Shown here one piece after another: positions 1 through 64,000 of a stretch of 64,000 nucleotides of DNA; the stretch's first letter is position 1; every line of letters begins with the position of its first letter. The DNA is from Actinoallomurus purpureus (GTDB taxonomy: Bacteria > Actinomycetota > Actinomycetes > Streptosporangiales > Streptosporangiaceae). The notes under the pieces are model-generated. The model was given only the letters and a program-made list of their open reading frames with translations. It did no database searches and had not been told where the DNA came from. Location: the NCBI RefSeq assembly GCF_024055795.1, contig NZ_JAMXMY010000001.1, positions 868,001-932,000 on the forward strand, written 5' to 3'. A program made the position numbers and the translations under genes.

Positions 1-364
1 AAACCACCTGGTCGGAGCGGGTGAAGTATCCGGGGGCCAGGCGGCGGCCGCACTTCGGGCACGCCGGGCCGGCCCCGATCGTGTGGGTGGCCATCAGGTC
101 GAGTCCGCGGCTGTAACGGCGGGATTGCCGGAACCATGCCGACTTGCATGCGGTCGAGCAGTACCGGCGCCGGGCCGCTGAGCGCGAAGGCAGCGGCTCG
201 TGGCACATCGCGCAGGCTCGCTGGGTGCCATCCATATCTCCGGTCTGCGCCCATTGGTCCTCGCACGCCACTGGGTCGTCGCCGAGATCGACGCCGCCGG
301 ACGCGCCCGACCTGGACGAGGACGACGACGGCAGCGAGGATCCGTGGACTTCACCGATCTTCAT
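1..364 (-). CDS. Partial CDS: small zinc-ribbon protein
   Basis: The reverse strand is open from an ATG at 364 to the left edge of the window (121 codons seen, C-terminus missing). A Ser-rich start is followed by Cys51-x2-Cys54 and Cys69-x3-Cys73, separated by a basic stretch, and then a second pair, Cys102-x2-Cys105. This spacing is typical of a treble-clef or zinc-ribbon fold. The ATG lies 10 bases after the stop of the TetR gene, so the two are probably co-transcribed. I do not recognise the family; DNA or protein binding is only a guess from the zinc motif. An internal ATG near 248 would remove the Ser-rich leader and is an alternative start. Confidence 0.55.
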   Translation of the reverse strand, partial: MKIGEVHGSSLPSSSSSRSGASGGVDLGDDPVACEDQWAQTGDMDGTQRACAMCHEPLPSRSAARRRYCSTACKSAWFRQSRRYSRGLDLMATHTIGAGPACPKCGRRLAPGYFTRSDQVV

Positions 365-373
365 CCATGCCGC

Positions 374-958
374 TCAGGGCCGGGCGCGGATTCCCTCGTA
401 AAGGAGGTCGAGCACCCGGCTCACCTGATCGCGGTCCTCGAGCACAGGCGCGACCATGGCGATACCGCTGAGGGACACCACCACATCGTCCGGTTCGACC
501 TCGGGACGCGTGGCCCCCGCCGCCGCGGTTGCCGCCAGCAGCGTGCCGACGGCTTCATCGACCCGCCCGCGGCTCTGCGCGAACGGGTCCCTGCCCGCGG
601 CCACGACGGCTTCGAGTGCCTCTGTCAGGCCGATCTTGGTGGCCCAGTAGTCGACGAACCGGTCCATCCAGATCCGCAGGGCGTCTTGGGGCGGCACCTG
701 CTCCAGCAGTTCCGCGGCCCCGGCGCACACGGCATCCAGTTCCGAGCGGTAGGCCGCCTCGATGAGGTCTTCGCGTGCCGGGAAGTGGCGGTAGACGGTG
801 CCGACACCGACGCCGGCCTGCTTGGCGATCTCGGTGAAGGGGACGTCGGGACCCCGCTCGACGAACAGGCGCAGCGCCGCCTCGAGGATGCGGGCGCGAT
901 TGCGCTGCCCGTCCGCGCGCGGTCTGCGCTGCGTCGTCTCGGTTCTGGTCACAGTCAC
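374..958 (-). CDS. TetR/AcrR-family transcriptional regulator
   Basis: A 194-residue protein with a classic TetR N-terminal helix-turn-helix (about residues 20-65; GVGTVYRHFPAREDL is the recognition-helix region), followed by an all-helical C-terminal ligand domain. TetR proteins usually repress a divergent or neighbouring gene and release DNA on binding a small molecule. Here the divergent gene at 1455 encodes an NAD-dependent reductase, and GGAAT/CCGGA palindromes lie between them, so autoregulation and control of the reductase are likely (inference). The ligand cannot be read from the sequence. A damaged copy of the 3' end of a very similar gene lies near 2609-2690. Confidence 0.9.
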   Translation of the reverse strand: MTVTRTETTQRRPRADGQRNRARILEAALRLFVERGPDVPFTEIAKQAGVGVGTVYRHFPAREDLIEAAYRSELDAVCAGAAELLEQVPPQDALRIWMDRFVDYWATKIGLTEALEAVVAAGRDPFAQSRGRVDEAVGTLLAATAAAGATRPEVEPDDVVVSLSGIAMVAPVLEDRDQVSRVLDLLYEGIRARP

Positions 959-969
959 CCCTAAGAAGC

Positions 970-981
970 GGAATCCATTCC
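970..981. promoter_or_regulatory. Palindrome upstream of the TetR gene
   Basis: GGAATCCATTCC is a perfect 12-base palindrome starting 12 bases upstream of the TetR start codon. Its GGAAT/ATTCC halves resemble the outer parts of the two CCGGA-N6-TCCGG sites at 1113-1158. It is a candidate autoregulatory operator. Confidence 0.4.
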
Positions 982-1106
982 ACTTTCATGGTACGCCCGG
1001 GGGCCTTGGTCCCAGGCCAGGGGTCGAACGGCCGGGGGTCGGCCCCGGAGCGCGGGGCATGTCCCGCACGTACCCGGGCTTCGCGTCCCGGCCGGTCGAA
1101 CCCCAC

Positions 1107-1158
1107 TTGCATCCGGAACGCATTCCGGTTAGCTTGGTCTTACCGGACCAGATTCCGG
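1107..1158 (+). promoter_or_regulatory. Promoter with two tandem CCGGA-N6-TCCGG operators
   Basis: Two inverted repeats of identical design, CCGGA-six bases-TCCGG, lie at 1113-1128 and 1143-1158, with centres 30 bases apart. The first sits between a possible -35 (TTGCAT, 1107-1112) and a possible -10 (TAGCTT, 1130-1135) with a 17-base spacer. A repressor there would block transcription toward the reductase at 1455. The adjacent TetR protein is the obvious candidate; this assignment is inference. Confidence 0.45.
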
Positions 1159-1230
1159 ATAACGATTCGCCCCCGCGTCGACGGCCCGCAAACGCCTCCA
1201 CGGGGAACGCCGACACCAACGGAGCCCCCC

Positions 1231-1403
1231 ATGAACACCCACCAGCGCCTCACCATGCCCTTCGGCCCGCACCGCTGACTCTCGGACTCGCACTCGTCGC
1301 CCTCCCGGGCATCCCTTGGCTGTTCGCCGTGGTGCGCCGGCTGTCCACCGAAGCGGAGCCGGACCCCGAAAACAACCCTCTGACGCCCGACGGGCAAGGC
1401 TGA
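1231..1403 (+). pseudogene. Possible frameshifted small membrane protein
   Basis: An ATG at 1231 with a GGAG ribosome site opens a frame that stops after 15 codons at 1276. The next frame continues with a hydrophobic stretch (LGLALVALPGIPWLFAVV) and a short polar tail ending at 1403. A single frameshift near 1270 would join them into a roughly 57-residue single-span membrane protein. It could equally be a leader of the reductase mRNA with no protein role. Confidence 0.25.
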
Positions 1404-1454
1404 ACCAACAGCCCTCCGGCGCGGGCACCACTCCACTGTGAAGGACTGAACGCA

Positions 1455-2510
1455 ATGAGCACAGAAGACCTCTCATTCCCCGAAGACGAGAAGGTGCTGG
1501 TCACCGGCGGCAGCGGTTTCGTCGGCGCCCACACGGTCGCACGCCTGCTGCGCGAGGGGCATCGCATCCGGGTGGCGGTCCGGGGGCCCGCACAGGAGGC
1601 TCAGGTGCTGGCGGCGCTCCGGCAGGCCGGGGTCGATCGGGCGGACTTGCTGGAGTTCGCGGTCGCGGACCTCAGCGCCGACGACGGCTGGGCGCAGGCC
1701 ATGGACGGGATCGCGCACGTCCTGCACCACGCGTCGCCCTTCCCGCCCACTCCTCCCGAGACGGAGGACGAGGTCATCCTCCCCGCCCGCGACGGCGCGC
1801 TGCGGGTGATCGCCGCCGCCCGCAGCGCCGGGATCCCTCGGGTCGTGATGACGTCCTCCTTCGCCGCGGTCGGGTACACCCTGACGCCCGACGACCACTA
1901 CACGGAGGAGAACTGGACCGACCCGGACACCCCCGGGCTGCCCGCCTACCACAAGTCGAAGGTGCTGGCCGAGGCGGCGGCGTGGGACTACGTCAAGACC
2001 AACGGGGGCATCGAGTTGGTGGTCGTCAACCCCACCGGCATCTTCGGCCCCCAACTCGTGGACCGGCCCTCAGGCTCCATCGGACTGATCAAGGCCCTCA
2101 TGGCCGGCGAGATGTCCGTGGTGCCGGTCTGGAACTTCGGCGTCGTCGACGTGCGTGACGTCGTGGACCTGCATCTGCGCGCGATGCTGCACCCGAACGC
2201 GGCGGGCGAGCGATTCCTCGCCAACAGCGGATCGTCGAGCCTGTTCAAGATCGCGAACATCCTTCGCGAGCAATTCCCCGCCGCGGCCGACCGGCTGCCC
2301 GCGACGGAACTGACCATCGAGCAGGTACGCAAGGCCGCGAAGACCGAGCCCACGCTGAAGGACGCCGCCGTTCTGGAGGGCCGGATCCCCGACATCAGCC
2401 ACGAGAAGGCCAGTTCGGTCCTTGGCTGGGAGCCCCTGGACGTCAGGGACACCATCGTGGCAACCGCGGAGGCCCTGATCGAGCTGGGCGCGGTCGCCCT
2501 GCCGGAGTAG
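1455..2510 (+). CDS. NAD(P)-dependent epimerase/dehydratase, aldehyde or dihydroflavonol-reductase type
   Basis: A 351-residue extended short-chain dehydrogenase. The Rossmann glycine motif TGGSGFVGAH is at about residues 17-26, the central SS pair at 134-135, and the catalytic YHKSK (Tyr165, Lys169) is intact. The 'LHHASPF' and 'NPTGIFGPQL' segments fit the dihydroflavonol-4-reductase / aldehyde-reductase branch, which reduces carbonyls with NAD(P)H in the cytosol. The start ATG follows AAGGACTGAACGCA. The gene is divergent from the TetR regulator and sits behind two operator-like repeats, suggesting inducible detoxification or reduction of a small carbonyl compound (inference). The substrate cannot be assigned. 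Confidence 0.88.
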   Translation: MSTEDLSFPEDEKVLVTGGSGFVGAHTVARLLREGHRIRVAVRGPAQEAQVLAALRQAGVDRADLLEFAVADLSADDGWAQAMDGIAHVLHHASPFPPTPPETEDEVILPARDGALRVIAAARSAGIPRVVMTSSFAAVGYTLTPDDHYTEENWTDPDTPGLPAYHKSKVLAEAAAWDYVKTNGGIELVVVNPTGIFGPQLVDRPSGSIGLIKALMAGEMSVVPVWNFGVVDVRDVVDLHLRAMLHPNAAGERFLANSGSSSLFKIANILREQFPAAADRLPATELTIEQVRKAAKTEPTLKDAAVLEGRIPDISHEKASSVLGWEPLDVRDTIVATAEALIELGAVALPE

Positions 2511-2608
2511 GGCAGCTCCACGTCGTGACCGACGACCAGCTCGGTCGTCAACCGTGAAGTAGCGAACAGGCCGTGGTGGTCGGGGCAATATGCCCTCTGT
2601 CGCCACGC

Positions 2609-2690
2609 TCAGGGCCGGGTGCGGATCCCCTCATGGAGGAGGTCGAGCACCCGGCTCACCTGATCGTCCGGATCGACCTCGGGACGCGTA
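2609..2690 (-). pseudogene. 3' remnant of a second TetR gene
   Basis: The reverse strand encodes QVSRVLDLLHEGIRTRP and a stop. This is nearly identical to the last residues of the TetR protein at 374-958 (QVSRVLDLLYEGIRARP). The match is broken by an internal deletion of roughly 60 bases relative to the intact gene, and nothing upstream is recognisable as TetR. It is a duplicated, decayed fragment. Confidence 0.6.
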
Positions 2691-2699
2691 CCCGGGCTT

Positions 2700-3130
2700 C
2701 GCGACCGGATGGTGGCCTGCTGGTGCAGACCCTCGCCGCCGCCGGCGAACTCCAGCGCGACCTCCAGCGCGACCTCCAGCGGGAACTGACCTACGACGGG
2801 CTGCGGGCCGCCGAGGCCAAGGGCAGCAAGGGCGGCCGCCGCCCGGCCATCAAGACCGAGAAGACCGATGCCGTGCGCACCGCGTACCTGGAGGGCGGGT
2901 CTATTGCCGCCCTGTCCCGCGAACACGGCGTCAGCCGGGGCGCCGGCCGTACGGCCGGCGCCGACCTCATGCCCGAGCACACTCCCGCCGACCAGGACGC
3001 CCCGGCCCCGGAACTGCCGGTCGCCCTCCACATGCCGGGCAAGGTCGCCGACTTCCTCCGCGCCGCCGAGCTGGAGCCCGCCGAGTGGGCCGCCCTCGAC
3101 CAGGGCGTGACCGTACGGCGCGGCCAGGGC
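2700..3130 (+). pseudogene. Remnant of a serine-recombinase (resolvase) C-terminal region
   Basis: The plus frame reads LQRELTYDGLRAAEAKGSKG, then GGRRPAIKTEKT and an HTH-like SIAALSREHGVSRG. This is the usual end of resolvase/invertase-type recombinases (E-helix followed by a DNA-binding HTH). The catalytic N-terminal domain with its Ser is missing, and the frame is joined upstream to the antisense of the TetR remnant. A short direct repeat (GCGACCTCCA) occurs at the start. The downstream part, up to about 3130, is Ala/Glu-rich and not identified. This is a scar of a lost mobile element. Confidence 0.5.
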
Positions 3131-3305
3131 TACACACTTCGCGGGGGCTCCCGTCTGACCAAGCCGGGGTCGGCGATGGGCCCGGTCGTGCGTCGCGCCC
3201 AGCGGGCCTGGCCGTGTATGTCGCCCACCGATGCGAGCCTGCGGGATGTGGCGAACGAAGCATGTCTCGGTAGCGGAGAGGACGCCGGAAGATGATCAAC
3301 CGAGT

Positions 3306-3339
3306 CATCGAGGGCACGGAGTGGTCCGTGCCCTCGATG
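3306..3339 (-). terminator. Stem-loop terminator
   Basis: A perfect inverted repeat with 15-base arms (CATCGAGGGCACGGA and its complement) encloses a GTGG tetraloop. It lies 25 bases beyond the stop of the leftward secreted-protein gene. There is no clear T-tract, as is common in actinomycetes. Confidence 0.7.
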
Positions 3340-3364
3340 CGGCCAGATGGTGGAACCGCCGTAA

Positions 3365-3679
3365 TCAATCGCCGTAGTCTTCCTCCTCGACGTTGCCGCT
3401 GCCCGACACCCGGCTGTTCCGTACGCCTCCGACGTTCCTCGAGCCGCCGGTGATGTTGCCGACGCCACCGGTACTGGTGGTGTCATCGTCGTCTCGCGGG
3501 ATGAACCGGTGCCCGATCGGGAGGCCACTGACGCCGACGTTGCCCGGGGCCGCGGCCACGGTCCGGCCGTGAGCCGGCGCCGCGGCGGTGTTGTGGGCGG
3601 ACGCAGGCGAAGTGATCATCAGGGCGCTCGCCACTGCCGCAGTCGCCAGGCAGGAAGCGGCATAAGCCTTTCGCATCAT
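3365..3679 (-). CDS. Small secreted protein, unknown function
   Basis: A 104-residue product with a clear Sec signal peptide: basic MMRKAY start, hydrophobic AASCLATAAVASALMI, and an SPASA-HN cleavage site near residue 28. The mature part is about 75 residues and low in complexity. It is rich in Gly, Asn, Ser and Asp (DDDDTTS, then GNITGG/GGVRN-type repeats) and ends in an acidic EEEDYGD. The Gly/Asn pattern is weakly like extracellular structural or surface proteins, but I do not recognise a family. An AAGAGGTG ribosome site precedes the start and the upstream region is unusually AT-rich. A strong hairpin follows the gene. Confidence 0.65.
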   Translation of the reverse strand: MMRKAYAASCLATAAVASALMITSPASAHNTAAAPAHGRTVAAAPGNVGVSGLPIGHRFIPRDDDDTTSTGGVGNITGGSRNVGGVRNSRVSGSGNVEEEDYGD

Positions 3680-4116
3680 GCTGAGTCACCTCTTTACGGA
3701 AAATGGTATCGGGTGCCTAACATGTTGACCCTCACGGCATACGTCGAGGGGCATCACCATTGCCATTATTCCTTGATTATCTTGAAATAACACAATGGGT
3801 AGGTAACGTCTGGCCAAATTGGCGACTCAATAGGAATTTCCTATCATGCTCTCGTGTTTGCGATGGCCTGGCGCCGAGAACTCGGTTTCCCGCCGTTGAC
3901 CGGCACGGACAAACTCTCGTCGGCAGAGAGGTCAGGTAACGACCGTCCTTTGCCGGGCGGAAGAGTCGAGAGGACCGGGGCGGCATGCGGCGCTCACGGA
4001 CGTCATGGGCCGATGGCCAGGACGGCGTCACGCCCCGGGCATCACGACGGTGGCCGGGCCCTCTCGGCGGGGAAGGCTGCTCGCGATACGCGGGTCCTCC
4101 CCCACACGCCGGGCGG
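3680..4116. other. AT-rich intergenic region with two palindromes
   Basis: I see no gene here. The first 170 bases are much richer in A and T than the surroundings and probably hold the leftward promoter of the secreted-protein gene. Two perfect odd palindromes stand out: GCCAAATTGGC at 3813-3823 and ATAGGAATTTCCTAT at 3830-3844. They are candidate regulator sites. The part beyond 3850 is GC-rich 3' DNA of the ABC operon with no recognisable element. Confidence 0.4.
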
Positions 4117-5232
<1,116 letters not shown>

Positions 5233-5268
5233 TGCTGTCTCCTTAGCCCCTCATTCCTGTGCCGCCCC

Positions 5269-6297
5269 TCACTCCTGTGGTCGTACGACGGCCTTGACCA
5301 GCGTCGGGTCGCGGGCGCCGGCGGTGAGCGCCTGCTCGACCTCGGCCAGGCCGTAGTGGCCGGTGACCAGGGCGTCCAGCCGGACGCGCCCGGAGGCGGC
5401 GAGCGCGATGGCCGCCGGCCAGGTATTGGCGTAGCGGAACGTGCCCGTCACCTGAAGTTCGCGTGTCTGCACATGCGCCAGCGGCAGCGGGATCTCCTCC
5501 CCGCCCATGCCGACGAGGACGACCCGCCCGGCCCGGCCCACCGCGCGGACGGCCTCGGCGATGGCGGCGGGATGACCGGAGCATTCGAGCAGCACGTCGG
5601 GGTCGAACGCCGCGTCGGTCAGGCCGCCCTCGCGTACGTCGAGGGCCACGCTCGCGCCGAGGTCACGGGCGAGCGCGAGCCGGACCGGGTTCACGTCGGT
5701 GACCATGACGTCGGTGGCGCCGAACGCCCGCGCGGCCTGCAGGCACAGCAGCCCGACCGGGCCCGCGCCGGTGACGAGCACGCGGCTGCCCGGTTCGACC
5801 CGCGCCTTGCGGCAGGCCCACACGCCCACCGACAGCGGCTCGATCAGGGCGGCGGCGTCGTCGGACAGGGAGTCCGGGACGGGATGGGCGAACTGCTCGT
5901 GCACGACGACGTACTCGCAGAACGCCCCGTCGATCGGGGGCGTGCCGAAGAACCGCATCGCCGGGCAGAGGTTGTACCGGCCGGCGCGGCACTGCGGGCA
6001 GGTGAAGTCGGGCACGCCGGGTTCCAGTGAGACGCGCTGCCCGAGGCGGTGACGGGCGGCCTCGGAGCCGGCGCCGGCCACGGTCCCGGACGGTTCGTGG
6101 CCGAGGACCAGGGGGGACTCGACCACGAAGTCGCCGATCCTGCCGTGCTCGTAGTAGTGCACGTCGGAACCGCACGTGCCGACCGATGCGACCTGGACGA
6201 GCACGTCGTGGGGGCCGGGCTCGGGCCGGGGCCGTTCCTCCAGCGTGATCTTGCCGACGTCGTGGAGTACGGCTGCGCGCATGGTGTGCTCGGCCAT
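5269..6297 (-). CDS. Zinc-dependent medium-chain dehydrogenase, sorbitol/xylitol-dehydrogenase type
   Basis: A 342-residue NAD-dependent polyol dehydrogenase. Catalytic zinc ligands are Cys42 (TCGSDVHYYEHG), His67 and Glu68 (GHEPSG), and the Rossmann motif is GAGPVGLL. The structural-zinc loop keeps only three of the usual four cysteines (CPQCRAGRYNLC), as in some sorbitol dehydrogenases. The frame is open upstream into the permease gene, but MAEHTMRAAV at 6297 is the natural start, 12 bases after the permease stop. Its place inside the transporter operon suggests that it oxidises the imported polyol to a ketose in the cytosol (inference). The exact polyol is unknown. Confidence 0.88.
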   Translation of the reverse strand: MAEHTMRAAVLHDVGKITLEERPRPEPGPHDVLVQVASVGTCGSDVHYYEHGRIGDFVVESPLVLGHEPSGTVAGAGSEAARHRLGQRVSLEPGVPDFTCPQCRAGRYNLCPAMRFFGTPPIDGAFCEYVVVHEQFAHPVPDSLSDDAAALIEPLSVGVWACRKARVEPGSRVLVTGAGPVGLLCLQAARAFGATDVMVTDVNPVRLALARDLGASVALDVREGGLTDAAFDPDVLLECSGHPAAIAEAVRAVGRAGRVVLVGMGGEEIPLPLAHVQTRELQVTGTFRYANTWPAAIALAASGRVRLDALVTGHYGLAEVEQALTAGARDPTLVKAVVRPQE

Positions 6298-6308
6298 GGT
6301 CCTCGCTC

Positions 6309-7259
6309 CTACTCTCCGGTGACCGCCCCGAGGGTGAGCCCGGTGACCAGCCAGCGGCGGACGGCCAGCCCGGCGAGCATCATCGGCAGGACCACGATCG
6401 TGCCGATGGCGGTGAGCTGACCCCAGTCGATGCCCGTCTGCGTGACCAGCTGGGACGCGGCGATGGGCAGTGTCTGGGAGTTGGGCCCGGAGAAGACCAC
6501 CGCGAACGCGTAGTCGTTCCAGGCGAAGACCAGGCACAGCACGAAGGTGGTGACCAGCCCGGACTTGGTGAGGGGAAGGATGACGGTGCGGAACGCCTGC
6601 CAGCGGGTGCAGCCGGCGACCAGCGCGGACTCCTCCAGGGACGGGGGCACGTCGGCGAAGAACGCGCTCATCAGCCAGATCGCGAACGGCAGGTTGAAGG
6701 TCAGGTAGGCCAGCACGAGGCCGGGGATCGAGTCGATCAGGCCGAGCCCGCGGAAGATGAGGAAGAGCGGGACCACGACCGCCGCGATGGGCGCCATGCG
6801 GGTGGAGATGATCCAGAAGGCCAGGTGCCGCTTCCCGCGCATCGGGGTGCGCGCCAGGCCGTATCCGGCGAGCGCGCCGAGGCAGACCGCGAGCGACGCG
6901 GAGATCCCGGCGGCGAGCACACTGTGCCAGATGTAGGGCGTGAGGTTGTTCGAGCCGGTGAACAGGTTGCGGTAGTTCTGCCCGGTCGGCGGGAACAGCA
7001 CCTGGGGTGTGGCCGCGGTGACGTCCTTGCGGTTCTTGAACGACGACAGCAGCATCCACAGCAGGGGGACCAGCGTCCACGCCAGCGCCACGAGGAGGAC
7101 GACCCGCACTCCCCACCGGGAGCGGCGGCTGCTGGCCTCCAGCGGTGACTGCGGCACGCCGGGCGGGGCGGCCGTGATCGCCTGCCCGTTCTTCAGCACG
7201 ACCCGGCCGGGGCCGTCGCGCCGGTGTGTGAACGGATGTGGCGTGGTCGGAGTGCTCAT
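6309..7259 (-). CDS. ABC sugar transporter permease, MalG type
   Basis: A 316-residue inner-membrane protein with about six transmembrane helices and the EAA loop typical of binding-protein-dependent permeases (EESALVAGCTRWQAFRTVILP). Its start ATG overlaps the stop of the upstream permease (ATGA at 7256-7259), so it is translationally coupled. The N-terminal about 45 residues are polar and cytosolic. It should pair with the MalF-type protein to form the translocation path and dock the ATPase at 4117-5232. Confidence 0.92.
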   Translation of the reverse strand: MSTPTTPHPFTHRRDGPGRVVLKNGQAITAAPPGVPQSPLEASSRRSRWGVRVVLLVALAWTLVPLLWMLLSSFKNRKDVTAATPQVLFPPTGQNYRNLFTGSNNLTPYIWHSVLAAGISASLAVCLGALAGYGLARTPMRGKRHLAFWIISTRMAPIAAVVVPLFLIFRGLGLIDSIPGLVLAYLTFNLPFAIWLMSAFFADVPPSLEESALVAGCTRWQAFRTVILPLTKSGLVTTFVLCLVFAWNDYAFAVVFSGPNSQTLPIAASQLVTQTGIDWGQLTAIGTIVVLPMMLAGLAVRRWLVTGLTLGAVTGE

Positions 7260-8188
7260 CGGGTCAACCCCCTGGTGTCCAGGAGCCGGACGAACATGCG
7301 GGCGATGAAGATGGAGAACGCGAGCATCGCCAGGCCGATCGCGGCGGCGTAGCCGAGGTCGAAGAACCGGAACGCGGTCTCGTACAACCGGATAGGGACG
7401 ATCTTGGTGGCGTCCGCCGGTCCGCCGTTGGTGGTGACCCAGATGATGTCGAAGTAGCGGATGGCGTCCATGGAGCGGATGAGCAGCGCCACGAGCAGAA
7501 CGTTGGAGATCGCCGGGAGGATGATGTACCGGAACGTCATCCACCAGGACGCGCCGTCGACGGCGGCGGCCTCCCGCACCGTTTGCGGCACGCTGGACAG
7601 CCCGGCGAGGGTGATCAGGGCGATCAGCGGGGTCCACTCCCACACGTCCATCAGGACGACGGCGGCGAAGGCGCTGGTGGGGTCGCCGAGGACGTCGCCG
7701 CTGAACCCGAGGGAGCGCAGGATCCACGCGTACAGCCCGAAGGTCGAGTCGGTGAGGTAGCGGCCCAGCAGCCCGACGATCGAGGGCGCGGCGAACATCG
7801 GCAGCAGCACCAGGCTGAGCAGGATGTTGCGGCCGCGCAGCACACGCTGCAGGCACAGGGCGATAGCCACCCCCAGGATCATCTCCAGCCCGACGGTCAG
7901 GACGAAATAGACGACCGTGCGCAGCCAGGACATCCACATGTCGGTGTCGGTGAAGAACCGCGCCCAGTTCCTGAGGGCGGCCGGTTCGAGGCGTACCCCG
8001 CCCAGCAGCCGGACCCGGGAGAAGCTCATCGCGATCAGGGCGAGGAACGGAACGATCGACAGCGCGGCCAGCACGATCAGGCCGGGTGTCATCATCTTGC
8101 CCTCGAAGCCGATGTGCGGCCTCCGGGCGGCGGTCTCGGGCCGGGTGGGCCGGTGCAGGACCGGTGAGGTGTCCGCGACGTGCGCCAT
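7256..8188 (-). CDS. ABC sugar transporter permease, MalF type
   Basis: A 310-residue permease with six predicted membrane helices, the first near residues 35-55 (LIVLAALSIVPFLALIAM). The EAA loop is REAAAVDGASWWMTFRYIIL. It starts immediately after the stop of the binding-protein gene (8189) and overlaps the next permease by four bases. Order and overlaps show one operon: binding protein, MalF, MalG, dehydrogenase, ATPase. It lacks the extra N-terminal helices of enteric MalF, as usual for the actinobacterial sugar family. Confidence 0.92.
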   Translation of the reverse strand: MAHVADTSPVLHRPTRPETAARRPHIGFEGKMMTPGLIVLAALSIVPFLALIAMSFSRVRLLGGVRLEPAALRNWARFFTDTDMWMSWLRTVVYFVLTVGLEMILGVAIALCLQRVLRGRNILLSLVLLPMFAAPSIVGLLGRYLTDSTFGLYAWILRSLGFSGDVLGDPTSAFAAVVLMDVWEWTPLIALITLAGLSSVPQTVREAAAVDGASWWMTFRYIILPAISNVLLVALLIRSMDAIRYFDIIWVTTNGGPADATKIVPIRLYETAFRFFDLGYAAAIGLAMLAFSIFIARMFVRLLDTRGLTR

Positions 8189-9652
8189 CTACGCCACCCA
8201 CCCTCGCGCCACGATGCGGTCGATCCGTTTCTTGGTCGAACGCATGGCCTCCTCCGGTGACGCCTCCCCGGTCAGCATCCGGGACAGCTGGGTGAAGATC
8301 GCGGTGTCGCACTCGTTCCACATCGGGATCTTCGGCCGCAGGCCGATGCGGTCGGGCAGCCAGGCCTGCGTCACCGCAGAGGCGGTGAGCATGTTCGGCA
8401 TCGACGACGGCCGTTTCTCCGCCGCGCGGACCTCCGGCAGCCGGTAGACGGACGTACGGGTGGGGGTGCCCCCGCCGGCCTTGCTCTTCAGGTCGGCGAG
8501 CTGGGTGGCGGGCGCGGTCGCCCACACGATGAACAGCCAGGCCGCGCCGCGCTCGTGCGGCCGGGTGTTGGCGTTGATGGCCACGCCCGTGCCGCCGTAC
8601 ATGTTGGCGGTGCCGGCCGGGCCCTTCGGCAGCGGCGCGTAGTCGACCTTGCCGGGGATGACCTGCTCGTTGGTGGCCGCGTACTCGTGCCAGTTCGGGC
8701 ACATCGCCAGGCGGCCGGCGCGCATCGCGGCGCCCAGGCCGTCCCAGTCCCACGTCCGGGAGGCCGGGTCGGCGATACCGAGCAGACGGTCGTAGAAGCG
8801 TGCGGCGGCGATCGCGGCGGGCGAGTCCAGCCGGCACGGGCCGGGGTCCTGCGCGCCCAGGCGGCCGACCTTTTTGCCGTTGTCGAAGTAGTCGCCGCCG
8901 TAGGACCACAGCACGTTGCTGAAGTCGTTCATCAGGGAGTCGTGCTGGCGGGCCTGGTGCCCGGTGCCGTACGCGACGTCGGACCTGGCGTTCTTGTTGA
9001 ACCACTCGGCGATCTTGAAGTACTCCTCCCACGTGCGGTCGCCGCCCGGCGTGGGGTCGAACCCGAGGTCGTGCGCCATGCGGCCGTGGTACTTGGCGAA
9101 CAGGTCGCGCCGGTACTGCCAGATCATCGTCGGCGCGTCGTAGGGCAGGGTGTAGATCGCGTGCGGGTCGACGAACCGGCCGGCGGCGTCCAGCTGGGTG
9201 GGGATGAAGTCCCCGACTCCCCCGGGTACCTTCGGCAGGTTCGGGTCGGCCTGCATCGTGCGCAGGTCCACCAGCCCTTTCCGGTACGGCGCGAGGATCT
9301 GGTACGGGTCGGCGTAGATCACCTGGTACTCCGCGCCGCCGGAGGCCAGGTCCAGGGCGACCCGCTGGGCCACCGCGTTCAGCTCCAGCGTGACGATCTT
9401 GATGTTGATGCCGGTCAGGTCGGTGAACGGGCGGACGTTCGCGGCGATCGCCGCGGTGGGCGCGGTGTTCTCGGAGATGAAGTTCAACGTGGCGCCCGCG
9501 AACTGCCGCCACGGGTCGCCGCTCCGGGCCCGGCGGACGTCGCCCTGCGCGCCGCAGGCACTCAGGGCCGCGGCCGCGGTCAGCGAGGCTCCGGCGGCCA
9601 GGGCACCGCGAAGGACCTCACGCCTACTCGGCCGGGATGAATCGCCGTCCAC
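8189..9652 (-). CDS. Extracellular sugar-binding lipoprotein of the ABC transporter
   Basis: A 487-residue binding protein. I place the start at GTG 9652, because GGGAGGAGCA precedes it and the signal peptide begins directly after; an ATG at 9694 is in frame but has no ribosome site. The N-terminus carries a twin-arginine-like SRREVLRG, a hydrophobic core and the lipobox LSAC, so it is probably exported and lipid-anchored outside the membrane. The rest has the two-lobe layout of family-1 carbohydrate-binding proteins (DLTGINIKIVTLELNAVAQR near the front, aromatic-rich middle). It delivers the sugar or polyol to the permeases encoded next in the operon. It is longer than typical members (about 420). 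Confidence 0.9.
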   Translation of the reverse strand: MDGDSSRPSRREVLRGALAAGASLTAAAALSACGAQGDVRRARSGDPWRQFAGATLNFISENTAPTAAIAANVRPFTDLTGINIKIVTLELNAVAQRVALDLASGGAEYQVIYADPYQILAPYRKGLVDLRTMQADPNLPKVPGGVGDFIPTQLDAAGRFVDPHAIYTLPYDAPTMIWQYRRDLFAKYHGRMAHDLGFDPTPGGDRTWEEYFKIAEWFNKNARSDVAYGTGHQARQHDSLMNDFSNVLWSYGGDYFDNGKKVGRLGAQDPGPCRLDSPAAIAAARFYDRLLGIADPASRTWDWDGLGAAMRAGRLAMCPNWHEYAATNEQVIPGKVDYAPLPKGPAGTANMYGGTGVAINANTRPHERGAAWLFIVWATAPATQLADLKSKAGGGTPTRTSVYRLPEVRAAEKRPSSMPNMLTASAVTQAWLPDRIGLRPKIPMWNECDTAIFTQLSRMLTGEASPEEAMRSTKKRIDRIVARGWVA

Positions 9653-9698
9653 TGCTCCTCCCGACGATGCAGAAAAAAGCAGACGGAATATCATCCAT

Positions 9699-9717
9699 TA
9701 AACGTTGCCATAAACGT
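9699..9717. promoter_or_regulatory. Direct repeat TAAACGT in the divergent promoter region
   Basis: TAAACGT occurs twice, at 9699-9705 and 9711-9717, 12 bases apart, just upstream of the leftward transporter operon. The surrounding 9690-9770 is markedly AT-rich and must contain promoters for that operon and perhaps for the rightward dehydrogenase at 9851. No regulator gene lies next to it, so the binding protein is unknown. Confidence 0.3.
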
Positions 9718-9850
9718 ACGAGCTATATCTTCTAGTGAGATCTACACATTTTTGGCTTTGTCATTGCCCGGTGTTCCGCCTCGCCGATCTCCGGTTGTTC
9801 CCGCACGTCACGAGGGGTTAGCGTGGAAATCCACGCTTTAGGAGCCCGTC

Positions 9851-10852
9851 ATGCGTGCGGCCGTCATTTCCACACCCGGTTCGCTGTCCGTGCAGACCGT
9901 GAAGGACCCGGAGCCCGGGCCCGGTCAGATCGTGGTCGCCCCGCGGGCCGTGGGGGTCTGCGGAACCGACCTGCACATCCTCGACGGAGAGTTCCCGCCG
10001 ACGCCGTACCCGATCATCCCGGGACACGAGTTCTCCGGTGAGGTGGTCGCCCTCGGCCCCGGCGTGACCGGCGTGGCGGCGGGCGACCGGGTGGCCGTCG
10101 ACCCGTCGCTGTTCTGCGGCCACTGCGTGTACTGCCGGCGGCAGCGCGGCAACCTGTGCCTCAACTGGAACGCGATCGGCGACACCGTGAACGGCGCGTT
10201 CGCCGAGTACGTCGCGGTACCGGCCGCCAACGCGTACCCGCTCCCCGGCGGGATGTCCTACGCGGCGGGCGCGCTGGTCGAGCCGCTCGCCTGCGTCGTG
10301 CACGGGCTGCGCCGGCTGGCCATCCCCCCGGGCGGCGAGGTGCTGATCATCGGGGCCGGCACCATCGGTCTCCTGCTCGCCCAGGCGGCCGCCCGCAGCG
10401 GCGCCGCCCGGGTGAGCATGGTCGACACCGACCCGGCCCGGCTGGAGCGGGCCGCCAAGCTCGGCGCGGACGTCGTGGCCACCGGCGTCGAGGAGGTGCT
10501 GGCCGGCCGCGGCATCGGCTTCGAGCACGTCATCGACGCGACCGGCGTACCGGCCGCGACCCAGGCCGCCCTGCCGGCCCTGTGCCGGGGCGGCACCCTG
10601 CTCGTGTTCGGCGTGAGCCCCGCGGAGGCACGGCTGCCGATCTCGCCGTTCCAGGTCTACAACGACGAGATCAGCGTGATCGGCTCCATGGCGGTGCTGC
10701 ACACCTTCGAGCCGGCGCTGCGGCTGATGGCCTCCGGCGCCATCACCGCGGAAGACCTCATCACGCACCAGGTGCCGCTCGAACGCGCCACCGAGGCGTT
10801 CGGAGTGGTACGCGACCGGACCGGCCTCAAGGCACAGGTCACGCGCGGCTGA
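9851..10852 (+). CDS. Zinc-dependent medium-chain alcohol (polyol) dehydrogenase
   Basis: A 333-residue MDR-family enzyme distinct from the one at 5269. Catalytic zinc ligands are Cys37 (GVCGTDLHIL), His59 and Glu60. All four structural cysteines are present (Cys89, 92, 95, 103), and the cofactor motif is GAGTIGLL. ATG follows TTTAGGAGCCCGTC. The 'GEFPPTPYPIIPGHE' stretch resembles threitol/L-threonine/sorbitol-type dehydrogenases. It is divergent from the transporter operon and may share its regulation. Having two zinc dehydrogenases beside one importer suggests oxidation of more than one polyol or of two successive positions (inference). Confidence 0.88.
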   Translation: MRAAVISTPGSLSVQTVKDPEPGPGQIVVAPRAVGVCGTDLHILDGEFPPTPYPIIPGHEFSGEVVALGPGVTGVAAGDRVAVDPSLFCGHCVYCRRQRGNLCLNWNAIGDTVNGAFAEYVAVPAANAYPLPGGMSYAAGALVEPLACVVHGLRRLAIPPGGEVLIIGAGTIGLLLAQAAARSGAARVSMVDTDPARLERAAKLGADVVATGVEEVLAGRGIGFEHVIDATGVPAATQAALPALCRGGTLLVFGVSPAEARLPISPFQVYNDEISVIGSMAVLHTFEPALRLMASGAITAEDLITHQVPLERATEAFGVVRDRTGLKAQVTRG

Positions 10853-10854
10853 CC

Positions 10855-11583
10855 TCAGAAGACCAGGCGGGCCACACCGGCCGCGGCCAGCGCGCCCAGG
10901 ATCGGCCCGACCACGGGAATCCAGGAATACGCCCAGTCCGAGGAGCCCTTGTTCGGGATCGGCAGGAACGCGTGGGCGATCCGCGGCCCCAGATCCCGGG
11001 CCGGGTTGATGGCATAGCCGGTCGGCCCGCCCAGGGACAGGCCGATGCCGACGACGAGCAGGGACACCAGCAGCACGCCCAACCCCGTCGCGGCGATCTT
11101 CGCGACCGGGCCCTGCAGCAGGCCGGTCGCCAGGATGAAGAACACCAGCACGAACGTGGCGATGATCTCGGTCACGAGGTTCTGCAGGTAGTTGCGGATC
11201 TGCGGGATCGTCGAGAAGACCGCCAGGGTCGGTTCCTCCGCCTCCCTGAAGTGCCCCAGGTAGGACAGCCAGACCAGCACCGCGCCGACGATGGCGCCCA
11301 GGATCTGCGCCACGATCCGTACCGGCACCTCACCCCAGATCTGCCCCCCGTAGACGGCGATGCCGAGCGTGACCGCCGGGTTGATGTGACCACCGGACAG
11401 GTTCAGGGCGGAGTACGCGCCGGCCAGGACACCGAACCCCCATCCGAACGTGATGACGATCCAGCCGCCCGCGAACGCCTTGGAGCGGGGCAGCAGCACG
11501 GCGGCCACCACGCCGTCCCCCATCAGAATCAAGATCGCGGTGCCGATGAACTCCCCGGCGAAGATCGCCGCGTTCCCGTGCAT
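10855..11583 (-). CDS. MIP-family channel, aquaglyceroporin type
   Basis: A 242-residue protein with six membrane helices and both NPA signature loops: GGHINPAVT in the first half and [12 protein letters not shown] in the second. Asp after the second NPAR is the classic sign of glycerol facilitators (GlpF) rather than strict water channels, so it should pass glycerol or small polyols. It is convergent with the dehydrogenase at 9851; the two stop codons are almost adjacent (10852/10855). No glycerol kinase gene lies next to it, which is unusual for a glpF. Its proximity to polyol uptake and oxidation genes suggests a shared catabolic theme. Confidence 0.9.
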
Positions 11584-11948
11584 AGCGAGGCTCCGTTCCG
11601 CGCACGCCGCCCATGTGGCGCGTCCGTCTCCGCCACGTCACCCCACCGGCGCACGCCCGCCCGACAAGAACAGCAATGCCCGCAATCACGCCGCTGAAGA
11701 TCCGGCCCGCCGGACCCTTACCAGCGCTTTACCGGCCCTCGCCCCGCCCATCGCCCGCCCAGCCCGAGCCGCACCTGTGGAAAACCGCAGATCAACCCCG
11801 CCGGCAAAGAACCCCATCCCAGGACGTTCGGCACCGGAAGCTGGGGACAACCCTGTGGACGGCCACCCGTCACCGCGAATCCGTCACCAGCCGCACCCCC
11901 AGCCCGACCAGCACCACTCCGGGCACCTGCTCCAGCCGCCGGCCCCGC
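11584..11948. other. C-rich intergenic region
   Basis: There is no intact gene. It holds the start region of the aquaporin, a stretch with CTGTGGA/GGGGACAA sequences that recall DnaA boxes but do not match well, and at the right end the short LysE-like fragment described separately. Confidence 0.35.
11870..11945 (-). pseudogene. C-terminal fragment of a LysE/RhtB-like exporter
   Basis: The reverse strand reads GRRLEQVPGVVLVGLGVRLV and then TDSR and a stop. This is how LysE-family amino-acid exporters usually end (last helix 'GxxLxGLGxRL'). It is in a different frame from the preceding pseudokinase gene and has no start. It is a remnant if real; the match is short. Confidence 0.3.
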
Positions 11949-12728
11949 TCACCCGCCGCCGCGCGCGGAACCCAGCAGCCCCGCCGGATTACCGCTGTCC
12001 TGCCCACCGCCGGTGGGCGTCGGCTGCGGCGTCCGCGTCGAGGAGCGGCCCGGCGACGGCGACGGCCGCGACGACGTCATCGTCGGCGACGGCTCCGGAC
12101 TGGCCGGCGTCGAACTCGGCGTCTCCATCGGTACCGGCGGTGTCGGCTGCGACGGCTCACACGAGAACAACAGGAACACCAGCAGGGCCAGCAACGCCAG
12201 CAGCGCCGCCAGCGACAGCACCGCCGCGGCCAGCCCCTTCGAATCACCCACCGCCGCACCGGAGACCGGCGGCCCCTCGACGCCCACCGCCGGGCCATCC
12301 GGACCCGACACCCAGTGCGCCTGGAACTGCGGGCCCCGCCGATACCGGCCCGTCCACCCCCGCTGCGGAAGCACCGGCTCCAAGAACCGCTCCGCGCCCG
12401 GACGCCCCTCCTCGTACGTCGTCGCCACCCACGGCGCGCCGCCCTCGGTCAGCGCCGCCACCACCGGCGCCGGCTCACCCGGACCGGGCTCCGGCAGCAC
12501 CCGCGGCACCGGATCCGGCGGAGGCGTCTCCCGCGCGATCGCCGCACGGAACCGGTCCCGCGCCGCCGCGTCACCGGCCGCCGCCGTCGTCAGCAACGCC
12601 ACCGTCACCGGCCGGCCCCCCGGATCGGTACCCAGATACACGATGCCGGCGACGGACTCGCGCAACCGGGCCTCCAGCCGGAACGGCCCCAGCTCACCGG
12701 GATCGCCGACCTGTAGCGGCTCGGGCAT
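11949..12728 (-). CDS. Membrane-anchored degenerate Ser/Thr kinase-like protein
   Basis: A 259-residue protein. The first 50 residues (GPFRLEARLRESVAGIVYLG, then GRPVTVALL) align by eye to the N-lobe of actinobacterial Ser/Thr kinases. However, the glycine loop is lost (RESVAG instead of GxGxxG) and the ATP-binding lysine of the VAxK motif is missing. There is no HRD or DFG region. A strong transmembrane helix near residues 165-192 (AAVLSLAALLALLALLVFLL) is followed by a Pro/Ser/Thr-rich tail, probably extracellular. The ATG at 12728 is chosen because GGAGG lies seven bases upstream; the GTG at 12734 overlaps that site. The gene is divergent from the MoxR operon. Confidence 0.65.
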   Translation of the reverse strand: MPEPLQVGDPGELGPFRLEARLRESVAGIVYLGTDPGGRPVTVALLTTAAAGDAAARDRFRAAIARETPPPDPVPRVLPEPGPGEPAPVVAALTEGGAPWVATTYEEGRPGAERFLEPVLPQRGWTGRYRRGPQFQAHWVSGPDGPAVGVEGPPVSGAAVGDSKGLAAAVLSLAALLALLALLVFLLFSCEPSQPTPPVPMETPSSTPASPEPSPTMTSSRPSPSPGRSSTRTPQPTPTGGGQDSGNPAGLLGSARGGG

Positions 12729-12856
12729 CCACACCCCTCCCCCCGGCTCCAGCCTGTCGCGCGCGACACCCTAACAGCTAGGGGATCAGACGACTTTTCC
12801 CCTGAATCGCATAGGGTCGTGCACGTCGGAGCACGACCCCTGACCCGAGGGACCAG

Positions 12857-13861
12857 ATGACGATCGCCACAGGAGACATCGACGAGGCGGCCGCCCTGCT
12901 GCAGCAGAGCGTGACGGAGGTCAAAAAGGTCATCGTCGGCCAGGAGCACATGGTCGAGCGCATGGTCATCGCCCTGCTCGCCCGCGGCCACTGCCTCCTC
13001 GAGGGAGTCCCCGGCGTCGCCAAGACCCTCGCCGTCGGCACCCTCGCCACCGTCGTCGGAGGATCCTTCGCCCGCCTGCAGTTCACCCCCGACCTCGTCC
13101 CCTCCGACATCGTCGGCACCCGCATCTTCCACCCCTCCACCGAGCAGTTCGACGTCGAGCTCGGCCCCGTCTTCGTCAACTTCGTCCTCGCCGACGAGAT
13201 CAACCGTGCCCCCGCCAAAGTCCAGTCCGCGCTGCTGGAGGTCATGGCCGAACGCCAGGTCTCCCTCGCCGGGCGCACCCACCCCCTGCCCAGGCCGTTC
13301 CTCGTCATCGCCACCCAGAACCCCATCGAGTCCGAAGGCGTCTACCCCCTCCCCGAAGCGCAGCGCGACCGGTTCCTGATGAAGGTCAACGTCGCCTACC
13401 CCGGCGCCAGCGAGGAGATGCAGATCCTTCAGCGGATGAGCGTCGACCCGCCCGACGCCACCCGGATCCTCGACCCCGACAGCCTCATCGCCCTGCAACG
13501 CGCCGCCGACGAGGTCGCCGTCCACGAACTCGTCGCCGACTACATCGTCCGGCTCGTCATGGCCACCCGCGAACCCGAGCAGTACCGCCTGCCCGACCTC
13601 AAAGGTGTCATCGAGATCGGCGCCAGCCCCCGCGCCACCCTCGGCCTCGTCGCCTCCGCGCGCGCCCTGGCCCTGCTGCGCGGCCGTGACTATGTCCTGC
13701 CCGACGACGTCCGCGCCGTCGCCGTCGACGTGATGTCCCACCGGATCCTGCTGTCGTTCGACCCGGTCGCCGACGGCGTCGACCCCGTCACCATCGTCGA
13801 GCGGATCCTGGCGACCGTCCCGCCCCCGCGGGTCGTCTGGAACCACCAGCACGCCTCATGA
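12857..13861 (+). CDS. MoxR-family AAA+ ATPase
   Basis: A 334-residue MoxR ATPase. Walker A is GVPGVAKT and Walker B FVLADEINRAP; the MoxR signature VIATQNPIESEGVYPLPEAQ and the helical lid follow. MoxR proteins act as chaperones that assemble or activate partners with von Willebrand A domains. The stop overlaps the next start by four bases (ATGA at 13858), giving a coupled three-gene operon with DUF58 and vWA genes. Such operons are linked to envelope stress or to maturation of metal-dependent complexes in other bacteria; the client here is unknown. Confidence 0.95.
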   Translation: MTIATGDIDEAAALLQQSVTEVKKVIVGQEHMVERMVIALLARGHCLLEGVPGVAKTLAVGTLATVVGGSFARLQFTPDLVPSDIVGTRIFHPSTEQFDVELGPVFVNFVLADEINRAPAKVQSALLEVMAERQVSLAGRTHPLPRPFLVIATQNPIESEGVYPLPEAQRDRFLMKVNVAYPGASEEMQILQRMSVDPPDATRILDPDSLIALQRAADEVAVHELVADYIVRLVMATREPEQYRLPDLKGVIEIGASPRATLGLVASARALALLRGRDYVLPDDVRAVAVDVMSHRILLSFDPVADGVDPVTIVERILATVPPPRVVWNHQHAS

Positions 13862-14814
13862 CCCGATCGTCGAAACTCGCCCGGCTCGCCCCTGAGCGGT
13901 CCCTCAAGCGGCTGGAGCTGAAGGTCACCCGCCGCCTCGACGGGCTGCTGCACGGCGAGCACCTCGGCCTGCTACCCGGGCCCGGCAGCGACCTCGCCGA
14001 AGCCCGCCTCTACCAGCCCGGTGAGGACGACGTCCGCCACATGGACTGGTCCGTCACCGCCCGCACCACCGTCCCGCACGTCCGCGACCTGATCGCCGAC
14101 CACGAGCTGGAGACCTGGGCGCTGGTCGACATGTCCCCCAGCATGGACTTCGGCACCGCGCGGATGGAGAAACGCGACCTGGCCGTCGCCGCCCTCGCCG
14201 CCGTCGGATTCCTCACCACCCGTCTCGGAGACCGCCTCGGCGCCTACGTCGTGCACGGCGGGCAAATACGCCGCTGGCCCGCCCGTACCGGCCGCGCCGC
14301 CACCTACGCGCTGCTGCAGGGGCTGCTGGACGTCCCCCGCGGCACCGGCGGCACCCGCGGCCCGTCCCTGGCCGACGCCATCTCCGGCCTGGCCCGCAGC
14401 CAGACCAAACGGGGCCTGCGCGTGGTCATCTCCGACTTCCTCGACGGGCGGGAGACCCCCGGCGGGGAACTGCCATGGGAACGCCCCCTGCGGCGCCTCG
14501 CCGTCCGCAACCAGGTGATCGCCGTCGAGATCATCGACCCCAGGGAACTCGACCTTCCCGACGTCGGGCCGGTGATGATGACCGACCCGGAGACCGGCGA
14601 CACCCGCGAGATCATCCTGTCGGCGAAGGTCCGCGCCGCGTACGCCGCCGCCGCGGCAGCCCAGCGGGCCCGGACCCGCGAGGCGATCCGCGGCAGCGGG
14701 GTGCCCCACCTCGTGCTGCGCACCGACCGTGACTGGATCACCGACGTCGCCCGGTTCGCGTTGCAGCAGCGCCGCGTCGCCGGCCGTCCGCAGCCGCGAG
14801 GAGGCCGCCCATGA
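13858..14814 (+). CDS. DUF58-domain protein
   Basis: A 318-residue protein with the DUF58 core: YQPGEDDVRHMDWSVTART near residue 55 followed by a vWA-like fold starting LVDMSPSMDFG near 100. DUF58 proteins almost always sit between MoxR and a membrane vWA protein, as here. They are thought to be cytosolic or peripheral partners of the AAA+ ATPase. The start overlaps the moxR stop and the stop overlaps the next start (ATGA at 14811). The metal-site pattern DMSPS (DxSxS) is kept. Confidence 0.92.
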   Translation: MTRSSKLARLAPERSLKRLELKVTRRLDGLLHGEHLGLLPGPGSDLAEARLYQPGEDDVRHMDWSVTARTTVPHVRDLIADHELETWALVDMSPSMDFGTARMEKRDLAVAALAAVGFLTTRLGDRLGAYVVHGGQIRRWPARTGRAATYALLQGLLDVPRGTGGTRGPSLADAISGLARSQTKRGLRVVISDFLDGRETPGGELPWERPLRRLAVRNQVIAVEIIDPRELDLPDVGPVMMTDPETGDTREIILSAKVRAAYAAAAAAQRARTREAIRGSGVPHLVLRTDRDWITDVARFALQQRRVAGRPQPRGGRP

Positions 14815-15758
14815 CCTTCCTGTCTCCCGGCCGTCTGTGGCTGCTGGCCCTCGTCCCCCTGCTGATCGGCGCGTACCTGCTCATGCAGGCCCGCCGCCGG
14901 CAGGCCGCGGTGCGGTTCACGAACCTGGCGCTGCTGGCCCAGGTCGCCCCCCGCCGCCCCGGATGGCGCCGGCACCTGGCCGCGACCCTGTTCCTGCTGT
15001 CGATCATCTTGATGACCGTCGGTTTCGCCCGGCCCGCCAAGCCCGTCAAGGTGCCGCGCGAGCGCGCCACCATCATCGTGGCCATCGACGTGTCCCTGTC
15101 GATGAAGGCCACCGACGTGTCCCCCACCCGGCTGGACGCCGCGAAGACCGCCGCCAAGAAGTTCGTGCAGGACCTGCCGATCCGCTTCAACGTCGGCCTG
15201 GTCAGCTTCTCCGGCAGCGCCTCGGCCGTGGTCGCCCCCACCTTCGACCGTGAGGCGGTCGGCCACGCCATCGACGGGCTGCAGCTCGGCAAGGGCACCG
15301 CGATCGGGGAGGCGGTGTTCACCTCCCTGCAGTCGATCCGCTCCTTCGACGCCCGCGCCAACCAGGACCCGCCGCCCTCGCACATCGTCCTGTTGTCCGA
15401 CGGCGACAACCAGAGCGGCCGGTCGGTCACCGAGGCCGCCAGCGCGGCCCGCGCCGCGAAGGTGCCGGTGTCGACGATCGCGTTCGGCACCCCGTACGGC
15501 ACCGTCGACATCGACGGGGAGACGGTCCCGGTGCAGGTCAACAAGACCACGCTGAGGAACCTGGCGCACGACACCACCGGCAAGGCCTACGAGGCCCAGG
15601 CGGGCGGTGAGCTGTCGGAGGTGTACCGGCACATCGGCAGCTCGCTGGGGTTCCGCATCGAACGCCAGGAGGCGGCCTCGCAGTACATCTTCGTCGCGCT
15701 GCTGCTGGCCCTGGCGGCCGGTGGCCTGTCGCTGGTGTGGTTCCAGCGGCTCCCGTGA
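14811..15758 (+). CDS. Membrane protein with von Willebrand A domain (BatA-like)
   Basis: A 315-residue protein. An N-terminal helix near residues 8-24 and a second near 55-75 anchor it. The vWA domain begins AIDVSLSMKATDVSP, with an intact MIDAS DxSxS, and continues through SFSGSA and LLSDGDNQSG. A C-terminal membrane helix (FVALLLALAAGGLSLVWF) closes the protein. This is the usual BatA/Aerotolerance-type partner of MoxR and DUF58, exposing the vWA domain outside the membrane. It is the last gene of the operon and is followed by a strong hairpin. Confidence 0.92.
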   Translation: MTFLSPGRLWLLALVPLLIGAYLLMQARRRQAAVRFTNLALLAQVAPRRPGWRRHLAATLFLLSIILMTVGFARPAKPVKVPRERATIIVAIDVSLSMKATDVSPTRLDAAKTAAKKFVQDLPIRFNVGLVSFSGSASAVVAPTFDREAVGHAIDGLQLGKGTAIGEAVFTSLQSIRSFDARANQDPPPSHIVLLSDGDNQSGRSVTEAASAARAAKVPVSTIAFGTPYGTVDIDGETVPVQVNKTTLRNLAHDTTGKAYEAQAGGELSEVYRHIGSSLGFRIERQEAASQYIFVALLLALAAGGLSLVWFQRLP

Positions 15759-15764
15759 CGCAGA

Positions 15765-15796
15765 CCTCCCGGCGCGGGTTCAGCCGCGCCGGGAGG
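15765..15796. terminator. Bidirectional stem-loop terminator
   Basis: Perfect 13-base arms (CCTCCCGGCGCGG and its complement) flank a six-base loop. It lies between the convergent vWA gene (stop 15758) and the leftward membrane-protein gene. The stop codon of the latter is in the loop and its last codons form one arm. Confidence 0.75.
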
Positions 15797-16232
15797 CCGG
15801 GCGCAGCCCGCGCGCGACGTACCCGATGATCCCCAGCAGGACCAGCACGCCGAAACCGTCCGACAGGCCCTCCCACAGGCTGCCGAACAGGCCCTGCGCG
15901 CTGAGGAACAGGTAGCTCGCGAACACCGTGACCGCCGTGCCCGCCGCCGGGACCCAGGCGTACGACCACGGGTGCTGCTGCGCCCACGCCCGCGCGCGAT
16001 GATGGCCTCCGCGCAGCAGCGCGCCGCCGGCCCCGATCAGGAAGAACACCGACAGGCCGAGGGCCAGCGGGTCGGCCAGGCTGAGGTCCCATCCGAAGAC
16101 GCGCATCGCGAAGTCGGCCAGGCCCACCGCCGCGCCCCCGGCGAGTGCGGCCACCCAGGGCCCCTCCGAGGCCGCCGACATGGCGATCCAGGTCGCCTCC
16201 GAACGGCGCGGTACATCCGGTTGATGCGTCAT
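15780..16232 (-). CDS. Small polytopic membrane protein, unknown function
   Basis: About 150 residues with four likely membrane helices: WVAALAGGAAVGLADFAMRV, LALGLSVFFLIGAGGALL, WVPAAGTAVTVFASYLFL and FGVLVLLGIIGYVARGL. I do not recognise the family. An ATG at 16232 (MTHQPD) is taken as start; an ATG at 16268 gives 12 extra residues and has a slightly better purine-rich upstream region, so the start is uncertain. It is convergent with the MoxR operon and divergent from the RNA methyltransferase gene. Confidence 0.7.
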   Translation of the reverse strand: MTHQPDVPRRSEATWIAMSAASEGPWVAALAGGAAVGLADFAMRVFGWDLSLADPLALGLSVFFLIGAGGALLRGGHHRARAWAQQHPWSYAWVPAAGTAVTVFASYLFLSAQGLFGSLWEGLSDGFGVLVLLGIIGYVARGLRPASRRG

Positions 16233-16331
16233 ATCGCGATGATGCGCCGCGCCGGCGGGGAATGCCATCCGGGATCCCCCCGAGCCGCCCCTGAGGCGAC
16301 CCCGAGCCGAACGCTGGTACGGTCAGCCGAC

Positions 16332-16937
16332 GTGGGAGAGCACTATTTCGCGCGACAGCCGCAGACCGACAGCAGACCGGGCACCGTCGACCTCGTCCTG
16401 CCCGATCTTCACCTGCGGCTCGCCACCGACCGGGGGATGTTCTCCCCCGACCGCGTCGACCTGGGTACCCGTGTGCTGCTGGAGACCGTCCCCCCTCCCC
16501 CACCCGACGGGGACCTGCTCGACCTGGGCTGCGGGTACGGCCCCATCGCCCTGACGATGGCCAGCCGATCGCCGCAGGCGATCGTGTGGGGCGTGGACGT
16601 TAACGAGCGTGCCCTGACCGTCGCGGAGCGAAATGCCCAAACCGCCGGCCTTGACAATGTAAGGTTCGGTTTGGCGGACCGGATCGACCCCGCGCTGAGG
16701 TTCGCCGCGATCTGGTCCAATCCGCCGATCCGCATCGGCAAGCAGGCCCTGCACGCCCTCCTGCAGACGTGGCTGGCCCGGCTGGCCCCCGGCGGCCGCG
16801 CCCACCTGGTCGTGCAGAAGAACCTCGGCTCCGACTCCCTGCAACGCTGGCTGAACGACCAGGGCCACCCCGCCGAGCGCCTCGCCTCCCGCGCCGGATA
16901 CCGCGTCCTGGCCGTAGACCCGAAGGACCCATCGTGA
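16332..16937 (+). CDS. RsmC-type class I methyltransferase
   Basis: A 201-residue SAM-dependent methyltransferase starting at GTG. Motif I is LLDLGCGYGPIAL (about 60-72), the acidic SAM-ribose residue is in VDVNERAL, and the catalytic motif SNPPIRIGK (NPPx) marks enzymes that methylate a base nitrogen. The N-terminal 'HYFARQPQTDSRPG' and overall layout match the single-domain RsmC/YbiN-like group acting on rRNA guanine N2 in other bacteria; the exact target is not shown. Its stop overlaps the GTG of the next RNA-methyltransferase gene (GTGA at 16934), implying a shared role in RNA modification. Confidence 0.88.
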   Translation: MGEHYFARQPQTDSRPGTVDLVLPDLHLRLATDRGMFSPDRVDLGTRVLLETVPPPPPDGDLLDLGCGYGPIALTMASRSPQAIVWGVDVNERALTVAERNAQTAGLDNVRFGLADRIDPALRFAAIWSNPPIRIGKQALHALLQTWLARLAPGGRAHLVVQKNLGSDSLQRWLNDQGHPAERLASRAGYRVLAVDPKDPS

Positions 16938-17473
16938 ACACCGACGCGCGCAGGCAACTGCGCCCCACCGACGTCAAGCGCCTCAACCGGACCTGGCGGC
17001 GGCGCACCGAGGACCGCCTCGGGCTGCTCGTCGAGTCGGTGACCCAGCCGTTCAACATCGGCTCGATCACCCGGTCCGCGGCGGCGTTCGGCGTCGACCG
17101 GATGTGGCTGGCCGGCAACGCCACTCCCCTGACCCATCCCAACGCCCGCAAGACCGCGCTGGGCACCGAACGGCTCGTTCCCTGGGAGCCCGCCGTCCCG
17201 GTCGCCGACGCCGTACGCACCGCCCACGAGAACGGCTACCGGATCGTGGCGATCGAGCTGACCGGCGACGCGGTCCCCCTGCACGAGGCGCCGCTGGACG
17301 GCGACGTCTGCCTGGCGGTCGGCGGCGAGGACCACGGCTGCTCCCCCGCCCTGCTCGCCGCCGCGGACGCGGTCGCCTACATCCCCCAGATCGGGCGGGT
17401 CGGGTCCCTCAACGTCGCGGTCGCCACCGCCATCGCCCTGGCCGAGGTCCGCCGCCGCGAGTGGGCCCGCTGA
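16934..17473 (+). CDS. SpoU/TrmH-family RNA 2'-O-methyltransferase
   Basis: A 179-residue SPOUT enzyme. All three family motifs are present: VTQPFNIGSITRSAAAFG (motif 1, Asn and Arg conserved), VGGEDHGCSPALL (motif 2) and IPQIGRVGSLNVAVATAIAL (motif 3, knot loop). These enzymes methylate ribose 2'-OH of tRNA or rRNA. GTG at 16934 is the only sensible start, because the frame upstream is antisense-like and the GTGA overlap couples it to the preceding methyltransferase. It is near the lower size limit of the family and has no N-terminal substrate-binding domain. Confidence 0.92.
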   Translation: MNTDARRQLRPTDVKRLNRTWRRRTEDRLGLLVESVTQPFNIGSITRSAAAFGVDRMWLAGNATPLTHPNARKTALGTERLVPWEPAVPVADAVRTAHENGYRIVAIELTGDAVPLHEAPLDGDVCLAVGGEDHGCSPALLAAADAVAYIPQIGRVGSLNVAVATAIALAEVRRREWAR

Positions 17474-17537
17474 GGGGCTCACGCCACGCGCGTGCGAGCA
17501 CCGTCACCGAGGTGCCGGACCCTGCGGCCGGACGAGG

Positions 17538-17735
17538 TCATCGAGGGGCTGGACACGGCCCGGCCGACGGCGCGTCCAGGTGCCGCTGGAGGAAGCGGGC
17601 CTGATGCCACAAGAGGTTCTCGGTGACGGCCGCCGTCCCGATGGCCTTGTGGCCGGCACCGGGCAGGAGCAGAGAGACCGTCACCATGCCGACACGCTGC
17701 CATGGCACGCGGGTTCGCCGTCGCCAGGTGACCAA
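17538..17735 (-). pseudogene. Possible C-terminal fragment of an acyl hydrolase
   Basis: The leftward frame reads VSLLLPGAGHKAIGTAAVTE then NLLWHQARFLQRHLD. This resembles the last part of alpha/beta hydrolases of the acyl-CoA thioesterase (BAAT) type, including a GAGH with the catalytic histidine. No start or nucleophile is present. It lies in the gap between the SpoU gene and the MerR gene and is probably a relic. Confidence 0.3.
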
Positions 17736-17744
17736 GGCCGGCCG

Positions 17745-18710
17745 TCAACGCCGACGGCTGTCCTGTTTCTCGCCGGCAGCCTCCAGCGCCCTGAGGAACC
17801 ATCGGGCCGGCGGCACCGCATCGGGTTTCGGGGGCCCGTCGTTGATCACGGCCAGGAGCCTCCAGTACCGCGAGACCCGCGCGTCGGCGCCGACACGGAC
17901 CCGCTCGGCCAGCCAGACACGGAACACCGCGTCGTCGTCACGGCGGTGAGCGTCGGCGAAGGCGGCGACGACCTGGTCGACGACGGCCCGCGCCCGCGCG
18001 CTCGTGGGACGGACGCCTTCGGCGAGTGCCGCGCCGGCCAGGTCGAGGACCGCCCGCTCGGCCCTCCGCCAGCTCTCCGGATCACCCTGGTCGGCACCGG
18101 AGACACGGTCGGCGGCGTGCCGTTCGAAAGCCGCGCGGACGCCGGCCCGGAAGTCCGGATCGCTGACGAGGTAGGCGAGCTCGACCCATGCCTCGACCTG
18201 CGCCACCGTCGGGTCGTCCGGCGGATCGGGCAGCGTCGAGCGCAGCTGCGCGGCGAAGACGGGATCCATCTCCAGCCCACGGGTGGCCTCGCCGATGAGG
18301 TCAGTGACCATCCGGCGACGCTGCCCGGCGGACAGGCCCGCGAGCCGGCCCGCCCGGGCGACCTCGGCGGGATCCGAGCCGCGGGAGGCGGCATGGCGCA
18401 GCACGGCCTGGCGCACGCGCAGCGCCTGGATCTGCGTCTCCAGCGCGGCGGCCTGCCGGTCCGCGACCTGCGCCAGGCTCTGCGCCCCGGTGAGCACGCG
18501 GGCGACCGTGGCGAGATCGACGCCGAGCTCGCGAAGGGTCCGGACGAGTTCGAGGCGGGACAGTGCCTCATCGTCATAGAGGCGATATCCGCCGGGCGAC
18601 CGGCCGACCGGCGGCACCAGCCCCTCATCGGAGTAGTACCGGATCGTCGGCACCGGCAACCCGCTGAGCCTGGCCACCCGGCCGATCGTGTAGAGGCCCT
18701 CGTCGTCCAT
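17745..18710 (-). CDS. MerR-family transcriptional regulator with long effector domain
   Basis: A 321-residue regulator. The N-terminal winged helix (residues 6-75) contains TIGRVARLSGLPVPTIRYY and DEGLVPP, and the dimerisation coiled coil runs about 85-115. The remaining about 190 residues form a helical domain (repeated 'WVELAYLVSDPDFR'-type segments), consistent with a small-molecule-sensing MerR such as the TipA/antibiotic-sensing class rather than a metal sensor; no Cys metal site is seen. It lies 33 bases after the hydrolase stop and so belongs to its operon. The promoter of that operon (19578-19608) has the 19-base spacer that MerR proteins untwist, so autoactivation is likely. Confidence 0.88.
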   Translation of the reverse strand: MDDEGLYTIGRVARLSGLPVPTIRYYSDEGLVPPVGRSPGGYRLYDDEALSRLELVRTLRELGVDLATVARVLTGAQSLAQVADRQAAALETQIQALRVRQAVLRHAASRGSDPAEVARAGRLAGLSAGQRRRMVTDLIGEATRGLEMDPVFAAQLRSTLPDPPDDPTVAQVEAWVELAYLVSDPDFRAGVRAAFERHAADRVSGADQGDPESWRRAERAVLDLAGAALAEGVRPTSARARAVVDQVVAAFADAHRRDDDAVFRVWLAERVRVGADARVSRYWRLLAVINDGPPKPDAVPPARWFLRALEAAGEKQDSRRR

Positions 18711-18743
18711 GCCGCCCAGCCTGACCGATCGCCCCGCTCCGCG

Positions 18744-19538
18744 TCACCAGCCCGCGGCGGGGCTGAGCCGCCGCAGGATCAGGTCGGCGACCGGACCGGG
18801 GGCCTCCAGCTGCACGTAATGGTCGGTCGCCACGTCCACCACCGACAGCAGCGGTGTCGTCGCGGCGACCTCCGCCAGCTCACGCGCGAATCCGCGCCGG
18901 TAGGCCTCGAACGCCTCCCTGACCTCTGGTGGCAGCATCTCCTCGGTGCCCAGGCCCGTCGACTGGACCACCACCAGCGGGCAGCGCGTCGCGCGGTAGG
19001 TGGCGAGCAGGTCCAGGGCGCCCAGCTCGGCCACCAGCCGGGCCAGCGCGGGATCGGCGGCCCGGCGCACCTCGGCGTCGAGGAATTCGCGCATCGTCTG
19101 CTCCGCGGCCTGCGTGGCGTCCGGGTCAAGGTCGAACGGGCCGGTGGGGTTGGTGTGCCCGTCCAGGTTCACCGCCAGCGGGCACTCCGGGTGCCGCGCC
19201 GCCCACACGGCCGCCACGATCCCGCCGAGGGAATGCCCCACCAGGGCAGGGCGATCCAGGCCGAGATGATCGATGACCGCGGCGAGGTCATCGATCGCGT
19301 CCTGCCAGGACCACAAGGCAGGCCCGGAGCGCCCGTGGCCGCGCAGATCGACGGTGACGGCCCGGACTCCGGCATCCGCGAGCAGCGGTGTCACCAGCCG
19401 CCAATCATCCATGGTCCGTCCGCCGCCGTGCAGCAGGACGACCGCGTCGCCGCCTCCCCCGTGATCCCGGACGGCGATGTCGACGCCGCCGCTGGACACG
19501 ACGTGATCCGACCATGACGAGGTAACAGCGTCGGACAT
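18744..19538 (-). CDS. Alpha/beta hydrolase
   Basis: A 264-residue hydrolase. The oxyanion region is LLHGGGRTMDDW, the nucleophile elbow GHSLGG, the acid is probably in the strand near LLSVVDVATDH, and the histidine is DHYVQLEAP. The start is ATG 19538, because GAGGAG lies just upstream; the longer frame from 19592 runs through the promoter and is excluded. It is the first gene of a two-gene operon with the MerR regulator. A role in degrading or modifying the compound sensed by MerR is plausible but unproven. Epoxide, ester or haloalkane substrates cannot be separated from the sequence. Confidence 0.85.
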   Translation of the reverse strand: MSDAVTSSWSDHVVSSGGVDIAVRDHGGGGDAVVLLHGGGRTMDDWRLVTPLLADAGVRAVTVDLRGHGRSGPALWSWQDAIDDLAAVIDHLGLDRPALVGHSLGGIVAAVWAARHPECPLAVNLDGHTNPTGPFDLDPDATQAAEQTMREFLDAEVRRAADPALARLVAELGALDLLATYRATRCPLVVVQSTGLGTEEMLPPEVREAFEAYRRGFARELAEVAATTPLLSVVDVATDHYVQLEAPGPVADLILRRLSPAAGW

Positions 19539-19577
19539 GAAGACTCCTCGATTCCCGGCATTGATGAACCGCGACCG

Positions 19578-19608
19578 ACTATGGAGCCTCAAGTCCCTTG
19601 AGACTCAA
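19578..19608 (-). promoter_or_regulatory. MerR-type promoter with 19-base spacer and central operator
   Basis: On the reverse strand, TTGAGT (-35, 19603-19608) and CATAGT (-10, 19578-19583) are separated by exactly 19 bases instead of the usual 17. The spacer contains the perfect inverted repeat CTCAAG-GGA-CTTGAG (19588-19602). This is the hallmark of promoters activated by MerR proteins. Transcription would begin near 19571, about 33 bases before the hydrolase ATG. Confidence 0.8.
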
Positions 19609-19919
19609 CCCGACGAGGCCTCGACCAGGCTCGCCGGCCTGTGGCACGGCCCATCCGCGCGCCGCCACGGGTGGTGCCCCCGACGCCGCCGCTGTCAGCG
19701 GGAAGGGCGGCGGGCATGTGGCTCCGGGGAGGCGGCGCGGCGTACGACGACGACCGCGCCCCGTCCGCCGGCCGGCGTGGAAAGGGCCGTGCGCACGTCG
19801 TGCGCACGGCCCGATGTCCTCACCGCTCACGCCTCCCGGCCCCGGCCGGCGGGCATCGCCGCTCACCCGTCCGTACGGTGCCGCCCGCCGGCCGGGCCGG
19901 GCGGATCGCCGGGAGCCGG
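19609..19919. other. Intergenic region without a gene
   Basis: About 310 bases between the MerR-driven promoter and the EF-hand gene. The only structured element is the strong hairpin at 19784-19812. The rest is GC-rich, with frames open only by composition. Confidence 0.5.
19784..19812 (-). terminator. Stem-loop terminator of the EF-hand gene
   Basis: GGGCCGTGCGCAC and its exact complement form 13-base arms around a three-base loop, 108 bases beyond the stop of the leftward EF-hand gene. It is stable and GC-rich and lacks a T-run. Confidence 0.6.
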
Positions 19920-20132
19920 TCAGGCCTGGGACATGTACGCGGAGAACTCCTCGAGCGAGATCTCTCCATCGCCGTCGGAGTCCATCCGGCGGACGACCTC
20001 GGCCGCCGTCTCGTCGGTGACCTCCTCCCCCAGGGCCTTCATCAGCTGCTTCAACTCCGGCGCGGAGACGCGCCCGTCCTTGTTCACATCGACGATCTCG
20101 AATGTCGCCGCGTAGGCGCTGGTGTCCGGCAC
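19920..20132 (-). CDS. EF-hand calcium-binding protein
   Basis: A 70-residue acidic protein with two EF-hand loops: DVNKDGRVSAPE and DSDGDGEISLEE. Each has the Asp/Asn at positions 1, 3 and 5 and Glu at 12 needed to bind calcium. It matches the short actinobacterial calmodulin-like family in length and layout. The GTG at 20132 is chosen because GGGAAGG ends nine bases upstream; the GTG at 20138 is too close to that site. It is presumably cytosolic and may act as a calcium buffer or sensor. The target is unknown. Confidence 0.85.
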   Translation of the reverse strand: MPDTSAYAATFEIVDVNKDGRVSAPELKQLMKALGEEVTDETAAEVVRRMDSDGDGEISLEEFSAYMSQA

Positions 20133-20372
20133 GATCACGAGCCTTCCCGCTTGGAAGTACGACGGCTCCCCTGAGCCACGACCGGACACACAACTTAGTG
20201 GAAGAGATGCCCGACTTGTGGCGGATCGCCGGTCGACGGATTCCGTACCGGTGGATTCGCGTTCTGGTCTGGCGGATAGGTCATAATCGATCAAGCCCCC
20301 GCCTTTACGCAGTAAGGTAACTACTGTGGAAGGCGGAGCAGCTTCAGCCGCCCGACTCCGACAGGTGCATCC

Positions 20373-21164
20373 GTGTACGCATACCTCGACCACCCCGGCC
20401 CCATCCCCTTCGCCCACCGCGGCGGATCCGCCGACGGCCGCGAGAACTCCATGGCGGCCTTCGAACGCGCGGTCGGCCTGGGCTACCGCTACCTGGAGAC
20501 CGACGTCCGCGCCACCGCCGACGGCGCCCTGGTCGCCTTCCACGACGCGACCCTCGACCGGGTCACCGACCGCACCGGCCAGGTCGCCCGGCTCACCTTC
20601 GCCGAGGTCGCCAAGGCGCGGATCGCCGGCCGGGAGCCGATCCCCCGTCTGGAGGAGATCCTCACCGCCTGGCCCGAGGTGCGCCTCAACATCGACGTCA
20701 AGGCCGAGAACGCCATCGGCCCGCTCACCGAGGTCCTGCACCAGGCCCGCGCCTGGGACCGGGTGTGCGTCACCTCCTTCTCCTACCGGCGGCTCAGGCA
20801 CGTACGCGCCCGCATGCGCCTGCTGTCCGGCCGCGACGTGTGCACGGCCCTGAGCCCGCTGGGCGTGGCCACGCTGCGCGCCCGGTCCGTGGGCGGGCCG
20901 CTGGCCCGGCTGGTGCGCCTGGCCGAGCTCGGCGTGCCGTGTGCCCAGGTCCCCCAGCGCGTCGGGCGCACCCCGCTGGTGACCGAGGCGTTCCTGGGGA
21001 CCGCGCACTCGCTCGGACTGCAGGTGCACGTCTGGACGGTCAACGAGCCCGCGGACATGGAACGCCTGCTCGACCTCGGCGTTGATGGCATCATCACCGA
21101 TGACATCGAGGCCCTGCGCGACGTCATGACCGCCCGCGCGCTGTGGGCCGCGGCCACCGCGTGA
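20373..21164 (+). CDS. Glycerophosphodiester phosphodiesterase
   Basis: A 263-residue GDPD-fold enzyme starting with GTG. The catalytic signature is intact: AHRGGSADGRENS (His and Arg), ETDVRATADG (Glu, Asp) and the second histidine in VAFHDATLDR, with the metal-binding NIDVKAE strand later. It hydrolyses glycerophosphodiesters to glycerol-3-phosphate and an alcohol. There is no signal peptide, so it is cytosolic. A CATAAT-like -10 lies near 20281. The following transporter gene at 21199 starts 34 bases downstream on the same strand, probably in one transcript. Confidence 0.92.
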   Translation: MYAYLDHPGPIPFAHRGGSADGRENSMAAFERAVGLGYRYLETDVRATADGALVAFHDATLDRVTDRTGQVARLTFAEVAKARIAGREPIPRLEEILTAWPEVRLNIDVKAENAIGPLTEVLHQARAWDRVCVTSFSYRRLRHVRARMRLLSGRDVCTALSPLGVATLRARSVGGPLARLVRLAELGVPCAQVPQRVGRTPLVTEAFLGTAHSLGLQVHVWTVNEPADMERLLDLGVDGIITDDIEALRDVMTARALWAAATA

Positions 21165-21198
21165 GGCCGGACACCCCCCGGGCGGCCGAGGAGGACGC

Positions 21199-22560
21199 GT
21201 GGGTCTGGCGCCCGTCGGCACCCCCGCCGAGACGACCACCGAGAACCGCCGGCGTGAGCGGCGCGGCTGGTACTTCTACGACTGGGCGAACTCCGCCTTC
21301 GACACCACGGTGGTGTCGGTCTTCCTCGGCCCGTACCTGAGCAACGTGGCCAAGGCCGCCGCGGACGCGCACGGCTACGTGCACCCGCTCGGCATGGACC
21401 TGCGGGCCAAGGCGATCTTCCCGTTCGCGGTGACCGTCTCGGTGATCGCACAGGTGCTCGTGCTTCCCCTGGTCGGCGCGCTGGCCGACCACACGGGGCG
21501 CAAACGGGAACTGCTCGGGGCGTTCGCCTACCTCGGCGCGTTCGCGACCATGGGGCTGTACTTCGTCGCCGGCGGCCGCTACCTGCTCGGCGCCGGCCTG
21601 TTCATCGTGGCCAACATCGCGCTCGGTGCCTCGTTCGCCGTCTACAACTCGTTCCTGCCCGACATCGCCGCGCCGGATGAGCGCGACGCCGTGTCCTCGC
21701 GCGGCTGGGGTCTGGGATACCTCGGCGGTGGCCTCCTTCTCGTCCTGGACCTGACGCTGTTCCTCCTGCACGACCGCTTCGGGCTCACCGAGTCGACGGC
21801 CGTGCGCGTCAGCCTGGCCTCGGCCGGGATGTGGTGGGCGGCCTTCACCGTGATCCCGATGCGCGCACTGCGCAACCGGCACCGCGCGCGTTCGGGCGAG
21901 TCGGCCTTCGGCGCGGTCCGCGCCGGTTTCGGCCAGCTGTACGGCACGCTCCGCGACCTGCGCAACCGGCCCGTCACCCTGCTGTTCCTCTTCGCGTTCC
22001 TCGTCTACAACGACGGCGTCCAGACGGTCATCGCGATGTCGGCGACGTTCGCGACCGAAGAACTCGCGCTCGGCCAGACCGCGGTGATCGCGGCGGTGCT
22101 CCTGGTGCAGTTCGTCGCGTTCGGCGGCGCGCTGCTGCTCGGGCGGCTCGCCGAGCGGTACGGCACCAAACGGATCGTGCTGGCCTCGCTGGTCGTCTGG
22201 ACCCTCATCGTGCTGGCCGCCTACGCGCTGCGGCGCGGCTCCGCCGCCGAGTTCTTCGTCATGGCCGCCGGCATCGGCATGGTGCTGGGCGGTATCCAGG
22301 CGCTGTCCCGGTCGCTGTTCTCCCATCTGATCCCCCGGGACCGCGAGGCGGAGTACTTCGGGTTCTATGGGATCAGCGACAAGGGGACGAGCTGGCTCGG
22401 CCCGTTCGTGTTCGCCCTGGCGTTGCAGTTGACCGACAGCTACCGCAGCGCGATCGCGTCACTGGTGATCTTCTTCGTCGTCGGTTTCGGACTGCTGCTC
22501 GCCGTGGACGTCCGCCGTGGCGTCCGTGAGGCCGGCAATCCCCTCCCCCACCGGCTCTGA
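21199..22560 (+). CDS. MFS transporter, UMF1/Atg22-like
   Basis: A 453-residue protein with about 12 membrane helices. The signature WYFYDWANSAFDTTV near residue 25 is diagnostic of the UMF1 (unknown major facilitator) group related to the vacuolar amino-acid effluxer Atg22. GALADHTGRKRELL is the MFS loop-2 motif. The GTG start follows GGAGGACGC. It lies just after the glycerophosphodiesterase gene. Efflux of amino acids or small metabolites is the family-level expectation; the substrate is not known. Confidence 0.9.
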   Translation: MGLAPVGTPAETTTENRRRERRGWYFYDWANSAFDTTVVSVFLGPYLSNVAKAAADAHGYVHPLGMDLRAKAIFPFAVTVSVIAQVLVLPLVGALADHTGRKRELLGAFAYLGAFATMGLYFVAGGRYLLGAGLFIVANIALGASFAVYNSFLPDIAAPDERDAVSSRGWGLGYLGGGLLLVLDLTLFLLHDRFGLTESTAVRVSLASAGMWWAAFTVIPMRALRNRHRARSGESAFGAVRAGFGQLYGTLRDLRNRPVTLLFLFAFLVYNDGVQTVIAMSATFATEELALGQTAVIAAVLLVQFVAFGGALLLGRLAERYGTKRIVLASLVVWTLIVLAAYALRRGSAAEFFVMAAGIGMVLGGIQALSRSLFSHLIPRDREAEYFGFYGISDKGTSWLGPFVFALALQLTDSYRSAIASLVIFFVVGFGLLLAVDVRRGVREAGNPLPHRL

Positions 22561-22721
22561 GGGGCGTCGGAAGAACCCAGGTGCCACACGCGCCGCACGG
22601 GGGTCGGTGAACAGGCGCTGATCTGTTTCATCCCAGATGGCCGATAGCGGCGCGGCCACAAGCCGCATACGGCGATCAGCCCTACGTTACGATCGGCTCT
22701 CGCTCTTCGGCGCTGGGGGCA

Positions 22722-23495
22722 ATGATGCAGGCCATCCACAAGCACTACACCCGCGAGTTGTACAAGCAGTTCCACTACTTCGCCACGTGGATGCCCCACC
22801 TTGTGCTGGCGCTCGGGGACGTGGGTGTGTTGCGGGAACACCGCTTCGACCGGATGACCTCGCTCGCCGAACTCGGAGTGGACTTCACCACGCTCGACCG
22901 CGGCGGGCGCGCCGAGTACAGCTACTCCTCCACCGGAAAGGTCGACATCTCGCTCGACGGTGAGATGTCGGTTCCGTTGCTGCCCGGCGGCGAGCCGCCG
23001 TTGATGCTCACGGTCACCTTCAGCGGCGCGCACGCGACCTACTTCCGGGCGGCACAGTGCCGATCCGAGGCGATCAGCGATCTTCCGTCGTTGGAGAAGG
23101 CGCTGATCGGGTTGCGGCAGGCGGGTGCGTGGCGGCTGGAGTACGTCGTGGTGACCGAGCTGGTGCGCACCGGCCCTGCGGTGATCCTGGTCGCTGATCA
23201 GGCCGGTGCACGGGCGAATCTCCGGGTCACGGCGGAGTCACTGCCGGTACCGGCTCCCGTGGGCGGTGCGGCGGCCCTGAATGGGTCCGTGACCTCGGGG
23301 CTCGCCGCCAGCGTGATCGCTGCGGAGGGCGACGTGACGCCGCTCTTCCGCGTTGCGAAGCTGCGCAGGACGCTCGGCGGCAGGCCCAGGATCAACGTGC
23401 GGCGGCCGAGGGGGGCTTCGTCGGCGCCGCGCGAGGTCTGGGATTTCGCGGCCGTCTCGTGGGAGGAATTCGCGGAGGGCTCGGAGGATCCCTGA
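22722..23495 (+). CDS. Putative gasdermin-like pore-forming protein
   Basis: A 257-residue protein with no signal peptide and no obvious membrane helix, predicted rich in beta strands. Several features recall gasdermins: YVVVTELVRT (141-150), matching the YVVTEVLQT strand of animal gasdermin D; GDVTPLFRVAKL (203-214), matching GSTLAFRVAQL; and a helix before the YVV strand (LPSLEKALIGLR). FDRMTSLAEL (42-51) corresponds to the NLSIKDIL region. About 40 residues remain after this core and could be the short inhibitory tail seen in bacterial gasdermins. There is no N-terminal cysteine for lipidation. GGGGG precedes the ATG pair, and TACGAT at 22688 may be the -10. The next gene encodes a CHAT protease. 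The comparison is from memory and by eye. Confidence 0.5.
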   Translation: MMQAIHKHYTRELYKQFHYFATWMPHLVLALGDVGVLREHRFDRMTSLAELGVDFTTLDRGGRAEYSYSSTGKVDISLDGEMSVPLLPGGEPPLMLTVTFSGAHATYFRAAQCRSEAISDLPSLEKALIGLRQAGAWRLEYVVVTELVRTGPAVILVADQAGARANLRVTAESLPVPAPVGGAAALNGSVTSGLAASVIAAEGDVTPLFRVAKLRRTLGGRPRINVRRPRGASSAPREVWDFAAVSWEEFAEGSEDP

Positions 23496-23546
23496 ACGGT
23501 CGGGTGAACGAAGCGCCGGCTCTCACCGACCTTGACAGGGGGTCTC

Positions 23547-26500
23547 GTGCCTCGGAGCATGCCGCCTCTCGGCGAGAACGCCCGCCGTCTTCTCGCCGTC
23601 GTCGACCGTATGCCCGTACGCGTGCCGGAGCGCGACCGCGTCGTGACGGCGCTGGAAATGGTCGCGACTGAGGAGTGGCTCCGGGTCAGGATCGCGCTCG
23701 TGGACGAGCAGGTGCGCGCGTTGAGCCGGCCGGCACTGTCCTTCACCCCCGATGACCTGGCGCACGTCCTGGAGGTCGCCGCCACCGTCGCGTACGTCTA
23801 CGGGTTCGAATCCGTCGGTACCGGGCACGTGGCGGTCGCCCTGGCGGCGACCAGCCGGGGGGCGGCGGGGGCCATCGACATCATGGCTGAGGCGTTCGGG
23901 CTGGGCACCCTGGAGAACTCCACGGACATCGTTGCCCAGCACCTGGCGCTGAAGGAGACGGCCCGAACCGAATCACGCGAGGAGCCCGGCGAGGAGAGGA
24001 CCGGCGCCGGGCAGGCGGGTGGCGAGCGAGCAGATGAGGAGCGTGAGGGCCAGCGGGCACGGGAGGAGGAACCGGGCGAGGAAGAGGTGATCTATGGCGA
24101 GAGCCTCACTGGCCGTCGCTGGCATCGGGCGGCCACGATCGCCCATCTGGGGCTGCGGGCCGCGGCCTTCTGCGTCCTGCTGGTGATCGCGGCGCGCGGC
24201 GGTGACGCTTGGATGTGGCCGGTGGCCTTTGCGGCGCTGATCTCGACGCGCGATTCGCGGGAGCCCGGACTTCCGCTGGGCGATGAAGTCTCTCCGCTCC
24301 AGCCGTCGGCGCGCTGGCCGTGGCTGGGCTGCCTTGCCGTGGTCGCCGGCGCGCTCGGGATGCGGGCGGCGGCTGCGGTGATCGTCGTGGAGTTCCTGCT
24401 GCTGGAGGCCGTGTCCTGCGTCGGCGTCCGCATGGTGTCCCGCTGGATATGGATACAGGGCGGCGCGGTGATCCGGGTGGGGCGGCATGTCTCCGGTCTG
24501 CTCTCCGTCGTGGACGCGTATGCGACGCGCAGGCGATGCCGCCATCTCGCCGCCGTCGTGTTTCTCGCGGTGGTCCCGGCGGCCGCCGTCGCCGTCGCGA
24601 TGTCGCCTCTGTGGCCGCTGTACCTCATGGCCGGGGTCTTCGCCGCGCGCCGATGGACGGTGCTCGCCCTCGTCACGTCGGTCGTCGCGACCGTGTCGCC
24701 GGCCGGATCGGCATGGTCGCTGCTGTCGGCCTGGGCCGGTGGTCTGCTGGCGCGTGCGGTGATCGCCTGGTACGACAGGCCGCCGTCGGCCATCGTTCCG
24801 GTGCCCGCTCCTCGGCCGACCGCGGTATTGAGGCGGCTTGGGCGCGCGTACGCGCGTGCCCACCGGCTGGTACGGATCGGGCGTCCGGCGGCCGCTCTGC
24901 GGTGGCTCGACGGTGCCCGCGACGCGGCGGACCCCAGGCTCGTGACCCTGCGCGCCTGGGCCCTGTTGCAGTGCGGGCGCCCCGGAGAGGCCAAGAGCGT
25001 CATAGGGGGTGCGTCGGACGCCGACGACCGGATCCGCGCGATGATCACCTGTCTCGCCGAGCTGGAGCTGTCGAACGCCGACGCGGCCGACCGGGCTTTG
25101 ACGGAGTTCGGCGGCGTGGATGAGGACATGCCCGAGATCCTGTACCAGGTCGCGCTCGTCGCCCGTATCCGGCTCACCCTGCTGAACGCCGGCTCCGACC
25201 AGCTCACCGAGGCCATCGCCAGTGGGGTGCCACGGCGGATCCGGCGTGCCGAACTGCTTTTCGCCGTGACGTTGCTGCGGCTGGCCGCCGAGAGCGCGCT
25301 ACCGGCCGCGCCCGCGCTCTCCTCCCTGCTGGCCGGCGCCGGTGCGCTGCTGAGCGCGCCGGAGCTGCACCGGGCGCCGCAGGCCTTCTTCGATCCGCTC
25401 GACCGGCGACGGCCGCTGGCGCTGGAGAACACGCGCTGCCTCGCTCAGGGGGCCCTGGCCGAGTTGTACGAGAACGGCTCCGATACCGAGACGGTGGCCC
25501 GGCTCCACGCCGGAGAGGGCATCACCGGGTATCTGATGCGGATGGATCGCCCGGTCGAGGCCGCCGGCATCCTCAACGCCCTCGCCGACCGGTTGAGCGG
25601 CGAGCCCGGATACCGGCTCGCCGTCGTCCTCAGCCGGATCGAGGCTCTCGCGATGCTGAACGCGACCCGGCACCAGCTCAGCGAGGCCGAGGACCGGCGG
25701 CGCTGGTGGCGCGTCTACGGCCATACGATCGAACAGGCGATGCGGGACGCGGCGGCCGGGAGCGACTGGGAGACCCTCCTCGAACTGATCGAGTCGGCGC
25801 GGCTTCAGCTGGGCCCGCACAAGGACAGCAGCGCGTTCGACGCCTCGCGGGCCGTCGCGCCGTTCATCCAGGTACGCGGTGCCTCGCGCATGGAACAGGC
25901 GCACTGGTACCGGCCGGGCGAACGGCCGCCCGCCTATGCCTTGGAGGACATCGCCGGCGTCGTCCTGGGACCTGATACCTGGTGGTGGAGCACCTGGTCG
26001 ACCGGTACCGAGCTGTTCTGGGCACTGATGCCGCCGGACGCGCCCGTCTCGGGTGGCGTACTGCCGATGGGCCACGGTAGCGAGTTGCACGGCGCGCTGT
26101 CCGACCTGCGGGACGCGCTGCCGGTCCCCCACCCCGGGGAGGACACGAATGCCTTTGAGGACCGCGTGCTGCGCAGTCCGCTCCTCGCCGGGCCGGCGGC
26201 GGCGGAGACCGCACTCGCCCGGCGGCTCGGGAGGCTGCTGCCGGCACCCCTGGTCGACGCCCTGCTGCGAACGCGTGAGCCGCTGCCGCTCGCCTTCGCC
26301 CCCGCGGCCGAACTCGCGAACGTGCCGTGGGCGTGCGTCGGTATTCCCACCGAGGCTCCGGGCGACCTACGTCTCGTCGAGCGGTGTGTCCCGGTGATCG
26401 CTCCCCCGGCGGGCCTGCTCGCCACGATCGCCGCCCGCCCGCGGAACGCCGGCGCCGCACCGCTGGCCCTCGCGGTGATCGACCCGGGCGGTGACCTGGG

Positions 26501-27755
26501 TGGGGCGGCCGCGGAGGAACCACTGTCCACTGCGCGTCGGCTACTCGACGTCCTGCCTCCCGCTGTGGAGATCATCAGCCCTGACGACGACGTCTCGGTG
26601 GCGGATTTCGCCGCTCGGCTGAGTGCGCTGGGCGACACGACCAGCGCCGTCTTCGCCTGCCACACCGAGGACGACGGCGATTCCCCGTCGAGCTGCGGTC
26701 TCGTGCTCAGGCCGAGGATTTTGGGCGGCAGGCCGTGCGCGGCCAGGCCCAGGCTGCTCACGGCCGACCTGCTCATCGGCGACCCTGGCCGCTTCGCGAT
26801 GCCGAAACAGGTCCTGCTCCTCGCCTGTGAAACGGCCGACCTGCGCAACGCGGTGGCCGGCGAGTGGCTGGTCCTGGGACCGGCGATGCTGTGGGCCGGG
26901 GCCGATCGGGCGATCGTCACGAGCTTCCCCGTCATCGATACCGCCGAGGGCCATGACCGGGGCGATGTCATCGACCGCCACCTTGTGCGCCTGCTGGTCG
27001 AGCGGCGACCGCTCGCCGCGGGCCTGCGCGCCGTACAGCTGGAGCAACTGGCCCGCTGGCGTGACACGCGCCACCACGGGCATGACACGGGGCCGCCGGG
27101 CGCTCCGGTGCACTGGGGCGGGCATCTGGCCATGGGTGCGTTCGCCGACCCCCGGCCGTTGCCCGCACCACGACCGGCCCGCCGGCAACTCGTGCACCGC
27201 AGTGTTCCCGGGCTGCTCGATGACGCGGCACGACGCGCCGCCCAGGCCGGCCGTTCCGTCATCGCCTCCCGCGACCTGCTCCTCTGGCTCGCTCTTCACG
27301 GCTTCGAGGAGGACTTGCCGCCGTGGCGCCGGATGCTCATCCATGCCGTCGCCTATCCGTTCGCCGTGGTACCGGCGGTGTTCCGGCGCCGTCCGGGCTC
27401 CGCCGCACTCACCCGTGCCGCTCCCGGGCCGCAGGTCCAAGAGCTGCTCCGCTCCGCGTACGACGCCGCCCGCCTGGCACGGCACCGCGTCATCGACGTC
27501 GAGCACCTCCTGGTCGCGGTGCTCGGTGCGCGGGGGCCGGCGGGCCGGATCGCGCGGGCGCTGTGCGGGTGGGACGCCCGGCAGCCGGAGGTGATCAAGG
27601 CGATACTCGGCGACACGCAGCACGGCTACCAGCACACCGGCCTGCCTGCCCTTCGATACCTCGATCCGGCTGCCATCGCAGACGTCTACGCCGCCCTCGA
27701 AGCACCGGTGCCCGACGATGAGGACGACGAACTGCGCCTGCTGAGCGATCGGTGA
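23547..27755 (+). CDS. Membrane CHAT-protease protein with Clp-N-like and TPR-like regions
   Basis: A 1,402-residue protein. GTG 23547 is preferred because AGGGGG sits four bases upstream; a TTG at 23532 also fits the frame. Order: a helical Clp N-domain-like segment (about 55-125; SVGTGHVAVALAA), a Glu/Arg-rich linker (about 140-185), four to six membrane helices (about 190-415), a helical TPR-like region (about 425-760) and a CHAT caspase-like domain (about 815-1215). The CHAT domain has a candidate catalytic His1039 (VFACHTEDD) and Cys1094 (LLLACETADL). Two further Clp-N-like repeats close the protein (VIDVEHLLVAVL near 1320). It lies 51 bases after the gasdermin-like gene, so the two are probably co-transcribed. 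Cleaving that partner after a stress signal is the natural hypothesis. Confidence 0.8.
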   Translation: MPRSMPPLGENARRLLAVVDRMPVRVPERDRVVTALEMVATEEWLRVRIALVDEQVRALSRPALSFTPDDLAHVLEVAATVAYVYGFESVGTGHVAVALAATSRGAAGAIDIMAEAFGLGTLENSTDIVAQHLALKETARTESREEPGEERTGAGQAGGERADEEREGQRAREEEPGEEEVIYGESLTGRRWHRAATIAHLGLRAAAFCVLLVIAARGGDAWMWPVAFAALISTRDSREPGLPLGDEVSPLQPSARWPWLGCLAVVAGALGMRAAAAVIVVEFLLLEAVSCVGVRMVSRWIWIQGGAVIRVGRHVSGLLSVVDAYATRRRCRHLAAVVFLAVVPAAAVAVAMSPLWPLYLMAGVFAARRWTVLALVTSVVATVSPAGSAWSLLSAWAGGLLARAVIAWYDRPPSAIVPVPAPRPTAVLRRLGRAYARAHRLVRIGRPAAALRWLDGARDAADPRLVTLRAWALLQCGRPGEAKSVIGGASDADDRIRAMITCLAELELSNADAADRALTEFGGVDEDMPEILYQVALVARIRLTLLNAGSDQLTEAIASGVPRRIRRAELLFAVTLLRLAAESALPAAPALSSLLAGAGALLSAPELHRAPQAFFDPLDRRRPLALENTRCLAQGALAELYENGSDTETVARLHAGEGITGYLMRMDRPVEAAGILNALADRLSGEPGYRLAVVLSRIEALAMLNATRHQLSEAEDRRRWWRVYGHTIEQAMRDAAAGSDWETLLELIESARLQLGPHKDSSAFDASRAVAPFIQVRGASRMEQAHWYRPGERPPAYALEDIAGVVLGPDTWWWSTWSTGTELFWALMPPDAPVSGGVLPMGHGSELHGALSDLRDALPVPHPGEDTNAFEDRVLRSPLLAGPAAAETALARRLGRLLPAPLVDALLRTREPLPLAFAPAAELANVPWACVGIPTEAPGDLRLVERCVPVIAPPAGLLATIAARPRNAGAAPLALAVIDPGGDLGGAAAEEPLSTARRLLDVLPPAVEIISPDDDVSVADFAARLSALGDTTSAVFACHTEDDGDSPSSCGLVLRPRILGGRPCAARPRLLTADLLIGDPGRFAMPKQVLLLACETADLRNAVAGEWLVLGPAMLWAGADRAIVTSFPVIDTAEGHDRGDVIDRHLVRLLVERRPLAAGLRAVQLEQLARWRDTRHHGHDTGPPGAPVHWGGHLAMGAFADPRPLPAPRPARRQLVHRSVPGLLDDAARRAAQAGRSVIASRDLLLWLALHGFEEDLPPWRRMLIHAVAYPFAVVPAVFRRRPGSAALTRAAPGPQVQELLRSAYDAARLARHRVIDVEHLLVAVLGARGPAGRIARALCGWDARQPEVIKAILGDTQHGYQHTGLPALRYLDPAAIADVYAALEAPVPDDEDDELRLLSDR

Positions 27756-27849
27756 GAGCCGGCGCGGATACGACACCTTCGCGGAAGGGGGTTCCCCGAC
27801 AGCCGATGACGCCATCACGGGAACGGCCCGGCGATTCCGGCCGGACCAG

Positions 27850-28033
27850 GTGATGGCCCAGTCGGAATCCGACGGTATCGGTCCTGCACCGCGACATCGA
27901 GGCGACCGCCTCAACGATCCGGATCTTCGAGGCGGTGGTCATCCCTGGCTTGCTCCAGACACCGGAGTACACCCACGAGCGGCCTGCCACCCCACCCTCC
28001 GTCCCCGACACGAACCGCGACCGGTGGCCTTGA
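27850..28033 (+). pseudogene. Fragment of an XRE/DUF5753 regulator
   Basis: The frame reads LHRDIEATASTIRIFEAVVI followed by PGLLQTPEYTHER. This is the unmistakable start of the DUF5753 (Scr1-type) sensor domain that follows an XRE helix-turn-helix in many actinomycete regulators. The HTH is absent and a stop ends the frame at 28031. It is a relic of a regulator that normally pairs with a DUF397 protein; a DUF397 piece occurs at the far end of the giant gene near 37100. Confidence 0.6.
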
Positions 28034-28113
28034 CGCCCGCCCAGGGCCAGCGCTAGCGGGATTCGCGCCCTCACGGATCGACGCCTGACCGCGAACGACC
28101 AAGGGCAGAACCG

Positions 28114-28150
28114 CGCGCCCTACCGGGCGAACCTTCGGGCCGGTAGGGCG
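28114..28150 (-). terminator. Stem-loop terminator
   Basis: GCGCCCTACCGG (28114-28125) pairs exactly with 28139-28150 across a 13-base loop. It lies 11 bases past the stop of the leftward membrane-protein gene. Confidence 0.65.
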
Positions 28151-28160
28151 CTTCGGACGG

Positions 28161-28616
28161 TCAGGGCATCGGCTGGTCCCAAAGGATCTCCACCTTCTTG
28201 GGGTGGTCCCGATCGGCCAAGCAGGCATAACCGGTCCGGCCCACACCGATGCCTCCGGAGAGCGAAGACACCGCGCCGGTACTGTCAGACACGTAAGGGG
28301 CTTCACCAGGAATCCGCACCCGCACTCGGAAACGGTAGACGTGGGTGTCGTTGATCCGGGCGATCTCGCGCCCCCCGCCAATGATCTCGACGACGCAGTT
28401 CACCGCGCGGGCGCGGTCGACGTGGCTTGTGAGGTCATGGTCCACTGAAACGAGCAGCGAGATTATCCAGCCGCATCCCAGAGCGGCGAGCAGGAAGATC
28501 ACACCGCCAACGACCACGCCGGGCTTGCGATCGCGCACCCCGCCCACGAGGCCGAACAGCCCGAAAGCGCCCAGCACGAGCACGACGAGGCCGATGACGA
28601 CGATGATGACGATCAC
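28161..28616 (-). CDS. Small membrane protein, DUF3592-like
   Basis: A 151-residue protein with two N-terminal membrane helices (VIIVVIGLVVLVLGAFGLFG; VVVGGVIFLLAALGCGWIIS). An extracytoplasmic beta-rich part follows (VYRFRVRVRIPGEAPYVSDS), ending near 'KKVEILWDQP'. The layout of helices plus a short strand-rich domain ending in an 'L-W' motif is like DUF3592 proteins of unknown function. The start is GTG at 28616 with a weak ribosome site. Its 5' end is only 10 bases from the TnpB element, so its promoter may have been replaced by the insertion. Confidence 0.6.
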   Translation of the reverse strand: MIVIIVVIGLVVLVLGAFGLFGLVGGVRDRKPGVVVGGVIFLLAALGCGWIISLLVSVDHDLTSHVDRARAVNCVVEIIGGGREIARINDTHVYRFRVRVRIPGEAPYVSDSTGAVSSLSGGIGVGRTGYACLADRDHPKKVEILWDQPMP

Positions 28617-28625
28617 CAGGTCACA

Positions 28626-30056
28626 CTAGTGCCGCGTCAACGAACGTTGGCCGTGTTTGACCGTCGTTGGTTGATCCTCGCCTGAGAGACGAGCGACTCC
28701 CCATGGGGGTGGGGCGGGCCGCGGCCGGCCAATGGACCCTGCGAGGGCGCCGTGATGGGGGCGTCGTCTGGGGTCACGCCGGGCCGGTCCGGTACCGGGG
28801 AGGTGCCGTCCGGCTCGACGGTGCGTGATCACCACCGGAAACAGGTTCTTGGTGGTGATGGGTCCGCCCGGCCTGCGCCGGGCGATGTTGGCGCCGCCGA
28901 CGAGGTCGCGGTGCCCGCTGAAACCACAATGCATGCAAGTGAAGAGGCGGCCGGCGGGTTTGGGAACCCGCCGGCCGCAGGCCGGGCAGGTCGAGGAGGT
29001 CCCGCGCTCATCGACCAGCATGACGCGGATCCCGGCCTGTTCGGCCTTGTCTTTGAGGCAGCGGAGCAGGTAGCCGACCCGCCAGGCCCGGACGCGCTGG
29101 TTGTGCCGCCGCCCAGCCTTAAGATCCAGCACGCCGCGCGGGTCACCGACCACCAGCGTCCCGATCCGGCGCTTTACGGCCCAGCCGATGACGGTCTTGG
29201 CGGCCTCATGCTGGGCCTGCTTGACACGGCGCTTGTGCCGGGCTTCGATTTTGCGTTGCCGGGCCCGGTGTTTACGCCACCGCCGCGACCCGGCCTGACC
29301 CGGCTTCGGCGCCCGCTGAGCGACGGCACGGCGGCGGTGTTTGGTGTCTTTGAGGTGCAGATGCGTTTCGGCGCGTATCGCCCGCCCCGACACGATGAGC
29401 CCTTCCGCGCCCGGTCCGGCCACCGCGAACGGATGAATCACCCCCGGATCCACCCCCGCCACCCGGCCCGGATCCGGCTCACATCCCGGCTCATAGGTCG
29501 CGACGGGGACCTCGGCGGTCACCTCCACGAACAACCGACGACCCTCATTGAGGAGAGTAACCGACCGGACCTGTTCCACCGGGTAGGGCAGCTCCCGGTC
29601 CAGGCGCACCCACAACGGCGCGCACCCGCGCCCGACCGGGAGCCGTAACCGCTGACCATCAAGGACGAAAGTGCCGTGGTAGTACCGCACCGGCACCAAA
29701 CCGCGCTTGCGCCGAGGGAACCGCGCCAAGGAATCACCGCCGGCGCGACGCTTCGCGGCGGCGAACCACGCATCGCTGTAGCGGCGCAGCACCGACCGCG
29801 CCCCGGTGGTGTCCAGCTCACCGAACGTGCCCGGCCCGGCCGCCGACAACTCCCGGCACAGCTCCTGATACGACGCCAGCGGCCGAAGGCCGCGGTGGCG
29901 CTGCCACCGGTTCATATCCAGCACGCACGCCCACACGTCCCCGGCCGAGGCCAGCAACCCGAAACACCGCTCCCGCTGGGCGGCTGTCACGCGCAAGCCG
30001 ACCCGAGCGGTGCGCAGCACCACCAGGGGAGCATCCGGATCACTACGTCGAGGCAC
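28626..30056 (-). CDS. tnpB: TnpB RNA-guided nuclease (IS200/IS605 OrfB family)
   Basis: A 476-residue TnpB with an apparently complete RuvC site: Asp203 (GVDPGV), Glu350 (VDERGTSS) and Asp384 (GHRDLVGGANIA). A CPAC...CMHC zinc ribbon lies between the last two, and the middle is very basic (RRWRKHRARQRKIEARHKRR). TnpB uses an omega RNA from the 3' end of its own locus to cut DNA at the donor site and retain the transposon. The C-terminal about 90 residues after Asp384 are unusual, Arg/Pro-rich, and run into the terminal repeat: the stop TAG lies in the CTAG end. The natural C-terminus may be shorter and this region may mainly encode the guide RNA. The start is GTG 30056. No TnpA is present. 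Confidence 0.88.
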   Translation of the reverse strand: MPRRSDPDAPLVVLRTARVGLRVTAAQRERCFGLLASAGDVWACVLDMNRWQRHRGLRPLASYQELCRELSAAGPGTFGELDTTGARSVLRRYSDAWFAAAKRRAGGDSLARFPRRKRGLVPVRYYHGTFVLDGQRLRLPVGRGCAPLWVRLDRELPYPVEQVRSVTLLNEGRRLFVEVTAEVPVATYEPGCEPDPGRVAGVDPGVIHPFAVAGPGAEGLIVSGRAIRAETHLHLKDTKHRRRAVAQRAPKPGQAGSRRWRKHRARQRKIEARHKRRVKQAQHEAAKTVIGWAVKRRIGTLVVGDPRGVLDLKAGRRHNQRVRAWRVGYLLRCLKDKAEQAGIRVMLVDERGTSSTCPACGRRVPKPAGRLFTCMHCGFSGHRDLVGGANIARRRPGGPITTKNLFPVVITHRRAGRHLPGTGPARRDPRRRPHHGALAGSIGRPRPAPPPWGVARLSGEDQPTTVKHGQRSLTRH

Positions 30057-30182
30057 GAGGCGATTACAGCAGGTGCCTACGACAGAACAGACCCCCGCAG
30101 CCAGACCACGCTCTGAACCGCCCGGAACGGGTTTGCCGCCGAAGCCCGATTACACGGCCAACGTTAGTTGACGCAGCACTAG
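28626..30182. mobile_element. TnpB-bearing element with 30-base inverted termini and CTAG ends
   Basis: Positions 28626-28655 and 30153-30182 are inverted copies that differ at only two of 30 bases. Both ends show CTAG at the outer edge (28626-28629 and 30179-30182), which can be read as a 4-base target duplication with termini beginning TGC. The only gene inside is tnpB. Typical IS200/IS605 elements have subterminal hairpins rather than terminal inverted repeats. A CTAG duplication fits the YTAR target preference of IS5-type elements, so tnpB may ride in an IS5-like or MITE-like carrier moved by a transposase encoded elsewhere. Confidence 0.7.
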
Positions 30183-30271
30183 CGATCGCTCATCGCGGTT
30201 GATCTACTGCGCTCCCCGCCTGATTCATGCAGACTCAACAGAGGGAAGACCGCGCCCGGAAGGAACGGCCC

Positions 30272-30562
30272 GTGAGCCACGACCAGGACCACGCCGATCT
30301 CGTCTCCCAGTGGGCGGAGCAGCTTCGCCGTACCGGAGGCGTAGATGTCCGCTACACCGATGACGACGACCTCGCGCGTTACCGCCGTGCCGGTCGCGAT
30401 GCGGGCAAGCTGCTGGACCGTCCCGTGCAGACCGTTGCCCGGCACGGCATCATCCACGTCAGCCTGACCGACTGGGGAGACAACCCGCTAGAGACCCGTC
30501 TCGAAGACGCGCGGACCCGTAACGCCATCGACAGACCGTTTCGCGCCTATCCCGAACGCTGA
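30272..30562 (+). CDS. Small protein of unknown function
   Basis: A 96-residue soluble, charged protein (VSHDQDHADLVSQWAEQLRR at the start; later ARHGIIHVSLTDWGDNPLE). A GTG start at 30272 is preceded by GGAAGGAAC. I do not recognise the family. There are no membrane segments or cysteines. The gene lies between the TnpB element and a long gap, alone on its strand. Confidence 0.5.
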   Translation: MSHDQDHADLVSQWAEQLRRTGGVDVRYTDDDDLARYRRAGRDAGKLLDRPVQTVARHGIIHVSLTDWGDNPLETRLEDARTRNAIDRPFRAYPER

Positions 30563-31164
30563 TCAGAAGGTCAGACGCGAAGCCGATCCGAGAGCGCCGG
30601 TTGCGCGACCCGTGAGACGTCCCAAGCTCACGACCCAGCCGGGTGGCCCAAAGCGTCCGCCCTCCCCCACCAGCCCGCCCACCCACCCAGCGCCCACGCC
30701 GCTTGCCCTAGTCCGGCAGCACCCGGCCGTCACGGGTCAACACCCCCCGATGACGCGCGATGACCAGAGTGCCGCCCCGTCATCACCACATCATCCGAAC
30801 GGGCCGGAACGCCCCCGAGCAGACCCGAACCCACCCGCACGCCAGGACCCCCAAAACGCAGACTGACCTGGGCAGACACCACCGCACCGGATTGCGCCGG
30901 AACGGCCAGGAATGCCCAGGCCAGCCGTAAGTCAGAACCTCACGAATCGTCCCGGCTGGATGCCGGGCATGTGCCGATCGTCTTCGTGCCCTGGTGTCGG
31001 CAGGCAAAGCCGCCGACCCGCGTGACACGTCCCTCCGGACGCTATCGGCCCAGCCTGCACGGCTATCGGACCGAGGAGGGTGCCCCGCGTCGCCAGGGCA
31101 CGGGGCATGCTAACGACAGAGCGATACCGCTTCGGATGCCAGGCTGGGCAGGGGGCGGCGCCGT
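30563..31164. other. Gap without a convincing gene
   Basis: About 600 bases between the small ORF and the hydrolase operon. Open frames here are Pro/Arg-rich compositional artefacts. On the reverse strand near 30710-30780 a 23-codon piece (GGTLVIARHRGVLTRDGRVL) looks like the end of a lost protein, but is too short to name. A weak hairpin lies at 31081-31107. Confidence 0.4.
31081..31107 (-). terminator. Possible weak terminator hairpin
   Basis: TGCCCCG and CGGGGCA form 7-base arms around a 13-base loop, about 58 bases beyond the stop of the leftward hydrolase operon. Confidence 0.3.
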
Positions 31165-31890
31165 TCAGCCCTGCTCATGGTCGGCTGCGTCGAGGATGGC
31201 AGCGGCCACGGCGTCGGGCTGGGAGGAGGCGATCGCGTGCGAGGCACCGGCGACCTCGAGGGTCCCTCTCGAGGAGGCTCGTTCGGCCATGAATCGCAGC
31301 GCCGCGACCGGGATGTTGAGGTCCCGCTCGCCGAAGACGAACCACGACGGCTTGGTGCGCCATCCCGGCTCGCTCACGCTCAGCCCGTCGGTCAGTGCGC
31401 GCTCGGTCACCGGGCGTTGGGTCGCCGCCATCAGGGCGGCCTCGTCGGCGTTCAGGTCGCCGCAGAACTGGTGGTGGTACTTCTCCTCGCCGATCCGGAA
31501 CTCGTTGCCACCGGAGGCGACCGGATAGGCGACCAGCGCACTGGCCAGGGTGCTGCCTTCGAACTTGCTGGACAGTTGCAGGGCGCTTTCACCGGATTCG
31601 GGGGTGAAGGCGCCGACGTAGACCAGGGAGCGGACGGCCGGGTTGCCGGCCGACGCCTGGCTGATCACCATGCCGGCGTAGGAGTGGCCGACGAGGATGA
31701 CCGGCCGGCCGATTCCGTTGATCACGTCACGCAGGTAGGTGGCGTCGCCCGCCAGGTCACGCAGCGGGTTGGCCACGGCGACGGCGGGGAGTTCGCGGCT
31801 TCGCAGGCGCTGGATGACGCGGCTCCAACTCGCCGATTCGGCGAAGGCGCCGTGGACCAGGACGATGACGGGCTGTTCGGTGGTGCTCAT
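31165..31890 (-). CDS. Alpha/beta hydrolase, short esterase type
   Basis: A 241-residue hydrolase: IVLVHGAFAESASWSRV (oxyanion turn), GHSYAG with the serine nucleophile, FGERDLNIP with the likely acid, and AGASHAIASSQP with the histidine. This pattern is common for the actinobacterial 'HGAFAES' group (salicylate-esterase / hydroxynitrile-lyase-like fold). The start ATG at 31890 overlaps the stop of the upstream hydrolase (ATGA). It is the last gene of a three-gene leftward operon. The substrate is unknown. Confidence 0.88.
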   Translation of the reverse strand: MSTTEQPVIVLVHGAFAESASWSRVIQRLRSRELPAVAVANPLRDLAGDATYLRDVINGIGRPVILVGHSYAGMVISQASAGNPAVRSLVYVGAFTPESGESALQLSSKFEGSTLASALVAYPVASGGNEFRIGEEKYHHQFCGDLNADEAALMAATQRPVTERALTDGLSVSEPGWRTKPSWFVFGERDLNIPVAALRFMAERASSRGTLEVAGASHAIASSQPDAVAAAILDAADHEQG

Positions 31891-32852
31891 GGGTTTACCT
31901 TTCCGGGGTGCAGGGCGGCCTTGAGGACCGCGATGGCCTGGGCGGTGGCGGCTCGTGCGGCCTGAGTGTCGCGGACGGGGTTGAGCATCATGAAGTCGTG
32001 GAGAGTGCCGTTGTAGCGGACGCTGGTGGTCGGGACTCCGGCCTGGGTGAGCTTGCGGGCGTAGGCCTCGCCCTCGTCGCGCAGCACGTCGTTCTCGTCG
32101 ACGATGACGAACGCGGGCGGCAGGCCGGCCAGGTCGTCGAGGGCCGCGCGCAGGGGCGAGGCGGTGATTCGGGCGCGCTCGGTCGGGTCGGTGGTGTAGG
32201 CGTCCCAGAACCAGGCCATGGCCTTGGCCGTCAGGTGCGGACCGTCGGCGAACTCGCGGTAGCTGGCGGTGTCCTGCGCGGCGTCGGTGACCGGGTAGTA
32301 CAGCGACTGGTGCACGAAGTGCACGTCGCCGCGCTGCTTGGCCATGATGGTCAGCGCGGCGGTCATGTTCCCGCCGACCGAGTCGCCGGCGACCGCCAGG
32401 CGGGACGGATCGAGCCCCTCGTCCGCGCCGTGCCGGGTGATCCATTGCGCCGTGGCGTAGGCCTGCTCGATCGCGACCGGGTAGCGGGCCTCGGGCGACC
32501 GGTCGTACTCGACGAAGACCACCGCGGCCCGCGCGCCGACGGCGAGTTCGCGGACGAGCCGGTCATGGGTGCCGGCGTTGCCGAGGACCCACCCGCCGCC
32601 GTGCACGTAGAGCACGACCGGCAGCACCGTCCCGGCCGTCCCGGTGGGCTTGACGATACGGACCCTGACCTCGCCGACCTGGGCCGGGACGGTGATCCAC
32701 CTCTCGTCGATCTCGGGCATCGCGACCGGGCCGGCCTGGACGTCGTCGAGGACCTTGCGGGCGCCGGCGGGCCCCCGCTCGTAGAGGAGTGGCGGCTTGG
32801 CGGCCGCTTCGGCGAACTCCTGCGCCGCCGGCTCCAGGATGTGCGTGCTCAT
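31887..32852 (-). CDS. Alpha/beta hydrolase of the hormone-sensitive lipase family
   Basis: A 321-residue esterase. The HSL oxyanion motif is HGGGWVLG, the nucleophile motif GDSVGGN (Ser), the acid in DENDVLRDEG and the histidine in LHDFMML. HSL-family enzymes hydrolyse short acyl esters. GGAGGGACAGC precedes the ATG. Both ends overlap neighbours by four bases (ATGA at 32849 and 31887), so translation is coupled to the ferritin-like/CDGSH gene upstream and the second hydrolase downstream. Confidence 0.9.
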   Translation of the reverse strand: MSTHILEPAAQEFAEAAAKPPLLYERGPAGARKVLDDVQAGPVAMPEIDERWITVPAQVGEVRVRIVKPTGTAGTVLPVVLYVHGGGWVLGNAGTHDRLVRELAVGARAAVVFVEYDRSPEARYPVAIEQAYATAQWITRHGADEGLDPSRLAVAGDSVGGNMTAALTIMAKQRGDVHFVHQSLYYPVTDAAQDTASYREFADGPHLTAKAMAWFWDAYTTDPTERARITASPLRAALDDLAGLPPAFVIVDENDVLRDEGEAYARKLTQAGVPTTSVRYNGTLHDFMMLNPVRDTQAARAATAQAIAVLKAALHPGKVNP

Positions 32853-34675
32853 GCTGTCCCTCCTTTCTCCGTGGTGATCCCGTCATCGGCCGGGCCGGTT
32901 TCCGGGCCCGGCTCTTCCTCACGAAAGTCGATTTCTCGGTGGGTTCCGTCGCACAGCGGCTTGCCGGCCGAATGCCCGCAGCGGCACAACGTCATCCTGT
33001 TCCGGGTCTCCAGCGGCCGTCCGTCCGCGCGCTGGACGGGCACGCCGCCGGTGACCCACAGCGCGCTGGCCAGGCCGCCCTCTTCCTCGAGGACCGAGAT
33101 GGCCTGCGGGAGGTCGGGCTCGACCGAATCGCCGCCGCGTCGCAGGGCGTAGCTGTACGACCCGGAGGGGCAGTCCTCGATCCTTCCCATGATGTTGGAG
33201 CGCACGTCGCTGTCCTCGGTGTCGGCGAGCATCTCGGCGATCGGCCTGGTGCGTCCGATGCAGAACGCGGCGTGAACGCAGAGTTCGCCGACACGCTGAG
33301 CCGAGATGCCCACGCCGTCGTGCACGTGCTGCAGTTCCTCGTACGGCCGGACGTCGGCGGACTCGGTGCCGTCGAAACCGACCCGGGCGTGCGTCCCGTC
33401 GCAGAACGGCTTGGCGGACGATTGGCCGCAGCGGCACAGCGCATAGGTGTCCTCAGTGGCCAACGTCTCGCCGGTCTGCCATGTCAGCGCGGCGTTGTTC
33501 TCAGCGGCGACGATCTTGCGTTTGCGCTTGAGCGGAACTCCGCCGGACACGAGGTAGGGGCCGTCGGGGAGTACGACGATCCGCTGCCGGTCGTCGGCGC
33601 TCCAGCCGCGGTGCTCGGGTGGGACGTACTCGAAGGTGGGGCCGGCCGTCGTGCCCTCCCCGTCGGGCATCCGCATCAGCGCCTGGGCCTGTGCCTTGAG
33701 CCTGTACATGGTGGTGGTGGCGACCGCGAGCAGCCTCGGGCTGCCGTTGAACGCCTGTTCCAGCAGATACAGGAGGGTGCAATAGGTGTGGTTGAACTCC
33801 TCTTGGGCCGTACGGATCGCGCTGCCCGGAGCGTGATCGGCGAGTCGCGGGTTGGGCCTCATCGGGAGGACTCCGAGGAGATCCACGGTGATCGTCTCGC
33901 CGGTGGGACCGGAGCGCGGGGTGTCGCCGCGCCGGTAGCGCCGGCCGGTTCTGAGTTCCTGGAAGCGGTAGTAGTGGGCGACCTCGTCCCGGTCGGGATG
34001 GTGGACGTCCGGGTCCCCGTCCCAGACCGCGCCGCGGGACGTGCCCTCGCCCTCCTCGACGATCTCCTCCAGCGCGGCCAGCGCCGAGGCCAGGTCGTTT
34101 ACGGCGATCATCCGTCCGGCGGTGTGCCGGAATTGTCCGGCGTGCACCTGGCGAGCCGGATCGCCGCGGAAGACCTCCCGCTCGCCGAGCCGGTCGCACA
34201 GGTGGCGCAGCCCGTCCTCGATCGCGTCGTAGAACTGCCCGATCGTCTCGTAGCCGTCACCCTCAGCCGGGGCGCCGGGCGGTGCCGGCTGTTCGAGCCG
34301 GAGGAACATGTCGAGTGCCCCGGCGCCGAAGGGAAGCAGCGACAGTTCCAGGGAGGGGTCACCGTGCGGCAGCCGCCGGGGATGCGGCGGCAGCATCCGC
34401 GGCGAGTCCAGCCGCGGCCGCCCGCCGACGGCGTTGAGCAGGTTCGCGGCCAGCGTCAGGTGGAGCATCTCTTCAATGAAGACTCCGGCCACCGCCTCGA
34501 CGGCTTCGGGATTGCGTTCCGGGTCGAGCGAGTAGAGCGCGCACAGGTACGGCGGCAGGGTCGCGTGTTCCAGCTCGATCGCCCACTGCAGGTGCTCACG
34601 GAGATCGTCGAGCGTGGCGATCCGCCCGGACGTGACGGGAGCAGCAGCATGCTGCCGCCGGGCTGAGTGATTCAT
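32849..34675 (-). CDS. Ferritin-like (VioB-type) protein with two CDGSH iron-sulfur domains
   Basis: A 608-residue fusion. The N-terminal about 330 residues resemble the ferritin-like domain of iminophenyl-pyruvate dimer synthase VioB (LREHLQWAIELEHATLPPYL; EEMLHLTLAANLLNAVGG; later EEFNHTYCTLLYLLEQAFNG), giving E/H helices suited to a di-iron site. Two CDGSH motifs follow: CRCGQSSAKPFCDGTH near 430 and CRCGHSAGKPLCDGTH near 585. Each has the Cys3-His set for a 2Fe-2S cluster. It should be a cytosolic redox or oxygenase-like protein. The start is ATG 34675, because the longer frame has no ribosome site. It heads a coupled operon with two hydrolases; secondary metabolism or detoxification is plausible. 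Confidence 0.82.
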   Translation of the reverse strand: MNHSARRQHAAAPVTSGRIATLDDLREHLQWAIELEHATLPPYLCALYSLDPERNPEAVEAVAGVFIEEMLHLTLAANLLNAVGGRPRLDSPRMLPPHPRRLPHGDPSLELSLLPFGAGALDMFLRLEQPAPPGAPAEGDGYETIGQFYDAIEDGLRHLCDRLGEREVFRGDPARQVHAGQFRHTAGRMIAVNDLASALAALEEIVEEGEGTSRGAVWDGDPDVHHPDRDEVAHYYRFQELRTGRRYRRGDTPRSGPTGETITVDLLGVLPMRPNPRLADHAPGSAIRTAQEEFNHTYCTLLYLLEQAFNGSPRLLAVATTTMYRLKAQAQALMRMPDGEGTTAGPTFEYVPPEHRGWSADDRQRIVVLPDGPYLVSGGVPLKRKRKIVAAENNAALTWQTGETLATEDTYALCRCGQSSAKPFCDGTHARVGFDGTESADVRPYEELQHVHDGVGISAQRVGELCVHAAFCIGRTRPIAEMLADTEDSDVRSNIMGRIEDCPSGSYSYALRRGGDSVEPDLPQAISVLEEEGGLASALWVTGGVPVQRADGRPLETRNRMTLCRCGHSAGKPLCDGTHREIDFREEEPGPETGPADDGITTEKGGTA

Positions 34676-34739
34676 GGGTGTCTCACTTCGGCTATCGAAA
34701 GGGGATTTCACCGGCGCGGTATCCGCCGGTCTGCACGGC

Positions 34740-34985
34740 TCAGGCGCCTCCACCGGGGCCGCGCCGCCGGGGCCGGGGGTCGCCTTCCAACTCCTCGATG
34801 GCGCCGAGAAGGGCGCGGAGTTCGACCTCTTCGCGCTGGATGTCGGCCGGGTCGAACAGCCACTCCGAAACCGGCAGGCCGGTGGCCTGCTGGGCGTCGC
34901 TCTCCGCCTCGTGGCCGTGGTCGCCGAGCTTCGTCACGAGCCTCGACCCGATCAGGCCGGTGCCGCCGATTACCACGATCTTCAT
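34740..34985 (-). pseudogene. Truncated Rossmann-fold (NmrA/SDR-like) hybrid gene
   Basis: An 81-codon frame starting MKIVVIGGTGLIGSRLV, a perfect NAD(P)-binding N-terminus. After about 28 residues it changes into an acidic, helical tail (WLFDPADIQREEVELRALLG) that does not belong to this fold. It is far shorter than any NmrA-like protein (about 250-300). An internal deletion that fused the start of one gene to the end of another in frame is the likely explanation. It lies upstream of the ferritin-like/CDGSH operon on the same strand. Confidence 0.5.
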
Positions 34986-35039
34986 GACAAGCCTTCCTGC
35001 CCGCCGGGGCTCTCCGTTCGCCATCCGGTCGCCAGCTAA

Positions 35040-36353
<1,314 letters not shown>

Positions 36354-36357
<4 letters not shown>

Positions 36358-36653
36358 CGGTGTGAGTTTCCGTGCCGTGCGGCGTCGGTCGCCGGGGCGG
36401 TCAGTTCCTGCGGCCGGTCGGCCTGCCCTTCCAGTCGGGCGGCCTCGTCCCGAAGTCGGGCGGCCTCCTGGCGCATCTGCTGCGCGGACGTCGCCGACTG
36501 GTCGTCGTCAGTCATCAATCCCCTGGTCTCGGACTTGAAGATACGCATCGATCGCCCCAGTGATCGTGCGGCCTGGGGCAGCTTCGCCGAGCCGAACAAC
36601 ACAACGAATACCGCAATGACGATCAGCCAGTGCCATACTGAGAATTCACCCAT
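36354..36653 (-). CDS. tatA: Sec-independent translocase protein TatA/E
   Basis: A 99-residue TatA. A single N-terminal membrane helix ([18 protein letters not shown]), the FG hinge and an amphipathic helix ([18 protein letters not shown]) precede a long charged coiled tail ([19 protein letters not shown]). It forms the protein-conducting part of the twin-arginine system, which may export the binding lipoprotein encoded at 8189. The ATG at 36653 is chosen for its AAGGAGAAGG site; the 36677 start is discarded. It is isolated from other tat genes, so it may be an accessory copy. Confidence 0.9.
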
Positions 36654-36949
36654 CGCCTTCTCCTTCCTGGCCGACACGCCGTGTGCCCTGATTTCGATTC
36701 ATATGTCGCCGCCAGATGGTGCGGGTCCGGTTGGCGAGACGGAAAGGAGCACGCGAGGAACCGGCGTTGTCACGCCTCTCCAACGTACACCGGCTCGAAC
36801 CTGGTGGATCTGGGCCGGGGGCGGCGCCACGACCAGGCCCCGATTCACCATGCTGACCGCAACGCCCTGCGGCGGCCACGCCGTGTGGTCAACGTGATTC
36901 CATGTCCCATCGCCCCTGCCGGAACGACAACGTCCGAACGGCAGAGACC
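36654..36949. other. Intergenic region, no gene seen
   Basis: About 300 bases upstream of tatA and up to the IS5-type fragment. It should hold the tatA promoter. I see no other recognisable element. Confidence 0.45.
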
Positions 36950-37083
36950 TAGGACGTTTCCTGTAGATCTTGATCTTTGGGTTCTGTAAACCATCCCGGG
37001 TGGATGTTGATGAACGGCTGAAGCGTCATGATCTGACCGATGAGGAGTGGGAGTTACTGGCCCCGCTTCTACCCGCGCAGGTA
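36950..37083 (+). pseudogene. 5' fragment of an IS5-type transposase
   Basis: From the GTG at 37000 the frame reads VDVDERLKRHDLTDEEWELL then APLLPAQ. This is the characteristic N-terminus (DUF4096) of IS5-group transposases. It stops matching after about 28 codons, where it abuts the end of the giant leftward gene. The preceding 50 bases (GTTTCCTGTAGATCTTGATC) are likely the insertion-sequence end. The rest of the element is missing. Confidence 0.7.
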
Positions 37084-37092
37084 TCGCCGCCC

Positions 37093-40000
37093 TCACCGGT
37101 CCATTCGGGCCGCGGTCGAGATGAGAGCCACTTCCACGCAGTCCACGCCGCTCCACGAGGACTTCTGCCACGCCCTGCCGTCGCCCGCCGCGGACTCGAA
37201 CGGACCACTCGATTTACCGCTTTCATGGATCAAGAACTGCCCATCGGGCGAGCCGGACACTGCAGCCGAACCTGTCTCATCGGTATCCGGCGGCGACATG
37301 AGACCGCCATCGGCATCCCGCACCTCGGCCTTTGGAGAGGCGATCAACGCGTCGACCGCCCGGCTCAGCGAGAGGTCGACGTTCTCCCGCGAACTCAACC
37401 GGCGTTGCACGCCCTTGGCCAACCAGACCTGCGGAACCTTGCCCGCCTCCAGATATCCGGCGATCGGGCTCAACCCGCCTTCGCGCAGCAGCGAGACGAG
37501 GTCCATGTCCTCCCGAACCGGCTCCGGCTCCACGCCAAGGTGGACCGTCGGCTTCGGGGGGGTGTCGACGTCACGAGGCGGCCGTACGGGAGGCACGGAT
37601 CCCTGCGGCGTGACCGTCTCCGCGAAAAGCCGTGAATCACCTTGCTCCCGCGTCGGTTCCTTCGGACGGAGGACGAGCTTAGGCGCACGGTTCTCGCCGG
37701 CGCCTTCGCCGGACCAGACGATGAGCTCACGCGCGCGCTTCTCGCCGGCGCCTTGCCCGGATCGGATGACCTCGGCGGCAACGTGCAGCCCCACTCGACC
37801 CAGGGGCGACCCGCCTTCAACGTCACGCAACGACAGCGCATGCCCGCTCAGATCCCCCACGGTCGCCCGCGCGGACTCCACCGCCCGCGCCAGCACTTCG
37901 CGGGCTGCGCTTTGCACGTCCGCCCAGGCCTCCTCCAAAGACGAAGCGTCAGCGACTGGATCGGTGAGACGGGGGGCAAGTTCCCTCGCAAGGTTCTTGC
38001 CGGCTTCTTCCCCAGACCGGATGACCTCGGCGGCGACTTTCAGCTCCACTGGGCCCAGGGGCGACTCGTCTTCAGAGTCACGTGCCGACGGCACATGGAC
38101 ACTCGTATTTCTCACGATCGCCCGCGCGTACTCCACCGCCCGCGCCCGCACCGTTCGGATCGCGCTTTGCACATCGTTAGTGGCCGCGACGGTCTCGGCG
38201 AAGCCGTTACCGACCCTGAAATCGGTACGACCGTCGCGGTAGTTCCGGGCGATCTCCGCCGCGATCAGACGCACCGGATCTTCATCGGAGATACCGTGTC
38301 GGCCGGCGGTCTCGGCCGCCGCTCTCATGTACTCGTCCTGCTGCTCAGGAGACCACAGCCCGAGCGAGACATCGGCACGCGCGGGATCGAACCGCGACTG
38401 TTTGAACAGCGCCCGCTCCTCCGGGCTGAACCGGGGCGTCCAGTCATGCGCACCGAAGTGCTTACGCGCCAGACGCAACGCGCCGTTGTGGCCACTCCAG
38501 GCGATCTCCGCCGCGACCAGCAGAACCAGTTTCGACCGCTCATCATCGTCTAGACGCTGAGCGCCCGGCACGGCCTGCAGGTGATCGACGATCACGGAGG
38601 CCTCTTGCATGATCTGGTCATGCGCCTCGGGCGAGAACCGCTTTATCAGCTGAAGCTTCTGCTTCGCGGCGCTCTCGGGGTCCGAGAGGATCTCGGCAAG
38701 TTCGTTACCGGCATCGGAACGACCGCCGAGGTAATTTCGGCCGATCTCCGCCGCGATCAGACGCACCTGGGTCTTATCGGCCGGCGAAAGTACCTTGGTG
38801 TCATCGTCCGACGAACCCGAACCCGCCTTGGTGCCATCCGCCGACGAACCCGCGTCCGGGTCGACGGGCTTCTTGGCGGCCCAAATCGTGCTGGCGTCTT
38901 CCATGAACTGGTCCTCGCGCATGGGGGACCACATGGAAAGGGTCACATCAGCGCGTGCGGGATCGAACCTGGACGAGTCGAACTTCTCCAGTAGCCCAGG
39001 CATCTCCTGACGGGGCACGCCGAAGTGGTCCTGGGCGAGACCTATCGCGGCATGGTGGCCCTTCCAGAGGATCTCGGTCCCGACCAACTGCCAGATCCCG
39101 GCCATACGCTGAGCGTCCACGTTGTGAGCGCCCGGGAGCACGCTCACCTCGCGAACGATCGCGGAGACCTCGTTGCCGATCTGGCCGTATTGATCCGGGG
39201 AACGCTGCTGAAGCATCTCGCGCACCGTGGCGGCGTCCCGCAGGCGATCCGCGCGAATCTCGGGCAGGGGCTGCGGCCCGGCTTGGGCCGGCGTGGCACT
39301 GGACGAACCCCCGGCTTCCGTGGCGTTCGCTCCTGATGCCGCCTGCGCCTGGAGCTCCGCTGTTTTCGCCGCGCGTCGTTCGGCCTGCTCCGCTCGAGCC
39401 TTTGCTCGTTCCGCTCGTTCCTTGGCTTCTCGAGCTTTTTGCTTCGCGGCCCGACGGGCCTCCTTCGCGTGGATCTCCTTGAGCGCCCGATCGGCATGCT
39501 CCTGCGGGGTCAATTTGCGCGGCGTCTGGCCCTTGGCTTTTTGTTCCTCATCGAACTCTGCCTGCCGCCTTGCTCGGTTCATCTCGTGCGCCTGCTGCCA
39601 CGCCTGCCTGGCTGAGGCCCCGCCAGAACGAGACGATGCCGGAAGCCCGGCACCGGCGTCGGGTCCACCGCCGTGCATGTCAGCCGACGATGCGCCCGGG
39701 CCGGAAGTACGCGCGGCCTCACCTGATGAAGAGTCGTCAGACGTCCGCGGGCCGACAGCGGACGATTCCTCCGGCGCGTTGCCGGTGCCGTGGGCCGATG
39801 GGGCCACGGCACCGGAGCTCCGGGGGCCGGTACCGGCCTGCTCGGTCACCGTCCCGGAACCGCCATCAACCCCCGAACGCACGCCACCGGACGCCAGCGC
39901 TTCCCCGGCGCCCGTACGGGCGCCGGGCGTGGGCGAGCCCGCACCGGCCCCCGACCTCGAGTGACTGTTCACATCTGGCTCGAGCTTCGGCAGGACCCCG

Positions 40001-43000
40001 CCCACCGAGGTCCTGCCACCACCCGGCGCATAGGTATCCCACCCGTCGAACTCCCCAGCGACGACCTGCGGTTTGCCATCCGGACCAGGCCGCCGCACCC
40101 CGGCATGGTAAGCACCGGACTCCACTTGGGTGAACTCGTGGAACGGTGCGGTCACCGACTTTTGGAGCCTCTCCGCGAGCGCAGGCGCGAACGAACGCGC
40201 GTCCTTCGCCAGCAGAACCACACCATTACTCTCCCCGAAGTTCTCTTTCAGCCACTTGGCGAAATGCTCCGGACTCATCCCGCCATGGACAGGGTCGTGA
40301 CCTTTGACGAAGATGTAATTATCGACAGGCAGAACCTGTCCTTCCACCACCAACCGACCGTCCGCCGACCGCCACACAACGGCACCCTGCACGGGCGTAT
40401 GAGCGGGATCGGGCTCACCAAATTTCCAGGTGCCCTTCGCGTCCGGCCCTGAAGCCGCCTCCGACTCCTCCCGAGCCTTCCTCTGCGCCTCTACCCGAGC
40501 CGCTCGCTCTTTTTGCCTCCCGGCCTCACGCGCCTCCTTCGCGTGGATCTCCTTGAGCGCCCGATCGGCATGCTCCTGCGGGGTCAATTTGCGCGTCGGC
40601 TGGCCTTTGGCTTTTTGTTCCTCGTCGAACTTTGCCTGCCGCCTCGTTCGGTTCATCTCGTGCTCGTCCTGCTGCGCCTGCCTGGCCGAGCCCCCGCCAG
40701 AACGAGACGATGCCGGACGCCCGGCGCTGGCGTCGGGTCCACCGCCGTGCATGTCAGCCGACGATGCGCCCGGGCCGGAAGTACGCGTGGCCTCACCTGA
40801 TGAAGGATCGTCAGAGGTCCGCGGGCCGACAGCAGGCGACTCCTCCGGCGCGTTGCCAGTGCCATGGGCCGGCGGGGCCACGTCATCGGAGCTCCGGGCA
40901 CGGGCACCGGCACCAGCGCCGGGAGATTCGGAGTGTCCGGTGCCGGGCCTGGGCTGCTCGGTCACCGTCCCGGAACCTTCATTACTCCGCGAACGCATGC
41001 CGCCGGGTGCCGGCGCTTCCCCATCGCCCATACGGGAACCGGACGTGGGCGAGCCCGCACCGGCGTCCGAGCTCGAGTGAGTGTTCACGTGAGGCTCGAG
41101 CTTCGGCAGGACCCCACCCACCCGGGTTATGCCACCACCCGGCGTATAGGTATCCCACCCATCCCATTTCTCAGCGGCGGCCTGCTCTTTGCCATCCGGA
41201 CCAGACCGCTGCACCCCGGCATGGTAATCACCGGACTTCGCCCGGAAGAACTCGTGGAACGGCGCGGTCACCGGCTTTTGGAGCTTCTCCGCAAGCGCCT
41301 GCGCGAACGAATGCGAGTTCTTCGCCAGCACAACAACACCGTTGCTATCCCCGAAGTTCCCCTTCAGCCACTTGGCGAAATGCTCCGGACTCATCCGGCC
41401 ATAGACGGGGTCGTGACCATTAACAACGATGTCATGGTCACTAACCGAAGAATGCCCTTCCACCACCAACCGACCATCCGCCGACCGCCACACAGCAGCA
41501 CCCTGCACCGGCGTATGAACAGGATCGGGCGCACCAAACTTCCCGGCATCCTTCGCATCCGGCCCTGAAGCCGCCCCCGACTCCTCCCGAGCCTTTAGCC
41601 GAGCATCCCGAGCCTTTCGATTCGCAACCTCACGAGCCTCATTCGCATAAGCCTTCTCAAGCGCCCGATCGGCACGCTCCCCCGGGACCGACGAACCCCC
41701 GCCAGAACGAGACGACCCCGGACGCCCGGCACCGGCACCGGGTTTGCCGCCATGCATGTCAGGCGGCGACGCCCCTGGCTCGGAGGAACGCTTGGTGGCG
41801 TCCTGCGATGAGCGACCGACATCGTCGGAGTTCCGCGGGCCGACAGCGGACGACCCCTCCGACGCCTTGCCAGTGCCGTGGGCCGACGGGGGCGCCTTAT
41901 CGGAACTCCGGGCACCGGCACCAGCGCCGGGAGATCCGGAGGGCCCGGTGCCGAACCCTCCAGGCTTCTCGGTCACCGTCTCGGAGCCGTCACCGTTCCG
42001 CGTACGCGTGCCGCCCGTACGGGAACCGGACGTGGGCGAGCCGACGCCGGCGCCGTTACGGGCCGGGTCGTTCTTGGGCGAAGAGACCGGCCCGGCCGCC
42101 CGCTGAGGACCGTCGCCGCCGCCCGTCGGTGTGGGCCGGCGGGTCCCGGTTTTGTGGCCAAAGGGGTCCCTCGGCTCCTTGCCGAGGTTGGCGCCCTCGC
42201 CAGGGAAGCCCTTCTTGTCCGAGGCTTCGGGCGTACCTGTGCCTTCGTCGGCCGGTCTGGACGAGGTGGCGCCGCCGGTCGTCCTGCGGTCCTCAGTGAA
42301 GGTCCTGATGACGGTCTCGGTGTTTGTCCTGGAACCGCTGCTCTTGGACTGGTTAGAGGTGCCCTTCCCGCCGCCCGACGAGCCGGGGCCGGCGCCGGAG
42401 CCGCCACTGCCGGGTGCCGCAGGGGACTCCTGCTCTACGTGGATGATCTGGCCGGACTTCTCGTCGAACCGCAGTGCACTGGGCGATATCTTCTGCTGCG
42501 AGGCCGGGGTGAGCGTGCCGTCCTTGTTGACGAACGGCGTGGCCGTACCCTCGCCGGAAGGCGAGAAGCTGGTGCGCTCGACCTTTTGGCCGTCGGCGGA
42601 CACCTTGACGACGTCGATCTTCTCGCCGTTGGCCCGTACGGGCTCCGGTCCGCCAGGTCCGCCGCGGAAATAGATTCCTGTTCCCGCCGCTGACGGGTCG
42701 GCCTTGGTGCCAGAAGAGACCGACGGAACCTTCTCGAACTTTCCGGTGTAATCGCTGCGGGCGAGTACGGTGGGCGGCTCCGAATCGGGAGTCGCCTTCT
42801 CACCGTCGCCGAGCCGGTAAGCCTTGGGCGCGGTGATGATCCGCTCGGCCTTCGCTGATCCGAGCGGATACGCGTCGTGCCAGCCGTCCGTGCCGTCCTT
42901 ACCCAGGCTGTAGTAGGACTCGTAGTCGTTGTCGTCGCTTTTCACCCCGCCCGCCGGGCGCTGCTCGACGGTCACCAGGTCGATGTTGCCCTCGCTGTCC

Positions 43001-46000
43001 CGCGCGAGCACCTGCTTTGCGACTTCGCTCTCGGGCGTCTTGAGTGTTCGGTTCGGGGGAGCGAAGGCCCCGTACCTCCCACCGGAGCCGGTCGGCTTGG
43101 CGGTGACGGTGACGACGTCCCAACGGCCCTTGGCGGTGTCGAACTTGGCCAAACGTTCGCCGGGGTCGCCGACCGGAAACCGGTCGCCGTTCTTGTAACC
43201 GAACCGTGTGTGAACCGATCCGAGGGACTTGGCATTCACGACCCAGTCGTTGGCATCCAGGTGTTTCTCGGTTTTTTCTCCGGTGTACGGGTCGACCTCG
43301 TAGTAGCGGTTTGCGTCCGTACCACCGGTCGCTGTCTTGTCCTCCGAGGTCTCCGGTGCCGGGTCGGCTGAGGAGCGCGTTTTGCTTGGCGGTTTGGCTC
43401 CTGTAGACCCATCTGGCCGCTGTCCGTGGGAGACCTCGACCAGGTGCCATTCGCCGTTCGCCTTGTTCTCGGCGAAGAGCTGCGTGGTGTGCGCCGTAGG
43501 CGCCGGATCCGTCGACCCGGCCGGCCCGGAGTGAACTTCCGACTTGGATGCGCCCGCCTCACCCGGCTCGGCGGAACCCTTTGAGAGCTCGTTAGCGCGA
43601 CGACCTTCAGCCGCCCTGGCGTGCGCTTCGCCCTCATCGTTCCTGAACTCAGGGCGGTCGACTGTTCGGGCGCCGACCGCTTTATTTTCGTCAGAATGCG
43701 CAGACCCTTTGCCGAGCCTCTCATCTTCGCCGGGGAAACGAGACTGGCTGGGGCCATTCTGCCGTGCGCCGTCATCGGCGGCCTTGGCCGAGGTTGCACC
43801 GTTCGTCTCGGAACCGCCCGGCTCAGCGGAACCCTTTGAGAGCTCGTTAGCGCGACGACTTTCAGCCGCCCTGGCGAGATCCTTCCCCATTCCCCTGGAT
43901 GCGACTCTGCCGCCTTCTTGGGCGGCGACCGCTCTATTTCCGGCGTTATTTTCGCCAGAACCCTCGGGCCCGCTGCCGAGCCTCTCGCCTTCGCCGGGGA
44001 AGCGGAATTTGCTGGGGCTATTCTGCCGCGCGCCGTCGCCGGCGGCCTTGGCCGAGGTTGCACCGTTAGTCTCGGAACCGGTCGGCTCAGCGGAACCCTT
44101 TGAGGGCTCGTCACGACGACCTTCAGCCGCCTTGGCATGCCTTTCGCCCTCATTGTTCCTGAACTCGGGGCGGACGACTTTTTTGGCGCCGGCTGCCTGC
44201 TTATTGCCGGTGGGCTCAGACCCACTGCCGCCACGCTCACCCACGCCAGAAAGGGCAGACCCGCCGGCGCCATTCTGCCGCGCACCGTCCCCGGCCCCCT
44301 TGGCCGAGGTCGCACTGTCAGCCCTGGGTGCCTGCTCGGCAGGCTTAGGAGTACCGGGGCTCCTGTCGGGCCTATTGGTGCCGCCACCCTGCTCGCCGCC
44401 CCTCGACCCCGCCGACCCGCCAGGGTTCGCAGAATTCCGTCCGGGATCGGCCAGACCGGGGTCACCGGCCGCCGCGGGCTTCTCCGAACCTGGTCCGCCG
44501 TTACCGCCCGGTGCGTGGCGATTCGCCGGGTCCATGAAGCCGCTAGGACCAGAAGGTTCCGTCTTGCCGCTCGTCGTGACGATGTTCGCGGGCGGCCCGG
44601 AGTGGTCCCCGATCAAGGTGCCGTCGCCGCCTGGGCCGCTCCCGCCAGGCCGGTCCGCGTTCTCCTTCGGCCCATTGCCCTGGGCCGGACGCTCACTCCC
44701 CGGGGCGCCGGCGGGACGTCCGTTACCGACGGTGCCGGGGTGGTTGTTCCCACCTACGACGGGCCCCTCACCGTGTGAGGTAGGGGGCACACGGACGCCG
44801 TCCCCCTCGGGACTCAACACCGGGCTCGACCCGCCCCCGGCTTCGGCTCGCGTGTCTTTCGGCCCCGACCCGGACATGCCAGGCCCGTTGCCCGCCGACC
44901 GGCCGGGGTGCTCGCCGGGGCCTGGGGCGGCCGGGCTTCGTCCGTTCGCACCGCCACCGTCATTCCCACCGGGCCGGGCGGCGAAATCACCGGCCGGAGT
45001 TTGACCAGGCTTCGGGGGGCCGGCAAGGCCGCCAGAGCCGAAGGCCGGATCGTTGGGCGATTTTACGGGGACGGGGTCCGACGGGCCGCCCGGATGGCTG
45101 CCATTCCCGGTGAGAACCTCGTTGCCAGAACGCTGCGTACCGTTGGGTGGCGCCGCCCTGTCGTTGCCCGTGCGGACGAACGAGTCATTGAGCGCCGGTA
45201 TGGTGGTCGGCTCGTTGTTGAGGCCAAGCCTCGGTGGGTTCGGTGGCAGGACTGCGCCGGGACCGTTCTTGCCACCCCCCGGATTGACGTGCGGCGCGTT
45301 CTCTGGGACCTCGACGTGGGGTGTGGCCTTGGGGCCATTGCCGATGCCCTTGGGAGGGGGACCACCCGGAACATCGGGAGCATGGAAGAGGCCGCCGTAA
45401 AGGGCACCTCCTCCCACGGTGATGCCCGCCGTAACCGGGTCAGGCGCCCAATGCTCCTTGAAGGCGGCGTGAACGATCTCTTCGGTGCTGAAAGTAAGAG
45501 CTGTTTCGACGATCGCACCCGTGATGCTCGCTGAGATGAAACCGTTAACGGTCTCACCGATTGTGCCGAGCCTGCTCAGCTGCGTGAGCACTCCGACAAG
45601 ATTTTCCACTATCTCGTTAACAGCAGCGAGCGCCCTTCCCAAAAAGCCGAGGGGTAGAATGAAACTAACAGGGATTAGGACGAGTGCGACAATAAGTGCG
45701 ATATCTTGCTCTTTATAGTACTTTTCAAGAGCGTCTACCATCTGGTCGGCGTAGTAATTGATCGCCCCGCCGATCTGATATGCATTATCACGGGCATCGG
45801 CCAGCAGCTTAGTGATGCCGCCGTCCGGGGAACCGTTCCCTCCGGGGTAGGCACCGGAGCCCCACAGCCACCTCATCGAACTAGCGGCCAAACCGCCCCA
45901 GTCCATGCCGGCGACCGCGCCGCTCATGGCAATCATGTGTTCATGCAGGGCATCGCCCAGGCCGATCCACATGTTTCCCAGATCGTATATCGCGTCGATG

Positions 46001-46029
46001 TCGACGCCGAAGGTAGGGTTCACCGCCAT
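37093..46029 (-). CDS. Giant modular ESX-associated polymorphic toxin-like protein
   Basis: A 2,978-residue protein. The N-terminal about 230 residues are helical and WXG100-like (MDWGGLAASSMRWLW) with a hydrophobic segment (IALIVALVLIPVSFILPLGF), as in type VII-secreted toxins of the CpnT type. A long Gly/Pro/Ser linker follows (about 230-850) with repeated ARAAEGRRANELSKGSAEP units. Small strand-rich modules occur at about 850-1250. A roughly 360-residue unit is then tandemly duplicated (about 1480-2190), each copy with TPVQGAxVWRSADGRLVVEG and WDGWDTY. Next come two helical repeats with SRFDPARADV and two with DVQSA...AAEVIRSG, then a module shared with the other giant protein. The last residues (WQKSSWSGVDCVEVA) are the start of a DUF397 domain. 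I recognise no toxin catalytic domain. ATG follows AAGGAGGCCTGATCTCCG. Confidence 0.8.
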   Translation of the reverse strand: MAVNPTFGVDIDAIYDLGNMWIGLGDALHEHMIAMSGAVAGMDWGGLAASSMRWLWGSGAYPGGNGSPDGGITKLLADARDNAYQIGGAINYYADQMVDALEKYYKEQDIALIVALVLIPVSFILPLGFLGRALAAVNEIVENLVGVLTQLSRLGTIGETVNGFISASITGAIVETALTFSTEEIVHAAFKEHWAPDPVTAGITVGGGALYGGLFHAPDVPGGPPPKGIGNGPKATPHVEVPENAPHVNPGGGKNGPGAVLPPNPPRLGLNNEPTTIPALNDSFVRTGNDRAAPPNGTQRSGNEVLTGNGSHPGGPSDPVPVKSPNDPAFGSGGLAGPPKPGQTPAGDFAARPGGNDGGGANGRSPAAPGPGEHPGRSAGNGPGMSGSGPKDTRAEAGGGSSPVLSPEGDGVRVPPTSHGEGPVVGGNNHPGTVGNGRPAGAPGSERPAQGNGPKENADRPGGSGPGGDGTLIGDHSGPPANIVTTSGKTEPSGPSGFMDPANRHAPGGNGGPGSEKPAAAGDPGLADPGRNSANPGGSAGSRGGEQGGGTNRPDRSPGTPKPAEQAPRADSATSAKGAGDGARQNGAGGSALSGVGERGGSGSEPTGNKQAAGAKKVVRPEFRNNEGERHAKAAEGRRDEPSKGSAEPTGSETNGATSAKAAGDGARQNSPSKFRFPGEGERLGSGPEGSGENNAGNRAVAAQEGGRVASRGMGKDLARAAESRRANELSKGSAEPGGSETNGATSAKAADDGARQNGPSQSRFPGEDERLGKGSAHSDENKAVGARTVDRPEFRNDEGEAHARAAEGRRANELSKGSAEPGEAGASKSEVHSGPAGSTDPAPTAHTTQLFAENKANGEWHLVEVSHGQRPDGSTGAKPPSKTRSSADPAPETSEDKTATGGTDANRYYEVDPYTGEKTEKHLDANDWVVNAKSLGSVHTRFGYKNGDRFPVGDPGERLAKFDTAKGRWDVVTVTAKPTGSGGRYGAFAPPNRTLKTPESEVAKQVLARDSEGNIDLVTVEQRPAGGVKSDDNDYESYYSLGKDGTDGWHDAYPLGSAKAERIITAPKAYRLGDGEKATPDSEPPTVLARSDYTGKFEKVPSVSSGTKADPSAAGTGIYFRGGPGGPEPVRANGEKIDVVKVSADGQKVERTSFSPSGEGTATPFVNKDGTLTPASQQKISPSALRFDEKSGQIIHVEQESPAAPGSGGSGAGPGSSGGGKGTSNQSKSSGSRTNTETVIRTFTEDRRTTGGATSSRPADEGTGTPEASDKKGFPGEGANLGKEPRDPFGHKTGTRRPTPTGGGDGPQRAAGPVSSPKNDPARNGAGVGSPTSGSRTGGTRTRNGDGSETVTEKPGGFGTGPSGSPGAGAGARSSDKAPPSAHGTGKASEGSSAVGPRNSDDVGRSSQDATKRSSEPGASPPDMHGGKPGAGAGRPGSSRSGGGSSVPGERADRALEKAYANEAREVANRKARDARLKAREESGAASGPDAKDAGKFGAPDPVHTPVQGAAVWRSADGRLVVEGHSSVSDHDIVVNGHDPVYGRMSPEHFAKWLKGNFGDSNGVVVLAKNSHSFAQALAEKLQKPVTAPFHEFFRAKSGDYHAGVQRSGPDGKEQAAAEKWDGWDTYTPGGGITRVGGVLPKLEPHVNTHSSSDAGAGSPTSGSRMGDGEAPAPGGMRSRSNEGSGTVTEQPRPGTGHSESPGAGAGARARSSDDVAPPAHGTGNAPEESPAVGPRTSDDPSSGEATRTSGPGASSADMHGGGPDASAGRPASSRSGGGSARQAQQDEHEMNRTRRQAKFDEEQKAKGQPTRKLTPQEHADRALKEIHAKEAREAGRQKERAARVEAQRKAREESEAASGPDAKGTWKFGEPDPAHTPVQGAVVWRSADGRLVVEGQVLPVDNYIFVKGHDPVHGGMSPEHFAKWLKENFGESNGVVLLAKDARSFAPALAERLQKSVTAPFHEFTQVESGAYHAGVRRPGPDGKPQVVAGEFDGWDTYAPGGGRTSVGGVLPKLEPDVNSHSRSGAGAGSPTPGARTGAGEALASGGVRSGVDGGSGTVTEQAGTGPRSSGAVAPSAHGTGNAPEESSAVGPRTSDDSSSGEAARTSGPGASSADMHGGGPDAGAGLPASSRSGGASARQAWQQAHEMNRARRQAEFDEEQKAKGQTPRKLTPQEHADRALKEIHAKEARRAAKQKAREAKERAERAKARAEQAERRAAKTAELQAQAASGANATEAGGSSSATPAQAGPQPLPEIRADRLRDAATVREMLQQRSPDQYGQIGNEVSAIVREVSVLPGAHNVDAQRMAGIWQLVGTEILWKGHHAAIGLAQDHFGVPRQEMPGLLEKFDSSRFDPARADVTLSMWSPMREDQFMEDASTIWAAKKPVDPDAGSSADGTKAGSGSSDDDTKVLSPADKTQVRLIAAEIGRNYLGGRSDAGNELAEILSDPESAAKQKLQLIKRFSPEAHDQIMQEASVIVDHLQAVPGAQRLDDDERSKLVLLVAAEIAWSGHNGALRLARKHFGAHDWTPRFSPEERALFKQSRFDPARADVSLGLWSPEQQDEYMRAAAETAGRHGISDEDPVRLIAAEIARNYRDGRTDFRVGNGFAETVAATNDVQSAIRTVRARAVEYARAIVRNTSVHVPSARDSEDESPLGPVELKVAAEVIRSGEEAGKNLARELAPRLTDPVADASSLEEAWADVQSAAREVLARAVESARATVGDLSGHALSLRDVEGGSPLGRVGLHVAAEVIRSGQGAGEKRARELIVWSGEGAGENRAPKLVLRPKEPTREQGDSRLFAETVTPQGSVPPVRPPRDVDTPPKPTVHLGVEPEPVREDMDLVSLLREGGLSPIAGYLEAGKVPQVWLAKGVQRRLSSRENVDLSLSRAVDALIASPKAEVRDADGGLMSPPDTDETGSAAVSGSPDGQFLIHESGKSSGPFESAAGDGRAWQKSSWSGVDCVEVALISTAARMDR
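39475..41650 (-). repeat. About 1.08-kb tandem duplication inside the giant gene
   Basis: Two copies follow each other at an offset of about 1,075 bases: for example CGCGTGGATCTCCTTGAGCG occurs near 39468 and again near 40543. Each copy encodes a Lys/Arg/Ala-rich coil (HADRALKEIHAKEAR), a strand-rich domain (TPVQGA...WDGWDTY) and a Gly/Ser linker. A third partial copy contains only the coil part. The copies have diverged at many positions, so the duplication is not recent. Confidence 0.75.
43550..44330 (-). repeat. Degenerate linker repeats in the giant gene
   Basis: Units of roughly 250-300 bases encode variants of SKGSAEPGGSETNGATSAKA followed by GDGARQN and FPGEGERLG. At least three copies are visible, with changes mainly in spacing. 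They form a flexible spacer. Confidence 0.6.
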
Positions 46030-46035
46030 CGGAGA

Positions 46036-46134
46036 TCAGGCCTCCTTGACGAAAACAGTCGCCATATTTATCTTCTGCTCCGGCATGACCGGCGCGATCT
46101 TCCGCGCCGGACGGCGGGAAGCGATCTCGCTCAT
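46036..46134 (-). CDS. Tiny ORF (32 codons) coupled to the giant gene
   Basis: The ATG at 46134 opens MSEIASRRPARKIAPVMPEQ and ends KINMATVFVKEA. Its start overlaps the stop of the ORF before it (ATGA), and its last codons contain the AAGGAG ribosome site of the giant gene, whose ATG follows seven bases after the stop. It is a basic peptide without a signal sequence. It could be a small accessory or chaperone-like peptide, or a translational coupler. There is no known family. Confidence 0.4.
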   Translation of the reverse strand: MSEIASRRPARKIAPVMPEQKINMATVFVKEA

Positions 46135-46259
46135 GGGATGACGTCGGCAATCATCGGGCCCCAGCGAGCCGAGTGCGGGACGGTCGCCTCGTAGGTGACC
46201 TCGACAGACCTACCGGGTGCGGCCGCCCGCACGACGCATGGCCGGCCTCTGTCCCTCAC
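46131..46259 (-). CDS. Tiny ORF (42 codons) coupled to the WXG100-like gene
   Basis: A GTG at 46259 overlaps the stop of the WXG100-like gene (GTGA) and the frame ends with a TGA inside the next start (ATGA at 46131-46134). The product ends VEVTYEATVPHSARWGPMIA followed by DVIP. I know no family. Overlaps at both ends, with no other way to bridge the gap between the WXG and giant genes, argue that it is translated. Confidence 0.45.
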   Translation of the reverse strand: MRDRGRPCVVRAAAPGRSVEVTYEATVPHSARWGPMIADVIP

Positions 46260-46699
46260 CACTCCTCCGTGACGGCCGTCGTGGTCGGGTCGGTGATGCT
46301 CTGTGGCACCCCATCGGATCCGCCACCGTCACCACCACTGCCACCGCTCAGCGCCTGGTAGAACTTGCCGAAGTAGTCGGCGAGCGCGTGCTCGGTGGTA
46401 CTGAAAAGGCCGGCGACGATCAGCACACCGGCCGCAATGTCATTGAGAACGCCTTTTTCAGGATGCTCCTTGGTGCCGAAGAGCTCCTCTGCCACCGCAT
46501 TCCATCTGTCCCCGAAATCCTTGGCCTCATCAGAGGTCCTGCCTGCCCACCCCAGACGGAGGTCGCGGAGGGTGTTAATAATATTCGAAAGCGAGTCCGC
46601 GACAATCTGGTTATTGTGCTTGATGTTATTGCCATGCGTTACCAGTTCGTCCGGGTACACATAGAAGGAGTCAACGGCGTCGTAGTTTACGTCGGGCAT
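46256..46699 (-). CDS. WXG100-like ESX protein
   Basis: A 147-residue, mostly helical protein. The WXG turn is GWAGRTSDEAKDF near residue 52, between two helices as in EsxA/EsxB, and the C-terminal half adds a hydrophobic helix (IAAGVLIVAGLFSTTEHALA) and a Gly/Asp-rich tail. These proteins form helical hairpin dimers that are exported by type VII secretion and often escort LXG or WXG toxins. The gene stands just upstream of the giant gene through two coupled tiny ORFs, so it is probably the targeting partner of the giant protein (inference). Confidence 0.8.
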   Translation of the reverse strand: MPDVNYDAVDSFYVYPDELVTHGNNIKHNNQIVADSLSNIINTLRDLRLGWAGRTSDEAKDFGDRWNAVAEELFGTKEHPEKGVLNDIAAGVLIVAGLFSTTEHALADYFGKFYQALSGGSGGDGGGSDGVPQSITDPTTTAVTEEW

Positions 46700-46819
46700 G
46701 GCCCTTCAACTGCCCTTCAGGGTCGCGCGACCGGCAACAGGCCAGGATCGAATTTTCGGGTCCGGCCTGAACCGCGTCACATCTATGATGTGGGGACGCA
46801 TCAACGAACCGGCGGAGTA

Positions 46820-47296
46820 TCATCCGGAGCCCTCTTTAGGGTGGACCACCGGCACTGCGTCAGACCTCGGCCTTGGCGCCATGCCCCCGGCTCGCAGGCG
46901 CAATGCCGGATGATCGCTCTTATTGGTGTGACCGTGTCCGCCCGCCCCGTGGCCGCCCGGGTGATGCGCCGAGGCCGGACCCCCCTGCGCCGTCAAGTTC
47001 TTGGCGTTGGCCGCTTCCGAGTGCAGATAGTTGTTGTAGGCCGTCTGCAGACGGTTCGCCATGTCGTTAAGTAGATCTTCAAGATCGTTCGATACTCTCA
47101 CGAACCAGGCCTGCATCTCGTCGTAGGTCGCCGCGGACGGCGTCCCCCACGCATCCTTGACCGCGCGGAACTCGCGACCGGTCGCGGACATGGCTTCGCT
47201 GATCGCAGCGTGCTCACGCCTGACGATGCCGATGGCGTTGTGCAACTGCGCCAGATCGACCTTGAATTCCTCGAAAGTCTGCGGTCCGTCCGCCAC
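46820..47296 (-). CDS. WXG100-like ESX protein
   Basis: A 158-residue protein. A long helix (FEEFKVDLAQLHNAIGIVRR) leads to the turn WGTPSAATYDEMQAWF and a second helix (LEDLLNDMANRLQTAYNNYL), the standard WXG100 hairpin. A His/Gly-rich tail (HHPGGHGAGGHGHTNKSDH) extends it beyond the usual 100 residues and could bind metal. GTG 47296 is preferred because GGAAGG lies nine to ten bases upstream; an ATG at 47329 is an alternative. It is the first gene of the leftward operon: two WXG-like genes, two tiny ORFs, giant gene. Confidence 0.78.
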   Translation of the reverse strand: MADGPQTFEEFKVDLAQLHNAIGIVRREHAAISEAMSATGREFRAVKDAWGTPSAATYDEMQAWFVRVSNDLEDLLNDMANRLQTAYNNYLHSEAANAKNLTAQGGPASAHHPGGHGAGGHGHTNKSDHPALRLRAGGMAPRPRSDAVPVVHPKEGSG

Positions 47297-47397
47297 GAGG
47301 GCCCGCCTTCCATCTCGTGCCCTGATCACTCATCCTTCTGGTGTGCGCCCGTCGCTCCCAGGCCTCCGCAGCGACACCTGTCACAAGCATCCCACAT

Positions 47398-47441
47398 CGT
47401 GTGGACTCGTGACATCCTTGCTGCTACACAATGTCCACACG
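47398..47441. promoter_or_regulatory. Inverted repeat between divergent ESX genes
   Basis: CGTGTGGAC (47398-47406) and GTCCACACG (47433-47441) are perfect 9-base inverted arms, 26 bases apart, in the roughly 210-base gap between the leftward WXG operon and the rightward ESX-like gene. It could be a shared operator or a transcript hairpin. Confidence 0.4.
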
Positions 47442-47506
47442 GTGGTAGTAGTGGTAGACGCGCCGTCTGCCTCGGCCGGCAGGCCCCGCGAGGATGGGAG
47501 CGCAGC

Positions 47507-48160
47507 GTGGCTAGTTTGAATGACTCCTTGCAAAAAAACGGGAGGCAACCGAAATACGGTCCGCCGTACCAACCCTCGTCAGGCGACGGTCCGCCAGACC
47601 CTGACCCGGGCCCAGACGCTTGGTCGCACGTCCCGCAACTCGCGGTCCCGTCACCTTGGAACGGCACTCCCGGTCCCCCATCGTTCAACGACGATCCACC
47701 GGGCCAACCGTCGGGGGGCGGGGGCTCAGCCACCGACATACCCGAGTGCTGGCCTATCCGGCTGAGCATGGCGTCGATGCGTGCCTCTCTGTACACGATC
47801 ATTTCCGAGCTCCAGAGCGCGGTGGCGTTGTACCAGGATGTGAGGGCCAAGGTCTGGGCCTCCAAGGACACCGTCTTCGGCCAGAACGCGACGATCAACC
47901 CGTACGCGGCCGGCCAGGGGACCGGATTGGAGTACGCGAACCTGCCGGAGGAGGAGGACAGCCCTATCAAGGCGTCGGCGCAGGCAAGCGCGGCCAGGCT
48001 CAACGTCTATCAGGAGAGGGTGCTCGAGCAGATCGCCGACGCCCTGGAAGTCGTCGGGCAGTTCACTGCGGGTGTGGACCGCGCCGGCCAGGCGTACGCT
48101 TCGGCGGACCGTAAGGCGAAGTTCCCCGCCCCACCGCCCAACCCGGTCAACAAGACCTGA
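47507..48160 (+). CDS. ESX/WXG-like protein with proline-rich N-terminus
   Basis: A 217-residue protein. The first about 75 residues are Pro/Gly/Asp-rich and disordered (GPPYQPSSGDGPPDPDPGPD). A helical hairpin follows (SMRASLYTIISELQSAVALY; AQASAARLNVYQERVLEQIA; LEVVGQFTAGVDRAGQAYAS) as in PE/WXG-like secretion substrates, though without a clear WXG. The GTG start is preceded by GGGAG. It is divergent from the WXG operon, and the long inverted repeat between them suggests common control. I would call it a type VII secretion accessory or substrate. Confidence 0.65.
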   Translation: MASLNDSLQKNGRQPKYGPPYQPSSGDGPPDPDPGPDAWSHVPQLAVPSPWNGTPGPPSFNDDPPGQPSGGGGSATDIPECWPIRLSMASMRASLYTIISELQSAVALYQDVRAKVWASKDTVFGQNATINPYAAGQGTGLEYANLPEEEDSPIKASAQASAARLNVYQERVLEQIADALEVVGQFTAGVDRAGQAYASADRKAKFPAPPPNPVNKT

Positions 48161-48255
48161 CGTCACAGCGGGCCCAGCGGAAGGCCTTGGACAGGACCAC
48201 GGTCAGATCGTCCGGGCCGGCTACGGCGAACTCGACCACCCGCTGGGCCTGCTTT

Positions 48256-48468
48256 TCAGCATGATCTAGCGAGGAGCCCCACCCCTTCAGCTTCAGGGGC
48301 GGGAGGAATCGTTTCCCTCGTGTGCGGCGCGTTAGCGCCGCTTAGACCGGTCGTTTCTGGTTTTCCGGTGTAGTCCTTGACGACCTTGAGCGGTGCCCCG
48401 CCGCAGGATGCGGCCAAGCAGGACGGCGACCAGAAGTGCTCGCCCACTACTTGGGTGTCAACGGCCAC
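48256..48468 (-). pseudogene. tnpA remnant of an IS200/IS605-type element
   Basis: The reverse frame reads VGEHFWSPSCLAASCGGAPL then KVVKDYTGKPE. This is the end of a Y1 (HUH) transposase, where the usual 'WSPSYF..SCGGAPL...V..YI..Q' is clear. The catalytic tyrosine region is outside the retained part. Just beyond it, CACCCCTTCAG / CTTCAGGGGCGGG near 48280-48305 can fold as the type of hairpin seen at the ends of these elements. Confidence 0.6.
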
Positions 48469-48546
48469 GTGTACGTGCAGGGTGCAGGCGACGCTGCGGC
48501 CCGTGTGAATAGCGGGGCTCGGTTCCCGGCGTGGCGACGTAAAGCA

Positions 48547-48612
48547 ATGATATGGTCACAGTCTGTGAAGGTCGTGGTGCAGGTCAAACTGACGCCGACG
48601 CCCAGCAGCTAG
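48547..48612 (+). pseudogene. tnpB 5' remnant
   Basis: An ATG opens MIWSQSVKVVVQVKLTPTPS and is cut by a stop after 21 codons. 'VKVVVQVKLxPTP' is the common start of TnpB proteins in actinomycetes. It is divergent from the tnpA remnant, as in two-gene IS605 elements. Confidence 0.5.
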
Positions 48613-48619
48613 CTGGGGG

Positions 48620-48740
48620 CTACCTCCAAACCCGGTCCTTAAGGACCGGGTCAAGTTGACCCATGCGCTGGAACACCTGCCGCGCAGTGTGGCCGTTGCC
48701 GAACCGCTCACCGCGCGGCAAGGTCTCGAAATCTCGAACA
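48620..48740 (-). pseudogene. C-terminal remnant of an EccA/CbxX-type AAA+ ATPase
   Basis: The frame reads RDFETLPRGERFGNGHTARQ then VFQRM. This matches the C-terminal lid of CbxX/EccA AAA+ proteins, where 'FGNGRxARxxFxxM' is typical. After that it runs into LDPVLKDRVWR and a stop inside a perfect palindrome. EccA ATPases belong to type VII secretion loci, so this fits the neighbourhood. It may be a frameshifted tail of the giant gene or a separate lost gene. Confidence 0.45.
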
Positions 48741-48801
48741 ACCGCTCCACGGTCTCGTCGGCCGGCCGGTCGTCGGACTTCTCCGCCCGGTCCGCCGGCG
48801 A

Positions 48802-51800
48802 TCAGCGGTAGACGACGGCGACGGACACGCAGTACGCGGTGGTGCAGTGACTGCTCTCGCGCCAGGGATCTTCCTTCTTCTGCGTCCCAGGCTTGAGGTT
48901 CTCGTAGTGGCGGGGTTCCCACCGGGGGCCGGTGGCCGACCAGGTGTCCAGGCCCGTCAGGTCGGGAAGACCTGGCAGCTGCGTGCCGTACCTCAATGCC
49001 GGGGAAACCTGCGGGGCGAGCGCGGCCCACTGGACGTCACCGTGCTGGTCGGTGCCCGGGGCGATGGTGATCGGCCGGCCGATCCCGTGGCTGGTGTCGA
49101 TGCCGCCCCTATCGATGACGTGCAGTTCGAAACCGAGGTAGGAACCGATCAGACCCCGGACGATGTCGTAGTCGGCCGGGCCGGTGAGGTTGATGGCGGA
49201 GTCAACGACCTCATCGTGGCCCACGCCTTCAGCATCGGCGATCCGGTGGATCTCCTGCCGCGTCTTCGAGTCCACCAGATCGGGGCGCTCGATCCACCAC
49301 TTCGTCAGCGCCGCCCGGAGCTGTTCGTGAGTGCTGATGAACGTCTCACGGTCGAGCAGGAAACCGCCACCCATCGTCGCCAAGATCGCGGTGTAGAAGG
49401 AATCACCGCCCGGCCTGGTCGGTACGACGTCCAGCCCTGCGAGGGTGGCGGCCTGTTGCTGGGCGTCGTTGAGGACGGCGGCCACACCGGCAGAGTCGCG
49501 GGAGGTGAGCCGGGCGCTGCCGTCGATCCGCGCGGCGGCGAACGCCTCGTGCTCGTGTCCGGTTTCGGGCACCACCGCCGCCCACCCAGACGGCGTGGTG
49601 GCCCCCCCGCTGATGCGGGCGACCACGATCCGCCGGCCGGCCGGATCACCGTGCTGATGGACCTGCGCGTCGGCGTCGACGACCAGCAGGCTCGCACCGG
49701 CATCGTCGGCCAGCGCCTCTCCTAGCAGGTCCACGGCCAGCAGATCGACGATCTGTTCCCAATGCCCCGGCCTTTCCAAGGCGGTCGCGATGTACTTCCA
49801 CGCCGCACCGGAGTTGACGTGGCGGCTGACCTGGGCGTTCACCCCCCGCAGATCCTCGACCGTGTCCGGGGCATAGCCGAGGTTCTCCTCGACGATCCGC
49901 TCAGCCGATTCGAACACGAACGCCGCATGGATCAGCGGCCAGTCCACCAAGGCCGACGCCGCCGCCATGCGCCGGATGCGTTCGGCCAGCTTCTTGCGTA
50001 GCTCGATCTCATCGGCCACGCCCAGCAACTCTCCACCGGCCGCCTCGATCGCCGCGCCGAAGAGAGAGCCGCCCCCCAGCGGGACGGCGCCCACCTGCGC
50101 CCGCTGCTGACCCGCCCACGCCTGCTGGGCCAGGCTCGGCTCATCGGAGAGCGCATGCCCGGCCGTGACCTCGGAGGTCCCTGCTGCCGGCCCATCGCTG
50201 CCGGCCACGCCGGGGGCGGCCAGATCGCCTGCGGTAGAGGGCACCCCCGTCGCCGATGCTCCTTCGGCATCCGCCAGGAGGTCGGCGGCCCCGATCGTGC
50301 CGGCGGCCGTTTGGAACGGGCTGCCGAGCGTCTCGGCGGGGATCGTGCGCCCGTCGGGACCGACGGCCAGGGCGAGCCCGTGCACCGGCGTGGCCAGCGA
50401 AGGGCCCGGCATCGGTGCCACCACCCGCGCCGGAGCCGAATCGTACGGGTCGAACTCGACGAGCCGAAGACCGCTCGTCGTGTTGACCAGCACCCGTATC
50501 CGCAGCCCGTCGATGAAGAAGGCCGTGCCCCGGGCCGGGACCACGCGGATCAGCTCAGACAGGGAAGGCACCGCGACCCATTCGGTGGCGGGTACTCCCC
50601 AGCCGTACGGGCCTGGCCGGGCCGCGCCGTCGTCGACGGCCTCGGCGGAGATCCCCGCGGGGCGGATGCCGCCACCAGAGCGCGGGTACAGGGCTTCGGC
50701 CAGTTCGGTGACGAAGGTCAGGCCCAGGCCCGTACGAACGCCGCGCCCGTCGGCCCAGGCCGGCGACAACGACTCGGCCAGCTCGCCGACCAGCGTCGTG
50801 AGCTGATCCGGTTCCCACTGCCCGGCGACGCCGGACGTGGCGGGTACGGGCGCCCCACCGGGGGTGGCGTGCGCCGCCCAGTGCGCCCAGGCTTTCCTGA
50901 GCCGGTCCAAGACGGGATCGGCCGCGTACGCCGCTGCGAGAGCGCCGGCGGGACCCGCCGGGTTCCGCATCGTGGTGTCCGTGGCGGTCTGCGCCGCGAC
51001 CGTGTCCTCGATCGCCTTCTTACGGGCATCGATCGCCTGCGACAGCCGGACCAGCAGGGGGTCGGCAAGGTTCGGCCCGTTCAGAGCCGAACTCGCCGCG
51101 AAGGGCGTGGCCGACGGCGGCAACCCCACCCAGTGCCGTGCCTCGGCCGCGATCGAGGCGACGTAGACCGGCCGGCCGCGCCCGTACCTGCCCACGACAC
51201 CGCTCGGGTGGACCACACGGACGGCCAGGCCGAGCAGGTTCAGGAAGAACGGCGCGACCTCGTCGGCGAGGCTCGGCCAGAAGTCCGGGTCGGCGATGCT
51301 CGTGATGATGTCGCGCAACGCCTGGCCGCTGTCGAACCGCTGATCGATCAGCTTGGTCAGCGCCAGGTAATCCTCGGGGTGAGAGCCCGATCCGGCATGA
51401 TCACGTTCGGCCGGCCGGGTCGTCCGGTGCTCCTGCTCGTAGATTCTGCGCACCACGAGCCACAGATCGAGGTCCTGAGCCTTCTTGATCGCCTCGACCA
51501 GGTGGCCGCGCAGTTGCGCCGCGTCCCTGACGAAAGCCCCGTCGACGAAGACCTCGCCGCCTGCGGCCTGCAGGATTGCGTTGTAGAACCGATCGCGATC
51601 AGCGGGCACCTCGGCGAACCGCTTCCAATGGCGCTGGACCCACTGCCGCTGCCAGGCGCTCACCCCCGCCGGCACCGGCCCCTGCCATGCCGACGATGGC
51701 TCCGCGGGCCCATCCGCGGGCGCCAGGGCGAGGCCGTGGTCCGTGTCCGGCTCGCGCCGGCCACCGGCGACGGGGGCCGGACGGGTGCCGGCGCCCATGG

Positions 51801-54800
51801 CCGGCGGCGTCGTCAGCGGCGCCAGTCCCACCCACGCGTCCCCGGACTGATCGTCCCGAGCCACCAGGGCCAGCGTGATCGACTCATCGCCGTAGGAGGT
51901 CACACGCCCGTCCGCCGTGGCGACGCGGATGCCGACGCCCAGATAACGGTGCGCGAGCAACGGCCACAGGCGACTGGGCAGCGCGTTCCCGCCCTCCGGA
52001 TCCTGGATGCCGGCGATGAGCTCCTGCCATACCTCACCGTCCGGCCGCTGGGGTTCCTGCCGCTCCACCCCGGTCGGCGACCCGTCGCCCGGATCCCGGC
52101 CTCCCCGCTGCGCCCGGGCGCTTGTGTACGCCTCCGAGATCGACTTCCAGTCGTCGGAATCCGCGGGGGAATACATCCGCTGCACCAGCGCACTCCGCGC
52201 CGCGACCGCGTCATCGAACTGCAGCGGAACCCCCGAAGCACGACCCGCGGCGATCAACGCGTCGAAGAAGCCGGCGTCGCCACCGCGCGGACCGACGAAG
52301 CTCATCCCCAGGGCGGCGGCCCGGACGACCTGTCCACCGGACAGCCCGGCGAACACCGAGCCCACGCCGGCCGGCAGCCCGAGCCACCGCGACGCTTCTC
52401 CGGAGCGCTCGATCTCGACGACCACGACCGACGGGGATCCCGACCCGTACGAGCTCATCCGCCCGTCGGCCGCGACGATCAGCACGCTCAAGCCGAGATA
52501 CTCGCTGATCAGCGGCGGGGCGACCTGATCGCCCAGTTCCTCCCAGTAGCCGGCGCGAGACACGCTGGCCTGGACCTGCTGCCAGGCCTGCGCCTCGATC
52601 TGCTCGGTGAGCCGTGCCTGTTCCGCCGGCGACTCACCGTGACCGGGCTGCGCGAGCACTTTGGCCCGGGCGGCGGAGCGGTAAGCCGTGACCACCTTTT
52701 GCCACCAGTCAGCGTCCTCTGCCGGAGGCCGGCCGTCCATGCGCTCGCCGAGGAGGCGACGCAACGCGTCGACGTCGGCGAGCTCCCGTGTCTCACCGCC
52801 GACGGTGACCTGGCCGCGGCTCGCCGACAGCACCGCCTCGTACAGTGAGCCCGCCTTGTCCAACCGCAGTCCCCACGACTGCGTCCACCGCACCTGGGCC
52901 CAGCGCACACCGGCGGGCACACCACCCGAACCGAACCCGGGCCGGACCGGCGCGTCACCAACCGCGCGATCCGGGCCGTGCGTTGCCGGCGCGTTCGGAC
53001 GGGGGGTTCCGGACGCCGGTGCCGGCCGTACGGTGGCGTTCGGGGCGAGCGCGGAAGTGTCCTCCGACGGGACGGTCACGTCGGTCCGTTCATGACCGGT
53101 CAGCATGAAACCGTAGACGGTGTCCTGCGACACCGATGCCAGCTTCCCGGACGGTCCGTCGAGCAACACCACGGCATTCAGCTGGGCGTCATAAATGGCG
53201 TTGAACACATGACCTGTGCCGTCGGGCCGGTACACGCCCACGATGCCGTGCGCCCCCGGCCCCTCCGCGACCAGGAGATCGACAATCTGGTCCGGCCCGC
53301 TCAGCCGCCGGAACGGTGCACCGAAATACCGCTCCAGGAGCGAGTCCTCACGCCGCCCGTCCGAAGGCGCCGGCGTGAACTCCTGTCCCGTCGACAGCTT
53401 CGTGGCCACCGCCACCGCGACGTTCACGCAGTTGACCAGATAACCCTCCTGACCGGCGTTGAACTGCACCGAGTTCAACGCGAGCAGGTCCGCGTAGTTC
53501 CGCTGCAAGAACGCGATCGCGTCCAGTGAATGCTCCGGATAACGCTCCCGCCAGTACACCTCCACCGCAGACGCCGGCTGCCAGCCCCTCGCCGTCGTTT
53601 CCGACGGTGCGGGCTCCGATCCGGACACCCCGGTGGCGGTGCGCTCCTCAGCGAGGGAGTCCTTGAGTTCTTCCAGGGCGGTCAACACCGCACTCTCCGC
53701 TGAGCCGACGCGGGGCCGCGTCGCGGCCGGTGCGTCCGGGTTGGACTCTTCGGCGGACCGTTTCAGGCGCTGCCCGCCCACGGCGCCAGACCACACCGGT
53801 TTCCCGCCCTGGGTGCCGAACGTGCTGAGCGACACCCACCCGTTCGGATCGGCGTTGCTCTCCGCGTCCATGGCCGGGGCGACCTTCGGATCGACCGCGC
53901 CCGGTCGGTAGGGCAGCGCGGCGTCTCCGAAATAGGAAGCCGGCTCCATCGACACCCACACCGGCCACACACCGGGGGCAACCTTCGCCCACCGGTCGCG
54001 CGGCGGATCCCACACCATAAACCCGACCATCGCGTCCGATATACCCAGATCCCAGATTTTTCGGACGAGTAGCTGACTGATGATGACGCCCGGGTTCTCG
54101 CCACCCGCAGAGCTGGGAGACGCACTGACGCCGGGCGACTCCACCCGTACGACCAACCTGCGCCCCCTGTTCGCGGTGACCTGCGCGGCGACATGCTTCG
54201 CGAAATCGGTAAGGCCGTCGGCCTGATGCGGCTGGAGTTCCTGCCCGGGGAAGAACTCCAGGTACAGGTGGCTCGACTCCCGGCCACGGAGCTCCTTGAT
54301 CAGGCCATCGGCCTTCTGGACAATGGTGACCGAATCGGCATAGCCGAAACTGTTTGGCGTGGTCCGTGCGACGTCGGACCGGATGGCCTCGAGCGCCTGT
54401 CGGAGCGATCCGGCCCTCCAGTCGCCGAATCGGCGGAAGGCGTGCAGGGCGAGCACCGCTTCCGCAAGCAAGTTGGTGGTCACCTCGCCCTTGGTGATCG
54501 GTTCGCGAAGCCGCTCGAAGGCACCGTTAACGGTGTCCAGGAGGACGCGAACCCGCCCAACCAAGTCGTGGCCCTTTGGCCTTTCGCCCAGAGCCTTGAC
54601 CGCGTCCTTCAGCGCACGGACGTAGACCCTGCCCTCCTCGCTCTTCTCGTTATTCTGAAGCCGCTCCTTGACCTGGTATGCCCACCGCGCGAAACTCTCG
54701 GCGGCTTCCGACCTGACCTTGATCTCATCGAGGGTGAGCTCGGACTCTTCCGAGATGTCGCGCCACTCCACGACGATAAGAGGATGCTTCAGGCGCCCGC

Positions 54801-57800
54801 CGTTGTCGTCCGGGAGGGGGAAGTTCGTACGGACGTTCATGCCCGTGTTCTGATCCACGTACAGACGACGGCGATCCTCGGGCCACAGCAGGTTGTCGGC
54901 CCAGTCGCCCAGCGACACGTCCGTCCGATACTGCAGCGCGTAGTCGAAGACATCCCGCGGAGCGGATCTGCGCCTTTCCACCACCCGGAGATCCTTGAGA
55001 CGTTCTCTACCGAACTCTTTCCTGAGAACTTGTTCGAGCTCGCGCCTGATCTTGTCGCGTTTGCGATCAAGGAAGTCCTGGGCGTCCGGGGAGAGGAGAG
55101 ACCTGATTCCGGCGAAGTTCGTGCGAAGGGTGCCGAACACCTGGTTCTTTGCTCGGTTGCCGTCGAACAGCTGCGTGTCGACCTGGGCGAAGACATGCGA
55201 GGCCAAGATGACCATGGCCTCCCTGAGCGCCAGCACATCCGGCGTGAAGTCCATCGCGGATACGGCATGCTTGTCGACCTCGCTTCCCGTACCGCTCTCG
55301 ACGAACCAGCGAGCGATCTTGAGGGCGAAACTCGAGCTGAGGTCCAAATACCGGTGCAGGGTCCTATCGGTGAAGAACTTCTCAACGACGACCCGCAGGA
55401 AGGCCGAGTAGCCCTCCAACGGGATGCCCACCGAGATCTGCCCGTAAATCGAGTCCAGACCCTTCACGCCGTCGGGCCCCACCATAAGGGTGACGTCGGG
55501 ATAGTGGAGCTTCTGTCGCCCCCCCTTCTTGGGCGGAAACAGCTCCTTCAGCGGGGTGCCCCGCTGATTCGGCCCCAGCACGCCCCGCCGCCCCAGCAGA
55601 TCGCGCGGAGGCCGGGCCGTGCTCAACTTCGCGATGAGAGCTCGTTTGTTCGCGAACGCCTCCTCAGCGGAGCGCAGATTGTTCTCGCCTGGCATGATGA
55701 CGCCGTGCGGGTCGGACACGATCTCAATGACCTTGACATCTACGAAGGTCACCGGCCCTAGGCCGGCCGCCTCTGCGGCCTTCCGGGAGGGGAAGTAGCG
55801 TCCCCCGGCCACCGGTAGCGTCCAGGTATCGGTCATCAGCTTCAGGCCCAGATCCGGGTCCTCCATGAGGACCACGTCGCCCTTCCAGGGGTTACCGTCG
55901 TGGCGGTGCACGATGACACCGATCTCCAGTTCATCCCCGGCTCTCCCGTACTTCAGGTCAGGTGACGGGTGGAGCAGCGCCTCCACGGTGGTCGCCGCCG
56001 TTACCACCTCTTCCTTTTCGGACAGCGGCACCGCATGGCCTGAGGGATCGACGACGATCACCCGTACCCCGGCGAACGGCTCCGCCTTGTCGATCGGCTT
56101 TTGCGTCTGCTCGATCGCCGGCGTGACCCTCTCCCCTTCGGCATTCTGGGTCTCGATGTGGAACACCGTCTTGCCTTCGTTACGCAGGACGAACCCATGC
56201 CGATGCCTGCGCTCCGATGGCGGTGACGTCAGCACGAACGCTGCCGCGCCGTGACCGAGCTCTTCAAGACGCTCAATGACGGTGCCGAGCGAGGGTTCCA
56301 CCGGCCGCCAGTCACCGCCCAGAGCGGCCGCGAGAGAGTCCTGCCGCCGCGACTGGTAGAACGCGGAGTCGTCACGCGTGACTTGGGGGCCGAAGAACTC
56401 GGCACGCACCTTCTCCATCCGTGCGACACAGTCGGGGGCGTTGCTGCCACCCAGCCCGAGCGCCTTGCCGAGCCGCTTCTCCAGCATCTGGGCCGGGGAC
56501 AGGGTCGGCTCGAGATCGAGGCGTGCCATCGGCTTCGGCTTCTGGGCGCTACGCGACCCGCCGGCCGAGGACGGGGCCGATTCCTGCCTAGGCTTGGCCG
56601 CGTCGCTGTCCAGGGAGAGCGTGAACGGCTTGCGCGTGTTCTGCGCGGCGACGGGCCCATGACGCTCGTCGGCTGCCGTCGGAGTAGGCCGGACGGCCGA
56701 CGATGGTGCGGCCGCCTCCTGTGCGGCGTCGTGCGTGGGTACTTCGACAGCCGGATGCTCGACCGGCTCATGTTCGACCGGCGGGACGGTCACCAGGTGG
56801 CGGTCGATCGAGCCGTCGGGGTCGCGGACGAGCAGTTCGACCGGGATGCCGCGGTCGGCTGCGAGCCGCCGTGCCGTCTCGGAAGCGGTCGCCAAGTGTT
56901 CCGCGCGGGTCCACAGCCGTAGTCTCCCAGCGGTGTGCGCCGCGGCCCTCTCGACGACCTGGGCCGCGGCGTCGGGCGGCAGAGTGCCGTCCTTCGCCCA
57001 CTGGGCGGGAAGCCGGTCCTCGCCGAGCGGTGGTCGTTCCAGGGCCAGATGCGGATCGGCGGCGATGAGCCGCTCCACGACGGTGGCCGGAAGCATGCCG
57101 ACCAGGCCGTCCTTGTTCGTGACGGTTACGCGATGGCCGTGCGGACCGGTGATGTGGTACTCGGCGTCGAAGACGTAGTAGTCGAAGTCGCCGGCGCGCT
57201 GACGGTTGGACTCGACGTAGTCACCGGTCGAGTTCTTCTTGACGCGGACCGTCTTGCCGCCCCTGTCGCCGGCGACGCCGGGATCCAGCAGCGGACGCTC
57301 CGCGCCCTCCTGCAACGGCTGGCCGACCGGACGGCCGAGGTCGAACTCGGCGCTGGCGCTCCAGCCCCGGTGCTCCTCGTACTCGCGTTCCGGCTCGGCG
57401 GCGTGCTCGGGGAAGTTGAGCGCGGTGTACCCGCCCCGCGTCAGCCACCGCGCCCGGTTCGGCACGAGCCGCACGGTCAGGTGCTCGCCGTTCACGAGCG
57501 GGACGCGGTACGTGCCGGCCAGCAGCGCGGCGATGTTGGCGCGCAGGTTGCGCTCGCTCAGCGCGAGGTCGAGGGTGAATCCGTCCTGGGTGCCCGGCGC
57601 GAACTCCTCCACGATCGGCTCGACGCCGCGCGCCACCGCCTTCTCGTCGACGCGGCGCCACGGGACCGCCGCGAGCGGAGCCCACGGCGGCAGCTTCTCG
57701 GCGCCCGGCATCGACAGCGCCTGCACGTGCTCGGCCAGGACGGTCGCCAGCGCCGAGGGAGCCGACGCCGGCGTGCGCGCGACGACCGGTGCGGGCTTCG

Positions 57801-60800
57801 TGGACTCGGCGACCGGTGCGGGCTCTGCGGGCTCGGCGACCGGTTCCGTTGACGGCCGGGCCGTCGTCGTGGTGAGGTGCGTCGGCACGAGGACCGTCGC
57901 CTCGCCGTCCACCTCCACCGTCGCTGCCGAGGACCGGTCGGACGGGTACAGACGAGGCCACATCCGGCGGCTCTCACCCCGGGACAGCACCTCCATCAGG
58001 GTGGGCACGGCGGTCAGGGCCTGCTTGGCCCGCCGGATGAGCTCGTCCGGCGTGTACCGGTGGAAGACCTCGATGCGGTATGTGACCTTGTGCGTGAACT
58101 CCTGGGCGGTGTCCTGCGCGGTGGCGCGCCGGATGTCGCGTCCGACGCTGGTCGTGCCCACTTTCGACCGGCTGCCGTGCTCGTAGCCGCCGCTCACCTC
58201 AGCGGCCGGACGTAGGCCGCCCGGCGCGGCCGCCGACCGGCCGTGCAGGAAGGCCGCCACCCGGCCGGTGCGGCCACTGCTGCGGGCCTGGCCTTCCTGA
58301 TCGAAGGCCTGCCCGCCGGTCGTCACCTTGACGTCGGGCCGGGGCCGCTGGTATTCGACCTCTTCCTTACTGACCGTGACGCGGATCCCGGTATGCACGG
58401 TGCCGGTCGTCCGCGGGGACATCTTCATGTCGTCCCAGGCGCCGTAGTTCATCCAGTACTTGGCCGGGAAATTGAAGATCTGGCGGATGCCGCCCCGGCG
58501 CGCGATGCCGAACTGGGCGCGAATCGCCTCTTCGGAGAACGCCGTGTCCACCGCGCGCACGATCTCCGGATCGGTGCCCCCGCCGAGGATCTCGATGATC
58601 TTGTCGCGCACCCCGTCCGCGTCGACGTTCTCCACGTATGCGACGGCCAGTGCGAGGTTCTGGTCCAGGTAGCCACGCTCGCCCTGCTTGGCGGGCAGGT
58701 CATCGCGGGCGGGGACAGGCAGGCCGTGGTCCGCCGCGCGGACGTACGGCGCGAGGATGTCCATGCCACGGTCGATCTTCACGTGGCGGGTGACCGCGTA
58801 GAACAGCGGTGTGGGCAGGCCCCGGCGCTCCTTGCGCAGCACGTTCCCCTTGGGCCGCTCCGGGAGCCTGCGCGGGCGGCGCCAGCGCACGTACTCGATC
58901 GTGTACACCGGGTCGGCGCCGACCAGTTCGCCGTCCCCGCTGTAGGTGCCCAGGTTCAGGTCCAGGCCACCGCCCAGCTCGCTGCTGTGCCGTGCCCACG
59001 ACGCGTCACCGCCCCCGGTGAGGCCGCCCGAGACCTGGCTGGCCGACTTCTGGCTGGCCGTGTGCTCACCTTCCGCGGCGGGAGCCGCGCCGATCCGCCC
59101 GACCCCGCTGAGGCCGCCGGAGACGTCGAGTGTGTCGGTGACCTCGTTCTGCTCGCCGAAGCGAAGATCGGCCTCGGTGTACTGCTCCAGCGTGCCGCCC
59201 TTGACCGTCTTCTCGTGCCGGGCGTTGAAGGTCCGCACGCGGATCCTGACCTCCCGCTGCCACCCGTCGCCGGCCGGCGGCAGCGGAACCACCAGGCCCC
59301 GCTTGCTCATCATGGCCCGTGCATTCGCCTCCAGGAACGTCTGTGTGCCGACGCGCAAGATCCGCTCCGCCGCGCCGTACCGGCCGCCGGACGGCACGAT
59401 TTTGGCGAGGACCTGCTGGAACGCGTCCGCCTTCGCGCCCACCCACGATGCCTCGTGGTGCTCTGCGATCATCTCGGCGAGCTGCGTCGAGATCTCGCTG
59501 ACGCCGATGAGGCCGACCTGAATACCGGACAGGCCCTTCTTGGTCAGGTCGAACTCCTCGCCCTTCTCCTCCCCCGGCCAGGCGCCCAGCCGCGCGACGG
59601 CGTCGTCGTCGTTCGGGCGTGGTCCGCGAGACCAGGTCCGGCCCTTCTCCACCGTGACCTGGCCGACCCCGAGCAGCTCGTCCGCCGGTATCGGCTTGTC
59701 CGGCAGGTGCGCGTCCGAGACGGTGACGGCGGTCCAGTACCCCTCGCCGGACAACTCCTTTACCTGGGCCGCGACCACGCCTTCGGAGGCCCGCCGGGTC
59801 GTGACCGCCAGTGTGTAGGCGGTCTCGTACTCGAACCGGGTGACGTCCCCGGCGGTCCGGTCGCGGCGGTACTCCTTGACTCCCGTGGTGTCGATGACCT
59901 TGTGCGTCCAGGAACGCTTGAAATTCAGCTTGAGCGCGTTGATGTCCAGGCTGAACCCGTGGTCCACCCTGACCCGGGCCCGAATGTCGGTGCCGGCGCC
60001 GAGTGCGAGACCGGCCTTCTCCTCGGTGTCCATCGAGACGACGCCTTTGCGCTGCGAATCCAGCGTGACGCCGCGCTCGGCCACCGGTTCCCGGCGCAAG
60101 GCGCGCAGCTCGGCGTCGAGCGTGACGGTGAAGACGTGGTCGCCGACCGGGATTTCGTGGGAGACGCCACCGTCGATCAGAGCCGCATAGGCGCCGCGCA
60201 GTCCCGGCACGCCGAACTTCATGGCCAGCACCCTGTCCAGGTGCTGCTGCTCGGCCGCCGACAGCCGCTTCGCGACGCCCGCCGAGCGCATCTGGTGCGC
60301 CAGCGCGTCGCGCACCTCGCGATACGCCTCTTCCAGGCCAGGCGTCTCACGCACGATGCTCCGGCCCAGGCCCATCCGTGCGGCCAGTGCCTTCGGCTCC
60401 CGCGGGTGCACCCCACGCCACGGCCGCAACGGACCGCGGACCCGACCGTCCCTGTCGATGACGAACCGCGCCTCCGGCGATACGACCGGTGCGCTGCCTT
60501 CGGCGGCGTCGTCGTTCGCGAGCGGCCGGCCGTCGGCGGCGAGTACCGGTCTCTCCGGCCGCGCGCGTATCAGCGCCACGGCCCGAGCCCAGGGTGCCGG
60601 TTGGTCCGTGTTGGACTTGTCCAGCTGCCGCAGCAGCGCGTCGGTGAGCTGGACCTGCGGCACGCCGCCGCGCGCGACGAATTCGGCGAGGGCGTCCATG
60701 TGGGCCGCCCGCAGCGCCTTGACCAGCTCGGTGCTCTCGTCTCCCCGCTCCTCCGACGCATCGCCCCGGCTCTGCGCCGCTGCTGTCGGCGGCGCAGGGT

Positions 60801-63800
60801 TGGGCACGTACCCGCGCGGCTCCCGTGCGCCCGTCGGCGACTTCTCCATGAACAGGGCACCGACGACATGGGCCTCGTCGTCCACGACGTACCGCCACGG
60901 CGCGTTGCCCGGTCCCTCGGCCCGCGAGACCAGATGGGAGTTCTCCTCGCCCATCAGGACCCAGGTGACGCCGTCGTACCCGAGTTGCAGCGCGCGCCAG
61001 CCGGCCGACCACGGCAGCCCGGTGGGCGCCTGCCCGTCGTGGTACTTCGGGGGCAGGGCGATCTCGATCGGCCCCCGCTCGGCCAGCCACAACAGCTCGT
61101 CCACGCCGTGCACACCGCCCGGCGGGTACGGCGCGGGCGGGGTGCTGCCGCCGAACCTGTCCCTGAGCCGCTCGGTGAAGGGGGTCCGGCGGCGCGGCGG
61201 CAGCGCGGGCGCCCGCTCGGCCCGGCCGGCGGGCACCTCGAACTCACCAGGTCCCACCAGGCCGGAACCGGTGGGCTTTCCGCCCAAGGCCCGGCGCTCG
61301 AACTCCACGGCGTGCTCACGGCCGACGGCCAGCTCCCCGAGGACCGGTTTGGTGACCGTCACGTCGCCTCGGTCGGACCGGAGGGCGACGGTCATGAGGA
61401 ACTCGGTGCGGTACCGGACCAGCCGGTCCTTACGCATGGTCGCATTCTTGGTCTGACCCTCCACGCCCACGGTGTGTCCGTGACCACGGGCCGAGGAGAT
61501 CTTCGGCACCTCGACGCTGGGGGTGGCCAGATGCTCACCGATCTCGATGCCCAGTGCCAGACCCGGGGTGACGCTCGCCGAGCTCCCGTGCTCGCCGCCG
61601 TCGCGGAACATCACGGTGTCCGCGATGTCGTTGCGGATCAGAACTTCCTGTTCGGTCGTCGTGACATAGCGCACCGTGTGCGGCCGGGCGCTGATCTCCA
61701 GGTGCCCGTTGAACGACGACCAGCGGGAAACCTCCTCGCTGATCAGGCCCGACACCCAGCTGTCGGTGAGCCACCACTGGCTGCGGTCCTTCAGCGTCTT
61801 CTCGTTCAGGTACTCCTCGGCGATCTCCTGGCGAATCTCGTCCACCGCCTTTTCCGGCAGGCCGAGCTCCTCCAGCGCCGCGGCGAGGGCGTCCAGCACT
61901 CCGCCGGGGACCGCCGCGTTGACCGCGTGGTCCAGCCCCTGCAGCACCGACGGCTCGACCACCCGTACGGTCGGGTGCCCGTGCCCGTGCTCGCCGAGCC
62001 GCTCCTCCGCGGCCGAGGTTTCGGCGGAGGAGGAGTACACCGTCGGGAACGCCAGCCGCGCCCTGCCGGGCAGCACCAGGTCTTTCTTCGCCTGCCGGTC
62101 CACCGTCGCCGCGACCCGGATCCGTGAGGTGAAGGCGTGGGTGGCGTTCGCGATGACCCGGTTCCCCGCCTGCACCTCCATCGCGATGCTGCGCCCGGAG
62201 GAGTACTCGCGTTCCACCCCGATCTTCACCGATGGCGACACGTGCGACACACCAGCGTTCAACGCCGCCGACACGAACAGCAACGGCTCCACCCGGCCGC
62301 CGACCGCGGTCTGCAGTCGCCGCGATTCGCCCTCGCTGTAGGAGGTGTCGCCGTACTTGCTGAAGTAGGTCTGGTAGCCGGGCTCGTCCGGGCCGGCGAT
62401 CGGCGGCGCGTATTCCAGTTCCTCGGCGGAGAAGGTGAGCTTCACCCGTACGGCCGGCAGGTCCGGCCGGAGTGGCTCGTCCGCGACGATCAGCGCGCCG
62501 TGGAAGAGCAGCCGCTCCCAGTTCCGGGGATCCTCCTCCCCTAGCAGCGCGATGATCTGCGTCCGGACCTTGGTGGCCGTCGCCTTCCGCATGCCCTTGG
62601 TGACGTCTTTAAGCCACTCATCCACCCGTACGTTCAGCCCGCCGGCCACGGACTTGCGCGTCACTGCCGCCATCGACGACACACCGCCGTCACCGAACCC
62701 GCCCTGACGCACGTACCAGGGCACGGACGGCGTGGAAGCGCCCGGCAGGGACTGCGCCGCATCCGCGCGTACGGCGCCGGGGGACTCAGTGCCGGGGGAC
62801 GCGACAGGCCCGGTGACGCCTGGCTGGTCTCCAATCGAGGTGACGACGGCGGCGTCGGACTGAGGTGGCATCGGGCGCGGCTCATCCGCTGTCGCGTCGT
62901 CGGGCGACGCGGTCTCGGCCGGCGCCTCCGCCGGTGCCTCCGCCGACGCCTCGGCCTGTGCCTCCGCCGGTGTCTCGGCCGGCGTGCCGGCCGGCGTGCC
63001 GGGGGGCGGCGAGAAGATCGTTATGAACTGTTCAACGGCGGCGAGGTCGCGCGCGGCGGACCGTACGGTCTGTTCGTTCCACTGCGCGACCTCCTCGTCG
63101 TGAGACACCGCCGCCGCCCGTAGGTCCCCGGCCAACCCGGCGGCCCGGTTCTTATGGTTGCCTGCGGTCGCCGGGTCACGGGCGGGATCGAATTTGGTAT
63201 TCCACAGGTCCTCGAGCCGCCTGTACTCCTCTTCCGAGCTCTGGTTCGCGGCGTCGGCGCCCCTGTCGAGCAGCCGCCCGATCTGTTCGTCGATATCGCG
63301 GCGTATCTGCTCCAGCTCCCGCTCCGCGTCGGACAAGAACTTCTCGGCGGCGACGGCGCGGGCCAGCAGGTCCGGCAGCGCGGGGTGCGAAGACGCCAGC
63401 CGCGCGCGACGCCCGTCGATCTCCTCCTGCAGCGCCTGATCGAACGTCTGCCGACGGTCCCAGGACGTCCGGTAGATCCGCCCCAGGTCGCGCGCTTCGA
63501 TGCCGAACAAGTCGACGTCGGGGCGGAGGTGTTCGGGCAGCAGCCCCACCTTTTCCGCCTCGTCGGCATCGAAGGTCAGCGGGACGCCCTCGCGCTCGCG
63601 TGCCTCCTCGATGACCGGGTCGAAGGCGTGCACCCGCCCGTCCGGACCAGCCCACCGTTGCGTCTTCTTCCCGTCCGGACCCAGTATGTCCAGCCGCACG
63701 TATCCGTCCAGCTCATGCGCGATATCCCGGGCCAGGAACACCGGGTCCAGCGCCAGCACGCCGACCTCCGGCGGGAGCTCGGCGAGGGCGCTCTGGGCGT

Positions 63801-64000
63801 TGTCCGGGTGCAGCGCGTGGACCCGGTGCACCTCATTGATGATCGCGGTGGTCACCTCCGCGACGCTCGTGAGCGTGCCGGGCATCTTCGGCAGCATGTC
63901 TTGATAGCGCTGGTAGGTCGCGAGGGTGCGCGGTGTCTCGATGGTCGGATCGAACTGCCGGGCCTGCGCCAGGTCGGCGGTCATGGTGCGCACGGCCCAG
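48802..64000 (-). CDS. Giant modular toxin with papain-fold (Tox-PL-like) domains, partial
   Basis: The frame is open from the right edge to 48802, more than 5,060 codons; the true N-terminus is outside the window. Residues below count from the GTG at 63993. A helical start (about 1-330) and a Pro/Ala/Glu linker (about 335-375) lead to very large strand-rich modules (about 430-2350). A papain-like domain follows (about 2505-2625) with candidate Cys2522 (PDCVARM), His2599 (RHRHGFVL) and Glu2614 (HIETQN). After a large unidentified region (about 2750-3370) comes a Tox-PL/glutamine-deamidase-like domain with Cys3522 (YLVNCVNV), His3595 (GHVFNAIY) and Asp3612 (LLDGPSG). Five OTU-like repeats lacking the catalytic Cys follow (about 3710-5000). 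It ends CTTAYCVSVAVVYR. Such proteins are usually delivered to neighbouring cells; type VII export is inferred from the locus. I see no immunity gene. Confidence 0.82.
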   Translation of the reverse strand, partial: WAVRTMTADLAQARQFDPTIETPRTLATYQRYQDMLPKMPGTLTSVAEVTTAIINEVHRVHALHPDNAQSALAELPPEVGVLALDPVFLARDIAHELDGYVRLDILGPDGKKTQRWAGPDGRVHAFDPVIEEAREREGVPLTFDADEAEKVGLLPEHLRPDVDLFGIEARDLGRIYRTSWDRRQTFDQALQEEIDGRRARLASSHPALPDLLARAVAAEKFLSDAERELEQIRRDIDEQIGRLLDRGADAANQSSEEEYRRLEDLWNTKFDPARDPATAGNHKNRAAGLAGDLRAAAVSHDEEVAQWNEQTVRSAARDLAAVEQFITIFSPPPGTPAGTPAETPAEAQAEASAEAPAEAPAETASPDDATADEPRPMPPQSDAAVVTSIGDQPGVTGPVASPGTESPGAVRADAAQSLPGASTPSVPWYVRQGGFGDGGVSSMAAVTRKSVAGGLNVRVDEWLKDVTKGMRKATATKVRTQIIALLGEEDPRNWERLLFHGALIVADEPLRPDLPAVRVKLTFSAEELEYAPPIAGPDEPGYQTYFSKYGDTSYSEGESRRLQTAVGGRVEPLLFVSAALNAGVSHVSPSVKIGVEREYSSGRSIAMEVQAGNRVIANATHAFTSRIRVAATVDRQAKKDLVLPGRARLAFPTVYSSSAETSAAEERLGEHGHGHPTVRVVEPSVLQGLDHAVNAAVPGGVLDALAAALEELGLPEKAVDEIRQEIAEEYLNEKTLKDRSQWWLTDSWVSGLISEEVSRWSSFNGHLEISARPHTVRYVTTTEQEVLIRNDIADTVMFRDGGEHGSSASVTPGLALGIEIGEHLATPSVEVPKISSARGHGHTVGVEGQTKNATMRKDRLVRYRTEFLMTVALRSDRGDVTVTKPVLGELAVGREHAVEFERRALGGKPTGSGLVGPGEFEVPAGRAERAPALPPRRRTPFTERLRDRFGGSTPPAPYPPGGVHGVDELLWLAERGPIEIALPPKYHDGQAPTGLPWSAGWRALQLGYDGVTWVLMGEENSHLVSRAEGPGNAPWRYVVDDEAHVVGALFMEKSPTGAREPRGYVPNPAPPTAAAQSRGDASEERGDESTELVKALRAAHMDALAEFVARGGVPQVQLTDALLRQLDKSNTDQPAPWARAVALIRARPERPVLAADGRPLANDDAAEGSAPVVSPEARFVIDRDGRVRGPLRPWRGVHPREPKALAARMGLGRSIVRETPGLEEAYREVRDALAHQMRSAGVAKRLSAAEQQHLDRVLAMKFGVPGLRGAYAALIDGGVSHEIPVGDHVFTVTLDAELRALRREPVAERGVTLDSQRKGVVSMDTEEKAGLALGAGTDIRARVRVDHGFSLDINALKLNFKRSWTHKVIDTTGVKEYRRDRTAGDVTRFEYETAYTLAVTTRRASEGVVAAQVKELSGEGYWTAVTVSDAHLPDKPIPADELLGVGQVTVEKGRTWSRGPRPNDDDAVARLGAWPGEEKGEEFDLTKKGLSGIQVGLIGVSEISTQLAEMIAEHHEASWVGAKADAFQQVLAKIVPSGGRYGAAERILRVGTQTFLEANARAMMSKRGLVVPLPPAGDGWQREVRIRVRTFNARHEKTVKGGTLEQYTEADLRFGEQNEVTDTLDVSGGLSGVGRIGAAPAAEGEHTASQKSASQVSGGLTGGGDASWARHSSELGGGLDLNLGTYSGDGELVGADPVYTIEYVRWRRPRRLPERPKGNVLRKERRGLPTPLFYAVTRHVKIDRGMDILAPYVRAADHGLPVPARDDLPAKQGERGYLDQNLALAVAYVENVDADGVRDKIIEILGGGTDPEIVRAVDTAFSEEAIRAQFGIARRGGIRQIFNFPAKYWMNYGAWDDMKMSPRTTGTVHTGIRVTVSKEEVEYQRPRPDVKVTTGGQAFDQEGQARSSGRTGRVAAFLHGRSAAAPGGLRPAAEVSGGYEHGSRSKVGTTSVGRDIRRATAQDTAQEFTHKVTYRIEVFHRYTPDELIRRAKQALTAVPTLMEVLSRGESRRMWPRLYPSDRSSAATVEVDGEATVLVPTHLTTTTARPSTEPVAEPAEPAPVAESTKPAPVVARTPASAPSALATVLAEHVQALSMPGAEKLPPWAPLAAVPWRRVDEKAVARGVEPIVEEFAPGTQDGFTLDLALSERNLRANIAALLAGTYRVPLVNGEHLTVRLVPNRARWLTRGGYTALNFPEHAAEPEREYEEHRGWSASAEFDLGRPVGQPLQEGAERPLLDPGVAGDRGGKTVRVKKNSTGDYVESNRQRAGDFDYYVFDAEYHITGPHGHRVTVTNKDGLVGMLPATVVERLIAADPHLALERPPLGEDRLPAQWAKDGTLPPDAAAQVVERAAAHTAGRLRLWTRAEHLATASETARRLAADRGIPVELLVRDPDGSIDRHLVTVPPVEHEPVEHPAVEVPTHDAAQEAAAPSSAVRPTPTAADERHGPVAAQNTRKPFTLSLDSDAAKPRQESAPSSAGGSRSAQKPKPMARLDLEPTLSPAQMLEKRLGKALGLGGSNAPDCVARMEKVRAEFFGPQVTRDDSAFYQSRRQDSLAAALGGDWRPVEPSLGTVIERLEELGHGAAAFVLTSPPSERRHRHGFVLRNEGKTVFHIETQNAEGERVTPAIEQTQKPIDKAEPFAGVRVIVVDPSGHAVPLSEKEEVVTAATTVEALLHPSPDLKYGRAGDELEIGVIVHRHDGNPWKGDVVLMEDPDLGLKLMTDTWTLPVAGGRYFPSRKAAEAAGLGPVTFVDVKVIEIVSDPHGVIMPGENNLRSAEEAFANKRALIAKLSTARPPRDLLGRRGVLGPNQRGTPLKELFPPKKGGRQKLHYPDVTLMVGPDGVKGLDSIYGQISVGIPLEGYSAFLRVVVEKFFTDRTLHRYLDLSSSFALKIARWFVESGTGSEVDKHAVSAMDFTPDVLALREAMVILASHVFAQVDTQLFDGNRAKNQVFGTLRTNFAGIRSLLSPDAQDFLDRKRDKIRRELEQVLRKEFGRERLKDLRVVERRRSAPRDVFDYALQYRTDVSLGDWADNLLWPEDRRRLYVDQNTGMNVRTNFPLPDDNGGRLKHPLIVVEWRDISEESELTLDEIKVRSEAAESFARWAYQVKERLQNNEKSEEGRVYVRALKDAVKALGERPKGHDLVGRVRVLLDTVNGAFERLREPITKGEVTTNLLAEAVLALHAFRRFGDWRAGSLRQALEAIRSDVARTTPNSFGYADSVTIVQKADGLIKELRGRESSHLYLEFFPGQELQPHQADGLTDFAKHVAAQVTANRGRRLVVRVESPGVSASPSSAGGENPGVIISQLLVRKIWDLGISDAMVGFMVWDPPRDRWAKVAPGVWPVWVSMEPASYFGDAALPYRPGAVDPKVAPAMDAESNADPNGWVSLSTFGTQGGKPVWSGAVGGQRLKRSAEESNPDAPAATRPRVGSAESAVLTALEELKDSLAEERTATGVSGSEPAPSETTARGWQPASAVEVYWRERYPEHSLDAIAFLQRNYADLLALNSVQFNAGQEGYLVNCVNVAVAVATKLSTGQEFTPAPSDGRREDSLLERYFGAPFRRLSGPDQIVDLLVAEGPGAHGIVGVYRPDGTGHVFNAIYDAQLNAVVLLDGPSGKLASVSQDTVYGFMLTGHERTDVTVPSEDTSALAPNATVRPAPASGTPRPNAPATHGPDRAVGDAPVRPGFGSGGVPAGVRWAQVRWTQSWGLRLDKAGSLYEAVLSASRGQVTVGGETRELADVDALRRLLGERMDGRPPAEDADWWQKVVTAYRSAARAKVLAQPGHGESPAEQARLTEQIEAQAWQQVQASVSRAGYWEELGDQVAPPLISEYLGLSVLIVAADGRMSSYGSGSPSVVVVEIERSGEASRWLGLPAGVGSVFAGLSGGQVVRAAALGMSFVGPRGGDAGFFDALIAAGRASGVPLQFDDAVAARSALVQRMYSPADSDDWKSISEAYTSARAQRGGRDPGDGSPTGVERQEPQRPDGEVWQELIAGIQDPEGGNALPSRLWPLLAHRYLGVGIRVATADGRVTSYGDESITLALVARDDQSGDAWVGLAPLTTPPAMGAGTRPAPVAGGRREPDTDHGLALAPADGPAEPSSAWQGPVPAGVSAWQRQWVQRHWKRFAEVPADRDRFYNAILQAAGGEVFVDGAFVRDAAQLRGHLVEAIKKAQDLDLWLVVRRIYEQEHRTTRPAERDHAGSGSHPEDYLALTKLIDQRFDSGQALRDIITSIADPDFWPSLADEVAPFFLNLLGLAVRVVHPSGVVGRYGRGRPVYVASIAAEARHWVGLPPSATPFAASSALNGPNLADPLLVRLSQAIDARKKAIEDTVAAQTATDTTMRNPAGPAGALAAAYAADPVLDRLRKAWAHWAAHATPGGAPVPATSGVAGQWEPDQLTTLVGELAESLSPAWADGRGVRTGLGLTFVTELAEALYPRSGGGIRPAGISAEAVDDGAARPGPYGWGVPATEWVAVPSLSELIRVVPARGTAFFIDGLRIRVLVNTTSGLRLVEFDPYDSAPARVVAPMPGPSLATPVHGLALAVGPDGRTIPAETLGSPFQTAAGTIGAADLLADAEGASATGVPSTAGDLAAPGVAGSDGPAAGTSEVTAGHALSDEPSLAQQAWAGQQRAQVGAVPLGGGSLFGAAIEAAGGELLGVADEIELRKKLAERIRRMAAASALVDWPLIHAAFVFESAERIVEENLGYAPDTVEDLRGVNAQVSRHVNSGAAWKYIATALERPGHWEQIVDLLAVDLLGEALADDAGASLLVVDADAQVHQHGDPAGRRIVVARISGGATTPSGWAAVVPETGHEHEAFAAARIDGSARLTSRDSAGVAAVLNDAQQQAATLAGLDVVPTRPGGDSFYTAILATMGGGFLLDRETFISTHEQLRAALTKWWIERPDLVDSKTRQEIHRIADAEGVGHDEVVDSAINLTGPADYDIVRGLIGSYLGFELHVIDRGGIDTSHGIGRPITIAPGTDQHGDVQWAALAPQVSPALRYGTQLPGLPDLTGLDTWSATGPRWEPRHYENLKPGTQKKEDPWRESSHCTTAYCVSVAVVYR
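49020..52860 (-). repeat. Five diverged protein repeats (pseudo-OTU-like) in the giant gene
   Basis: Each unit of roughly 150 codons starts with a motif like SLYEAVLSAS, FYNAILQAAGG, SLFGAAIEAAGG or SFYTAILATMGG. A helix with LR..L follows, then a strand block such as YLGLSVLIVAADGRMSSYG or LLGLAVRVVHPSGVVGRYG, ending WLGLP/WVGLP/WAALAP. Approximate spans are 52380-52860, 51820-52290, 51110-51600, 49560-50090 and 49020-49420. The order of elements resembles OTU-type cysteine proteases, but the expected Cys after the first Asp/Ser is absent in all five. Confidence 0.6.
62880..63000 (-). repeat. Pro/Ala/Glu linker repeats in the giant gene
   Basis: Short tandem units encode APAEAPAE / TPAETPAE-type peptides (about residues 335-375). 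It is a flexible, acidic hinge between the helical N-terminal part and the strand-rich modules. Confidence 0.7.

What the first reader, a model, noticed from the sequence alone, without database searches (positions are those of the whole stretch)
22722..27755. Candidate gasdermin-CHAT protease pair in an actinomycete
The 257-residue protein shows gasdermin-like strands (YVVVTELVRT; GDVTPLFRVAKL) in the right order and spacing and has a tail of about 40 residues. The next gene, 51 bases on, encodes a CHAT caspase-like protease with His1039/Cys1094. Known bacterial gasdermins (Johnson et al.) are activated by co-encoded proteases that cut a short C-terminal tail to release a membrane pore and kill the infected cell. 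The pair could be an abortive-infection or programmed-cell-death module of a new subtype. The gasdermin link rests on motif memory, not on a search.
Basis: partly seen in the sequence, partly recalled or inferred. Interest (0 to 1): 0.85.

Follow-up and report, generated by a model that had tools for sequence, protein, structure and literature searches.

The report
Divergent gasdermin-like protein with CHAT protease
An actinomycete carries a two-gene module that looks like a distant bacterial version of the gasdermin suicide pore next to the protease that would switch it on; it belongs to a sparse family that current annotation models miss.

Summary
In detail: a 257-aa ORF (22722-23495) lies 51 bases before a 1402-aa CHAT protein (23547-27755) with His1039/Cys1094. 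No curated model names the small protein. I collected 18 more family loci: 16 in actinomycetes, plus Mesorhizobium and Gemmatirosa. An 18-sequence profile has one significant PDB hit: bacterial gasdermin 7n50, E 2.5e-4, next best 0.18. The 7n50 fragment scores 22.7 bits, the best of 2000 shuffles 9.5. The loci were found without using CHAT, yet 17 of 19 have CHAT within 5 kb. One partner is a CHAT-NB-ARC-TPR, NLR-like protein. Against: both AlphaFold models failed (pLDDT 34, 35); no other solved gasdermin is reached; curated gasdermin models miss these loci; the N-terminal cysteine that most known bacterial gasdermins palmitoylate is absent. Best reading: a divergent gasdermin-like pore protein held off by a short tail that CHAT cuts, killing the cell. 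Homology is likely; cleavage, pores and trigger are inferred. New variant of a known kind.

The parts
22715..22719 (+). GGGGG run, possible ribosome binding site of the gasdermin-like gene
   Evidence: read directly from the sequence
22722..23495 (+). gasdermin-like protein P0001, 257 aa
   Evidence: ORF; family profile A4 hits gasdermin 7n50 at E 2.5e-4; no Pfam, NCBIfam or PADLOC hit
23370..23492 (+). C-terminal tail, residues 217-257: basic variable linker followed by a short hydrophobic motif (VSWEEF in P0001; VSWDEF, LTYEDL, VDYEDF in three near relatives, ATWTEP in a fourth); proposed autoinhibitory peptide and cleavage region
   Evidence: family alignment and tails; role inferred
23538..23542 (+). 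GGGGG run before GTG 23547, possible ribosome binding site
   Evidence: read directly
23547..27755 (+). CHAT protein, 1402 aa from GTG (1407 from TTG 23532)
   Evidence: PF12770 E 1.3e-12, above cut-off
24129..24629 (+). hydrophobic stretches 195-219, 260-298 and 331-361, probable membrane anchor
   Evidence: Kyte-Doolittle scan
26211..27137 (+). CHAT domain
   Evidence: PF12770 best stretch 894-1202 in TTG numbering
26661..26663 (+). predicted catalytic His1039
   Evidence: position computed; aligned with His in two relatives' partners; role by analogy to the CHAT His/Cys dyad, recalled
26826..26828 (+). predicted catalytic Cys1094
   Evidence: position computed; aligned with Cys in two relatives' partners; role by analogy to the CHAT His/Cys dyad, recalled
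27456..27560 (+). Clp_N-like segment
   Evidence: PF02861 18.1 bits, under its 20.7 cut-off; a similar weak match, 16.9 bits, near the C terminus of the G770 partner

Best explanation
A two-gene suicide module. The 257-aa protein is a divergent bacterial gasdermin-like pore former kept inactive by its C-terminal tail. The neighbouring, probably membrane-anchored CHAT protease, once triggered, cuts the tail; the freed core then assembles pores in the cell's own membrane and kills the cell, most likely as abortive infection. Shown here: remote sequence homology to a gasdermin, CHAT identity with both predicted catalytic residues, and conserved linkage. Inferred: autoinhibition, cleavage, pores, trigger and role in defence.
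For: Profile of 18 family members hits 7n50 gasdermin at E 2.5e-4, next best 0.18. The 7n50 fragment scores 22.7 bits against at most 9.5 over 2000 shuffles; the reversed profile gives it -0.4 bits. hhalign probability 55%, E 1.2e-4. The 8-member profile had already ranked 7n50 first at 0.026, though an ATP synthase delta chain followed at 0.069. CHAT lies within 5 kb at 17 of 19 loci; in the 14 genomes where it was computed, chance gives 0.1-4% each. Other neighbours fit the gasdermin pattern: CHAT-NB-ARC-TPR in G234, a caspase C14-FGE fusion two genes away in Mesorhizobium, a kumamolisin-like protease in G243. Caspase-like (C14 and CHAT) and FGE/C-type-lectin genes are reported beside bacterial gasdermins (PMC9612521, passages). 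A TPR-bearing CHAT protease activates a gasdermin in Podospora (PMC12881547, passages). The window pair looks inherited as a unit: its nearest relative, G770, is 48% identical in the small protein and 46% over 1407 aligned positions in the CHAT protein.
Against: Both AlphaFold models are unusable, pLDDT 33.7 and 35.4. No other solved gasdermin is in the hit list of A4; adding 7n50 to the profile brings in none; a fragment of another bacterial gasdermin, 9v2s, scores 2.9 bits, below several of its shuffles. The 7n50 hit weakens to E 0.04 without the core clade, 0.012 without L033-36 and 0.0056 without L039/40. Curated gasdermin models do not reach these loci: 1 of 18 members weakly in each of two libraries (E 0.14 and 0.021), where unrelated families hit as well or better (0.014, 0.018), and none at the family locus in 14 genomes. 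No cysteine in residues 1-7 of any of 18 members, starts as assumed.
Confidence: 0.75

Rival explanations
1. The small protein is a CHAT substrate or effector of another fold, not a gasdermin; the 7n50 match is a remote coincidence.
For: Only one of several solved gasdermins is reached; the structure is not predicted; curated gasdermin models are nearly silent.
Against: 7n50 ranks first by a factor of about 700 in E-value, beats 2000 shuffles, and the protease context is the one reported for gasdermins. Known gasdermins are this divergent: the 7n50 fragment finds 7n52 only at E 0.41.
Confidence: 0.15
2. Same biochemistry, different role: the pore serves programmed death in development or secretion, not phage defence. 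This overlaps with the best explanation in all but the role.
For: 17 of 19 loci are in actinomycetes, many of which are mycelial (recalled). The window's neighbours include no defence gene recognised by eye; they were not scanned against a defence library.
Against: Sparse distribution (1 of 8 genomes of the genus), plasmid carriage, a near copy in another phylum and an NLR-like partner suit a conflict system better.
Confidence: 0.25
3. The small protein inhibits the CHAT protease, like an antitoxin, and the protease is the killer.
For: The two genes lie next to each other at many loci, in the window 51 bases apart.
Against: Homology to a pore former; partner CHAT proteins differ widely in architecture, which suits a shared substrate better than a shared inhibitor.
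Confidence: 0.05

Closest known systems
Bacterial gasdermins (bGSDM; PADLOC PDLC02986, NCBIfam NF051890; Johnson et al. 2022, not held, known here through passages of reviews and recall)
   Same: Size near 250 aa, protease gene nearby, remote profile match to 7n50
   Different: Not detected by the curated models; no N-terminal cysteine for palmitoylation
Fungal gasdermins with Q2-L proteases, about 17% of them CHAT (PMC10989679 and PMC12881547, passages)
   Same: A CHAT protease encoded beside a short gasdermin
   Different: Fungal allorecognition; no sequence comparison was made here
Craspase TPR-CHAT of type III-E CRISPR (PMC9729208, search listing and abstract start)
   Same: CHAT caspase-like protease in a bacterial immune system
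   Different: Guided by CRISPR RNA; no such genes were recognised by eye next to the pair, and none were searched for

Membership tests
Bacterial gasdermin | Sequence homology to a gasdermin pore-forming domain | tested here: met
   Profile A4 hits 7n50 at E 2.5e-4, aligned over residues 25-182 of 259; remote and to one structure only
Bacterial gasdermin | Match to curated models NF051890 or PDLC02986 | tested here: not met
   P0001 hits neither; 1 of 18 members weakly in each (E 0.14 and 0.021); the 7n50 fragment hits both
Bacterial gasdermin | Gasdermin fold | tested here: inconclusive
   Two AlphaFold jobs with 2-sequence alignments, pLDDT 33.7 and 35.4
Bacterial gasdermin | Short inhibitory C-terminal tail | tested here: inconclusive
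   A variable linker and a hydrophobic end motif in 4 of 5 core-clade tails (P0001, L031, L030, L002; not L029); inhibition untested
Bacterial gasdermin | N-terminal palmitoylated cysteine (reported for the majority, not all; PMC9612521, passages) | tested here: not met
   No Cys in residues 1-7 of any of 18; one has Cys8. Some starts are assumed
Bacterial gasdermin | Adjacent or nearby protease gene | tested here: met
   CHAT within 5 kb at 17 of 19 loci
Bacterial gasdermin | Cleavage-dependent pores and death | not testable with these tools
   needs bench work
CHAT protease | PF12770 above cut-off | tested here: met
   48.3 bits against 24
CHAT protease | His/Cys catalytic dyad | tested here: met
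   His1039 and Cys1094 present; both align with His and Cys in the two relatives' partners compared, L029 and L031. Activity untested

The most novel reading that the evidence does not exclude
A separate, unrecognised lineage of gasdermin-like pore proteins, present in about 2-3% of the genomes sampled in two actinomycete groups (5 of 297 and 9 of 297 kept), that does without the usual lipid-anchored cysteine, pairs with varied proteases (CHAT, NLR-like CHAT, with caspase C14-FGE or sedolisin genes close by in two loci), and in the window's clade is fired by a membrane-anchored CHAT protease whose Clp_N-like segment may sense damage to the Clp proteolysis system.
Probability: 0.4. Interest if true: 0.75.

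Novelty: new variant of a known kind. Interest (0 to 1): 0.6.

Why it matters
If true, gasdermin-mediated death extends to a lineage that current models overlook in actinomycetes, and offers natural pairs in which an NLR-like or membrane-bound CHAT protease can be tested as a gasdermin activator in bacteria. It also gives a profile with which to find more.

Tried and rejected
Five viral-contig scans found none. tblastn of the Embleya protein in phages: none. In plasmids the L007 and L035 proteins and the 7n50 fragment found none, and the S. avidinii protein only itself and two known loci. Known-type gasdermins by NF051890: 0 of 396 genomes of the phylum, but nothing rang in the controls either, so absence is not shown. 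With a limit of E 10, PDLC02986 and NF051890 rang weakly in 3 and 1 of 14 control genomes and, in 1 of 14 family genomes (G000), at places other than the family locus; I take these as chance.

Rows dropped before counts: the G157, G185 and G792 hits (E 3.1e-4, 3.4e-4, 8.6e-4) were dropped because the A1 profile did not confirm them. So 7 of 297 became 5 and 10 of 297 became 9. L005-L008 helped to build A1, so their A1 scores are not independent. L042 was left out of A4 because of its long C-terminal extension, but counts among the 19 loci.

A phylum search with A1 found only the window's own copy in 396 genomes, with at most 6 candidates scored in the genomes listed, so it says little; A1 in 100 genomes of the family rang in 4, all known already. 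The by-eye reading of a Lon-like domain in L042's partner was not confirmed. The translation was out of frame and was not used. No fold search was run: both models were too poor.

Full report
Observation. The window holds a 257-aa ORF at 22722-23495 and, 51 bases on, a CHAT protein of 1402 aa from GTG 23547 to 27755. Pfam finds CHAT well above its cut-off and a Clp_N-like segment below its cut-off near the C terminus. Hydrophobic stretches at 195-219, 260-298 and 331-361 suggest a membrane anchor. The small protein has no hit in Pfam, NCBIfam or PADLOC.

Relatives. tblastn of P0001 found three distant relatives in 72,556 plasmid records: Embleya 31%, Gemmatirosa 27%, Mesorhizobium 25%. Two of these, used as queries, added Streptomyces avidinii. 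L014 is Streptosporangiaceae NEAU-GS5 and has the contig length of the G173 hit, so I count them once. With the second copy in G234 this makes 19 loci; 18 were aligned as A4.

Gasdermin link. The 8-member profile A1 ranked gasdermin 7n50 first in the PDB at E 0.026, with an ATP synthase delta chain at 0.069. The 18-member profile gave 2.5e-4, with the next hit at 0.18. The alignment runs in register from profile 23-171 to 7n50 25-182. The 7n50 fragment scores 22.7 bits and the best of 2000 shuffles 9.5; the reversed profile gives the real fragment -0.4 bits. hhalign gives probability 55%, E 1.2e-4. The limits are real. Removing subgroups leaves E between 2.5e-4 and 0.04. Adding 7n50 to the profile did not bring in any other gasdermin. 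A fragment of another gasdermin (9v2s) scored 2.9 bits, below seven of its 1000 shuffles. Known gasdermins are themselves far apart: the 7n50 fragment reaches 7n52 only at 0.41. The curated models NF051890 and PDLC02986 detect the 7n50 fragment but match only 1 of 18 family members each, weakly, and unrelated families do as well. They do not ring at the family locus in any of 14 genomes.

Linkage. The loci were found by the small protein alone. In 14 genomes a CHAT match lies 0 to 4,621 bases away on the same contig (the 0 is a case where the two matches overlap). Three of four plasmid loci also have CHAT nearby: next door in Embleya and S. avidinii, about 2.5 kb away with three genes between in Mesorhizobium. 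That is 17 of 19. The exceptions are Gemmatirosa, whose neighbour has only a weak transglutaminase-like match (E 0.025), and the second G234 copy, whose neighbour is a WD40 protein. With 1 to 36 CHAT matches over the cut-off per genome, chance would put one within 5 kb in 0.1 to 4% of cases; this assumes even spread, and some loci are close kin.

Partner variety. Of 10 partner proteins scanned, all match CHAT above its cut-off; those of Embleya and S. avidinii carry TPRs, G730 TPR-like matches just under the cut-off, and that of G234 NB-ARC plus TPRs, an NLR-like layout. Mesorhizobium also has a caspase C14-FGE protein two genes away on the other strand, and G243 a kumamolisin-like protease downstream. 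Reviews report caspase-like (C14 and CHAT) and FGE genes beside bacterial gasdermins (PMC9612521, passages), and CHAT proteases controlling fungal gasdermins (PMC10989679, PMC12881547, passages).

Evolution. The window protein is nearest to that of G770 (98/91 support; 48% identity), and their CHAT proteins align over 1407 positions at 46%. Most deeper forks of the tree are unresolved. Mesorhizobium and NEAU-GS5, in different phyla, share the small protein, an ASCH gene, two further genes and CHAT at 66 to 79%; the C14-FGE gene has no match in the NEAU-GS5 stretch. In the window's genus only 1 of 8 genomes has the small protein. The GDPD and MFS genes upstream are conserved in 6 relatives, but DNA similarity to the window stops at the end of the MFS gene in the five compared, and neither gene of the pair lies in the stretches held downstream, about 9-10 kb in five and 3.4 kb in the sixth.

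Mechanism. Shown: remote homology, CHAT with its predicted dyad, linkage, a closely matching pair in G770. Inferred: the tail (217-257; variable basic linker, then a hydrophobic motif) holds the core inactive, CHAT cuts the linker, and the core forms pores. The Clp_N-like segment as a sensor is speculation. None of 18 members has a cysteine in residues 1-7 (some starts assumed), so if this is a gasdermin it does without the lipid anchor reported for most.

Structure. They say nothing about the fold.

Literature. Searches returned listings, some cut to the top entries; in those titles and abstract starts, and in passages of four papers, I saw no report of this family. Johnson 2022, Johnson 2024, Wein 2025 and Clave 2022 are not held, so prior notice there cannot be excluded.

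Noticed in passing
window 28626-30056 (-): 476-aa ORF that looks like a TnpB-type protein by eye (zinc-finger CxxC pairs), just downstream of the pair on the other strand.
   Followed up: no
window 22557-22722: DNA similarity with five genus relatives ends at the stop of the MFS gene; relatives carry different genes there, in three of them RbpA-like and glycosyltransferase-like ORFs by eye. It may be a variable site.
   Followed up: partly
L042:6308-7756: Second G234 family member is about 465-483 aa, with a long C-terminal extension unlike the short tails of the others; its neighbour has WD40 repeats and, by eye only, a Lon-like stretch that searches did not confirm.
   Followed up: partly
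L041:4291-7716: CHAT-NB-ARC-TPR protein divergent from the gasdermin-like gene, an NLR-like protease.
   Followed up: yes
L003:7429-8946: Gemmatirosa neighbour reads like a TIR domain fused to a transglutaminase-like domain; the latter is weakly supported (PF04473 E 0.025), the TIR by eye only.
   Followed up: partly
L004:8989-15350 and L014:9001-15420: A five-gene block shared at 66-79% identity between Mesorhizobium and an actinomycete, which points to transfer between phyla.
   Followed up: partly
window 32849-34753 (-): ORF with a ferritin-like start and two CDGSH-like repeats by eye.
   Followed up: no
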